Shown here in pieces: positions 1 to 64,000 of a DNA stretch of 64,000 nucleotides. The stretch's first letter is position 1; each line of letters starts with the position of its first letter. The stretch is from assembly GCA_935421135.1 (NCBI GenBank), contig OW285187.1, positions 11,495,929 to 11,559,928 on the forward strand, in the 5' to 3' direction. This stretch comes from Bugulina stolonifera. Its lineage: Eukaryota > Bryozoa > Gymnolaemata > Cheilostomatida > Bugulidae. The position numbers were made by a program, and so were the translations under genes. Under the pieces are notes generated by a model. The model searched no databases and was not told the DNA's origin. It saw only the letters and a list, made by a program, of their open reading frames with translations.

Positions 1-51
1 GTGTACATCTTCTACCGATATATACATGTAGTGCTATGATATCTGTTACAG

Positions 52-610
52 CTACATGAGAAGGTGGCAAGCCTTGATGCCACTGTGCAAGAGTTGTTAG
101 TAGAGGGTAATCAGTATGCAGAGCTAATGCATAATGCTTCCCAGCTCGCTGATATGACACAGGTAAGATAACTCTACTACAATAGTCCTTTAAATTACCT
201 GCATATATTTCTACATCATACCCATATGTATAAGATTATATAATAAATTCTCTACCATTGAGGGATGGGCGGCCATAAACTGTTAGTTATAATTTGAAGT
301 TGTTCCCTCCTAAGTTTCTTATTCCCATGCTCGTCATTGATACCTCTTACAGTCCACTCGGTATATCCTAGTTTTGTTGTAACAGCCTAGTATGATGACT
401 AGCTGGTTTAGTATTTATATACACCTTCACCTCTCATCAGTCAGCTGTTTGGAGATTGATGAATAATTAAATATAATTCGTGTAACCCACTGTACATGCA
501 TATAATAGACCATGTTACTGCTGGTTGTTGTGACTCTACTACTGTTAATCAAGGTAATTCACAATGTTTTACAGGAGCTTATAAATTCACAGGAGGTTAA
601 AAAGGCATGA
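52..610 (+). CDS. C-terminal exons of a coiled-coil protein (5' part outside window)
   Basis: Two exons are seen, 52-162 and 575-610. The first follows a ttacag acceptor and runs in frame for 37 codons to cag|gtaaga; the second follows a tttacag acceptor and reads 11 codons to TGA at 608-610. Phase 0 is kept across the 412-bp intron. The 48 residues (starting LHEKVASLDATVQELL, ending NSQEVKKA) have heptad-like spacing of Leu/Val/Met and are rich in Glu and Gln, so they should form an alpha-helical coiled coil ending close to the stop. There is no domain that names the family; laminin-like, centrosomal and other coiled-coil tails would look alike. The gene starts left of the window. Confidence 0.6.
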
Positions 611-1104
611 CCTGAGGTCTAGAAGATGATGTCACCTTGGAATCCGGGATATCAGTCTTCTATTGAATGAATCTCTATGCTAGGTATACCTGACTATGTA
701 CAGTTCAGTGGACAATCTGTGTATATGTAAATATATTTATTAATGTATGTACGACTATGTAAAGGTAGCGGGTGAATGGTCATATATAGTGGAATGTAAA
801 TAATAGGTACATTAGATATTCTACACAAATCTGTGGTCGTGTTGAATTGACCATGTAACATGCAGTAAAATATATCACAATGTATTGTTATGTAGGCAGA
901 GCTAATTGATTATGAATGGCTCGTGTCAAATTTAGTGCAATGATTTGTGCTCATGTTAATTGTAATATAGTTTTTTTAGTAACTGATTAGTACTAAACTT
1001 ATATTGTATTCCGAACTTAAATCATAATAATAATTCCATTGGGTTTACTGCTACTTTCTGCAATGCTGGCATCACAAGTGTTATAATGGCACTAAAATAC
1101 AGTG
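611..1104. other. 3' flank, nothing recognised
   Basis: AT-rich DNA following the stop at 610. It presumably holds the 3' UTR of the coiled-coil gene. I see no open frame, RNA gene or repeat here. Confidence 0.4.
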
Positions 1105-1164
1105 TTAGTAAACAAACCACACGAGTAGTAAACCTCTCATACTGTCAGTACCATTAGATTGTTT

Positions 1165-1306
1165 AGATCCGTTACCATGGGGGTGATTATACCCGTTGTC
1201 ATGGGGTGTGTATATGCTTGTTATCATTATGAGGGTGTGCATATAAATTACCATGGGAGTGTTTATACCTGTTACCATGGCAACGTTTATATCTGTTAGC
1301 ATGGAA
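1165..1306. repeat. degenerate tandem repeat, unit about 30 bp
   Basis: Four to five imperfect units, each built on a ccatggg-like core followed by a gtttatacc-like run, spaced about 30 bp apart. An open frame on the minus strand crosses them but is repetitive and has no protein-like features. Confidence 0.55.
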
Positions 1307-1314
1307 ATATTTTC

Positions 1315-1845
1315 TTAGTAATATCTCTGCATAGTGCTGGGTGTAACTATTTGCTTCTGAGATGCCTTATGCTTTGTTAGCACATTTGTCCATTTCTCAT
1401 AGATCATATCTGAACCATTCTGAACTGTGCAATGCGCATTCATCATTTTCCAGCCTTTTCCTAGGAGAAATTCGCTCATTTCTGGTCTTGTGATGTCATC
1501 AGTGAAGTGTACAGCCAGGTAGCCATTGCCATAGTTGACAACACTAGCTTTTCTTTCATTGGGCTCCTTGTATTTACCTTCATAGTTGCCTGGCTTCTTC
1601 TTGAAGGTTTCTAGTAATTCTCTGTGCATGCTGTGGTGCAATGGTAGCAAACAAAGTAGGTCAATGTGGCCGCAGATGGTTGTTTCTCGCCCATTTCCTA
1701 TTACGTCAACTGTAAGGTGCCGTTCTTCTATTGGGATAGCCTTTGCTGGACGCTTCTTCTCCCTGCGTTCCTTCGGATAGTAAGCTGGGTGGCTGTTAAA
1801 CCTGGACTCCCCATATCTACTAGAAAATACAGAGGAAGTATTCAC
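1315..1845 (-). CDS. unrecognised coding exon, 5' end uncertain
   Basis: A minus-strand frame is open for up to 176 codons and ends at a stop at 1315-1317. The translation looks like a real protein: mixed composition, a basic N-terminal stretch (YYPKERREKKRP) and a compact middle part including VVNYGNGYLAVHFTDD. I do not recognise the family. The frame opens at a GTG, not an ATG, and a good acceptor (tttctag) lies about 30 bp inside it just before the codons for RYGESRF, so this is more likely the last exon of a spliced gene than a single-exon gene. No convincing first exon was found up to about 3 kb; an ATG followed by a gtaagt donor near 2675-2700 does not join in frame. Confidence 0.45.
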   Translation of the reverse strand: MNTSSVFSSRYGESRFNSHPAYYPKERREKKRPAKAIPIEERHLTVDVIGNGRETTICGHIDLLCLLPLHHSMHRELLETFKKKPGNYEGKYKEPNERKASVVNYGNGYLAVHFTDDITRPEMSEFLLGKGWKMMNAHCTVQNGSDMIYEKWTNVLTKHKASQKQIVTPSTMQRYY

Positions 1846-3732
1846 AACTTACTATCAGCCAATCAGATTTGCCTAATTGCCAGCCATTTATAATACATGT
1901 GTTTCGATGTAGTCAATCAAACTTATGTTTCTCCGTAATTCTGCTGTCTGATAATAAAGATAGCTACTACTGTTTGAGATTAGTGCCAATCACTGAACAC
2001 CTTATGCTGTGAATACAAAAGGTCACCACTGTGACTATTACATGGTGGTATTATAAAAGTTAAATATACTACCTAAGGGTTCTAATAGGACGAACAGCTT
2101 GACAATTGTTTCGGAATGTACATGTACATGTTTAACTGGTTTCCAAACGCATGCATTTTTCAAATGGAAGGCTACTTCTACCAAACATTTCATTTCAACC
2201 AAGCATTTCTGAATAATCATCAAGTCTAAGATGTGTCATGTATGTAGGCCTACTGTTAGTAGTAGATGTACACTAGGTACATGTATGTTATGCTTACATA
2301 TGGTGAGGTGAGTACATGGAGGGTTGGTGCCAGGTGGGCACTGGGTCTGCTGCCATGAATCTCCCCATAGGTCTCACTTCATTCATTGTCATCATATTTA
2401 GTGAACACCTTCAATTCATAAACCTGACTTGTTTTATCGTTTCACAAGCATTCACTTGCTCTCTCAATCACTATTATGAAAACATTTCTGAAATGCATAG
2501 CGCTGTTTAGCTCTCAATACTATCAATATAAAGTGTCATTATAAAGATGATTGTAGGCCTACATGTAATTCTTAATTATGAAAACATTCTTACAATATAA
2601 GCAACAAGACTAGCTGAATACATTTCTCCCTTCCCAAATGCAAAACCTAGGATTCTACATCATACATATACTTACCTATGTAGCAGATAAATGTTTCCAT
2701 GGTATCAGTGAAACTATTGTAATCACTAGCAATGAAGGAGCAGTTTACAATAAGCTGTAATACTCTGACTAACAATGCCTACATTTACATAATACATTGA
2801 ATATATAACAAGTATTGGTATTACATATAGAGATGTCTATAGAGAAGTCAAGTCAAAAGTTTAATATACACTTCAGATTATTTATGTGTCAATATGGAAA
2901 TGGGATATATAACAGTCAATATATTTAATAACTATCACAAAAGTGTTGTATACACAACTAACTCTGTTTACCTTAGCTTATACCAGTACTTTACAACAAG
3001 ATAGTACAACCCTCTATATCACCACCGAGCTCGGCCAGTGACCATCTTCCATGGAAGGCAAGCGTGAAGTTAGGTCAACTAAGCACTGTCTTACAATAGC
3101 CTTTATAACAAGTTTTTTGCCACCTAACACTAACAGATCACATGTCAATGAAGACAATGAAGTTGTACAAAATACATTCTATAGGTATTAGTGACTGTAC
3201 AATGCATTTGAATGGGAGTTATTCTTTACATATTTATTTACAATATCTGCTCTTACGCATTGGGAATAGTGATGTGTTAGTTTACACTCACTAATGAAAA
3301 CAAATGAAACAATATGGTAAAAAGTAAAAACAACTATTGAGTACTTGACTTGAAGATTTGGAACAAATTCTAAAGGAACCTTTTTACTATACAATGTAAT
3401 ATGTAGCAACCTGGTGTTTTGTAACATTATCCTGGTATGTAGGCTATCTGACTTACTGTATAGTAATAAATTATATGTATGTGCTTTATAAATTATTTGT
3501 GCAGCATGCAACTTTGATTTGCAGTGGCATGAGGTCTAACTGACCAAAGATTGAGACTGATGCCCACCTTTAACTGAGACCTACATGTGCACGTGTTTAA
3601 TTTTGCTTGTTTGCTATTTGGTAATTGTTTCCCCCCAATCTTGCATTGCATGTACCATATATAAGCTCTCTTCATGCAGATACAAAACTTTTATTGTAAC
3701 TAAAATTACATTAAAAGCATAACTATCACAGA
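1846..3732. other. intergenic or intronic, nothing firm
   Basis: AT-rich sequence between the unknown exon and the 3' end of gene A. Only short frames without splice support are present. It may include upstream exons of the 1.3-1.8 kb gene and the 3' UTR of gene A. Confidence 0.35.
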
Positions 3733-6700
3733 TTAGCGAACTGGTATCCCTAATCTGCAGTCTGGACATTCTAGTGGAAGACCATGACCATCCCAGCACT
3801 TCCAGGGGGTAGAATCACATTTCCGGATGGCCACTGTAATTAGACCAGTTAGTGAGTACATAATATAACCATGACCATAATGAACATGCTATTCATAATG
3901 CATCGCTCTTATATCACAGATGCGTTGGTACATTGTGCTCCACAGAGTCATAGGAAATATTGGATCTAGTCATGTTACATGCACAGTTGTATGTAGTATA
4001 CCGCAGCCCTGCTTTGGCATTGAGCACTCGCTGTGCTAGGAAAGACTAAACTAAACTAATTACATTATATACATGTACATAATATTTGTGTATGGGACAT
4101 TCTGTTCAACATGTAGGCTTGATAAAACGTTGTACTATTAATAAATGTAGCTATATTGTTATAGTTCAATGATGTCATCTCCATCTGCAATGTGGAACAT
4201 TATCTTTTCAATTGGTCTGAAAAGGGAACAATGCACATTTGTTCCTTGCATGCATTCCTAGGATAAAAATGAAAATCAGTCAGACGCCGATTGTAGAAAT
4301 GGATTGGTCAAGCCAGGTCTATCTTAGCTGCCCATATATTATATAGCTGAATAATTTAGGTTAGAAAATTAGAATTAGAAGTTAGAATTTGCTCAGCAAG
4401 CGAATCAACACCAAATATCTTCAGGGTTGTAAACTATGCCTCAAAATGCCTGCAGTATCACTAGTATCCATAGGTATTCCCCAGCTCCTCTCTTATGTCA
4501 ATATATATCTCATGCGAATGACATGTATGTGGAAGGTCAAGGTGGCTTACCGAAATTCCACTTGGCGTTATAATATAGCTCGAGGGTATGGCTATGTCCT
4601 GAGGCTGTTGACGTGTCAACCGACAGGAATTTTCCAGTCTTCAAGTAGTTAATCTGTGATAGAGTGAGTTCCAAGGTGTGGATATGAGGACTTGGTGGGG
4701 TGGTCGTAGACACTCTCATCTCAAACTCAAATACCTAAGGAGCAGGCAAAATAGAGATAGAAAAGATGCATATTGTAATGGTTTCTGTGATTTGGTGCGG
4801 TCGTCCTTGGACGACTATCGACCCAGAAATGAAGTGCCTATGAGTGGTAATAGGACTTCGCATTACATGAAAGATCGAGCGGTCTCAGTAGCCCAAATAC
4901 TACCAAAGACGACCCATCTGATCTCAAGTCCGACCTTCAGACTATACAGTGAAAGAGAGTAGTTCAACCTAGTAGGCGGTTCGCAAAGCGAATGACCTAG
5001 TAAAAGGAAGAGAAAGTCCCTGTATCAAGTATAGATGTGTCTTTATTGAAAGCCAAGTGTAGACTGAGACAATGAACAGTAAAACAGTGCCCTTTATATA
5101 GTATAAGGACTTCCGGCCGACGTGACGTCGGGAAAAGACGACGTGTGGTCGTTCGGAAGTTGCGCAACAAGATGGCCGCCGGAAGCCCGACGGCCGACCC
5201 AAAATAGGTTGGGTTCTACAAAAGTTGCTTATAATGGTCCAATTCAGGTACAAAATGAATATCAATGGATTCTGAGAGGTCGGGCCTCTGTACATGGGTA
5301 TAAAAGGCATTAAAAGACTTAGAAATAATCATACAATCATATATAACAATATAAGAGTAAAGTACAAGCAGATATATACATGTATGCACGCAATAATGAG
5401 TGTCAGATGTAAGATACGACTGGGCGTACCATCACATAGCCCCCTCACACTAGGTCATGGGTGTCTCTAGTGTCAAGTTAAGAAGGGTACGGTACAGTGT
5501 AGATTCTCTGGATACTATATCCAAGTCTGCTTGTACAAGCTGGAGTTGTCGGGGGTGGTTTAGATGCTGGTTGGCTAGTTCACGAAGAGCTATTTCTCGA
5601 GCATAGAGAGGTTCCAGATGTTGGCGTAGAGTGTCTCCCACCTGTTGACGGCTGGCAAGGTAGTGAATCCGTGGCTTGAGTTCAGCAAGTTGTTGCATGA
5701 ACGACGGATCCGGAGATGCAGGACGTGTGGCATTCGGCTGAGTTAGTACAGGAGATGCAGGAGGTGGAGACTGGACGGCAGGAGAGTCTGGAGTGGCTCG
5801 GAGTAGGTCCCTGGCAGGTGTATAAGGAGAGCGGTGCGGTGAGACCTCTAGTGTGGGCCTGGACTGCAGTGGCTCGATCAGTAGAGTCGGAGAAGCTGTA
5901 CAAGAAGCTGCACATGAGACCTTGGGTGGAGAGCCTTCGTAGAGAGGGCCTGACTGAGGAGCAGGCATACTCTTCCTTGGAGCAGGCCTTGTCTTCCAAG
6001 AGGGTAGACGTCCGCGTCGGCCAGGGGGGCCGACACTTACTGCGGAGGTACTAGCAGGAGGTCGCCAGGGAGAAGGTCCAGCAGGAGTGGTAGGCGACGA
6101 GGAAGAGGAGGAGGTAGCATCAGAAGGTGCGGAGTCGGGGGTCTGTTCTGGAGATGGGCTGTGCCGTCTCTTGGGAGGTCGCTTCCTTGTGGAGGAGCTA
6201 GGCAAATAGACTGGTTTATTTGTCCCCGACTGTCCGTCCATAGTAGGACGACATGGTAGAAATGGTGGGGGATCCTTTACGCCCCACCATTCCATGAGGG
6301 CCCCATAGCTGGGCCCGTCCGTGAGGAAGAGACGTTTCCCACAGATACTGGATCTCCGACTGAAGTGATGGCCTAGAGCATCACGGCTAACTGAGCTGCG
6401 TCCGCAGCGACAGTAGAAGCGGGCAAAGTGCTGCCAAATGTGAATGTTCAGTCTCTTGAGGGTGCCGGAGAAGCCACACTTTGCACATTTGAGGTTAGGT
6501 TGACTCCTTCTAGCCAAGTCGTCTCGGGCTTGTTGAGTGAAGGTACTAATCCATGGCTTAGTGGCTCCGGAATGCTGGGACGACTCTATGGGCAGCTTGT
6601 CAGTGAGTTTGTGCAGCTTAATGGTAGCTAACTTCAGGGTAGAGGTAACAGGAGATGGAGTGGGTGGAGGCGTGCCGTCTGGCGTGAGCGTCTTCCGTAG

Positions 6701-9700
6701 AGGAGATGCATCTACAACACATAATTCATCTGATGTGTATCCTCCGCCTTCTAACTCATGCTCTTTCATGTGAGAATGTTCAGGGGAATTCTCCTCTGTC
6801 CCGACTGGTCTATGCCGAGTGGGGAGGGAGAGAGAATTCATGCCTGACAGTCCCACAGGTGTGGATTGTTCCTCTAATTCTGATTTGTTCCCTACTGGTA
6901 ACACTGAGATTTGCTTACCTTCAGCTGTGAAGACAGGCTGGTTGGAGTGATCCATACTAGAAAGAGTAGCCGTCTCGTCTGCACGAGAATGAGAAAGGAT
7001 ACGAGTGCTGTTAACTTCACCAGTGACACGAGGAGTGCAGAAGTTGCCACATGTAGGGATACATGTGCTTCGGTGAAGTGCTGAACGAGAAAGGACTACT
7101 CGTCTGTGAGCTGTCGTATTTATACTAGCCGAGGGATGAGCAATTGGCTCAATTGTAGGCAATGCCTCAGGCACATTTTCTTTGTTCGACTCGTCAAATA
7201 AGCGCGGGAACACGGCAATAGATGCCTTCGATTGCTTCTTATCCGCTTTAGGGGACTTCGAGAGTTCGGCAATCTGTATTTTCGGCTGAAACTGTTCGGC
7301 AATGCTAGATTCCGTACAAGAGCGTTTTGCTTTGTGTACTTGAACTGCTGGCAGTATAGACTGTATCTCCGTCGTTGGGATTATGTCTTGAGGTTCGGCT
7401 ACGCGACATTTCGCGTCCTCTGGATCAGGTCGGGCTGTTGAAACTTGAACATTCTTCGAGAGGTTCAGAGGTAGCTCTCTGGTTTGGTCCAGCACGGTTT
7501 GCTCCGTGTCGATCCTCAGGCCGTGGACTTGGACTGTGGTGTCTGGCAGTTCTACACACAATAAGTCGTCCGTCGGGGCATACTGAATTTTGGCGGGAAT
7601 CAATTGCTGATTAGTGTCGGGTCTGGACGTGGCCAGATCCTGTTGATCCTTCTGAGTTGAGGATAGGTCGGGGTTACCTTGTGAGGTTTGTTCCGACGGG
7701 GCGGGACATATGAGTCGTCCTTTCAGCCTTGGGGGGTGATCTGTGGTCACTTTGGATGTGTCCGGCTTTGAGTGGAGTCGTTTCTTGCCTGGTGTTGGCC
7801 TAGTGGGTTTAGGTTCATCCACTGTGACGGGTGTAGGTGACGCCGTCGGCCTGGAGTGTGATGGGCTAGTTACCCGTGGGGTTTTCTGTTTGGAGTGGCT
7901 ACTCTTGACTTTAGGCTTAGTGGGTATAGGTTCTTCCACTAGGACGGGTTCTGATGTGTCCGTCGGCCTCAGTGGACGACCATTGTGGTTTGGTCCACTC
8001 TTCTTGGGTTTGGCCGCAGTAGGAATGGGTTCATCTACTGGGACGGGTTCTGATGTATCCGTCGGCCTTTGTGGACGACCAATGTGGTTTGGTCCACTCT
8101 TCTTGGGTTTGGCCGCAGTAGGAATGGGTTCATCTACTGGGACGGGTTCTGATGTATCCGTCGGCCTTTGTGGACGACCAATGTGGGGTGGTCCACCTTC
8201 TCCTTGCTGGGCTCCAGTAGGAATGGGTTCGTCTACTGGGACGGGTCCTGGTGTGTCCGTCGGCCTCTGTGGACGACCATTGTGGTTGAGTCCACCTTCT
8301 CCTGGGTTGTTGTCTGTGTCGGCTACAGTAGGAATGGGGTCGTCTACTGGGACGGGCTCCGGTGTGACCGTTGGTCCGTCATCTGCGCCTTGACATTTCT
8401 GTAGGAGGGTATGTAGGGCTTTCCGTAGGAGGTCGGCGGGAAGCTCTTCTTGCGGTTTTGGAGGGCTGGCCTTGTCATCCTTGTTACTCCGGAAGGCCAT
8501 TCCGGCTTCCAGTGCTTCCTCCATATCATCGGGCTGTAACCATGTATAGTACCAGCGTAGGCCGTGGACTGTGAGGCAGAACTTCTCTACAGCCCATTCG
8601 TCCAAAAATGCAGGGGGTGCTCCTTCAAAGGCTGTTGCCATCAGTCTACGGATGAGAGCTGCATAGTCTCTGAGTGACGTGTGGGCTGGCTGTTCCAGTA
8701 TGGACAGCTTCCATCGGGCTTCTTTGGCAGATAGTCCATATTGCTCCCTCAGTCGGGAAAATATCTCTTCGACTGATCGGGGTCGGCCGCATTCTTGTGC
8801 GGGCCCGTGTAGGGCGGCTCTAAGCCGTATGAGGCGTGCTCTGTCATTCCAGTTGCAACGCTCTGCCATAGCGGTGAAGTCTTCTATGAAGAGTTCGACG
8901 TCCTCTTGTCCGTTGTAGCTGAGTGTTTTGAGGTCCTGCTCGGCTTGGTACATCACCTGCTGGAGCAGGTTCCTTATTTGGTCCATGTCGGTAGGGTGTC
9001 GGGTAGTGAGTAAAACTACTTTGGTTTGTTAGGCCGTGTCGGCCTAATGGTCGTACTGAGTACCGTCAATCTGTTCTGGATCCGAGGTCGGTCTTTGATT
9101 GAAGATCCGGCGTAGGTCGGGCTACATCCAGCGGAACCACGAGAATTATGGGTGCACTTTAGCGTTTGTCACCTTCTCGTATCCAAGGTTCCCGGGTCCG
9201 AGTCCTAAATCGCCGTAGAAGTATTGAAGAATGAGGTCGGTCGGTCACCCGAGGCCGAGGTCACCTTCCTTCGCTTCGTATCGTAAGAGTACGACCTTAG
9301 AATCCCACTGCTGCCACCAATGTAATGGTTTCTGTGATTTGGTGCGGTCGTCCTTGGACGACTATCGACCCAGAAATGAAGTGCCTATGAGTGGTAATAG
9401 GACTTCGCATTACATGAAAGATCGAGCGGTCTCAGTAGCCCAAATACTACCAAAGACGACCCATCTGATCTCAAGTCCGACCTTCAGACTATACAGTGAA
9501 AGAGAGTAGTTCAACCTAGTAGGCGGTTCGCAAAGCGAATGACCTAGTAAAAGGAAGAGAAAGTCCCTGTATCAAGTATAGATGTGTCTTTATTGAAAGC
9601 CAAGTGTAGACTGAGACAATGAACAGTAAAACAGTGCCCTTTATATAGTATAAGGACTTCCGGCCGACGTGACGTCGGGAAAAGACGACGTGTGGTCGTC

Positions 9701-12700
9701 CGGAAGTTGCGCAACAAGATGGCCGCCGGAAGCCCGACGGCCGACCCAAAATAGGTCGGGTTCTACAAAAGTTGCTTATAATGGTCCAATTCATGTACAA
9801 AATGAATATCAATGGATTCTGAGAGGTCGGGCCTCTGTACATGGGTATAAAAGGCATTAAAAGACTTAGAAATAATCATACAATCATATATAACAATATA
9901 AGAGTAAAGTACAAGCAGATATATACATGTATGCACGCAATAATGAGTGTCAGATGTAAGATACGACTGGGCGTACCATCACAATATTTTCTACTTAATT
10001 TTCATGTAATATGTCATAACAGACATAAGTGGTTTCTTGAAAAAGCCTTTGAATAGATTGAAAGCAATACTTTATTTTGCATCACCACTTTTACTGTTAC
10101 CTCTTCTGTAGTACCATTGTCATATCTGACATCTGGGTACAGCTTTTCATATCTACTCTTCTTTAGAGTCATATCAGAGAGAGCACTCAACTCCTTGTAG
10201 ATTACATTACCAAAGTCATGAATCGGCATAATTGGATATCTGATCCTCATTTTACCAACATCTGGAATTTCCTTTGTCATTATACTGATTCCACTTTGTA
10301 CCATGTTTCTTGGATGAAAAATATAGGTAGGTAGGCATTTACATGTATTGTTGAAACTTTGTACACAAAGTATTAGTCAAAAGTGTGACTATGGTATTTG
10401 TACCATCTATAACTAATTCCTCACCTCACACTACCTGCCGCATCAAGTACTCCTATGTCGTTTCTTCTAACTGTGTCAGCTTTATCAGTTTTTCCTCCCA
10501 GTTTAGATTTCTCTACATGAACAAATGTGACAGAATCAATACAGAATGATGAGATGCATATAATATGATCTACATGGTTTGTTTTTGTTTTGCATGGCAC
10601 GACCACTAAATGACCACTGTTAGCAGGCAAGAGTAGCGGAGAATGTGGCACAGATGTTAGCAGCAAGGCTAATTATATGTGTATTGTTGAAGATTCATCT
10701 TTGATACAACCTCTGAACTCATTGTGATGGAACTCAAAACTATATCTCTGCCGATGTTATGCAATTGAATCACCAAGTTAGTGAGAAGAGCCAATGTGCT
10801 ATTGATAGTTACTTGTATACTTTTGCCTTTCAGCTCCAAAAAACAACTTAAAACTATTAAATTTTGCACTTAAAAATGTTAAATGTTCAATGTATATGTA
10901 GGTATAGCAGTATAATTCATAAAATACAATTTACCATAGAACTCAGCTGGTGTGAGATAGTAGAATTTATCGCTGGTCCCATAGTATGCTTTCTCCTTTG
11001 TCAGGCCACCATTTCTATACTTCTTGTCCACTATCTTCTCATTGGCTGGTTTATTTAGCTCTGAAACAGTTTATAACATAATTATCTTTTCTAGATGTCA
11101 GAAGTCAGAACAGTTTGGGCTCCAAACTCTAATCCAAAGCAGCGTGATGCATAGGTAGGGCAACTCTCATGCTGGTAGTAACAGATGTTACAGCTGTAAG
11201 CACTCAAAGGCTATTGATCACAGTTAGAAGTTGTCCTCTATTAATTTATTTAGGAAGAGATATGGAGAGAAGATAACTTCTAATTAGGATCATGGTAGCA
11301 GCTGAGCAATGAATACACAGAAGTTATAAATAAATAAATACAGTTGAAGTTCATTTATAATTGCCTTATGTTCATATGGACTATAGTCTCTTGCATTCTA
11401 ACAAAATAAATTTTCTTATAAGTCCATCACAATTATTCTGATATTAATATTGTCACCATTTACAAGTCTTACATACAGGATACTGCATAGCTTCAGTGAG
11501 ACCTAGTTGCATAACTCTATATATATTGTCCCATATGTTGCTAGAATGTGACAGTGTTGTGAGGTGTATCAGGCACCATACTCTAGAATCTAGATATATA
11601 CATGTACTATGACCTTGGATATAACTACTAATAGTTCATCTAGGAACTAAGCGTGCAAGTATATATGTTACAATCTACTGTGCACTCGTTTTTACAAATA
11701 CCTTTCTGGTGAACCAATTTGTATGGATTCCATGTCTGTAAAGGAGTTGTGTACACTATCTCTAGAGGTATGGCATAGGAAACTCTGTGCTCAAACTGTG
11801 GGCAGAAAAACTTCTCACAGCCTGTTGTCTACAACAGCGCATAGATATACGTAGATCATCACATGATGAAACTCTGAGAATAGAATAGCAAGGTAAATTA
11901 GATTCAGCTAAGCAATTAGGGTCTTCCTACCTTGTGTAAGTAATTAGTACATTTGGGTAGCCTCTTGCATTTGCCTTCAACCTGTAGAATAGAACACAAT
12001 AGCTCAATATCCCACTGCATAACATTTATGTTGATGTGTCCTCATTTTGGTATTTTTACTGGGAAGTTGTCATCTCTCCTTTACTAAGAGAGTGGGCAAC
12101 TTCGAAAATTGGTGGCATAAGCACTAGTATATTACATTGTAGGGTACATCCCTGTACTTGTACATACACATGTGCTACATCCGTCAGTTGAAAACTGCTC
12201 GAAATTGGCACCAACATATCAGACCCACTACACATAACAGTCTCTGTATGTTTCATTTATTTTGTTACCATGTCGGCACTGTTGTTTCTCTCCATTCTCC
12301 AACATATTTTCTGTTAGACATGAATTAGCACACATTAGATAGTGTTGTCATATATAAGAAATTAGTTACCTTGCTCAGTGTGACTTTACTCTGGTTGTTG
12401 TAAGAGACATAGAGATAAGCATCAGAGAATCCTCTTCTATTAATACTGACTCCCATTGCATCAGCTCCTGGTACCTTATAAGCACTTTAACCAACAAAAC
12501 AATTCATATGAGCAAGTCAACTTCCATAGTTTCATGTTTGTATATTTCCGACAAATTGATGAATGAAATATAAACTTAGTTCGACCACACTAACTATTTA
12601 ACAGCATCAATATGATGTAATGGCTCAATATTGTTTGGTTTAAAAAGTAAAAATATAGTTACTCATAGAATTTAATTCCTTAAATGCAAGAATTTTTGTA

Positions 12701-15700
12701 ATTATGATTTGACCCATTGAGAAACAGTGACATTAGCAACTAATTCTACATAAACTGCAGATTTCTGGTGAGGTCTTACTTGTGATAATATCCGACATTC
12801 AGAGGTTCTGGTTTGGCTGGGATGTCGGCGTCAATTTCATATGCCATCTCGTCAAACGCGTTGTCAATCAGTTTAGCTGGGTAGTTGTCTTTCCCTATAA
12901 AGTTTCATGCTGCTGTAGGTTTTACAAATGTTGTGACTTGCACACATCTGAACGGAGATTATCTTAATTGTGTTACCTTGCCTGTTTAGACTCTGAAGTC
13001 CATGTACAAGTTTTGAACTCAAATTTGATAGGAAGCAAATGTCCATGGCCTACTTTTTGTTGGGAAAGTACTGATGAAAAAAATGTCCACACTTACTAAT
13101 GTACAACAAACTATGGAGACTGTGTTACACATAAATATAATATAATAAATGTTTGCTTGAAGATTTTCTAGTTTGATTTTACAGTATTTACCTGGTATTT
13201 CAGACATGAGGAGGTCGAGGAATGTGCCTTGAGAGCTTCTAGTATAAGCATCTTTTTTCTTTGGATTGACAGTGTCTGCTACGTCCTCGTAGAGAGAGAA
13301 CCTGGCAGATCTCTCTTTGTACTGATCTTCATACTTCTTACCATTAGCCACTCTTGAAGACAATTCCTCTTCCAGACGGAATCTATAATTAACACGACCA
13401 GAATGTCCATTTTGCACTACAGGAACGGATATAACGGTAAATACTGTATTGTACATGCATATCCAATGGTCAATGTGCGCCTGGACCCATTTATTGTTTA
13501 TATAATTATAATATACTACATGTATTCAGATATACTGACCTGGTCAATGGAACGTGACGTGTAAGTGGGTGACAAAGAATCTGGTAGTTCCACTGAGAGT
13601 AAATAATGTTTCCATGTTCATCTACTTCAGCAATGGTAGTTGGCAGGTAAGCATAGTTCTCTTTGGTACTTTTTCTACCTGTCATTGATGTGTACCTGAT
13701 TTTTGACTGGTTGATAGAAACAAGATGAGATGTGGTAAGGAGTTTGCAATTTTTCGTGTGTTTTAAGGATGCTTAGCTAGTGCATGGTAATGCATTATGT
13801 CCACTGTGTTAGGTAATTAGGTGCCATAGAGACCTCGGCTTCAAGTACCAGTCAAGGATTGGTTATTTTCACAGATATAAAATCGAGTCTCAGACTACTC
13901 AGTGATATATTTCTTGCCACACGAAGGGTCAATTCTCATATTATGCAATGTCTATAAAATCTACTCCATCTTTTATACACATCTTCCACGTAAACGGCAT
14001 AAAATTATGTACTTGTGTACATATTATATAATTGAAACATGGTTTTATTAGTATTAGCCATATTAGTTTGTGATCTCATTTCATAGTGTATTCAGTTTGC
14101 ACATACATGTAGACTTATACAGAAAATTCACAATATTACGCATGCTTATTGTATTAATATTGGAGTAGTTGGGCACCTATTCTCAGCATCAATGAAAGGT
14201 TATTATCTTTGCTCTAGTTGTCATATAGCAGTTGTCTCCACTGTCACACTGCACACACCTGCCAACTTTTATTTTAACAGTCGAAGGTGCAGTGCAAGTG
14301 GACTGCAACTGGACATTGTTCGACAGAGGATAGATAGTTGGATGGAATTTGGCTAGTACGAGTATGATGTAGTGTACATGTATATACATGTACTGTAGGT
14401 ACACTTTATGGTGTACTTACCTGTAAGTCAAAGAAACTCTTGGCATCTATAGCATGTCTATCACTAGCAAATGGCTCATCAATGATGTCCTCTTTAGCAT
14501 TTGTCCATTGTCCTTCCATGTAGCACAAGTTTGCCTGCGCATGAATATTATCCCGTATAGTAATCACTATTCAGGAGATCACAACTCCAGCTATACGAGT
14601 TTCATCTATTGCAGTAAATGGCATATGTAAATTAATACTGCTGTAAATACACTTCAGCTAGTTATTACTACAGTCATATTACTGTTATCATGCAAAACAA
14701 AGTTGTCTTCTCTCTTTTTCTAACACTAATGCTTCTCTCCATACCAACCTTGAAGTACTTCCTGTAGTCTCTCTTGCTGTAATCAGAGTTCTTCCATGCC
14801 TTGAACCATTCTCTCATCTCCTGTATTTGCAGGTCCAACGTAGGCTTGGCCAGAACCTCCAAAATTACATTGCAAGCTACCATTTGTGTGCAACAATTTA
14901 AACTCATTTGGATATTTTGTATTAGACAGAAAAATTGCATTGTGAAACAGACATATTTTGTTTTTAGTATGAAATTCTTTACCTGTGGAGGCACAGCAGG
15001 ATAAGGGATATCTTCTGTGACTCCATACTTGGTGCTGGTACGGGAAGGCATTCTCATCTTATAGTCATTATGTCTAGTTCTAAACTCTACACCATTCAGT
15101 ACAGCTACCAATTCTCCCATACCAACAGTTCCTCTGTAGTTGGAGTGATCATGAATGGCTGCAACTTTGGAGTCTGTAGAGGAAGTAATATTTTATAAAT
15201 TTGTTCCACAAATGCTTCAAAATATCTACCCAAATACCAAATAATAAGTCCAAAAGGGCAAATACTGGCCAAACTGCACCTTGAATAACTTGCAAGTATT
15301 TATTATTACCCGCAAAAGAAGTTGCAAAGTAAGGTTTAGAACCAGATCTGGTTAGACGAGTAATCTTGAGTCCAGAGTCACCATGTGACCTAGCAGACTC
15401 CTCCACATGTAACTGTTGCTGGCTCACTTGTCTAGCCAATGATGTTATTACATTCTTCTGTGTCGCTACAGTCTTTTGCATTTGCTGAAGTACATTGCAC
15501 ATGTTTATAAAAAAAGAAATTGCGAATTCCAATAACAAATAAGAAATGAACCAACGTGTTTTGAACTAGTTAGACCCATTCTCGGCCTGTATTATATTTA
15601 AAAGTAAATACATACGGCCATCTGTGCAGTCATTGTTGTAACTGTCTGTTTGAGGCTGTTGAAATCCTTGTCTGTGACAGCCAAGATGGCTGCCACACCC

Positions 15701-15869
15701 GCCAGCAAGATGGCACAAATACATGAGACCCTCTGCAAGAGAATTATCAGCATTTACTAAAAATACAATGTTGATGAATTAGATTTGTTAATCTTTCAAA
15801 TAAGTGTCCTGCCAACTAATAATAGGTTGTATAAAACTATCTTGTAATAATACTTTTAGTTCTCACCAT
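3733..15869 (-). CDS. Paralogue A: 17-exon secreted or membrane-anchored coiled-coil protein, 726 aa
   Basis: Exons in transcription order: 15867-15869 (ATG only), 15616-15732, 15310-15484, 14983-15173, 14749-14856, 14421-14534, 13540-13706, 13192-13382, 12780-12894, 12370-12484, 11931-11981, 11702-11828, 10935-11060, 10425-10512, 10101-10308, 4551-4734, 3733-3833 (TAA 3733-3735). All introns are GT-AG, phases agree, and the 2181 coding bases stay open. The protein begins MRVSCICAILLAGVAAILA, a signal peptide or signal anchor, followed by a Gln/Ser-rich coiled coil (about residues 25-75), then a long body rich in Tyr, Asn and Arg. The penultimate exon has His-rich patches (HIHTLELTLSQ, GHSHTLEL). 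The C-terminus is a Cys knuckle (RKC, WKCWDGHG, ECPDCRLG). I do not recognise the family; an extracellular role is inferred. The LTR element at 4774-9983 lies in the intron before exon 16 and leaves the frame intact. Confidence 0.85.
4774..5436 (-). repeat. 3' LTR (element orientation)
   Basis: 663 bp, the downstream LTR when read on the minus strand. It contains a TATA-like stretch (ctttatata on the plus strand near 5090) and an AATAAA polyadenylation signal (ctttattg near 5040 on the plus strand) in the right order for an R region. It differs from the other LTR at about 5152, 5210 and 5248. Confidence 0.93.
5437..5448 (-). promoter_or_regulatory. polypurine tract
   Basis: Read on the minus strand this is GTGAGGGGGCTA directly before the 3' LTR, the expected place for the plus-strand DNA priming site. 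It overlaps nothing coding; the gag-like ORF ends 2 bp away. Confidence 0.6.
5450..8986 (-). CDS. gag-like: Gag-like retrotransposon polyprotein with zinc-finger region, 1178 aa
   Basis: A single uninterrupted frame from ATG (8984-8986) to TAG (5450-5452) fills the interior of the LTR element. Residues about 1-180 look like a retrotransposon capsid (Trp/Arg-rich helices, motifs such as DYAALIRRLM). Residues about 212-360 are a tandem Pro-rich repeat of 33 residues (99 bp), each with PTDTSEPVPVDEPIP. A long Ser/Thr/Pro-rich linker follows. Residues about 828-890 hold a Cys/His region (KCAKCGFSG, HIWQHF, YCRCGRSS, HHFSRRSSICG) resembling paired C2H2 fingers rather than the CCHC knuckle usual for Gag. 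The tail is Pro-rich and ends in a short Gln/Leu/Arg coiled coil. It likely forms the particle and binds nucleic acid; no protease or polymerase motif was seen. Higher GC than the surroundings. Confidence 0.85.
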   Translation of the reverse strand: MDQIRNLLQQVMYQAEQDLKTLSYNGQEDVELFIEDFTAMAERCNWNDRARLIRLRAALHGPAQECGRPRSVEEIFSRLREQYGLSAKEARWKLSILEQPAHTSLRDYAALIRRLMATAFEGAPPAFLDEWAVEKFCLTVHGLRWYYTWLQPDDMEEALEAGMAFRSNKDDKASPPKPQEELPADLLRKALHTLLQKCQGADDGPTVTPEPVPVDDPIPTVADTDNNPGEGGLNHNGRPQRPTDTPGPVPVDEPIPTGAQQGEGGPPHIGRPQRPTDTSEPVPVDEPIPTAAKPKKSGPNHIGRPQRPTDTSEPVPVDEPIPTAAKPKKSGPNHNGRPLRPTDTSEPVLVEEPIPTKPKVKSSHSKQKTPRVTSPSHSRPTASPTPVTVDEPKPTRPTPGKKRLHSKPDTSKVTTDHPPRLKGRLICPAPSEQTSQGNPDLSSTQKDQQDLATSRPDTNQQLIPAKIQYAPTDDLLCVELPDTTVQVHGLRIDTEQTVLDQTRELPLNLSKNVQVSTARPDPEDAKCRVAEPQDIIPTTEIQSILPAVQVHKAKRSCTESSIAEQFQPKIQIAELSKSPKADKKQSKASIAVFPRLFDESNKENVPEALPTIEPIAHPSASINTTAHRRVVLSRSALHRSTCIPTCGNFCTPRVTGEVNSTRILSHSRADETATLSSMDHSNQPVFTAEGKQISVLPVGNKSELEEQSTPVGLSGMNSLSLPTRHRPVGTEENSPEHSHMKEHELEGGGYTSDELCVVDASPLRKTLTPDGTPPPTPSPVTSTLKLATIKLHKLTDKLPIESSQHSGATKPWISTFTQQARDDLARRSQPNLKCAKCGFSGTLKRLNIHIWQHFARFYCRCGRSSVSRDALGHHFSRRSSICGKRLFLTDGPSYGALMEWWGVKDPPPFLPCRPTMDGQSGTNKPVYLPSSSTRKRPPKRRHSPSPEQTPDSAPSDATSSSSSSPTTPAGPSPWRPPASTSAVSVGPPGRRGRLPSWKTRPAPRKSMPAPQSGPLYEGSPPKVSCAASCTASPTLLIEPLQSRPTLEVSPHRSPYTPARDLLRATPDSPAVQSPPPASPVLTQPNATRPASPDPSFMQQLAELKPRIHYLASRQQVGDTLRQHLEPLYAREIALRELANQHLNHPRQLQLVQADLDIVSRESTLYRTLLNLTLETPMT
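7920..8345 (-). repeat. 99-bp in-frame tandem repeat inside the gag-like ORF
   Basis: Four to five copies of a 99-bp unit (33 codons), two of them nearly identical, giving the repeated PTDTSEPVPVDEPIPT segment. The open frame on the opposite strand through this region is its shadow. Confidence 0.85.
9300..9319 (-). promoter_or_regulatory. primer binding site complementary to tRNA-Leu
   Basis: One base inside the 5' LTR (element orientation). Read on the minus strand it starts TGGTGGCAGCAGTGGGATTC, i.e. complementary to a tRNA 3' end finishing ...GCTGCCA-CCA. Animal tRNA-Leu species end in nearly the same sequence (from memory of the family: CCCACCGCTGCCA), so priming by tRNA-Leu is the best reading. 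Confidence 0.7.
9321..9983 (-). repeat. 5' LTR (element orientation)
   Basis: 663 bp, about 99.5 % identical to the LTR at 4774-5436. It should carry the promoter of the element: a TATATAAAG box on the minus strand (near 9640) and, downstream, an AATAAA signal. Confidence 0.93.
11229..11283. repeat. short dispersed hairpin repeat (GTTGTCCTCT type)
   Basis: gaagttgtcctct ... agagaagataact forms an imperfect inverted repeat. It is one of many copies in the window; better copies lie at 27126-27172 and 31253-31302. Confidence 0.5.
12060..12102. repeat. short dispersed hairpin repeat
   Basis: ggaagttgtcatctctcc and agagagtgggcaacttc are inverted copies about a short loop, in an intron of gene A. 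Confidence 0.5.
13760..13910 (+). repeat. tRNA-derived SINE, diverged copy
   Basis: Matches the better copy at 54495-54720 through the gctaggcgattaggtgcc-like core, the degenerate box B region and the following tattttcacagat... and actactcag tail. It lies in the intron between exons 6 and 7 of gene A. Confidence 0.55.
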
Positions 15870-16958
15870 CGCCAGCGCTGATCTTGTATGTCAGGAGGAA
15901 AACTGACAATCCCAAAGTGACAGCATCTTATATAAGAATGCATATAAGAATGCATCAGGTTGTGTATGCATGATGTGGTGGGAGAGAGCATGTGTAGCTG
16001 AGACCATTCCGTCAACAACAGCTATTATGATAAAATGGAACACCCACTTGCTCTTACCTGCTGTAGTAGTCAGTCCCAGGATGAAGTTATTAATGTGCCA
16101 CATTTTAGCCTAGAGCCTACACTCTTCCTGTTGGGGATGTTTAAACTTGATAAGTGTAGGACAGGGGTGAACAGGTGTGTAGGACAGGGGTGTAGGCAGG
16201 AGTGCAGGGCAAGGGTGTAGAGCAGGGGGTGAGCAAGGTGCTACTCTTGAGCTGCATACTCGTATGACTCTTTGTAAATTCTAATGTGCTTATTTTGCTT
16301 ACAAGTGCTGTGAGCTGATTGACAAGATTCTTAGAGTGGAAATGACATTTGAAAGAGAGACTTCGTCTTAAACGATGCAACTCTTGGAATATTTTACGTT
16401 GCACACAATAATAAATAGCACCCAAAGTTTCATTTATTGGTGAATTAGTAGTCGATGAAACTTTTTTCTCGGAATTCTAGAAATTCCTCAATTAGGAAGC
16501 TTGATATTTTTCCTGCTGCACTACATGTACATCTACCCGTTACCCACAAGGATTGAAACGGCTACGGTGAGAAACTACATCTACATCTATTCTGAATATC
16601 CCTGTAGCCATACTTCAAGGCTTCATAGCTATTCCTTCCTGAGTCATAAAGAGCATGGTACAGTAGAGCTGAAACTTCAATGGTGTTAACATTTATTAGC
16701 CCAATATACCCGGTAAAATCTGACAGTCAACTGCTAATTTGTTGGTTGACGGAATCCCAGTGAATAAACCCACTGTTGCTAGTTCGAAGCTGTCATTGCC
16801 TCATATACCTCACAGTCAAAACTGAAAGCTGTTCAGGCCCTTTCAGATGTTGCCGGAAATTTGAGGGAAATTTTGAAAAAAATTCTAACTGTGGCTACTG
16901 AACCATGAACAAGGATGAAGCCGTGGTGTATCTTGCTGTCAAAACAAATGATATGAAA
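15870..16958. other. region upstream of gene A, no gene seen
   Basis: Contains the presumed 5' UTR and promoter of gene A (reading leftward from about 15.9 kb). A G-rich degenerate repeat with gtaggacaggggtg-like units lies at about 16155-16240. No coding exon could be supported. Confidence 0.35.
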
Positions 16959-17236
16959 CATCTATGAATGTAGATATTTCATCATAGAGCATGCTCACAG
17001 TACACTTACTGGTCTTCGTACTTCTTACCATTTATTAGCCACTCTTGAAGAAAATTCCTCTTCCAGACGGAATCTATAATCCACATGACCAAAACGTAAA
17101 GTCAATTGGAAATTTTGCTTGATTTCTAAACTATTCATTATTGGTAGTTTGCCGAAATAGGTCAATTTGGAGCATTTTCTGGTACCTGCGAACATGCTCT
17201 ATGAAGAAATATCTACATCAATACATGTAGATGTTG
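16959..17236. mobile_element. MITE-like element with inverted ends carrying an exon 8 fragment
   Basis: The left arm (about 16959-17000, with tagatatttcatcatagagc) and right arm (about 17188-17236) are inverted copies with few mismatches over roughly 28-40 bp. Between them lies a damaged copy of part of exon 8 of the A/B genes. No target duplication could be fixed by eye. Confidence 0.5.
17010..17094 (-). pseudogene. exon 8 relic of the A/B gene family
   Basis: Read on the minus strand it carries the exon 8 acceptor and the codons for FRLEEE and SSRVAN, as in exon 8 of genes A (13192-13382) and B (21171-21361). A 4-bp insertion after the VAN codons shifts the frame and brings a stop at once, and homology ends after about 75 bp. 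Some intron sequence next to the acceptor is also kept. It is a non-functional fragment between the two intact copies. Confidence 0.75.
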
Positions 17237-17446
17237 CACATTATTCATTATAACTGCAAGGAGAGTCAACATTTCAATACTTCATACAATATGTGGTGCA
17301 ATAGTAGGCCATTTCCATGTCACATTTTGAAGTTGTGTTCTCATATAAATTCTACCGAGTCTCTAATGGCTATAACTCAAGTGTTAAAAGAGATTTAGTT
17401 TATTTGCTATAACTTTATATGATGAGATTACATCAACATCAAGTGA

Positions 17447-20400
17447 TTAGTTGACCGGTGTGCCCAGCCTGCAATCTGGACAGTACAGTTTACCATAGTG
17501 ACCGTCCCAACACTTCCAGGCTTTTGTCTTTTTATCATCACATTTCCTGATATTTACTGAAACAGAAATCACAAACGAAATAAGTAAACTCAATAGACTA
17601 GAAAATTGATTTCGATCATGATTCTTTTACCAGAAAAATAGACAATACTTGTAAGTAAATGGTTATATTTTTAAGAGTATTTCTCTAATAAATACATGAC
17701 TTGTACAGTAGGCAGCATCACGGTTATCTAGCATGGACGTAGGATGTTACTATGAATTCATTATCAAATAGTAATATCTTACGCGTGTTCCACTTGGTAT
17801 TGTAAGCTATTTCAATAGTATGACTGTGGCCAGAGTTGATGGTTGTATCAACCTTGAGATATTTTCCGGTCTTCAAATAGTTAATCTGTGATAGAGTGAG
17901 TTCCAAGGTGTGGATATGAAGACTTGGTGGGGTGGTCGTAGACACTCTTGTCTCAAACTCAAAAACCTAAATAATAGGACAAAGAACTGTTTCATAATTG
18001 GCTGTGCATACCTGAATTGATTTAGCATTTGGGCCTACAAAACTACAAACTTACCGACATATACAAACGTTAGTCAACTAATACTCTGTATAAATTAACT
18101 TAGCTTTTCGATTTTAGTTGACCTAGTTCTTTTTCTCAAGGGTATAATGCTGACACTTACACACGTAAGATTGTATGCAACTGCTGACAGCACCAATACT
18201 TACTTCTTCTATGGTACCATTGTCATATCTAACATCTGGGTACAGCTTTTCATATCTACTCTTCTTTAGAGCCATATCAGAGAGAGCACTCAACTCCTTG
18301 TAGATTACATTACCAAAGTCATGAATCGGCATAATTGGGTATCTGATCCTCATTTTACCAACATCTGGAATTTCCTTCGTCATTATACTGATTCCACTTT
18401 GTACCATGTTCCTGGGATGAGATACAGATATGCATACGTATATATACACAATATATGCATACAGATGTTGTTATAAGCTCCCAAAATTGAGAAAATGCAT
18501 AATCATGCTCATTAAATTTTGATTGGAGTTGTCTTCCCTTTCTCTGTGCAATACCCAATGCACAGAAGTTCCACGTGTAAATATTAACCATTGTCCAGGT
18601 TGTGCAGATATTTTCACAGAGTTGTATAAATGATGTACATAGATTGACCATAGAACTTGTAAAGCAACATCAAAGACCAAGTCATTTAGAAGAATTATAA
18701 TGATTACAACATGTGCATGTATTTTAGAAAAATGAGATGAACTAGAAAGGAATTTTATGTAAACAGATTGTAAAAAAATATTAAATTGCACCTGCCTCAT
18801 GCCTATTTACATGCAGTATAGGAAACACAGTAAGTTAATATGCCACAATGTACAATGTACATGCAGTATACACCATATTATATAATACATGCATTTACTG
18901 TATCTTCTACATGATGATAGAGAACCACTTTATAAAAATAGTAGTTTCTATCAAAATTGAACATCTGGGGCATCAGGTTTGGAGTTGTAAAGCTTACATA
19001 GAGCTTCATGTTGTTTGATGTAGTTAATGATATTTATTGCTCACCTCACACTACCTGCTGCGTCAAGTACTCCCACATCATTTCTTCTAACTGTATCAGC
19101 TCTATCCGTTTTTCCTCCCAGTTTAGATTTCTCTACATTACAAAGCACATCCACATACATTACCAGCATACAACAGCTAGATTTGTAGATGTAACATAGT
19201 TTATATCAAACTGGGCGGTGTATCATTATACTGAAACTCAAAATCAGAATAAATAAATATGACCGTCGACTAATACTATCTACGACCCTGTGGATCCATC
19301 CACCTAGAGTTATTTCACTATAATTATTTCACATCACCATTACCTTATGATATTCTTACCATAGAATTCAGCTGGTGTGAGGTAGTAATATTTATTACTA
19401 GTCCCATAGTATGCCCTTTCCCTCGTTAGACCACCATTTCTATACTTCTTGTTCAATATCTTCTCATTGACTGGTTTATTTATATCTACAGAATAACACA
19501 GTTTCAATTTTTTAATTTTCATTTGAGAGTCTATTTTGCTCTGTCACAAGTTGAGAACTGATGTAGTGAGTGTATTCTGTGCATTATTATGTATAACATT
19601 ATGCATAGTCTTATAAATAAATAGTTCTCAGACTTGTATTAGTAATCACTAATCATGAAATATTCATACCTTTCTGGTGAACCAGTTTGTATGGATTCCA
19701 TGTCTGTAAAGGAGTCGTGTACACTATCTCTAGAGGTATGGCATAGGAAACTCTGTGCTCAAACTGTGGGCAGAAAAACTTCTCACAGCCTGTTGTCTGC
19801 AAAATATAGTGGGTTTATACAGGTAGATTCTGGATACACTGTAGATCTCCATGTGATAATATGGTATTATTAGCATTAATATGAACAAATTAAATTCAAT
19901 AAAATAAAATATTTAAAGTTTCCTTACCTTATGTAGGTAGTTAGTACACTTGTATAACCTCTTACATCTGCCCTCAACCTGTAGAACAATATAGACTGTC
20001 TCAATATTAGGAAGTTGTTCTGTCTCACTTGTTGAGCAAGAGGACAACTCCTTGAAAAGCAAGGTACAAGGTAGTATCAATAAGGTGCACTCATTAGCCA
20101 TCAAAGATATTAAACTAAGTATGGTAAGAAGAAGAAGATGTATATTGTGCACTAGTTGAACATTTTATCTCTTCTAGGATGTTGAAATAATTTTATATAA
20201 CAAAATAATTACTGGGAATCTCTTAGGTAATCCACTATACATGACAGTTTCTGTATGTTTTATTAATTCTGTTACCATGTTGACACTGTTGTTTCTTTTC
20301 ATTCGCCATCATAGTTCTGTTAGGCATGTATTAGTACACATTAGATAGTGTTGTCATATATAAGAAATTAGTTACCTTGCTCAGTGTGACTTTACTCTGG

Positions 20401-23400
20401 TTATTGTAAGAGACATAGAGATAAGCATCAGAGAATCCTCTTCTATTAATACTGACTCCCATTGCATCAGCTCCTGGTACCTTATAAGCACTTTAACCAA
20501 CAAAACAACTCATAAGCTACACTATACTTAGCAATGACATTCATACTGAATACAAGGGATCTACTCATGCCTACACACATTTTTATAAACTATTACATAA
20601 TTATAAGAATCTTTATAGCGGAGATGAATGGAGCCTGAATCGAGGTCTTACTTGTGATAATATCCGACATTCAGAGGTTCTGGTTTGGCTGTGATGTTAG
20701 CGTCAATCTCATATGCAATTTCGTCAAACGCATTGTCAATCAGTTTAGCTGGGTAGTTGTCTTTCCCTACAACAGAGTGCATCTTGTGAGGTCCCTAAAC
20801 AACATGCAAACACTGATAGAATTACTGTTTTGGTTTAGAATTCTGTCAGCGTTAGTTTGGTGTGCAAAGTTCTTGTGTCTGCTGCCAAATCTGTGCATGT
20901 ACATTACACCTACATGTACAAATCAATTTAGAACTATTATTATTATAATTGTAATTATTGTTCATCACCTGTACATCTGTACATATTGGCTTTTATGAAA
21001 CTGGAGTATTGAGTCTTGGTAGTGGAGATACACCTTTAATTGAAACTATATTAGTAATAACATGGTATTCACCTCAGCTTATTCCATCAGCACTATCGTC
21101 ATTGCCACAACTATTATCCTATTATTATATGCATGTATATAATATGTATATACGTGTATGTTTTGTTTACCTGGTATTTCAGACATGAGGAGGTCGAGGA
21201 ATGTGCCTTGAGAGCTTCTAGTATAAGCATCTTTTTTCTTTGGATTGACAGTGTCTGCTACGTCCTCGTAGAGAGAGAACCTGGCAGATCTCTCTTTGTA
21301 CTGATCTTCATACTTCTTACCATTAGCCACTCTTGAAGACAATTCCTCTTCCAGACGGAATCTATAATTAACATGACCATAACGTCCATGTTACACTACA
21401 GGAACAGATATAACGGTAATTACTGTATTGTACATGCATATCCAATGGTGAATGAATACATGTACCTGTGTATTGTATTATACTACCTGTTATGTTTATC
21501 GTTCGACGATTTGTATATACTGACCTGGTCAAAGGAACGTGACGTTTAAGTGGGTGACAGAGAATCTGGTAGTTCCACTGAGAGTAAATAATGTTTCCAT
21601 GTTCATCTACTTCAGCAATGGTAGTTGGCAGGTAAGCATAGTTCTCTTTGGTACTTTTTCTACCTGTCACTGATGTGTATCTTATCTTTGACTGGGTGAT
21701 AGAAACACGGTGAGGTTTATATCATTTATTAAATAGCGATCCCGTAGCAGTACAACTACAGGCACATCCTTGTATGAATAATCTATAATATAGAGTGTAG
21801 AGTGTACCATATAGATTCTGTGTGGTACACTCGGCCTTTATTACATACTAAGTTTGTAGCAATTGTCTCCTCTTCCAGAAGTACAGTAAGGTGTGTAAAC
21901 TGTCTGTGGCTATATCAGTGTACTCTACCTTACATATATCAATGTATGTTTATACCTTTAATTATGCTCTAATGTATGTATACGTATTCTACATAGTACA
22001 CTCTCTATGTCTATGGTATACTTACCTGCAAGTCAAAGAAACTCTTGGCATCTATAGCATGTCTGTCACTAGCAAATGGCTCATCAATGATGTCCTCTTT
22101 AGCATTTGTCCATTGTCCTTCCAGGTAGCACAAGTTTGCCTACGCATGAATATTATTCCATATAGTAATCACTATTCAGGAGATCAAAACTCTAACTATA
22201 CGAGTTTAATGAACTATTACTGCAAAGCTGTAAATACATTGTAGTAATACATACAATGTATTGTGGTTTTATGCAAGGACTTTGTTTGTTGAGCAGTCAC
22301 AGACTTGTTTCACATCTATGAAAGTACCAGTCCGGACTGGGGTTTGAACCCGGAGCTTCAATGGCACCTAATCGCCTAGCAGTGTACAGAACATGTCAAC
22401 ACTGTACCAGCTCAACAACCTTAAAAAAGGAAGCTCAATAGACAAATTCTTTGCATAAAAACATATAATATATACAAATAAAAAATAGCCAACCCTCGAA
22501 CACATGTTAGTTAGTTGGGCGGTCGGTCGGTCGGTCGGTCGGTCGGTCGGTCGGTTGGTCGGTTAGTTAGTTATTACTACATAATGTGCTGTTGTATCAT
22601 ACTGTACTATATAATACAAAGTTATCTTCTCTCTTTTTCTAACGCTAATGCTTCTCTCCATACCAACCTTGAAGTATTTCCTGTAGTCTCTCTTGCTGTA
22701 ATCAGAGTTCTTCCATGCCTTGAACCATTCTCTCATCTCCTGTATCTGTAGGTCCAACGTAGGCTTGGCCAGAACCTAATGTGTCACATGTGTATAGCAA
22801 ATATAAGCCTCTATGATGTAGAAGTACATGTAAATGACTTCAATGACTCCTAAAGTAAGGTGGGTTAAATCAGGCATATTCTTCATAATTCATGTATGTG
22901 TCTTGTGATTATAGTTTTGTACCTGTGGAGGCACAGCAGGATAAGGGATATCTTCTGTGGCTCCATACTTGGTGCTGGTACGGGAAGGCATTCTCATCTT
23001 ATAATCATTATGTCTAGTTCTAAACTCTACACCATTCAGTACAGCTACCAATTCTCCCATACCAACAGTTCCTCTGTAGTTGGAATGATCATGAATGGCT
23101 GCAACTCTCGCATCTGTAAAGTCAACATTTTTACATAAATTAGAATAGAAATCCCGGATGGTCCATATACATGTATATGTATGTGAAACAATAATTGAAG
23201 TTGTCTGCTCTTGCTGCTTATTTAGATTTACTAGATTGTTGACCACATCCTTGCAGTGTTGAAAAAATTAATATTGATTAATGCTGCACCTTTAACTTCA
23301 ATAATAATTAATAAAATAGGCTAAGCTTAATTTAAAGGTGTGTACACATTGAATAACTTGCAAGTATTTATTATTACCTGCAAAAGAAGTTGCAAAGTAA

Positions 23401-23972
23401 GGTTTAGAACCAGATCTGGTTAGACGAGTAATCTTGAGTCCAGAGTCACCATGTGATCTAGCAGACTCCTCCACATGTAACTGTTGCTGGCTCACTTGTC
23501 TAGCCAATGATGTTATTACATTCTTCTGTGTTGTTGCATCCTTTTTCATTTGCTAAGACAAATTAAATTACAAAGTTTAGTAAATTAATTAATAACATAG
23601 ACCTATTATGGTGACTGATTTACACATTGTATCCGTTGGCGATGTATTATGTAATGCTGACGCTCATACAGACACTCCATTACCCACAATAATACATTTC
23701 GTAGCTTATAATAATATGTCCTAGGATGAATTACATACAGCGATTTGTGCAGTCATAGACGCAACTGTCTGTTTGAGGCTGTTGAAATCCTTGTCTGTGA
23801 CAGCCAAGATGGCTACCACTCCCGTCAGCAAGACAGCACAGAGGCCTGGGACCCTCTACAGCAAAGATACGATAGTTCATTACTTTGTCTTTCAAGGTAT
23901 TGGCATGTATTATAATAATTTAATTATATAGGTCAAAAGATTAACCTACATGTACATGTAGCTACTCACCAT
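17447..23972 (-). CDS. Paralogue B: 17-exon secreted or membrane-anchored coiled-coil protein, 729 aa
   Basis: Exons in transcription order: 23970-23972 (ATG only), 23739-23855, 23378-23552, 22923-23113, 22668-22775, 22026-22139, 21525-21691, 21171-21361, 20652-20766, 20376-20490, 19928-19978, 19670-19796, 19360-19485, 19045-19132, 18204-18411, 17783-17966, 17447-17556 (TAA 17447-17449). Exons 1-16 have exactly the lengths and phases of gene A; only the last is 9 bp longer. The N-terminus MRVPGLCAVLLTGVVAILA is a signal peptide or anchor, followed by a coiled coil with SLARQVSQQQLHVEE, the Tyr/Asn/Arg-rich body, the GHSHTIEI patch and the C-terminal WKCWDGHYG and CPDCRLG knuckle. Strong exon similarity with patchy intron similarity marks a tandem duplication. 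The function is not known to me. Confidence 0.87.
22272..22424 (-). repeat. tRNA-derived SINE
   Basis: Reverse copy with ggggtttgaaccc (box B complement), the aatcgcctagca core and the gtaccagctcaac head (box A side). It lies in an intron of gene B. A second SINE tail fragment follows at about 22430-22494. Confidence 0.65.
22518..22570. repeat. (GGTC)n microsatellite
   Basis: About ten ggtc units grading into gttagttag, in the intron downstream of exon 5 of gene B. Confidence 0.9.
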
Positions 23973-25716
23973 TTCCAGCAAGATCCTGTATGCAAGAACA
24001 GTCTTGTATGCAAGCAAGCAGGAGTGCTGACGCAAATAGATAGTGTCTTATGCATATATGTGTATAAGAGATAAACCACACCCAGTATATTAACTCTTCG
24101 GCCAGATGCTGTGAGAGAGAGCATGTGTATTGTTGATAACAATGTAATTATGCGACAACCTACAATGTATCTAACATCCTGTGGTGGGTGTTGTCACCAC
24201 ATGTCAGCTGCCATCTCATTATTCCGGAATTGTCTCCCTGTTTGCCAAGTGGGGGGGGGGAGGTAAGGAAGGACGGGGAATTATTTGTATATTCTTCTAG
24301 TATTACATAATTAGCAAGTACAGGTGATAATCCTGTTATGTGGTTGACTGGTTGTGATTCATCTGCTGGGTTGGTACCAAATTAGGAATGTTGGGTTCTT
24401 ATGTGTATGGGAGGTGACCTGGGTAGGACTCACATTTACCAAACTCTGGACTCTACCATAACTACAGATTGAAATTTTTTTTGGATGGTTGTACCTGGTG
24501 AAGGCCTGTTGGTCAGGCTGACTCTATAGTAGCCCAGTAGCAGTAATTACACAAGGAGCAACCTACAGCAGTAGATGGTCAGGATGTGTGTGGACTAGTA
24601 GTCATAGACAGTGTTGTGTTGCGATACACCCCCCCTCCTCCTCCCCCTCCGCCGCCAATGCACTATTCTATTCTACAGTTTTCTCTGGTCATCTAGTACT
24701 TTAGGTATGGCACAATATAATAATATGTAAAATAATGTAGCATATACCATGTAATACTTACATGTATACACATGTACATTTCCATTCTGATCTCATATTT
24801 TTGTATGGCTAGAGGCACCTTTATTTACCAATTTTATTATACTGTACATGTAACTAAGGGTTAGGTAATCTTTGTGTTATAGTTAGTGACTATTCCATAT
24901 AGTAGTGCTGTATTGTCTCTAATCTAACTGGATACTTGCCAATTTTGACAGTCCTATTTTATGAACTCTGTATTTTAGATGTATAAATGTGTGATGTAAA
25001 TTCTTCCTTGCCAATTTCTATGAAAGTGATTAGCACTTACCCTAATAGTAATCTTTCGAAACAAACTGACAACTAACCTTCTTGCCAAGTAGAGACACGG
25101 TGCTATGAGGTATAATACAGCACTACATCATGTATTAATACTTATAATGTACAGTGTACATATAAGTGCATGCAATATGGTTTCAATTTGGGAAAAGCAA
25201 CTGTTCACAATTATGCTACTTCGCAACTGTGTGTTTTGCATCTGATCCATAATTCAGGATTTTGATACTTTAACAAATTTACCAGCTTGATGACTTTATA
25301 ATATAATGCAGATATGGGTAATGCAAATAGCATTTTATTTTAGGCTCACCACTGGTTACACATGCATTGCACTCTTCACCAGTGTATTTGAATAAAGATA
25401 GAATAATATGTAGACCTACGTTTAAACAGAACATAAATTTATTCAATACCAGTGGTTTTATGTGTGTTATTACAAAAGTCACATGGATGCCTTATTACAG
25501 CATTAATTAATTCTGCTCCAGTCTTGTAACAGTAATACAAAGTCACACAAATGATACAAATAGTGTAGTATATTAATATATTATTACAATATATTAGCAT
25601 AGCGAATAATGCTAAAAATGTAACAATGTTATTATTTTTGACATATATCAGGCACATAATAATTACACGCTGTTAGTATTATTGTATAAATACAATGTAT
25701 TTATCATTCACTTATC
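23973..25716. other. intergenic region between divergent genes B (-) and the 25.7 kb gene (+)
   Basis: The two neighbours are transcribed away from each other, so both promoters should lie here. There is a G-run near 24252 and a C-rich run near 24630-24655. No coding exon was supported; short minus-strand frames at 25.3-25.65 kb lack splice or protein features. Confidence 0.4.
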
Positions 25717-28700
25717 ATGAGTATTGACCTAAACTTCAAAAATGATTTTGAATACGTAGATGGAGTTATCTTACCTCTAGTTATTCTATTCACCCTGCTG
25801 TTCGCGGCACCCACAGCGTTGGTATGCTGCTGCTTCTTCCGTAGCCGAGACACACATCAGGATAGCTACTATTCGTCCTATTATAAAGAAACGGATAAAA
25901 ATAAAAATCAACCTGTTAAACTGGAGGGACCAGGTGCACCGTAAGTCTTACATACTATTCACACCACGGCTAGCCACATTATAATTTGGTATACTAGCAT
26001 ATACTAAGGGCATTCTAGTGAGTGATTCAAGTCAAGAGTTCAAAATTTTCAAGATGTTGCTGGAACCAGTTATGCAGTAAATTCAAGTATGTTAAGGAGT
26101 TTGGAAAATTTTTATCATGTAAGCCCTACGTGTACGATGTTTTTCATACAAGGAGTAGTCTTGGAGACTTGTTTTACATCCATGGAAATACCCAGTCCCT
26201 GACTGAGGTTTGAACGCTGGTCATCTACCGTGTCTAATCGCCTAGCACAGTGAAAAGAACGCATTACACCTACACCAGCTCAGCAAATTTACAAAAGGAA
26301 GCCTAGCCTGTGAGCAGTAGATATGCCCTGAGCTAACTGCACACAAGGCACTCCTCGTATTATGGCCACCTTGCTAGGTATAGGGTGTTAAGGGGCTTGG
26401 CTATTTTTATCATGCATGTGCATGTACATTATATGATTCTTTTGTGCAAGGACTTTGTTTATAGAGCATTCAAGAACTAGTATTTTCATAGATGTGGAAC
26501 AAGTCTCTGACTGCTCAATAGACAAGCTCTTTGCATAAAAAAACGACATCCCACATGTATATAATGCAAGTACATGACTTCATTATAATATTCTTAACAT
26601 CAATATAATAGCTGTATTATTTATGGCTGACTTAGAAACCAAACATATATTATATTATGTGCATCATTATAATACAATCATGATGCCATAATTATGTTAG
26701 GATTTCTTATTAAAACACAACATGTTGATGATTATTTAGTGTTCACTAGACTTCATTATTAAATATATTTTTGGCTTTTTTTCTATTTCTCTGTTTATTA
26801 TTATCATACCACTTGCTATAGGCAACTTGCCAGCAAACTTATGACTGGCACAAGACTAATGGTATATTATCAACATAACATTGTATAAATACTAAATAGA
26901 ATATAATTTTTATTTTGTAGGCAAAATGCAATTGCTGCCAATTTTGACTATACCTATCCGCTCGGTTTAACCCCTGAATGGAGGGCATTTAACAAGTAAG
27001 TCAATCAATTTCCTCTGTCTTCAACATATTCTTTTGCGACCACTAAAACTGAGGCGTACTCAGCAAAGCGAATTATACGTAATACGTTATGTAGGTACTT
27101 TATCAGCTACTGGTTTTAGTACAGAGTTGTCTTCTCTCTTCTTTAACAAAGAGAGGACAATCTCAAGTTGTAATCAGCTGCCTATATCAGTATCCAATAT
27201 AACATGATTCAAATTTTTTGCTTCCCGTATAAGGAGCATGAATCCGAAACAAATTTTAGCTCATAATAATAGGACTATATTTACGAAAAAAATAAATAGA
27301 AGTCATTGACGAGGCAGCTATAATAGAGAATGCAGAAATAAATTGGTTAAATGGAAAGTAATATACCTGTAGTACATGTAGTTTAAAATATTTTACATCT
27401 TGATTAACAACCAACTGAGTACTATTTAGTGCATACAGTAATTGCAACACAGCTATGTTTAAATGTGTAATGTGTGTTTGGTGTGTTTGCTATTGACAAT
27501 AATATTGATAACAGAGAGTAGTAGATTACACTTTACTTTTTAGCTCTTTCTTTCTCCAACAGTCACCGTTTGTCGATTCAGAAGGAACTTTCTACGACGT
27601 AAGTAGCAGCCGTTTGAGTAACAGCACAGGTAGACTCTACATGTAGTTATATATATACAATGTATTTCACTACGAGGTTAACCATTACACACATGATGGG
27701 TTGTAGCACCTCAACCATTGGTCATCTTATTTCATTGATAATCAAAAGTTTATAAGCATTTCATTTGAAAAACTCATCAATGCTTCATTATGTGTCAACG
27801 AATAATGGTGATTCGAAGTAATTATGTCGAGCATACAAGTGACATAAGCAGACAGAACAGTAAATAGCTGCAATAGACTGATAGGTCTGTAGGCTACGAA
27901 ATGCTACATAGCATTTGAAACGCCAGTTTGGAAAGTTTCTGTTCACTCAAAGAGATCTTTTGAAAATTTTGTTCGATTGTAATAATATGTACTTTTGGAA
28001 AGTTAATTGCCAACAATAATTACAACCACATTTTCAAGTTGCTTTTAGTATTTTTGTTAATTATACATTGTAAATATTATATAAGATACATGTAAATCTA
28101 TGTGTTGCAGTGATATGCATGTCAAGTCATGTCAAATTACCAATTACAGTGTAAATACAATAATCACAATTTTGTATAACAATTATTGTGCTTTGGTTAA
28201 TGAGTTATTTACTGTCCTTTGTACATGTATATATTTTATATTACGATAATAATATTATGATTGTATTATATTGGTAATTTTATCAACAACAAATTATTAT
28301 AATGTCGTTGATAAAATTACCAATATACGTACAATCATCGTACTACGAAAGATACAAGTATTTACTCTCAACTATTATTCAGCATTATAATATTGTATAG
28401 ACATTTAAAATATGTACATGTATTATGTGTACTTGTATGTCAATTCAGATAAAATTATTTATTTATACACAGAATGCAGGAAGAGATGCAAGAAGGCCAC
28501 TAAATCAAGGACTGAGTCCAAAAACTGTAACGTTAACGCAGGTACTCATCAAGCAAAAGAAATTTTGATAAAATTACAATATTGTAATTTTTGCATTCAT
28601 CGTCCATCGTCCAGTGTAGAAAAAAAACATATAAATTTGTAATAACGAAAAGTCTAAAGAAGTGTACTATTTTAAATAAAGCTCTTAAGATTGCAATGAA

Positions 28701-31700
28701 GCTGTGGAGGTTTTGCTGTATCATTTAACAGTTTCTAAAATGATGTATAATTTTTTGCTAAAAATTTGCAAAGGTAGAAGAAGAAGAAGAGCAAACCAAA
28801 TTTGAAGGAGAAACCAAAGATGAAGGAGAAACCAAAGATGAAGGAGAAGCCAAAGTTAAAGGAGAAACCAAAGCAGTAACAGTAACACCTGAAATAGATA
28901 AACCTCCCCAGAGAAAAAGAAGAAAGAGAAGACGAAAGCCTAGTAATTGTGTTGGTAAGAATTTTCTTCAAATCATAACTATGCCAATATAGCAGAGTGT
29001 CCCATAGCATATCTCAGCAAAACCTTAGTGCCCTCGGCAATATAATCCAATGTGAGACCAATTCAGACAAGTAGTTGCAGCTGAAGTAGTTGAAGTAGTA
29101 AGTACTATGGGCTCCATTAGCCTACATACATACTACATTACTTCAAGACAAATCGATATGCACTTGGTATATCAAGTGCATATCGATTTGTCTTGAAGTA
29201 ATGATCGTATTGTTATGGTAGTACTTAGCGTAACTGTTGACTTCAAAAGAGTGGGTGTCAGGCTTACCAAGTTCCACCAATAAAATTTAGGGAGATTCAG
29301 CCTTTGGGTGGAGGTGTCTATTTTGGGCGGGATACAAAAGTTTGAGTTGAAAATCGGGGAGACTTGGTAAGCCTACAAAGGAGGTAGACCTTGCTGCTGG
29401 ATAATCTGTAGTTACAGATGACCACTGCAGGTTTGTAGCCATTTCACCACTTTGTTACCTGGGTCTATGCCAGACAGGGGCAGCTATGCGTCTAAGACCA
29501 GGAAGGTCTGTGGTAGCTGGCACCTGTGTGGTACATGTCCAGTGGCTCTCAGAACTTGTAGTTACTGTACAGGTAAGAGCTAAGTGGTAAGTCCTAGCTA
29601 TTCTTATGACTTACATTGTATATCATCATGAGGGTTTGTATCCTTTAATATGGTTGGAAACCGAATACTTTCAATTAATTGCAGTTATTTTGTGTTCCAA
29701 CTACATTATGTAGTTCATTCCTTGGCATTGCAAGAAAAGTTAGTGAGCTGCTGTAATTCCACACTACAATTTATATACCATTACAGATGCTAAACCCGCA
29801 CATCTAAAAGCAATTATAAGTGGACCTGCTAGCACTACAGCCCATGAACCTGTAAAAGTATGTATAGCAGTTATTTATATTGGGTGTATCTGCAAACATT
29901 GTTATAAATTATGCACAAAAGAGAAATCTCTTAAAGAAGTCCAATGTAGTAATAAATTATGGACAATGGAGAACAAGTTTCAAGTTCTTATACACTAACT
30001 TCTTCTCACATAAATTTTTGAACTGATGTCATCTTTACTATAGTAAAACTTGACTAAATGTAAACATTTGATACAGAGATAACAAGCAGTCATGAATACT
30101 AATGAAAATGCATGAGATGCATTTACTTTGCTTTTTTGCAGCAAATTAGTCTTCCAAGCTCTTTGGAAAACAACGACAGCAAAATAAAGATGCAAAAACC
30201 TTCGACGAACTTTGCAAGTATTACTATGGCTGGTACTCAGCCACTAACTGCAAATATTCCCACCAACAGTGGTGAACTTAAACTAATGGCCCGCTTTGGT
30301 AAGAACTTAAGCTATGGCATACCTGAAAATATCCTCACATAATATTATTATATACGAGTAAATCCATTTTAAGTTCATTTGAAATGCTAAATACACTGCC
30401 ATTTATCTGTTTGCTTTTATTGGTAATTTTCCAAAAGCAATTTTACAAAAACTACTGTACTTGAAATATTTTCACCATTTTAGAAAATGATGCCGAGTCT
30501 AAGTTTACAAATGCAGAGACAAACTTTCATGAAGCGAGAGGTCATGCTTTCAAGGTATGAATGTACTCTGTTACACCACTTCTTCCAGACATTGTTAGTA
30601 TAGAAAGTCACATGGATTAGTCTACCTGCAATAGGGCAAACATATAATGTGTTTGTTATAATCTTTGTATATACATTTGTAATGTACGTACATGTAGCAT
30701 GATGGATAATAATATTGATAAAAACTTATAATTTTCTGTCAAGTGTTTGAACACAATGTAAGTGATGCATAAAATCGATCCTCTTAAATCACTCAAATGT
30801 TTAGCTTTTTTGGGTTGATGTTGGTACTGTAACCACCAGCTTTACCCGCTCATGTTTACTATTATATATACACGTATATATGCTAAGTAGATTGCAGGGC
30901 ATGCTATAATGGTTTTATGCAGAGTATTTCTTCATATAAGTATGTTTTTTCTTTATTACAGCAAACTAGTAATGCTAATTCCTTGGAAGGGGCTGAAAAT
31001 TTGATAAAAGCCAAACCTTCAGATACGTATAAATTTGCAAGACCTTCATTTATTGGCAGCATCAATTACATGGGGGGAGCACACACTATGGTTAGTTCAG
31101 TCATCAGTGACAGTCAATCGTTAGCTCAACGTAAGTGCTAAATCTGACATCACATCGATTTATAACCTTTTCCAAGTGTTGATTGAACTAACTACACTAT
31201 TAAATACATGTACATGACTATAGTGTATTGGGACGCCTAAACGATAAATTTAAAGTTGTCCTCTCTCAATTTGAACCAAAATGAGAGGACAACTACAAAG
31301 TAAGACCAAACATTTCCAGCAATGCGTATAATGTGCATTAGCAATTGATGCCTAGAGATAGATGTTGAGTATGAATTGTTTTGGGAAATTTATAAGCACC
31401 AGTTCAGGTTAGGGTCACAAACTACGGCATTTATTACATGCAGGGCCTGTATTACAGCAGTTCACCTTCACTCCCCACTTTGTAAACTCCACCAATACTA
31501 TAATATAGTATATAATTATCATAATATTATGTCTCCTCATCCATACTTATATTCAATATGATACATTGTACTCATCACTCAGTGTGATATAAGGGCCAGT
31601 AAATATCACTTCTTACAAACTAAATAAAAACATCCTGGAGCTCATCAATTTTGAACACAACATGATAATGAACCTGGGAATTTGTCAACTTTGTAGAGAA

Positions 31701-32320
31701 TGTTCAACAGCCTCTCCAAACAAATATGGGACAAACTGGATATGACATGCCAAGTAATCCTATGGGGTACAATCCACATATGCAATTCCAGCCAGTTGTC
31801 ATACCATACGGCTTAAACATGCAAGTAAGTACATTCATTTACATTCTGTTGTGTATTGAGTATGACATAGAGATCAGTAGTATGGTTCCATTAATTTCCT
31901 GTAATCTTCAAAAACAACAATCTGGGAGGTAACTCCAAGATGCTTCTAGCCCGTGGTCCCCTGCCATAGGTTAGGAGGATAAAGGGGAGAACCAGTGAGA
32001 AGGGAGAGGACCAGGTATTAGTAGCCAGGTTATAGTTCTATATACTTATATACTATACTGATGACTAATACTAATACTACATACTATACTATATACTATA
32101 CTATGCTATACTATACTAAATACTATACTATACTGTACTATAGCTGTGTAATCATGTTATGTTGCAGCACGAGGAGGGACAACCAATGCAGATGACTACA
32201 ATGGGATTCGGTGCAATGGTAGATCAACTGGGATATGTGGAACCAGTACCATACAAGGAACATGGTAGCCATAAGGAACCATCTTCCAGAAGGAAAAGAA
32301 GAAAATCCAGCGCAGCATAA
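25717..32320 (+). CDS. 11-exon single-pass membrane protein with basic cytoplasmic tail, 450 aa
   Basis: Exons: 25717-25940, 26921-26995, 27544-27598, 28473-28541, 28774-28954, 29787-29857, 30142-30298, 30484-30554, 30962-31130, 31697-31824, 32168-32320 (TAA 32318-32320). Phases agree and the 1353 coding bases stay open. A short N-terminus is followed by a membrane segment (about residues 19-42: VILPLVILFTLLFAAPTALV) ending in CCCFF, a likely palmitoylation site. The tail has an acidic repeat (GETKDE units), a basic cluster KRKRRKRRRK like a nuclear localisation signal, and a Met/Gln/Pro-rich end closing with a second basic cluster RRKRRK. The exons at 30142 and 30962 both start with Q-[IT]-S and share SLE, hinting at an internal duplication. 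An alternative acceptor for exon 3 (cccaacag, 27572) is possible but breaks phase with exon 4. Family not recognised. Confidence 0.75.
26100..26300 (-). repeat. tRNA-derived SINE
   Basis: Reverse copy in intron 1 of the membrane-protein gene: gaggtttgaacgctgg (box B complement), ctaatcgcctagcacagtg core, ctacaccagctcagca head. A separate tail fragment of the same family follows at about 26440-26540. Confidence 0.6.
27126..27172. repeat. short dispersed hairpin repeat
   Basis: gttgtcttctctct and agagaggacaatctc are inverted around a short loop. Intron 2 of the membrane-protein gene. Confidence 0.6.
28256..28338. repeat. inverted repeat with about 30-bp arms
   Basis: tattggtaattttatcaac and its exact complement gttgataaaattaccaata are separated by a loop of about 20 bases; similarity extends outward (atgattgta ... 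tacaatcat) with a short mismatch. A MITE-like hairpin in intron 3. Confidence 0.8.
29137..29202. repeat. perfect 30-bp palindrome, 6-base loop
   Basis: The left arm 29137-29166 (attacttcaagacaaatcga...) and the right arm 29173-29202 are exact complements with loop gtatat. RNA from either strand would form one unbroken hairpin. It lies in an intron of the membrane-protein gene. Confidence 0.9.
31253..31302. repeat. short dispersed hairpin repeat, best copy
   Basis: agttgtcctctctcaattt and aaaatgagaggacaact are inverted, 12 bp of perfect arm (AGTTGTCCTCTC) plus partial pairing inward. Confidence 0.75.
32036..32146. repeat. (TACTATAC)-type low-complexity repeat
   Basis: Runs of tatactatac/actatact in the last intron of the membrane-protein gene. 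Confidence 0.8.
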
Positions 32321-32702
32321 TTAGATAACAAAACTTGTAAAATATTATTTATTTATGAGTGATATTGTGACTACAGCAGTATAAAGTGTATATTACATCA
32401 AATACAGAAGGAATGTAGCTTGAAAAACTCTTATATAACTGTTATACTTTACATAGACAAGATTTAAACAGAATATTTAATATTACACTATAAAATAATA
32501 TGACTGTGATATGACGAAATTTGTGAAAATATGGCATAAATTTATGTCATAATGTATAATAAGCCATTTTATAACAATGGTATATTTTATTGTTTGACAA
32601 AAAATAAATCCACCATTTTGAAACTTTGATTAGTCACAATATATGACTGATGATTAAAGAAAGCACCGTAATTACCTCATTTTATACTATAATGTACTTG
32701 GA

Positions 32703-35700
32703 TCATGCCTTTTTACTAGGCTTTGACTTTTTCGCCATGGCTTCTGCTTTTTTAGATATTGTTTTGTTAGAGCCAGAAAATTTCTGCTTGTCACCCCTAA
32801 AAGAAAGAATGCAATCATTGATAATATTATCATATTCAATAATATTCACTGTATATACCTAAGGTAATTACATGCCAGTCCCATCTACAGCTACATGCTC
32901 ATAATATTATGATATATACGTATTACTACAATTTTAGTCATCAGTCAAAACTGACAGCACAGGAGAAAACAACACTGTATGTAGGTATTTCATATGGGGG
33001 ATCTAAAAGAACAAGACATGATAACTCCAAATGATTAATCACTGATATTGAGGGGCTCCAACCTATTGTGTTGACACTTTTATTAGAGCCATGCTATTGC
33101 GTTGATAAGCTATCATATGGGTGTTGTAAAGTGCCATGTGTTGGTATAAAATAAGCTACAGACAAACATCTCCATATTTTCAACAACTGATCCTTATCCA
33201 TCTACCCTGTAGTATAACTGATATAGCATCAGCCCAACTAGGATACAGCAATAACTTACTTGGCCATAGCAGTTTTGTTACGGCAGCCTTGACCTCCCTC
33301 CCAGTGTTGAGACTTGGCTCTGGTAAGTGAGGAGTCACATGATACACATGGCTTAGTCAGCGAGAATCCCTAAATATAACATATCACATTACATTACAAA
33401 TAAACACAACAATCATATGGTGGTAGCCTTGATACAAATACAGTACTTGAGAACGGATGCAATTCTGACACTCTCCAATGTCTACAATTCTACATGGTAA
33501 CACCAACACCAATACTCAATTTTTTCATTATCCAAAGGTGTTTGTATAGTATATCAGAGTTCAGTAGTATTGAATCTCAAGCCTGATATAATTACATGTA
33601 TGTAACAGACTACAGTAATTGGTGTTTGTACAGTGTACAGTCAGCTAATGATAGTCTATACTCTAAAGAAAACCTACACACTGACTTACAACCGAATAGC
33701 AACACATCACTATAATAATTGTAGGTATGGATATATTTTCTTGTAACAAGTTATTGCAGAAGGACGTACAAATTACCTGAATATTATATATACCAATTAT
33801 ACTCACACTACATTTATGAATGACATCATATCCCTATATTAGTGACACGGCATACAATGTTGGGTCTACTTATTGGCTTGTTGTTTGTGTAATGACCAGA
33901 CCCACAACCAGCCTTGGTACCAATATAGTATTACAATAAAAATTACCTGCTCTTTGGAGCAGAAACCGCAGATCATTCGGTTGGCCATTTCCATCTCATG
34001 ATCCGTCTCTTTCTCGTCATGGCATTTGTCACAGGGATAGAGTTTGCCACAGCATGGAAATCTACATCAATAAAGTACTTTATATTACATGTACATGTAC
34101 AATATATGCATGGCCATAAGTGTATAACTAAGTGAATAAAAAATATGTTTTGACCAGGGAATTTCAAATAAATCATATTTTTAGTTTCCTTAAAATTTTC
34201 AAATTCTTAGAATTTGCTTGACTGTTTTTTGTTGCTACCCTGTCTGTGCAAGGTTGGTGAAGTGTTATACTGTAGTAGAGTTGTACTGCGGTAGAGTTGT
34301 ACTGCAGTAAATTTGCACTGTAGTAGAGTTGTACTGTAGTAGAGTTGCACTGTAGTAGAGTTGTACTGTAGTAGAGTTATACTGCAGTAGAGTTATACTG
34401 TAGTAGACTTAGATGGTAGCACATGGCTAAGACATAAGTCTAGGTAATATTTACCAAATGAATCAGTTTATGACAGACCATGATAACACGAGTACTACAA
34501 GGCATCATAATTTATTATATTGATCCACTAGATAATATATCTTAAAGTAGTGCTAAGGCTCATGAAACAGCAATTACATCACTTAACATTTACAGCACCT
34601 TCATAAAATGCTAGTTAGTTGGGTACCATGACCTGCCATACAATCATATATTCACCGAAGAACGAATGCTATATTGAGTACACATTGTGTTCAACGTTAG
34701 AATCTCAACTCAGTAGAAGTAGCTATTGCATACTCTGGGCGCAGGGCTTGGTGTAGATAACCTTGAACATACGTAATATGCAGATAATAATATACCTGTG
34801 CAATCATAACACTGTCATTTAGTCAAATATGGGTAACAATACAACATCTACGGGAAACTCTACATGTGATGTGAGTATTACTTAGTAATATATAAATATG
34901 ACTTGTAATGCATGCACATGTGCATGTACTTGCACAAGGACATTTCTCAGTTTCATTCATTGTTATACATAATTATGAACTGCGCAGTGGCAGCAGATAG
35001 GCTCATGTATATGTGGTCAACACAAGTACACTGGTATTACTTATTTGTAGGTCGAGGATACAGTAGAGCATGACGATGTGACTATAGAGAACGTCACAAG
35101 TATTCTGACCTTAGTGATATGTCCCATAGGTATTATACTTAACATATTAAACATCGTCATAGCAACGCGTAAACCATCGAAAGGTTCACTACATGTTTAT
35201 CTTGTAACACTATCTGTAGTGGATGCTCTCTATTTAGCCTGTGTACTACCTTCACGAGCTTTCAGATGTGGGGATGGTTGCAACAAGCCCGCATTAGCAG
35301 TAAGTCATAATTAATAATATAAACAGCGTCACAAATTTTTCATTGTTTAATGAATTTTGTAAGAGAACAGCTCAAAGACCAATTTACAGGAGTTTTTCCA
35401 ATTAACTAATGTGCATCTATCAGCATGGTTGCTGCCAGTCTAAGAGCAACCAATATATCAGTCAGTACGCACACATGTTATCAGGAGACCTGGGTTTGTT
35501 TCCTATCAACGTGCTATCTGTAAATCAATTAAGGAAAATACAAGTGCAAATGATTGTCCAATACTGTATGATTGCAGGCTAAAATCTACGAGAAGTTTGT
35601 GTACCTCGCCATAGCCAACACACTGGTTGTGATAGATGCATATATTACTGTAACATGGGCTATACATAGACTAGTGTATATACACAAACCAAGAGTTATA

Positions 35701-38700
35701 ACAAACCACAGGTAACTAACATAACAATATTTCATGTACATGTATACATATTGTTATTAATAGTGTACTGTTATGATCCTATAATATTGAATGAAAATGC
35801 AAAGAGAAGACAACACTGCAAACATGTAATCCTTCCATTTGAGCAGTTCTTAGCCTACTAACCTACAACACACGACTACAAACACCTGGTTAGACTAACT
35901 ATATTATAGCAATTCTAGATGACAATATTATGATGGTGTTAGAGCAGTTAAGTAGTTCTAGACACATTTTGTTTGTTTCCTAAAATTTCTATAACACTCT
36001 TGTTATCATTGTCAGAGGAAAATAACAGAAGTGTTGTTGAAATATCAGGAAACAAATGAACAAAATGCGTTTATAACTTATAATTTTCTTATCTAGCTCA
36101 TTACCACTAAAGGCAGCCATCATAGCTTCAGTGACCTCGGCAGTGGTGCACCTACCCTACTTCTTTAAATGGAGAATAGTAGATGGTGAAATACAACCGA
36201 CACAGTTCAGCAGAAGTAAGTACGACCTGTACTACACGACAGGACTGATGGCTCTGACACGAGCTCTACCTATACTAACCTTATTCATCACAAACATACT
36301 GCTAATTAAGAGTGTCAACGATGCAATGAAGAGGAGAAAACTCCTCGCGTTCCGTCCATCAAAACAGGTGGGTGGATGAACTTATTATCAATGTGGTAGT
36401 ATTATACAGGGATAGTGTCAAGATAGTGAAGGTATACTAATAGCCTTAGATCGCAAATAAACTCTGTTTGAGGATACTCAAAATGAGAAGACAATTTCTT
36501 CAGCTTCAGTTTTGGCAAAGAACCAAAGCTATCTCAAAACATTCTACTTCTGCATCAAACTAGATGTCAAGGTTTATGTGAACAAGAGGCTACTTATCGG
36601 TACAATGAATGTAAATCTCACAGATTTCACTATAATATACTTTTAGGCCCAAGACTCGTACCAACAGACCAGGCTAACCATACTACTTATTAGTGTTATA
36701 TGTCTGATGATAATAGGTAACACCCCAGTAGTGTTGGCACACGAACCCATCTCTGAAATACTATATGGTTTGTATGGTAAGTTATATAGTTTGGGATTCT
36801 AGTAATACATGTATTACTTGTAGTTAGTGCTGAATAATTTTGAAGTCTGTATAAATGCCTTCACTGCTGTACCCCGCAATGACTGTATAATCTAGAACTG
36901 TTCTATGAATTACAGACGAGTGTCTCCAGAAGTCATTGTCTTATAGAGAATTCAGAGCCGTGGCGAATCTCCTAGAACAAGTATCCTTCTCTCTAAACTT
37001 TGTCATCTACTACTCTATGAACAATAACTTCAAAGAATTCACCCATAAAACACTGAGGTGTAAATGTAGGCCAAGGAATGCCATCAGTGAGGCAGCTACA
37101 GCCACTTCCATGTAACCACCATATACTTACTATATACCGTAGCTCCATTGAAAGTGGCCCATGTGCAGCATAAACTATGCATGCAGCTTACGGGCAACAG
37201 GTGGAGATAACCACTCGTGTGTAAAGTTGACCAGTGGTGAACATAGTTGACCGATGACCTTCATTGAGACTGAGTGGACAATGTACATAGTACATGTATA
37301 TATAAACTAACCTGAACCAACGGAAGCTCTTCTTGTAGTGTAAACACGCCCCCTTATCGGGTAGAGGTCTACCTTCGGCTAAAATACGTAAGTCTGACTT
37401 TGCCTTCGCTTTCTTGGCAATTAACACAGCATCAGCACCTACAATGTACATATAATATGTTTATACTATATGATGCACCCTACAGACAACCATACAGACA
37501 TACGATGTAGATTTATATACAGTGCCAGTATATCGAACAAATTTTTGTGGTCAATCATTCACTATAATACATTATATTAAGTCTAATCTTACACCATCAA
37601 CCTATATAAATATTGAGAAGTTGTCTTCCCTTTGAAAGAAATTCTTCGACTCATATCAATATAGATTCAGTTGATAAACAGTGAATAGATGCTCCGTAAT
37701 GAAATAATACATGTACTTCCACAACATTTAGATTCATAATTTGTGTGTTTAGAACCATGATACATATATAGGATATACATGTACCTACCTATTTTAATAG
37801 CAGCACCATCATTGAGTAAGATAAATGAACCTTTCTCTACAGAAATAAGCATCTTCTTATGGCAGTTGATGCACCAGAACACTTTCTCCTGCTCTGCATG
37901 TAGACCCTGTAACATCACATGTACAACTGTAATACACATGGGTACACATGTACTACTACAGTAACACGCATGTAGATACAGGCAGTGACCAGTAACATAC
38001 TACACCATACATAGGCTATACATAACTTACATGTACAAGTAGATCTTTATTGCAATCCAAACAACCTGCCACCAGCTGACAGTCTTGTAGCACCAGATCG
38101 AAAGGTTGGCAAGCATCCAAATCAAAGAATCCTGCAGTACTGGAGGTTGGATGCATGAGAGCCGAGTGGTAGACTAGAGACATCTTGGACCGACATTTAT
38201 CACATACGACGACGTACGGTTTCTCAGGGTGAACTGTTATATGGTGCACAGTCTATAATGGGGAACAACATTGGAACAATGTAAACAGCTATTAGATAGC
38301 ATATTTATGTATTTTAACATTTTGGTAGCAGGGAAAATGGATCATGTGAATAGATAAGCATGGAGGAAATAACTTTACCAAACAACCCCAGTTTCAAGAT
38401 TTTATAATGAACTTTTTACCATTTTTGTTAAAACTTAAAGAGAGGACAACTCCATAGACGAACACAACACACATGGGTGTTTACATAAAGTGTGTATTGA
38501 CACCTAGCATAATATACACATAAACATAGATTACAAGTTATTACTGTACCCTCTTACCAGGCAAGAGTAACGGAAACCGACTGACAAAGAATGATGAGAC
38601 CTGAATGTAACCCTCACCTTACAGCGAGTACATTTGATTCCAATTCTGAGGATAGTACAGTGTAGAGTGGCAGCAGACTCCTGTAGCCTGAGGTTTCTTA

Positions 38701-40866
38701 GCCTTAGTTCTGTACCACGTCTTGCTGGGTCTAATCTACCCCTAGCCTACAAGTCAGTTTCACAACTAGATTAGTCTATATGTAAGCCCATCATATGCAT
38801 ACAATATTGTGAGCCATAGGGATAAACTGACTTTGCAATGGAAGCTAGAGTAATATTCTACTAATATACATTTAATTTGAAAAGAGGCCATACTACATAT
38901 ACACAATGACAGTTCAAGTAACTCTCAGCTATACAACTTGAGTTGTACTGCTCATCACTAATGGCCCCATCAGATTTTGGGAGCCCATGAAATTAATGCT
39001 AAACATGAAACAACCAAACTACCTGTTGCTCAATGGCAGGAGGAGTAGAGAGCCTCTCTCCAATATTATTAAATGGCTGCACATGTAGCTCTTGTGTGTC
39101 ATCTATGCTCATAGCACCAAGGTCATCAGTGCAGGCCTCACTATTACTAGGGTTATCTTCCCTTTCCTCACAACCAGAGTTATCCTCCCCTGATGCTCCT
39201 TGTGCAACTGCAGGTGCCAGCGCCGTGTGGTGCACAAATGTTAGTCCTGCAGCTTTAGCAGCCAGTTCCCTCTTATACTGAAAGAGATAAGGGTTTGAAG
39301 TGTCATCAGTGTTACTGTGGTATAGGGAGTAACCCAACCTATAACCTCCCTCTCTTGTGTCCCACCGAATTGTTGCAATGCCACAATTTCATATCACATA
39401 ATACAATCTATATTGGTATTACATGTGTATTACTAAGTCTATATAATCCCAGTAATTCAATCAGTTGTAAAGAGGGAACATGTTGGTATACATACCATTG
39501 TCAGACCGTCTGTGAATAACTGCTCCAATGTTTTGTCCAACCATCGGAGAAACGGTCGGAACACCAGCTCTGCTTTATCTGATTTTTGATTCTCTACATG
39601 TCTATCCATTAGCCAATCATTCATCTTCTTACATATATATCTACATCACATATACAATCACTCAAATAAATGCATTAGAGGTATCAACAACTTCAATAGC
39701 TTATGACCAATTATATATCATAGTAAATAGACATCAGATCAACTCACTTTGATAGTGTGGATGGAAGACACCCATCATCAAATATCTTTGCAGTCATAAT
39801 GTGCTTTGGGTATAAATCGGGAAATGATAATTCTAAGTTGATCGATTTGACATCAAATGGCTACAAGAAATAATATTATGTGTACAGTCTAAGAAACTAT
39901 ACACAAAGGCAGAAAAAGTCATCAAAGCCTAATGATATACTGCATATCGTGAATATTCATAAGCTACTGTTACTAAGAGCTATTCTCTCTGATTCTCAAC
40001 TGAAAGGTATTTGATATCACTAAAATCAGTAATCCTACTTGTTTTTTTTTGTCAGCACTCAGCAGGCAGGACAATAGAGTGCATGCTTGTTGTTAGACAT
40101 TTGGGTTTAGGCTAATATGCATAGTGCAAATTGTATTATATCCAGTGTATCAAAATTCATCCATTGGTTTATCATACATAATGTTATGAATGTCTAGTCA
40201 GTATAGTCAGCTTACCCAATCAGGATCAGAAGGTTTAAAGAGAAAATGAAATGTAGTTTCATTAACATCAACACGTTTCGGATAACGCTTTTTGAGTTGA
40301 ACAACCTCTGTCCTTCGAAGAGCTTTTAGTTGATGATCCGCCAAGTCTGACAACTTTTCGTCCTGGTAATTTTTAGCACTTCTTTGAGGTCTCTGTGCCT
40401 TTCTAGCATGAGCAAATCCACATCTAGTAAATATCGTTTACAAAGGAGTCATTAGATTTGCAAGTGAGATAGTCTTATTACATGTAACAGGAGAATACAG
40501 CGGTTAACTTCTTAGTCTCAAGCAATTATTGCTTACAATTATTTATCTTACAAACTCAAACCAACAATGGAACAGATGAGACGGTGAACAGATATAAATA
40601 ATTAAAAGTTATTTACTTTAGACTTTTAGAGTTACCAACCTGTTCCCCCATTTGCAATATCCAGATGCATAAAATCTACAAACAGGTCGATTTCCTGTAG
40701 ATACTGCGCTAATATTCTCCACAACCTTCCCTCCTCTTCGTTCTTGAACATCTGAGGTGGGACAAGACTCCGCTGCGTCAGTGACCGATGATAGTTCATG
40801 GCTGAACCTACATGCATCGCCCATAGAACATCCTCTTTCAGAGAAGAAAAACTTGCAGGCAACCAT
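32703..40866 (-). CDS. CCCH-RWD-like-CHY zinc finger protein, 12 exons, 620 aa
   Basis: Exons in transcription order: 40640-40866, 40216-40423, 39748-39860, 39496-39640, 39023-39277, 38618-38746, 38031-38252, 37789-37906, 37312-37438, 33947-34061, 33260-33369, 32703-32796 (TGA 32703-32705). Phases agree over 1863 bases. The start is ATG 40864-40866 (tctaaaATGG context). Residues about 4-25 and 64-85 are two CCCH fingers (C-x8-C-x5-C-x3-H; C-x7-C-x5-C-x3-H, the second split by intron 1). Exons 2-4 resemble an RWD fold (INLELSFPDLYP). Cys pairs (CTRC, CDKC, CLDC, WCINC) follow, then a clear CHY zinc finger: ACLHYKKSFRWFRFPCCGK, YPCDKCHDE, MICGFCSKEQ, CVSC. The tail is Lys-rich. CHY proteins bind zinc, and CCCH fingers usually bind RNA; an RNA-related role is inferred. 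Intron 9 (34062-37311) contains a whole GPCR gene on the other strand. Confidence 0.9.
34268..34405. repeat. 17-bp minisatellite
   Basis: About eight copies of gtactgtagtagagttg-like units, in the large intron of the CHY gene, about 420 bp upstream of the nested GPCR gene. Confidence 0.85.
34829..37115 (+). CDS. Class A (rhodopsin-like) GPCR, 6 exons, 341 aa, nested in an intron
   Basis: Exons: 34829-34870, 35051-35299, 35578-35711, 36097-36367, 36647-36776, 36916-37115 (TAA 37113-37115); phases agree over 1026 bases. The short N-terminus MGNNTTSTGNSTCD has N-glycosylation sites. TM1 has GIILNILNIVIA (Asn 1.50), TM2 LSVVDALYLACVLP (Asp 2.50), TM3 ends WAIHRLVYIHKP with HRL in place of DRY but the Arg kept. 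TM4 and TM5 lie in exon 4, TM6 has IIGNTPVVL with Pro kept but no CWxP, TM7 has NFVIYYSMNNNFKEF, a variant of NPxxY. A Cys-rich tail (RCKCRP) could be palmitoylated. The Cys normally at the top of TM3 is not at the expected place. It looks most like peptide-type receptors; the ligand is unknown. The gene sits wholly inside intron 9 of the CHY gene, on the opposite strand. Confidence 0.9.
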
Positions 40867-42701
40867 TTTAGAAGCAAACCTGTTTTTGCTTGCTTCAATT
40901 ACTTTAGCCCTGCTACTGTTACTATAACTATCACAACAGTCAGTCACGGTAAGTTTTTGCTGACAGCACGATCTTTTGTTGAACTTGTATGACCTGTACA
41001 GTCGGTGTCACCACGGGATGACGGCTGTAACTGGCCTCCTTGGTCCAATGGTATGTTGGAAAAAGAACACTTCGATTGACTATGGCAAGTGCACCGAGAC
41101 TCAAAACGAGAAGGTGAACAATTACAATATATATTCTTCGGGTAACAACAACGTGCGTGTTTGTAGCTGACCTGACGCAGGCTTCGCCAATATATTGTGT
41201 TCAGAAGATTGTTGAGCACTCATTTATATACCCTGTGCGTATGTGACGTATATGTGTGTTGACAGTTGTCTATATAGTGATTATTTAGTTATTTAGTTGT
41301 AAATCATAGTGATTGCAATGTAGTCTGCAAACGCAAGTATAGTATTGCACCACCAGCAGTAAAGTCAATCGTTGATCTCTTCTAATATTTAGAAGGGTTT
41401 TAAACACGGAATATACTAACAAGAGCTCAATTACTTTCCGGAATAACTCGAGAGAATGTTTTACTGCATTCGCTGTGGCATATGATTTTATAGAACTATC
41501 TTTCCCCTCTATTTGTATGAGTTACTTCCATAAAGGGAGACGATAACTCTATGGCATTTACAGCAATAACCATAGAAATTTGTGGTTATTACCTTCATTT
41601 ACGATTTTGATTTTATCGAACTATAGCAAGTTAGCAACTTATTACTATAAATATTTATGCCTAAAAGAATGGCTATGTCATGTTGCGCCGAAAAAAAGAG
41701 CAGGGGGGGGGCGTATTTTCCTGGCTAGGATTTGCTCAAAGTTTGGTCAAAGGGATTTGCTCTTTATCTGCATCAAAGTTTATAGAATATTTATAGGAAG
41801 TTTGTCTGCATATTTTCATTTGCATCATACACGATACATACCAACACAGGGTTACCAACCAAAGTTTGTAAAAATGAGTCGAAAAAATATAAAAATGAGT
41901 GGAACATGTTCAAGGAAAATTTTTCAGGATTGTTGCTGAATAGTGTCTGTACAAACAAATGGCATGGTAAAAATTTTTCTGTACTCTTGTACTAAATTAG
42001 ATATAATTTTATAGGATGGATGTATTATAATATTTTTATCATTTAGCTTTAGGTGAACTACCAGGCCTAATTTGACTAGATTGATGAAATGGACCCTGAC
42101 TTTCTATCTACATATTGTTGTATTCTATTACATTGTCAGACCAACTTTCATATAATAATAAATAATATTTTGCAGGATCAAGTTTACTAAAGTGTTTGAG
42201 ACATAAAGGATGACAACTCCCTAGAAATGTAAACAATGCTTAGAGGCCTAAGCTAAGCCAAATAGGCTATTTATTGGCTGGATTAAAAGCACAGCTCACT
42301 GTAACAAATAAATGAGTCCAGCTTCCACAAAATGAGTATATATGATATGCGTCCAGCTTCCAAAAAATGAGTCAATATCTATATGCGTCATGCGTCCAAC
42401 TAGCAATTGTTTCTCTAAAATGCGTCTGTGGACGCATTATGCGTCCTAGTTGGTCAGTGTGACCAACATGGCAATATACATAAGTGATTAGAGTTGTAAG
42501 ATTCTTTGTACTGTGTTTTAGTGATTGACTTCTTCTCTGGAGTCCATAGTGAGCTATAAATAAATTAATTAAAATATTAAAATTAATAAACTACTACTTC
42601 ATAAACATTTACATTATTGATTATAATATGATAATAATTATAATAGGCTGCAAATTTTAATTTAACATAAAAGTTAAAGTAGTAGTAATTCATCTATTTT
42701 G
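40867..42701. other. upstream of the CHY gene; no gene supported
   Basis: Should include the promoter and 5' UTR of the CHY gene (leftward from about 40.9-41.2 kb). A G-run lies near 41702. At 42310-42450 there is a cluster of (t)gcgtcc/gagtcca motifs forming a degenerate repeat. The frame at 41580-41939 has no protein features. Confidence 0.35.
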
Positions 42702-43462
42702 TTAATTTACCAGACTGTCAACACTGACGCCGACCATTCTAGATTTCAGATGAATATAACTTCCTTAGCCGAATGGGCTGACACTTGGTGCATGTCGTTC
42801 AACACTGCCAAATGCTCGATTATGACCTTCAATCATAAACCGGAAGCTCCGGCGGCATACTACACCCTAAACGACGCACAACTCGACACTGAAATTGAGA
42901 CTAAATACCTGGGTGTGGTCATCCAGTCTAATCTAAAGTTCACCTCTTACATTAGTTTAGTTCAAAAATTACCAAAGCTAAACGACAACTGGGTATGGTT
43001 AGGGGGACACTCCACAGATCAACCAAAGATGCTAAACTACTTGCATACACTAGTCTCTGTTGGCCACACATGGAATATGCATCTGCCGTCTGGGATCCCA
43101 TCCATGAATACCAAATTAACAACAATGAAATGGTACAAAACAGTGCTGTGCGCTACATCTGTAACTTAAACGGTAGAGTTAGCATATCTGCAGTCCTCAA
43201 GGAACTTAATCTTGATACGCTTAGCAACCGCCGCAGGAAGAACCGACACAACCTCCTCTTACGCATTTTGGCGAATGAAAAACACCACGAAGCTCTTGCC
43301 AATACTTATGATGAGGTCATGAACAATCATCCTGCTGATGCAATCGTCACTAGAGCTGCTACAAGAGGTGACTCCCCCACTATTTATGCAAAAACTTCTG
43401 CCTGCCACGGTAGCTTCCTGCCCAAGACTATACGTGAACTCAAGTCACAATTACTGCAATAA
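42702..43462 (+). pseudogene. 5'-truncated LINE reverse transcriptase fragment
   Basis: Two overlapping frames together give the C-terminal part of a non-LTR reverse transcriptase. The first (42699-43169) has the post-catalytic segment SLAEWADTWCMSFNTAKC followed by KTKYLGV-type motif (here ETKYLGVVIQSNLKF). After a frameshift near 42970-43000 the second (to TAA at 43460-43462) continues with YTSLCWPHMEYASAVWDP and RRRKNRHNLLLRIL. These motifs are typical of jockey/CR1-like LINEs. The YxDD catalytic part, the endonuclease and all upstream sequence are missing, as in normal 5' truncation; the frameshift makes the copy dead. Confidence 0.85.
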
Positions 43463-44693
43463 ACATAGCAACAAATATATATTAGTGTAACATGTTAGCA
43501 TAACATGAACATATGACCACAGTAATCCTGACAAAAACCAAAAACAGATGAGGCGTACCCCTTGCATCATGCTCTAGTACGTTCTAAAGAAGAAGACGTA
43601 AGCTATATGGTAATACTATTAATATTATTGTAGATATCATTGTAGATACAAGAAAACAGAATAAGAATTTCCAATTACCACAGCAAGAAGGCAGTGAGTT
43701 ACAGTTAGGTATGTTGAGGGGCCATTCCATGGGGACTGATCAAATTTGCGAGCTGACCCGACTCAGATTCGTTTAAAAATTTATTAGGTAGAAAGAGCAC
43801 CCTTGAATTAGAGAGAAACCAGCAATCTTTTTCTGTATGACCCCTGTGATTCCAGCAACAGCTCGTTGAAAGTAGAAAATTTGGTGGGGACAACTCCAAA
43901 TAGCACTTTTTGAAATTCCTGAACATTTAAATTATTACTGTGGCTACTGTATGATACTTAGAGCTATTGTTTTTGTTACATAGATACATGTGATTTTACT
44001 CTGCTGCTTACCTAAAATGTCTTGGCAATTACTCGCATATTTGTTCTGTACTAAGTTATTCCTGGGACTGTATACTGTATTTTTGTATACTCGTGTAATT
44101 ATGCCTTTCTTATATTGTAATACTGTACGGACTGTAACTCGGACCCCTTTTGATCCGAGTCCAACCTGGTTAACCTTTTGACCTCAGACCGGAACCATTA
44201 TTATATACGATGTATAAGTAGCACGATTTCGCTTTGTAACTTCAGTTGCCTGTAGGCTGTTGTTCAATCAAGTTCTTTTACTGAACTGAACTTGTACAGT
44301 CTCTTATTGTGTTCTACTAACAGTGAGATATCAGGCACTCTCTCCCCACAGCTGTAGGTCCAACTCCTGCTAGTTCTACCTACATGTAGATCTACAAGCG
44401 GGTCTTGACGGTACCTGCGGGCTGCTGTGTGTTTACAGTGTGTTGGTTGGACATGCCCTCTCCAGCTCTAGCTCTACCCTCCTCTTACTTGCTCAGCCGG
44501 TTCTGACTTCATTTCCCTTGCACTCTGGCCTGCATGTTGTACGACTGCGCCTCGGCTACCCAGCCAGACACAGCATTATTATAATTATTATTATTTACTA
44601 TTTCAGTAGCAATATTATTATTTACAGTCACACAATTATAATAAATTGCTATTATAATTGGAAAATGTTGGTGCGAGCAAGCATCTTAATAAT
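43463..44693. other. intergenic, LINE 3' tail and unexplained sequence
   Basis: The first bases probably include the 3' UTR of the LINE fragment. A block at about 44117-44321 has a TATA-like stretch and a TGTAAT...CTAACA frame reminiscent of an LTR, but no target duplication was found. No gene seen. Confidence 0.3.
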
Positions 44694-44852
44694 GAATAGT
44701 AAGACAAGACGCATTTTTATATTATTGTTGACTCCTTATATTTCGATGTATATCCATACATCATCATCATTCCTCTGATGATAATGTATGAATATACATC
44801 GAAATATTAGGAGTCAACAAAAATATAAAAATGCGTCTCGTCTTACTATTCG
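44694..44852. repeat. long near-perfect inverted repeat (foldback, about 70-bp arms)
   Basis: The left arm starts gaatagtaagacaagacgca and the right arm ends tgcgtctcgtcttactattc. They pair along nearly their whole length around a catcatcatcattcctctgatgat centre with a few mismatches. This is a hairpin-forming MITE-like or foldback element. Confidence 0.88.
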
Positions 44853-45749
44853 CTATTATAATTATAATTCAGACCTTCCAACTATGGAGTGATGAAGCTG
44901 ATTAGCCACTGTTCCATGGTTGGCCTGGAAGGTTACCGACAACTTGGATCTCTTACACTCACTGTTATGTTCACAAGGGGTTCTAGTTACACTCTCATAG
45001 TAGAGTCAGAGGTCGCCGAACACGCCTTTCGAAGCTAGTCTGACCCAAATTTGCTGAAAATCGATCAAATAGCCACTGTTGGTTCTGACGAAAAGTAAGC
45101 TGATATAGCATATCTAAGTATTACATGTGATCAATACAAGAGTAAATGAAATGTTGAGAATAAAAACACTCTCCTCAAAAACCGAAATACCGTGACAGTA
45201 GTAACTAATTCTTACTTTGTCCATATACACTTGCATAGGTTATAGATATACGTGTATCATATAATATATGTTCCAGGTTTTAAAGACCCAAGTATTTAAA
45301 TGGGTATTTGAGGAACTCTTCCCATGGTAGTGCTCTACTCTACTGCAGATAACACTCCTTAGAGGAAAACTGTAGCACAACAGGTTAGAAGTGTTACATA
45401 TATATGTCTTCATACTTGTCTCATAGTCATGTAGTCTAGGAATTACGTTCACCATTTCAGTAGGTAGTAAGTCTAGGGTAGGCTTACACTAAGTTAACCC
45501 ATGACTGACTTGGTTTGTAGCCTTACATTACACTCCATACGTGTATGTAGTTGTACATGTACAGTATATTGTATCTAAACGTATAGTTGTACACACAGGA
45601 TCAAACAATTCTGCAACAAATCCTGGCAAGGTGATAATAATGCTTTTCAATTTCCAATTCTGGTTTATCTCATGTTTAGATTAAACTGTCTAATATTCTG
45701 TATATGTGCATGTAGGACCCTAATCTAGGTCAAGCTAGAAAGAGTTGAG

Positions 45750-48700
45750 ATGGGCAGCAGCTTCAGTAAATCAGGTGTGTTAAGATTAAGATACCTGTAT
45801 GATAAGAATACAAGCTGAGGCTGAAATAATAAATTATGATATACATACATACATGTACAGTTGTAGATAACATGGGTATTTTTATGCTGTGGATTCTAAT
45901 GCAAAGTTGTCTTTCCTGTTTTTAACTTACTAGTCAAGTTTATTTTTACAAACCTGTAGTCAAACTTTTCTTGAGAATGGATGCTGTATATTATATTTCA
46001 TGTACAGTGCATGAGTGCATATAAACATTTGATGACTTGGTACACTGTACATGTACCTCAACACTGTAGAAATGATGCCAGATGAACAGCAATATAACTG
46101 TAGTTAGGAGAACTGTAATAATAGAGGAACAACCTTAGTGTTGCTATTAGCTGTTAACTATTGCTAAGTGGCCTACAGTGTTTACATGGTTATTTCTCTC
46201 AACTTGAGAGAGAGAGAGGATAACTCTAATTAAATAAAACTTCTCAGTTAACAGTAGAATAAGACAACTCCAAAGTCCTCCTTTATATTAAATAGAAGCT
46301 TTAATCCGTCCTCATGAGAAGGTGGAGTAGAACTACTATATCTAGGTGTGTGTGTGAGGAACTGTGTCATTGCTGTATTGAGATTCATTGTCATACATCA
46401 GTACTATAATATTATGTAAATTTGTAGAGTGTTATCTTAGTATTCATCCTGTTACATGTTGTAGAGAAATATAATGTCTGGTTCAGACATTCTGGGCAGG
46501 ATCTTCCTGATGAGGATTGGACAGGGAAACTCACACCTTGGTACAGTATAGAGGAGATAGAGAGGGAGGTCAAAGGTCATGTAATTACTCACATGGTGAT
46601 AGATGGAGTTATTCCTCCTGATATTCATATGTTAGCCTCAGATCTAACTCATCTTAGAGTGAGGAACCTGAAAGACAGCTCCCATCTCTCAAGGTACAAT
46701 ACCTACATCTATGTGTGTAACATTGCAAAGCTGTACGTATTTATAATTATACTGTTAATAGGTAGATACTCCTACTTGATCTAATAGTAACATGGTCACT
46801 GAGCACTCATCAGGCTGTACATAGTCTTGTGTATTGTGTATACTGATAGACCTCCACTTAGTCACTTCCCTTGTCTATGATTCTCTGTAGTAGATTTACT
46901 AAGCAATCTACTAGAGAGGGTGGACTGTATATAGTTATATAACTTACTTATTCAATAGCATGTATTCTAATATCATGATTTACTCACATCCCAACAAATC
47001 AACAAAAAATAAGAGTAAGCCCCAACAACTTCAACATGTTGACAGAGTAGTTGATATATAAATACCATTCGTGTTCAACAAAGGGCCATTCAACAAACTC
47101 GAAACTAGTGACTTGCCAACAAGTTCAACTTTTTCACTATTTGTTTCTATAAGCCATCATTGAAATTCAACATCCCAACAACAAGTCAACATAAAATAAG
47201 AGAGGGCCCCCAACAACTTCAACATGTTGGCAGCATTGTTGATATCTAAATACAATTAATGTTCAACAAAGGGCCATTCAACAAACTAGTGACTTGCCGA
47301 CAAGTTCAACTTTTTCACTATTTGTTTCTATAAGCTATCATTGAAATTCAACATCCCAACAAGTCAACAAAAAATAACTACTGTCAACCCAACAATTTCC
47401 CACCAGCTTTCAACTTCCTTTGGGGTGTAGAAATTTTGGGCTCACTACTCTTCTACAAAATTTCGTAACTCTTCTACAACTTTTGCAACTGTTTCATAAA
47501 CTTCCAAATTTCTCCACTTCTGCACCTAACTGTACTATTGACAACTGATGGCATAACAAACACAATGAGACTCCAAATGCAAAGGATCTTCGCATTGGGA
47601 AAAATTATAAGTTTAATAAAAATAATAATAAAATATTATTATTTTAGTAATTTATTCGATGCATTGTCGAACGCCATCACATTTTGTATTATTATGCGAT
47701 CCATTACCGAACACCATTGCATTTTTTATTACTATGCGATCCATTACCAAACGCTCTCGTATAATCCATTAAATGAACATAATGCGATGTAGCCGAATGT
47801 GCCCATATTCAGTCATCAGTTTATGTAATTTAATTAGCATGAAGCCTATAACTAGAGTATTTGAGTTATATGGTTTCAAAGATCAACAAATATAATGTTA
47901 ACTGATAGAGATAGATCACATGACTGAATACCAAGTCCTATTAGTTAATAAAATTGTAAATGGAAACTGTACAGTATATAATGAACCATAGAGGTAACAC
48001 CCCTAGAGCAGGACCTTAAGAATTTTCCGCTATTAAACGCCAATTGGCCACTTGATGCCAGTTTTCCCCACGGGCGGCCATGATGCGATGGGGATTTCGT
48101 CCGTTTGTTTACATTAGTTACCATTACAATTATATATAAAACAAAATTTTTCAACGCTGTTATTTACAGATACTCTTTGTGTAAAATGTTTTAAATTTAT
48201 ATCTAAACTGTTTAGTAACATCTCTGCTTTTTGACAATAACAGTGATTTTAAGAATCTCTTTGAAGAATAGGACTTTAAAGAAAAATAAGAATGGATGTT
48301 CACTTGACCAAATAATACTAGTAACCGACTAGCGCGGCAGCGTATATCGGTAGAAAGTCTGTGAATGCGTTGATTGGTCAACCAAAATAAAACCGCATAT
48401 TATTGGGTATTAAAATCTCTAATCGCTAATTTGATAGGCTTATTGTACAGAATTATCTACACATAAAGGACTTTCGATAGCGCGTGAACAATTCTCTATT
48501 TCAAAAAATGAGCGTGGAGCTAATTGTACTAGTGGCATTCCTGGAACAATAATTATACAATCTCATATAGTTAACATTGGTGTGATTGCAAGAGTGTACT
48601 TTGGGTTTCTTTGGACTAACGGTGTGGTTAGTAGGAATACAGTACGGTTGCTGTGAGTTGGAACTGGAAAGACAATGAAATAAATTCAATTGTTATTTAT

Positions 48701-51700
48701 ATTCATATTCGTTGAATAAATATTGTAGAATTATTGTTGTAAAATTAAAAATTTACTCAATAATAAATAATATAATAATTTTAATTAGCCCAAAAGTTAT
48801 AGCAAGTATAATTGTTTAAAATTAATAAGCACATTCGTTTATCCAGTAATAGTGGAATCTCTCGGTACTGTTATTGATTGATTGAGGCTGAGTTAAATTA
48901 ACTTTGACTTTGCTCACTGTCACTGCTGTACCTATAGTAATGATAATAGGCTACTACTACGTAGTAAATATAGTAATACTATCAGGTGAAGTTGTGATCG
49001 CGACTCACTAGCAATTTATTACAATAGTCACAGACCGAAATCACTCACTCATCAGATCAGTGACTATACCTACTAACTATTATTTTATTAATTCAGGTGA
49101 TTTCCATAGACTATCAATCAACATGAACATGTTTATCATTGAATTGATTATATTTATATAATTATTTTATAATATTAATATTTGTGATTGTAAATTAATT
49201 TTTTTGTAATCATAATTATAATATAAATATAATAGGCCTATTATGATTATAATTATTTTAATTGTGTTATAGGCCTATCATCATTACTTTGAATGTTAGT
49301 ATGGGCTAACTTTATATTGCTAGGAAATTTAGTTAAGAAATTTATAAACTATCAATGACTTTGTTTCACAGATGTGAACTTTCCTTTGTCCATTCCTGTC
49401 TAGAGTTTGATTCCGAGGCTTTGTAGTATCTAATTGCCTAGCGCAGTGAGGAGCCTAAATACATTATAATCAAAGATCTACACCAGCTTAGCATAATCTT
49501 ACATTGTAGAATGGTTTCAAGCTAAACTATAACTGAAAGGAAAGATGATATGGAAGGAAAAATCTAAATTTATTAGGGCTGTTAATTAGTCATTAAACGT
49601 TATAATGTAGAACGTTGAATAGTCTTATGCAAGTTTATAGGCCTACGTCATTTATTTAATTTCTTAGTAACAGTTTGTTTAACCACAACTTTCCTAGCCT
49701 TTCTGCCTACAATAGAATAGGTGCAGGTTGAGTTGTAGCATTGGTTTGTTATTTATAGGTTGGAGATTAAAGTGAAATCTGGATACCACGATGCACATTG
49801 CCACAACTCTGTGTGGTGCTCATTCATCATACCCATCAAGTAGGTTATGATTATGAACTCTTTTCCTGGGACTCGTGCACACAAACTGTAACAACTGCTT
49901 CCCGATTAGAAATGGGTTTCACGGTTAAAATGAGATGCTTGATTTAATTAAGGCTTGTTGTTTTATATATATGTGTGAGAATGTACTTGGTAGATTTCTG
50001 TCGTCTATTTTAGAGCTGTTATGAATTTAATTCATAGGTAACATCCAGAGTGATCAACTATGTCAACATATATGTCTTATCGAAATCGTACTTTGTTTTA
50101 CTCTGATATAATGTGATGCCAATTTGGCAAGAATCATGTAACTACTAATAGCTGTACTATTATGGTAGGACAGTAGGCATTGAACATGTTTCGTTACTGC
50201 TTTATTATTTGGATCTAATACCTCTTATATGTCTGTAAGCTATTTATGTGTGGTAAGCGTGAAGCATTTATTTATCTGGTATCAATTTCCTAATATAGGT
50301 CTACTAGACAGAATATTGAGCTGTGCTGATGCTGTGAATTTTGACAAGCTGGCTGACCTTATTCCTAAAAATGGCAAGCAGTGACTTCTAAATATTGAAT
50401 AAGAGTTCTTATGCTATTTTTATTCAGTAAATATTTAAAACAGATTTGGTCAAAATATTGGCATTTATACTCCATTTTATAAATTGGTTTTGTCTGTCTA
50501 CATAAATGTTCTTATTTGTAATATGCAACTTCTGCAAATCTGTTCTTCATATAGAAATACACCTATTAATACTTATACTCTATCAATCATGTGATACCAG
50601 GATAAACCATACGACGTAGGACAATTGACAACTAAAGTAGCTTTAGCTGTATCGTAAAATGAGGTAAAAGTGTTACTTAATGCTACAGCTATTAAGTAAA
50701 GTAATCGTGCCTACTGAAAGCCAAAATAACTAGAACTAGGAGCCGTGTAATAATAATTTTGTGATGTACTAATATACTAATATACAATAGTTGCAATTAC
50801 CATGCAGTTACTATCAAAGTTACAAAATAATATAATAAATGCAATAATTATGTTGGTCTGAAATAATTGAAAAATATGTGTGCAACAGAAAATCTCAGAT
50901 TATTGGTAGCAAAGAACAAATTTTGACTACTAACTAAATTACTAACTAATCATAGCAGCGCATAGGTAACTAATGTAAACAAACGGTAACTACCCCAACA
51001 CATCATGGCCGCCAGGGATGAAAAGTGGCATCACAAAATTTACCGGAGTTCATGCTCTAGGGGAGATAACTCTATGTAATGAACCATCTGCACATTGTAT
51101 GACATAAAAATATTTCATTGCATTTGAAATATCGTACAATTTATATAATATCATGACTGTGTTGATTCTATTTTCCAACAGTATTTTGTCTTTAGTATTG
51201 TTTCAAGCACCATTACAATCTTGTCACATATCCCCATTAATTCCTGGGTAACACAATGCAAGTACACTCCAACCTTCTATAATGATACATGTAGTGGGCC
51301 TATGTGTAACCATAAACATAAATATATACATGTACAGTGTATATACTTATTATACGTTGTAGATTTATATAATGTGTACACATACATGTTTGGACTACTA
51401 AGTATAATATAGTATAATTATTCAAGTATTGCTTTTGATACAAAATATCTTCGTCCTCTCAAGATAGTTACTAGTAGCATATATTACCCAGTATGTACAC
51501 ATAGACAGTGTGAATATATTGTTTATATTCTAGATGGCTTTAGCTGATTTGTTAACATGGAGTTACCTCCCCCCTTTATTATTCCTAATAAATTCCGATG
51601 GTATTCCTCATGATGAGAGTAAATATGAATTGTTATGGTAGTTGTATAAACATACCTTTAGGATAATTAATTGTGTTACATTATTAATTAGTATTATTTA

Positions 51701-54700
51701 CATGTCATACATGATGGTATTGCTATTGCATACATGCAAGACTACTGTTAGATGTTTTCTTCCATACATGTATGGCCTGTGTACTGTAATTTATCCTACT
51801 GTATTATAAATATAGTTTTGACTGTCAAGTGTGTGTTATTGTAGAATATCTGGTCTTAACAAACTGGAAAAGCTGGTGATATCTGACAATGATTTCTCAT
51901 CCAATGGTGTACCAGATATATTCACATCTATGGTATCCCTCAGAGAGTTGGACATGTCTAGCTGTAGATTACCCCACCTACCAGAGAGGTCAGTAAATAT
52001 CAATACTTATAATATGAGTACACAATACTAGTAGTAATACCTTTATATACAATTATATACCATATTCATATATTTATAGTCTACATGTTCATATGTTGCA
52101 ATATTCTTGTGTATAATGTGTAGCATGTCTAAACTGAACAAACTGGAGAAGTTGGATATATCTTACAATGATGGGCACTTTCGTCATCAATGCGATGGAA
52201 GAGCAAATAATACGATGGAATAAATTTTCCAATAATGCGATGGAAATAATAATAAAAAATAATAAAAATAATATCGCATTATTGAATATTTATCGCATTT
52301 TCATCGCATGAATTTAAATCAAGGTCACGCAATGCGATGGATTTTGTTATTTTTCACACATTATTGCCGAACACCTCTTAATTATGAAAAAGGCTAGGCT
52401 GGGAATTTCCAAATGAGCTCAATAATAGAGTCAGTCAGATTACTTGAGATTACAATCAGTTAGAGAACAAACCTTTCAAATAATCCTACATAGCTCACTA
52501 CTCAGTATTTTAAAATTCTAATTGAATGTTACAGGAATATCAGCATCATGTTGATATTAACACCAAGTTCACTTGGTGTCAAAATTAATCTTTGATCTGC
52601 AAGTCGTTACATTCAGTCCATATGTAAATAGTGCACATTTGTATACAGCAGTCAAATCTAGCAGATGAATCTTCATGCAAATGGATGAATCTTCATGCAA
52701 ATGGGTGAATCTTCATGCAAATGGATGAATCTTCATGCAAATGGATGAATTTTCATTTACCTGCACAGTATTGTGCATCGACCACATTAACATCTGTAAT
52801 TCTAAATAATAATAATAAAATAATAAAAATAATATCGCATTATTGAATATTTATCGTATTTTCATCGCATTAATTTAAATAAAAGTCACGCATTAATGCG
52901 ATGAATGTTGTTATTTTTCACGTATTATTGCCGAACACCTCTTAATTATGAAAAAGGCTAGGCTGGGAATTTCCAAATGAGCTCAAATAATAAAGTCAGT
53001 CAGATTACTTTAGATTACCATTAGTTAGAGAACAAACCTTACAAATAATCCTACATAGCTCACTACTCAGCGTTTTAAAATTCTATTTGAATGTTACAAA
53101 AATATCTGCAGCTTGTTGGTTCACTTGGTATCAAAATTAATCTTTGATCTACGAGTCGTAACATTCAGTCCACATGTAAATAGTGCACATTTGTATACAG
53201 CAGTCAAATCGAGCAGCGAGCGGAAGGATCTTCATGCAAACGAATTTACCTGCACAGTATTGTGCATTGACCACATTGACATCTGTAATTCTATTGATCG
53301 ATCAGATCATTAACTAATAGGCTAAAGAGAGCACTGATACTGGTCCCAATTGCTTTCAGCATTGGTTATTGATAACAAAGACAGTTGAGTTAGTACACCG
53401 ATAACAAAGACGGGTACAATAAGTAACATGTAGACTCTTTTATTTTCATTGAATGAAGAGAACAGTAGTAGTCTGTATTTGCAGACAAGGTATGTACAAT
53501 AGCTGTAGTAGGTTACTATTGACAACTGATGGCATAACAGACACAGCAGACTGGGCGAATTTATATTAAATATTTTCTTGACTCCAAATGCGAAAGATCG
53601 TCGCATCGGGGAAAATAATAAATTTAATAAAAATAATAATAAAATATTATTATTTTAATAATTGATGCATTCCCGAATGCCATCGCATTTTTTATTATTA
53701 TGCGATCCATTACCGAACACCATCTTTTTTTATTACAATGTGATCCATTACCGAACGGGCCCGTATAATCCATTATAATCCATTAAATGAATGTAATGCG
53801 ATGTTGCGGAATGTACCCTAAATATGAATTATTATGGTAGTTGTATAAACATATATTTCGGATTATTAATATTGCATTACATTATTAATTAGTATCATAC
53901 ATGTCATACATGATGGTATTGCTATTGCATACATGCAAGACTGCTGTTAAATGTTTTCTTTCATACGTGTATGTGAACTGTAATTTATACTGCTGTATTA
54001 TAAATATACGTTTTGACTGTGAAGTGTGTGTTACTGTAGAATATCTGGTCTTACCAAACTGGAGACCCTGTGGATATCTGACAATGATTTCTCATCCAAT
54101 GGTGTACCAGATATAATCACATCTATGGTATCCCTCAGAGAGTTGAACATGCATAGCTGTAGACTAACCCACCTACCAGAAAAGTCAGTATATATCAATA
54201 CTTATAATATGAGTACACAATACTAGTTGTAATACCTTTATATAAAATAATATACCATATTCATTATATTTATAGTCTACATGTTCATATATTACAATAT
54301 TCTTGTGTATAATGTGTAGCATGTCTAAACTGAACAAACTGGAGAAGCTGGTGATATCTAACAATGATTTCTCATCCAATGGTGTACCAGATATAATCAC
54401 ATCTATGGTATCTCTCAGAGAGTTGTACATGCATAGATGTAGACTAACCCACCTACCAGAGAGGTCAGTATATTATATCAATACACCAACTTTGAAAAAA
54501 GGGCTTTTTCCAAAGTTGCTGAGCTGGTGTAGTGGGTAGCATGTTCTGTTCACTGTGCTAGGCGATTAGGTGCCGTGGAGGCCCCGGGTTCAAACCCCAG
54601 TCAGGGACTGGTATTTTCATAGATTTGAAACAAGTCTCCGACTGCTCAAAAATAAATTCCTTGCTAAAAATACATCATATATACATGTATATATAAAAAT

Positions 54701-57700
54701 GGCCAAACCCTTTAACATAATACCTTTATATAAAATAATATACCATATTCATATGTTTATAGTCTACATGTTCATATATTACAATATTCTTCTGTATAAT
54801 GTGTAGCATGTCTAAACTGAACAAACTGGAGAAGCTGTGGATATCTGGCAATGATTTCTCATCCAATGGTGTACCAGATATAATCACATCTATGGTATCT
54901 CTCAGAGAGTTGAACATGTGTAGATGTAGACTAACCCATATACCAGAGAGGTCAGTATATTATATCAATACTTATAATATGAGTACACAATACTAGTTAG
55001 TAATACCTTTATATACAATAATATACTATATTAATATATTTATAGTCTACATGTTCATATATTGCAAAATTCTTGTGTATAATGTGTAGCATGTCTAAAC
55101 TGAACAAACTGGAGAAGCTGGATATATCTGGCAATGATTTCTCATTCAATGGTGTACCAGATATATTCACATCTATGGTATCCCTCAGAGAGTTGGAGAT
55201 GAGCTGGTGTAGACTAACCCACCTTCTAGAGAGGTCAGTATATATCAATACTAATAATATGAGTATACAATACTAGTAGTAATACTTTTATATACAATAA
55301 CATACCATATTCATATATTTATAGCCTACATGTTCATATATGACAATATTCTTGTGTATAATGTTGTGTAGCATGTCTAAACTGAACCAACTGGAGAAGC
55401 TATGGATATCTGGTAATGATTTCTCATCCAATGGTGTACCAGATATAATCACATCTATGGTATCCCTTAGAGAGTTGGACATGTATGGCTGCAGACTAAC
55501 CCACCTACCAGAGAGGTCAGTATATATCAATACTTATAATATGAGTACACAATACTGGTAGTAATACCTTTATATACAATATACCATATTCATATATTTA
55601 TAGTTTACATGTTCATATATTACAATATTCTTGTGTATGATGTGTAGCATGTCTAAACTGAACAAACTGGAGAAGCTGGTGATATCTAGAAATGATTTCT
55701 CATCCAATGGTGTACCAGATATAATCACATCTATGGTACCCCTCAGAGAGTTGTACATGTCTAGCTGTAGACTAACCCATCTACCAGAGAGGTTAGTATA
55801 TATCAATGCTTATAATATGAGTACACAATACTAGTAGTAATACCTTTATATACAATAATATACCATATTCAGTATATTTATAGTCTACATCAGGGCTGGC
55901 CAAACTGTGGTCTGTGGGTCACATGTCGCCCACTTGCTCATTTTTGGTGGCCCACTTGCTCATTTTTGGTGGCCCACTTGCTCATTTTTGGTGGCCTACT
56001 TGCTCATTTTTGGTGGCCCACTTGCTCATTTTTGGTGCCCCACTTGCTCTTTTTTGGTGGCCCACTTGCTCATTTTTGGTGGCCCACTTGCTCATTTTTG
56101 GTGGCCCATTTAGCTTTGTGTAAAAATCGGCATTATCATAGTATTTTTATTTGGTGCAGCAAACGAGATGAATTTGCAACAGAAACTTTTTATCTGTGTC
56201 TCAAGCATCATAGAGCTCTGCACCATAAAACATAAATAAAAAACGTGGAAAAATAATTTGAAATGCGCGTTGGTCATTTCAGAAATTTACATAACGTACC
56301 CCTATTGGTACGTCTACAGCTACACATGCACCTACAGCGACACTTACACCTACTCCTACAGTTACATTTACACCTACAGCTAGACCTACAGCTACTCGTA
56401 CAGCTACACTTACACCTACAGCTCCACGTACGTCTACACCTACAACTACACCTACAGTCATGGCCAAAAGTCTTAGCACCCCCCATTGTTACCCAGTGCT
56501 ATCAAATCTAGGATGGATGTATTTTCAATAGACCCTACATATTCCCTAATTCATATAAACCTGCAAGTTATGCATCATTGTAAAGCTGAGAACTTGCTCT
56601 TTCTAATGTTATCACAATATTTTGCATTGAAGCCATATTTACTCAGTCCTAGGCTTTGGAAATGGACCCAAAATCGAGCACCAAATTTTGTGTTCACTTG
56701 TTGGTTTCTGTCACTATCAAGACCTGTAATGACACCAAACAATATAACTAAGTAAATAATTCATAAATTCATAACCTAATAATTGACGCAATATTTTAAG
56801 GAATTTGAAAGGTTTTAAATGGTACAAAATAATGTCTGTATTTGGGCTGTTTTCATATGCCTTTACTAATGCATTACATTTATGGCTACAATGTACATGT
56901 ACAATATTCAGTATAAATTATATTATATGGTAGGCTTAGGTATGTAATAATATAATACTTCACACTTCTAGCATAATAAAGTACACATTCCTGCTGTGCT
57001 TATAGTATAATATCATGTTCTTTCTATACTTTTGCGATAAGTGCATTTGACTGACATTGCAAATACATTTATCTATTTTATAATTCAGTAAACGACCAAA
57101 TAAGATATTTCTATTGTATGTAATGGGTGACTAGAACGCCATTCCGTCTTGCCCAGGTATGGCCAAGTAAACACTCACCTGTAGCAACCAACAACCTTTC
57201 CATCTGCAAACTCCTCTGATACACCATATTTCTAACAGCACATGGGAAACTTTGTTTGAGTAAACATATCCACAGCTCTGTGGGCTAGATCAACAATCCT
57301 GAAATCGCATGCACAGTAACACACAGCAGTAACCACATAAAGTTTTAATCCTATAGGTTTTTATCTGTGTAGTAATTATGTGCTAAAATTGATATTACTG
57401 TCATCTTATAAAGTTTACAACAAATTTTAGTTACAAATGCAGTACCAATGTACAAATGTTATTATGGTAATTAGTACCATGGTGAAACATGTACTGGGTA
57501 ATAGGTATATTAGCCAACTCAGTAACAGCATAATAATTATCATTGACAAATACATAACTTCTCATAAGATTTGGTATATATTGTAATCAAATAATTTAAT
57601 AATTATACAATACTAAAGGGAGAAAAAAGGAGGTGATGGTGGTGGCAAATAAAAAAGGGGGCAGTTGTTGGCAATTTTTCATAAATAATTACATTTTTCT

Positions 57701-59957
57701 TCCCAGTTTGGAGCAGCGGAGGAATGAGCACTGTGGTGGTTTGATTATAGGTTAGCTCTCTACATATAGGTAAAACAGCATTCAAACAGGCTGCAGCCTA
57801 CATTCATGTTTCCTTATTCTCGTAGATCAAGGAAAGAAAACTCCTAGACTAGTCAAAGTCAATATAATTTCTGTCCAAATTATCGTATAATGCATAATAT
57901 GTACATCCACTAAACACAATGCAATGTTGCATGCCATACATAGTGTATTGCATGCCCACAATACAATATAGTAGCTTGTCTATGCTATTAATTTGATACA
58001 AGTATATGCAGGTATATTGTAGTGGTCAGAGCATTTATTGGTACGACCTCAGCCTACCTGATGGACTTTGTTGCACCTGAAGTGCCTGTAGTTGTCATCG
58101 CTCAACTCACTCTCTTCCAGTTACTCTTGTACTTACCATATATTCATGCACAAACCTACATGTATTTACATATCTTCATGTTATGTATGGCTTGAGCTAT
58201 ATATACTATAATTACTAAGTGTAAATACTTGTTTTTATACCTATGTAACGGGGCCGACGTCTCAGAATTTGATGTAATTAATTTTGCACATGTTTTGTGT
58301 GTTTTTAAGCATATTTTGTTATGCCCACCCCATATAAGGTCGGGCCTCGGGCTTCTGGCCACCATCTTGTTGTGCAAGTTCCGGACGACGCTATGTCGGC
58401 TTTTTACCGGAACCTCTTTCCCGAAGTTTAAAGCTATATAAAGCGAATGTTTTATACTGTTATTGTCTCAGTTGATGCTTGGATCTCAATAAAGACACAT
58501 CTATACTACTTATACAGAGTCTTCTCTCGTAACTAAGGATAGTTCCAGCTGATAAGGTCTTTGACCTTGACTGCGCCTGAACTACCTACTAGGACTGAGC
58601 ATACTCTTTCTCAAGTATAGCATATAAGCATTGGCTCGGGACCACGTGGGTCGTCTTGGTGAGCACTATAATCACAAGTACCTGTCGATCTTTCATGTGA
58701 TACTGAAGGCCTAGCACCACTCATAGGCTCTTCACTTGTGCAAGTAGGTCGTCCTCGACCATGTCATACAAGCGCAAAACATTACAATATCATACATGTA
58801 ACTAGTGATTATAATATTACTGTATATATTTTAGTATGAGGAACCTGCAGCATCTCCAAAAGCTTCGTATATCCTTCAACCAGTTTGTAACTCTACCTGC
58901 TGTTGTGTGTGAATTGAAGAGTTTAGTAGAACTAGACATTAGTAATAACAGGTCATTAGTCTCTCTGGATCCACAGATACTACAGCTAACTCAGTTGAAG
59001 AATTTTGATATCTGGGAATGTATAGCTCTCAAGTCACCTCCATACGAGGTGTGTAAGCAAGGATTACCCGCAATCAGACAATTCTACAAGGACTTAGCCA
59101 AAGGTCAAAGTCAAAAGCTTCCGTTGGTTACCATAGCCGTTATTGGTAACACAATGGCTGGCAAGACTAGTTTAATTAAAACTCTGCAACGAAGTGATAG
59201 GAAACGAATTCTGACAAGGCGAAGCTCCGATGCTAAAGTAGATGAAGCTACGAAGGTATTCAATGTTGAAAAGGTGAAGGTCATGAACACAGAACTTAGG
59301 CTAATAGACATGGGTGGTCACAGTGTGTATCATGTGACTTACCAGCTGACACTGAAACAGAACTGTATACCTGTAATAGTTGTAAGTATGGAACAGTTCA
59401 AGGAGCTATCAGACACATCAGGTCACAGAGAAGCTGTACGGAGACTCGCATTCAACTGGATTTCTCACTTGTACCTGGCAAATCCTGACTTGGGACCTCC
59501 AAAACTAGTCTTCACCCACAAAGATAAATTTTCTCTGAATGACTTTAGTGAGCTTCGAACCACCTTTTTAAACACATCCAACAAGTTGTGTGAAGAACAC
59601 GTTAGAGAAGAGGCTCTTTCAGGAGGAAAGTTTAGCCAGATCAAGCACTTCTCCGGCACAACAACAGATGTCTTCTTACTTGAGGATATCTATGAAGTTG
59701 GTAAAGATGAAAGCGATTACTCAGAGTTTGAAAAACTCCGGTCAAACCTATTTCAAGCCAGCCAAGATTTTGTCAAGGTTTTGCCGCAGATTTGGGAAGA
59801 TGTAAAGGAAAGCGTCATGTCTTTACCAAATGTGTTCAACTCTGTGGACCAGATCTACACTACATTACTTAAATCTAAAGCGGAAGTCAAGAAAGATCAA
59901 TTGAACATCATTCTGACATACCTGCATGACTGTGGAGATGTGCTGCGAGTAGTATAG
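45750..59957 (+). CDS. Roco-type protein: myristoylation start, LRR exon array, Roc GTPase and COR start (3' end unresolved)
   Basis: Exon 1 (45750-45774) encodes MGSSFSKS, a good N-myristoylation signal. Exon 2 (46465-46693) continues in frame (KYNVWFRHSGQDLPDEDW...). A likely exon 3 is 49759-49839 (LEIKVKSGYHDAHCHNS). Then come LRR exons of 144 bp at 51845-51988, 54040-54183, 54320-54463, 54807-54950, 55090-55233, 55372-55515 and 55648-55791. The large exon from 58835 gives two to three further LRRs, a Roc GTPase with P-loop GNTMAGKTS, switch II IDMGGHSVYH and base motif THKD, then the start of a COR domain (LPQIWEDVKESV to LTYLHDCGDVLR). Roco proteins are signalling GTPases; membrane attachment through myristate is inferred. 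The frame stops at 59955-59957, but CTGCGA|gtagta just before is a plausible donor and COR is far from complete, so the gene is either truncated or continues past foreign DNA. Confidence 0.8.
46988..47372. repeat. tandem duplication, unit about 180-185 bp
   Basis: Two copies of a block containing caacttcaacatgttg, gttcaacaaagggccattca and actttttcactatttgtttc follow each other, with part of a third start. It lies in intron 2 of the Roco gene. Confidence 0.85.
47533..47812. mobile_element. non-autonomous element rich in atgcgat/atcgcat motifs
   Basis: Shares ttgacaactgatggcataac, ataataataaaatattatta and several tgcgatccattaccgaac units with 53513-53818. The right end, read inward, is GGGCACATTCGGC, matching the ends of the 52173-53818 element. 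Confidence 0.6.
47965..48125 (-). repeat. left arm of a 3-kb-spaced inverted repeat
   Basis: Reverse complement of 50966-51085 with gaps: ctctaggg, a ggcggccatgatg segment and a ccgtttgtttacattagtta segment all recur in inverted order. About 120-150 bp, imperfect. Confidence 0.6.
49360..49490 (-). repeat. tRNA-derived SINE, old copy
   Basis: Reverse and diverged: gagtttgattccgagg, ctaattgcctagcgcagtg, ctacaccagcttagca. Confidence 0.5.
50966..51085 (+). repeat. right arm of a 3-kb-spaced inverted repeat
   Basis: Contains taactaatgtaaacaaacgg, catcatggccgcc and gctctaggg in the order opposite to 47965-48125. Confidence 0.6.
52124..52172 (+). pseudogene. truncated LRR exon copy
   Basis: Starts like the other cassettes (catgtctaaactgaacaaac) and encodes SKLNKLEKLDISYND, then breaks off exactly where the 52173-53818 element begins. 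No donor follows, so it cannot be used as a normal exon. Confidence 0.8.
52173..53818. mobile_element. composite non-autonomous DNA element in the LRR array
   Basis: The left end GGGCACTTTCG and the right end (read inward GGGTACATTCCGC) are imperfect terminal inverted repeats, also seen at 47812. The interior has two direct copies of a block of about 430-450 bp (52245-52690 and 52800-53235, both with gaaaaaggctaggctggg and catttgtatacagcagtcaa) and many tcgcatt/aatgcga motifs. No ORF. The sequence on its right matches intron sequence near 51610, so no target duplication is seen: the element lies at a duplication breakpoint. Confidence 0.6.
52663..52762. repeat. 21-bp tandem repeat
   Basis: Five copies of gatgaatcttcatgcaaatgg, the last diverged. 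Confidence 0.9.
54495..54720 (+). repeat. tRNA-derived SINE, best copy
   Basis: Box A-like tggtgtagtgggtagca and box B gggttcaaacccc are spaced as in a tRNA gene, followed by a non-tRNA body (tattttcatagatttgaaac, gactgctcaaa) and an AT-rich tail. It sits in the intron between two LRR cassettes, whose intron is longer by about this length. Confidence 0.8.
55928..56112. repeat. 22-bp minisatellite
   Basis: About eight copies of ggcccacttgctcatttttg+gt. All three forward frames are open through it, as expected of a repeat whose length is not a multiple of three; these frames are not genes. Confidence 0.95.
56306..56462. repeat. degenerate (CTACAS) hexamer array
   Basis: Repeated tacacc/tacagc/tacgtc units over 150 bp on the plus strand. 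Open frames on both strands here are low-complexity. Confidence 0.85.
56513..58243. other. intron before the Roc exon, nothing recognised
   Basis: AT-rich sequence between the tandem repeats and the solo LTR. No further LRR cassette and no ORF with protein features were found. Confidence 0.4.
58244..58786 (+). repeat. solo LTR related to the 4774-9983 element
   Basis: Begins TGTAACGG and ends AAACATTACA. It shares with the reverse complement of the 663-bp LTR the ccatcttgttg block, tatataaag, the tcaataaagacacatctata polyadenylation region and the gggtcgtctt block. No gag interior is present and the second LTR is missing. Flanking bases do not show a target duplication. It is older than the element in gene A. 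Confidence 0.75.
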
Positions 59958-60995
59958 TCAGTGCAGATCTACACAGACACCCGGCCCTTTCCGCGTCGTA
60001 TTAGCCCTAGATCCAAAAACTCCCCGGGCGGACGACCACCCCACCCGTCCTCTCGCCCCTCCTCTCCCCTAAACCTCACTCTATGTGCAAAGCCCTAGAA
60101 CCTACTCCCCCCCATCGCGGGTGGGGTTTCAAAAACCTCATCGGCTGTTCCGTAGAACCCAGTCTAAAGAGCAAACCCCTCGCCCGGTCCCACGGCTCGG
60201 GCAAGGGGGCGCGCGCGTACGCGCGCGCCCCCCCGCCCCGCGAACCCCACCCGTCCTCCCTCCACCCGTCCCCGCCCCTCCCCACCCCTCCCCACCCCAA
60301 ACCCCTCCGCCTCGCCCTCCGCCTCGCGGCGGTTCTCGTTCGCGAGTCCAGCCGTGGCCCCACGCCGCCGTCCCCCCGCCCATCCCCCGCCCCTCCCCCG
60401 CTCTCCCGCCCCAACGACCCGTCGCGGCCCTCGCGGGCGGACCGTCGGCTGGAGTAGGGTGAAGCGAAGGAAAATACGGGTTAGAGTAATGATATCCGGC
60501 TATGAAAAACGTGAGCGAGGGTAATGGTACACGAATTTGTTTTAAATTTCAATACGTTTGAGAGTAATAGTACGGTGAAGCGAAGAAAAATACGGGTTGG
60601 AGTAATGATAGGGTACGCCCGTGCGGAGTGCCCGTGCAGAGTTTACGACGCTGACTATACTACTATAAGAAACTTACCGAGTGGTGGTGGTGGTGCTTCC
60701 GGATGATTTCTTCGCCGGGGACTGTTGAGACTGAACTGGTCGGGGTGACACCGCACTCGCGCGCTCCTCCGTTCGAGCGCCCCCGGACCTCCGATGAAAG
60801 ACTCGCGCCTTAACCCTCGTTTCCCCCGGACCCTCCCCTAGGGAAATCGCCCGTCCCCGTGACGAGCGGCGAGGGAAAGTGAAGGCGGTGGCTCTTTCGC
60901 GCTTCAAACCGTAGACCTCGCGAGGTGGTTCGCCGGCGACATCCTCGCTCGGAGGGGTAGACATAGATAAATGGAATAAATGGATGGCTGTCTTC

Positions 60996-61031
<36 letters not shown>

Positions 61032-61200
61032 ACATCATCATCATCCTACAAATAGACCCGCCTCCACGATGATGTCGTTGACTCCCCACCAATTTCTTCG
61101 ACCACCGCGTCCACTTTCCCCCGGGTAGCAAACTCCGATAGGGAGAGAGCGCATCGTGCGCGTGCGATGTCACCCCCCACCTACGAATGAAGACGATAGA
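59958..61200. other. abrupt GC-rich island of unknown origin
   Basis: Immediately after the Roco frame the composition switches to very GC-rich sequence with long C runs and gcgcgcgtacgcgcgcg. A block with gtgaagcgaag and tacgggtt occurs twice (about 60460 and 60573). Several long frames exist only because stop codons are rare. It resembles spacer-type DNA, but no rRNA motif could be recognised. It could be a foreign join or misassembly. Confidence 0.5.
60994..61047. repeat. (TCA)n microsatellite
   Basis: About 17 tca/tcatca units with one interruption. Confidence 0.95.
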
Positions 61201-61560
61201 AGAAATGTGAACTGATAAGGGGTGAGTATGAGTGGAAGTTGCGCTAGTACCGTCTACCCCTTTGGTTTGGCGAGGTAAATGGTTTTTAATGTATTAGCTA
61301 GTGTTTTATTGCTCGGTTTTAAGGTTACAACCGGTAAACCCTCCGTTTTGAGGACGGAGACCCCTTACAATAGAGAGTGAATGTGAAGAAAAATATACGG
61401 GTATATGTACAAGGGTTATGTTGCACTGTTCGTTTACTCTCCAATTTATCGAATGAAGTAGTCTCATCTCCGAGAAATCAGTACTAGCATTCTATAGGAC
61501 TCGTACTCACCCCGTCTTCTGCAACCTTCCGCTTACCATAGAGGTAGGTGAGTCCGGTCT

Positions 61561-61708
61561 TTAGCTGGGTGTAGCTATACGTTTGGTTTCCTCTTCTGAT
61601 AAATTTTTATCTTTTCGGATGAGCGCATCTATACTACGAGCACTCAGGGCCATGTAAGCGCTATCCGTGTCCATTTCTACGTACTCAAACTCCTCTCTGC
61701 TGACGAAT
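61561..61708 (-). pseudogene. family-B DNA polymerase fragment (Polinton/Maverick-like)
   Basis: Read on the minus strand, an exon after a tttcacag acceptor encodes FEYVEMDTDSAYMALSARS, containing the DTDS motif of family-B polymerase palm domains, and stops at 61561-61563. The surrounding residues resemble protein-primed polymerases of large DNA transposons. After the position where the stop occurs, another frame stays open (YTQLKTGLTYLYGKRKVAEDG), so a frameshift is likely. No other polymerase motifs, integrase or capsid genes are visible nearby, so this is a fragment. Confidence 0.6.
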
Positions 61709-61789
61709 CTGTGAAAATAAAATGGACGGGTTGGAGGGTGCTGACACCGAAGAATAAATAGAGAAGGATTTGATAAAATCTTTGTGTAG

Positions 61790-63440
61790 TCTAGTTCTAC
61801 TCATCTATCCATATGTGTACACATGTTAAAATACCTTTATATAATAGTTCAAACACAATTGAATGAATAAAAGACACATATCTAAAGGAGTATGTCATAG
61901 CTATTATTAGCAAGAAAAGACTGTGTGCATGTGTTAAGTCAGCATACATAATACATTAAATAAGCTTTTCACAATAGTAGCGATAGAATAAATAAAAGGT
62001 TGTATGCATGTGTTAAGTCAGCATTATGTAATTCATTAAATAAACTTTTCACAATAGTAGCAATAGAATATATAAAAGGTTGTATGCATGTGTTAAGTCA
62101 GCATTATGTAATACATTAAATAAACTTTTTACAATACTAGCAATAGAATGAATAAATGTGTACACATGGTAAAATACCATTATATAATAATTTAAACACA
62201 ATTGAATGAATAAAACGCACATATATGTAAAGGAGTATGGCATACCTATTATTAGCAAGAAAAGGCTGTGTGCATGTGTTAAGTCAGCATATATAATACA
62301 TTAAATAAACTTTTCACAAAGTCAGCATAATATATAATACATTAAATAAACTTTTCACAATAGTAGCAATAGAATAAATAAAAGGTTGTGTGCATGTGTT
62401 AAGTCAGCATTATGTAATTCATTAAATAAACTTTTCACAATAGTAGCAATAGAATAAATAAAAGATTGTGTACACATGTTAAAATACCATTATATAATAA
62501 TTTAAACACAATTGAATGAATAAAAGGCACATATGTAAAGGAGTATGACATACCTATTATTAGCAAGAAAAGGCTGTGTGCATGTGTTAAGTCAGCATAT
62601 ATAATACATTAAATAAACTTTTCACAAAGTCAGCATAAGATATAATACATTAAATAAACTTTTCACAATAGTAGCAATAGAATAAATAAAGGGTTGTATG
62701 CATGTGTTAAGTCAGCATTATGTAATTCATTAAATAAACTTTTCACAATAGTAGCTATAGAATAAATAAAAGAGTGTGTACACATGTTAAAATACCTTTA
62801 TATAATAATTTAAACACAATTGAAAGAATAGGCTGTGTGCATGTGTTAAGTCAGCATATATAATAGATTAAATAAGCTTTTCACACAAAATACCTTTATA
62901 TAATAATTTAAACACAGTTGAAAGAATAGGCTGTGTGCATGTGTTAAGTCAGCATATATAATAGATTAAATAAGCTTTTCACAATAGTAGCAATTGAATA
63001 AATAAAAGGTTGTGTGCATGTGTTAAGTCAGCATTATGTAATTCATTAAATAAACTTTTCACAATAGTAGCAATAGAATAAATAAAAGATTGTGTACACA
63101 TGTTGAAATACCTTTATATAATAGATTAAATAAGCTTTTCACATACCTATTATTAGCAAGAAAAGGCTGTGTGCATGTGTTAAGTCAGCATATATAATAG
63201 ATTAAATAAGCTTTTCACAATAGTAGCAATAGAATAAATAAAAGGTTGTGTGCATGTGTTAAGTCAGCATTATGTAATTCATTAAATAAACTTTTCACAA
63301 TAGTAGCAATAGAATAAATAAAAGATTGTGTACACATGTTAAAATACCTTTATATAATAATTTAAACACAATTGAAAGAATAGGCTGTGTGCATGTGTTA
63401 AGTCAGCATATATAATAGATTAAATAAGCTTTTCAATAGT
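61790..63440. repeat. complex AT-rich satellite, unit about 75-80 bp with higher-order pattern
   Basis: Modules repeated many times in changing order: gcatgtgttaagtcagcat, cattaaataaacttttcaca, atagtagcaatagaataaat, and a longer block with acacatgttaaaatacc and tataataatttaaacacaat. Some arrays alternate short and long modules, giving a higher-order unit of about 290-310 bp. Confidence 0.9.
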
Positions 63441-63751
63441 AGGTAGGTGTCACTGTTTTAGTCTCCCTATAATAAATATAAAGTAGCAGGGTGTAAGTAA
63501 TTTTTTAGCTTGATAGCATTATATACAATAAACACTTCACAATTGCTGCCAATTACCCTATTTAGCACTAACCTTATGTTCTACTTGTTGAAATCTCTGA
63601 TCAGGTGCTGACTAGTAGGTAGCTGTCTCTGTTTTAGTCTCACTCTGTTGACTAGAGGCTGATTGTACATACTGCTAGAGTGAGAAACTCATACCTTAAA
63701 TAGTAGTATTCAGTAGGCGGAGTCTAACCATTTCCCCACCCTTTGCAATAC

Positions 63752-64000
63752 CACCCCGATGCGTCCCGATGTGAATCCGAAGCCTCCCGATGCACCCCGA
63801 TGCGAATCCGAAGCCTCCCGATGCACCCCGATGTGAATCCGAAGCCTCCCGATGCACCCCGATGTGAATCCGAAGCCTCCCGATGCACCCCGATGCGAAT
63901 CCGAAGCCTCCCGATGCACCCCGATGTGAATCCGAAGCATCCCGATGCACCCCGATGTGAATCCGAAGCCTCCCGATGCACCCCGATGCGAATCCGAAGC
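63752..64000. repeat. 31-bp minisatellite running off the window
   Basis: Eight copies of gaagcctcccgatgcaccc+cgatgYgaatcc, very uniform apart from gatgc/gatgt. All three minus-strand frames are open because 31 is not a multiple of 3; they are not genes. Confidence 0.95.

Follow-up and report, generated by a model that had tools for sequence, protein, structure and literature searches.

The window, a 64,000-nucleotide stretch of contig OW285187.1 from the genome of the bryozoan Bugulina stolonifera, carries part of a gene whose components follow in the order N-cap, LRR cassettes, LRR-Roc-COR and caspase, the last part lying beyond the window. As the sequence-only reading had claimed, seven complete 144-bp cassettes are present at 51845..55791, each with an AG acceptor, a GT donor and phase-2 borders. 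Every 144-bp cassette encodes two LRRs, and one further cassette is truncated. The cassettes are predicted from sequence to be spliced. The Roc-COR and caspase context, the size of the family and the disruption of this copy go beyond that earlier finding of an array. The features are as follows.

46465..46693, + strand: N-cap exon (tblastn with the N-terminal exons of the C9 gene, E = 6e-22; borders from sequence)
51845..51988, + strand: LRR cassette 1, 144 bp, phase 2, two LRRs
52124..52172, + strand: cassette 2, truncated, 16 codons, cut off by an insertion
52173..53817, no strand: insertion within the array, with internal repeats spaced by about 560 bp; right boundary approximate
54040..54183, + strand: LRR cassette 3, 144 bp, phase 2
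54320..54463, + strand: LRR cassette 4, 144 bp, phase 2
54807..54950, + strand: LRR cassette 5, 144 bp, phase 2
55090..55233, + strand: LRR cassette 6, 144 bp, phase 2
55372..55515, + strand: LRR cassette 7, 144 bp, phase 2
55648..55791, + strand: LRR cassette 8, 144 bp; tblastn match, missed by the strict exon pattern
58835..59947, + strand: LRR-Roc-COR exon, 5′ part (terminal LRRs, Roc GTPase, start of COR; Pfam Roc 6.6e-7)
59948..64000, no strand: left portion of an element of about 8.4 kb, inserted in COR and running on to about L040:4345 beyond the window
L040:4344-5249, beyond the window, after the inserted element: remainder of COR
L040:5661-5912, beyond the window, after the COR remainder: linker exon
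L040:6130-6285 and 6544-6768, then L041: caspase exons (Pfam caspase E = 3e-11 and 7e-12)

Two insertions, one of them recent, interrupt the window copy, and the gene may be dead in this haplotype. Sequence from about 53819 on duplicates a stretch upstream of cassette 1, and the terminal inverted repeats of the ~8.4-kb element are 99.9% identical across 1,815 bp. A GC-rich block at 60–62 kb was considered as rDNA and rejected; it is part of this element, and an Rfam search of the window returned nothing at gathering score. The product of 58835..59947 is 91% identical to residues 1–368 of an intact 666-aa paralogous exon, and further caspase pieces were recognized by eye in L041. N-cap matches were found by tblastn in 11 of 21 sources (the window, L022, L024, L026, L031–L034 and L036–L038) and in none of the other ten; no signal peptide was evident by eye in the N-terminal exons.

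Variation and selection at the concave codons

The residues first listed as variable correspond to codons 11 (V/W/D), 14 (G/D/N/R), 36 (D/N/Y/E), 38 (S/H/C/Y) and 39 (S/R/W/G), which have the five highest entropies among the 47 cassette codons in the window; the residue described as following I-S is indeed variable and is codon 14, while codon 13 does not vary from S within the window. These five hypervariable codons were chosen after inspection of the data, and our conclusions rest instead on ten concave codons, the x positions of the two LxxLxLxx strands, set a priori from the LRR consensus. All of the top five fall within these ten (probability by chance 1.6e-4), as expected if the variable sites line the concave face, and mean entropy differs between the ten concave and the 37 other codons (permutation p = 3e-4); the remaining five concave codons vary little or not at all in the window. 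Concave placement of the array codons is supported by the LRR register and by a structure model of the gene’s last LRRs, rather than by a model of the array itself. A model of a single 47-residue cassette (pLDDT 52) gave two helices without an LRR and was set aside.

From 100 cassette matches we kept 94, dropping the truncated window cassette, three that fitted 147 bp, one that lacked an acceptor and contained a stop, and one lacking a donor. The 94 include three of group D, which were left out of the analyses. Collapsing duplicates reduced A, the window’s subfamily, from 36 to 35 cassettes, B from 42 to 39 and C from 13 to 11, and group C entered the entropy test only. A further subfamily, in L045 (contig C11), was left out, since the strict exon pattern recovered no cassettes there, though the genome search lists matches. 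The cassettes of subfamily 3 are 147-bp exons. The five surface residues form 33 distinct combinations among 36 cassettes in A and 37 among 42 in B, and only 7 among 13 in C, where the codon of highest entropy was 41.

The dN/dS comparison proposed in the sequence-only reading supports a diversifying surface: dN exceeds both dS and intron divergence at the ten concave codons. Within the window, dN at these codons is 0.34 and dS 0.16, with 0.14 in introns and 0.05 at other codons. Across unique cassettes, omega at the concave codons is 1.69 in A (bootstrap 1.37–2.13) and 3.24 in B (2.40–4.39), and at other codons 0.33 and 0.51, respectively. Concave-codon dN exceeds intron divergence 2.2-fold in A (where 33 of 595 pairs fall in no intron bin), 3.7-fold in B and 3.3-fold in subfamily 3 (0.235 vs 0.072), in which these codons also outpace synonymous sites. 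A tree-based codon model agrees on positive selection for the concave class as a whole, but not all ten codons share in it: five are positive and five purifying in A, and in B three are positive, codons 8, 11 and 33 are purifying and codon 36 is unsupported. Purifying selection acts on 34 of 47 codons in A and 33 of 47 in B. Selected codons outside the concave set are 26 and 41 in both subfamilies and 16, 18 and 31 in B; codon 26 probably lies off the concave face.

A genomic family with Roc-COR and caspase domains

Pfam Roc scored above cut-off in the intact paralogue (7.5e-8) as well as in the window copy, and the GxxxxGKT and DxGG columns are invariant across 25 aligned sequences. COR-A is a weak match in the intact paralogue (E = 0.006; 17 bits, below the cut-off of 35.3) and is interrupted in the window copy; among relatives, P0034 and P0044 list it, as do the distant P0040–P0042. 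A structure model places three LRR strands ahead of Roc (pLDDT 83), and Foldseek ranks 1–18 for this LRR-Roc part were LRRK1, LRRK2 and archaeal Roco2 (E 2e-14 to 2e-8; TM by query 0.43–0.64; rmsd 5–10 Å). LRRs N-terminal to Roc and a Roco fold characterize ROCO GTPases, and the modelled part shows both. Downstream, Pfam C14 was found in all four exon pieces examined from two genes. The joined caspase pieces of the window gene match caspase-1 over residues 7–225 of 227 and CED-3 with E = 8e-21, with the SHG and QACSGG (QACxG) motifs aligned, so that the predicted catalytic His and Cys characteristic of caspases (Peptidase C14) are both in place.

Among the best-scoring candidates of a genome search, 68 Roc-COR matches merge to at least about 60 loci, fragments included. 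A caspase exon lies within 8 kb downstream on the same strand at 56 of these 60 loci, upstream on the same strand at none and downstream on the opposite strand at one; four loci have no caspase exon. Among the caspase matches listed, 54 of 139 are unexplained by Roc-COR loci. One paralogue, at 10.78 Mb of C9, is a single open frame of 1,622 aa comprising a start codon, 18 cassettes and Roc-COR. In searches of the genome, NACHT matched once, away from the Roc-COR loci, with 12 of 12 candidates scored, and TIR matched 13 exons, with 20 of 20 candidates scored.

A putative receptor family and its relation to known systems

We propose, with moderate confidence, that these genes encode a germline-diversified family of cytosolic receptors in which a variable LRR part senses, Roc-COR switches and a caspase acts. 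With a fast-changing selected surface at one end and a cell-death enzyme at the other, such proteins would resemble the immune receptors of plants and algae. The exon array, the domain order, the family size (a lower bound), positive selection at concave codons and the GTPase and caspase motifs are read from sequence; we infer that the protein resides in the cytosol, binds a ligand, switches through its GTPase, activates its caspase and serves immunity. Cassettes would multiply by being duplicated singly or in blocks, and some of the concave surface codons would diversify in the germline under positive selection. A ligand, such as a microbial product or possibly non-self tissue, would bind the concave LRR surface of the cytosolic sensor and shift the GTP or dimer state of the Roc-COR module; this change would gather and activate the C-terminal caspases, and their activation would lead to cell death or an inflammatory-type response. 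As frame-neutral phase-2 exons, the cassettes could also be expressed in varying subsets or orders by different cells, via alternative splicing or somatic rearrangement, an extension that we regard as unlikely; if true, it would give a colonial invertebrate an anticipatory repertoire, differing from cell to cell, of cytosolic LRR receptors coupled directly to a caspase.

Two of the other explanations that we weighed concern how the diversity arose. Neutral drift, a relaxed constraint on surface residues or the decay of dying tandem repeats would fit the disrupted window copy and the tolerance of change at surface positions, but relaxation could only equalise concave-codon dN and intron divergence, and the excess of dN over dS and over introns in A, B and subfamily 3 disfavours drift; constraint, moreover, persists at other codons. 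Relaxed constraint was thus unsupported when tested, and we consider this account highly improbable. It is also very unlikely that a targeted mutation or conversion process writes diversity into surface codons. The five hypervariable codons also have more synonymous differences per site (A, 0.47 vs 0.18; B, 0.21 vs 0.07), and many codon pairs differ by two or three bases, but such a rise is expected where serine draws on two sets of codons and where an amino acid change takes two steps. The synonymous rate of adjoining codons is not raised (0.16 vs 0.18; 0.05 vs 0.07), and therefore there is no regional hotspot; regional hypermutation, tested in this way, was unsupported.

Other explanations keep the selected surface and change its use. 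The same architecture could serve colony allorecognition, with fusion or rejection as the outcome, instead of pathogen sensing: Bugulina is colonial, diversity is spread across many loci and surface combinations, and diversifying selection is compatible with either use. The lack of an evident signal peptide fits contact allorecognition poorly, and dozens of loci exceed the number in the allorecognition systems of other animals that we know of, which leaves this use improbable. A non-immune ROCO-type regulator of cell death, with LRR diversity following many host partners, for example in polypide regression, would accord with the conserved caspase and with the non-immune roles known for animal ROCO proteins and caspases. 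A family of ~60 loci, with its concave face under positive selection in three subfamilies, looks more like conflict than housekeeping, and we give such a regulator little weight.

To our knowledge, bryozoan immunity has been little described; a TLR survey found none in the Bugula neritina transcriptome and six in Membranipora. With the receptor family proposed here, how colonial invertebrates diversify recognition becomes testable with public data of Bugulina stolonifera. NLR receptors likewise join an LRR sensor to a switch and a death effector, but their switch is NACHT or NB-ARC, whereas Bugulina has Roc, which suggests that a large, diversified family of receptors can use Roc-COR in place of the switch of NLRs. 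Lamprey VLRs, which are somatically assembled, share variability on concave LRR strands; the Bugulina comparison covers one genome assembly. LRRK1, LRRK2 and archaeal Roco2 share the fold of the LRR-Roc part, but LRRKs end in a kinase where the Bugulina 3′ part is a caspase.

Related proteins, annotated as MFHAS1 homologues or uncharacterised, occur in the bryozoans Watersipora subatra (P0036, P0043, P0045) and Bugula neritina (P0044). They align over 94–100% of the Roc-COR queries at 30–38% identity and carry a Pfam caspase domain. P0043 has, by eye, a 47-residue double LRR with a CxL motif but also fibronectin-type domains; P0036 and P0045 lack Roc among their listed Pfam domains, and the LRR part of P0044 is almost absent. 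Tetrahymena LRR genes have constant-length LRR exon arrays with phase-2 introns that grow by duplication, but their exons are 90 bp, and Roc-COR-caspase and concave-site selection are not described in the portion of that account available to us (PMC6564038).

The closest known counterparts, the brown-algal LRR-ROCO genes (PMC11378527; Zambounis et al. 2012, as cited in that paper), also form an expanded family with tandem phase-2 LRR exons before Roc-COR, and alternative splicing has been reported for them (PMC11378527). Positive selection acts there at LRR sites 14, 16, 18 and 19 on the concave side (Teng et al. 2024, PMC11378527), which in our own consensus line-up are x3, x5, x7 and x8 of LxxLxLxxN; the variable positions of Bugulina are x5 and x8 of the first LRR and x5, x7 and x8 of the second, so that both families combine LRR exons of phase 2 with selection at concave sites. 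The algal exons are 72 bp with one LRR, whereas those of Bugulina are 144 bp (147 bp in subfamily 3) with two; LRR-ROC-COR is said to be the sole algal domain structure, whereas a caspase follows in Bugulina; and brown algae have 9–47 genes per species (PMC11378527), compared with ~60 Bugulina loci by similarity search, fragments included. As the organisms are very distant, the two arrays probably originated independently, and the bryozoan family would represent in an animal what the exon-array LRR-ROCO receptors represent in brown algae, with a death enzyme encoded in the same gene.

The cassette array and the gene around it

The sequence-only reading had described an array of LRR exons in this window, which is C1:11495929–11559928 of a genome of 235 Mb, and the array stands: seven intact 144-bp exons (cassettes, each coding for two LRRs) lie where it placed them, at 51845–55791, with AG/GT borders and in phase 2, and their variable residues are those it had listed. 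The five codons of highest entropy all fall at residues of the LxxLxLxx strands that the LRR consensus predicts to be concave (p = 3e-4; 1.6e-4). When joined, the seven cassettes hit several LRR structures, among them LIC11098 (6e-46) and SHOC-2 (4e-37), and a model of the window ORF at 58836–59954 (24 homologues, pLDDT 83) has a strand at residues 9–11, which tblastn aligns to cassette codons 9–11. Adjacent intact cassettes are spaced 132–343 bp apart, with one exception of 2,051 bp that houses a further, truncated cassette and an insertion of ~1.6 kb; skipping of this truncated cassette 2 could leave the frame unchanged. The insertion, at 52173–53817, carries internal direct repeats ~560 bp apart, and the array segment flanking it is duplicated (91% over 557 bp). 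Directly 3′ of the array, 55903–56144 and 56301–56468 hold 22-bp repeats in tandem and a repeat of short period (6/12 bp).

Two further exons flank the array:

46465–46693: N-cap exon, 5′ of the array
from 58835: LRR-Roc-COR exon, 3′ of the array, sharing 91% identity with a 666-residue exon, itself intact, at C1:11.81 Mb

The LRR-Roc-COR exon is interrupted at 59947 by an element of ~8.4 kb, which occupies 59948–64000 and extends to about position 4345 of L040, the piece of DNA that continues 3′ of the window. There the COR domain picks up again (89% identity), and after it come a linker exon and caspase exons. This element's insertion looks recent, given that its inverted repeats share 99.9% identity over 1,815 bp and that what we read as a 6-bp target duplication flanks it. 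Since the element splits the COR domain, the window copy of the gene is probably non-functional in this haplotype. The element also has a GC-rich end and internal repeats. Elsewhere in the window, a 1,178-codon open frame (5450–8986, minus strand) lying in a GC-rich stretch has a start that looks gag-like by eye; it had no Pfam match at 0.01.

Selection on cassette codons

We sampled cassettes from the window, six other clusters on C1, and contigs C9, C2 and C5, obtaining 100 hits, 94 of them usable: 36 in group A, which includes those of the window, 42 in group B, 13 in C and 3 in D. Nei-Gojobori estimates cover every pairing of unique cassettes; the flanking introns served as the neutral control and the ten x positions of the two strands as the concave class.

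Table. Pairwise divergence by codon class
Set; dS; introns; dN concave; dN other
Group A (595 pairs); 0.225; 0.169; 0.380; 0.075
Group B (741 pairs); 0.079; 0.069; 0.258; 0.041
Window cassettes only (21 pairs); 0.156; 0.138; 0.341; 0.052
Subfamily 3 (L044, 147-bp exons, 10 unique of 12); 0.139; 0.072; 0.235; 0.033

The diversifying pattern proposed from the sequence alone is borne out by codon class, as concave dN exceeds dS in all four sets; bootstrapped over cassettes, omega at concave codons was 1.37–2.13 in A and 2.40–4.39 in B. A self-written grid codon model run on iqtree trees for these two groups gave concave-class omegas of 2.0 (A) and 2.8 (B), gaining 17.5 and 37.8 log units over an omega of 1, and two codon classes were better than one by 44.6 and 44.8 log units; for paralogous repeats that recombine such tree-based values are approximate, and the pairwise estimates are tree-free. 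Posteriors above 0.9 marked positive selection at codons 11, 14, 26, 36, 38, 39 and 41 in A and 13, 14, 16, 18, 26, 31, 39 and 41 in B, and, among the ten concave codons, purifying selection at 8, 9, 13, 33 and 34 in A and 8, 11 and 33 in B. Thus only a subset of the concave codons is selected, partly differing between subfamilies, together with some codons outside that class; codon 26 (I/F/V) is probably not concave. The synonymous rate is raised at the variable codons themselves but not at the codons adjoining them, which argues against a regional mutation hotspot.

The family across the genome

With 66 of 109 candidates scored, a genome search for the Roc-COR exon yielded at least 68 matches, which a script merged into 60 loci; several of these are fragments or contain stops; cassettes were checked at part of these loci. 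At least 139 caspase matches were found (150 of 192 candidates scored). Among the matches listed, 56 of the 60 loci have a same-strand caspase no more than 8 kb downstream, none has a same-strand one upstream, and one locus has a caspase downstream on the opposite strand; Roc-COR neighbourhoods account for 85 of the 139. Joined caspase pieces match CED-3, and a match to caspase-1 spans nearly their full length. One gene at C9:10.782–10.794 Mb, with a start exon, an N-cap exon, 18 cassettes and Roc-COR, reads through 1,622 aa without a stop.

Cassette searches returned at least 150 matches (150 of 349 candidates scored) and, with a subfamily-3 cassette as the query, at least 129 (150 of 241 scored), at least 97 of these within C9:8.65–8.96 Mb; the two match lists overlap. 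Over ~40 kb at C9:8816697–8856873, 147-bp LRR cassettes spaced ~660 bp apart lie upstream of Roc-COR matches at C9:8877448, a stretch that, if one gene, would encode more than 100 LRRs. The closest relative of a cassette lay in the same array for 11 of 36 cassettes in A (4.8 expected), 23 of 42 in B (11.9) and 9 of 13 in C (3.8). On another piece, L031, a run of three cassettes recurs with identical surface residues, as unequal crossing-over would produce.

Proposed function and known systems

The architecture of this receptor-like family and the selection on it are established at the level of sequence. Judging by domain identity, the LRR part would sense, the Roc-COR GTPase would switch, and the caspase would become activated. 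We consider this sensor reading reasonably probable; its main rivals are a role in allorecognition and a non-immune role in cell death.

Of the 41 homologues that came out of an initial protein search (7,994 candidates scored), 30 are from jgi, and P0036, from Watersipora subatra, carries a caspase. The 30 jgi Roc-COR homologues, within P0002–P0035, show 45–53% identity. A second search (7,987 scored) yielded three homologues, each with a caspase, from Watersipora and Bugula neritina. According to a Toll survey (PMC8609888), the B. neritina transcriptome contains no TLR and Membranipora has six; this genome has 13 TIR exon matches and one NACHT match. Among the papers listed by the literature searches, whose coverage mostly excluded subscription papers and preprints, we found none on bryozoan LRR-Roc-COR-caspase receptors. 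LRR exon arrays occur in Tetrahymena, with 90-bp exons in phase 2 (PMC6564038). The closest described system we found is the brown-algal LRR-ROCO genes (PMC11378527); relative to that exon-array kind, what is new here is the animal host and a caspase within the same gene.
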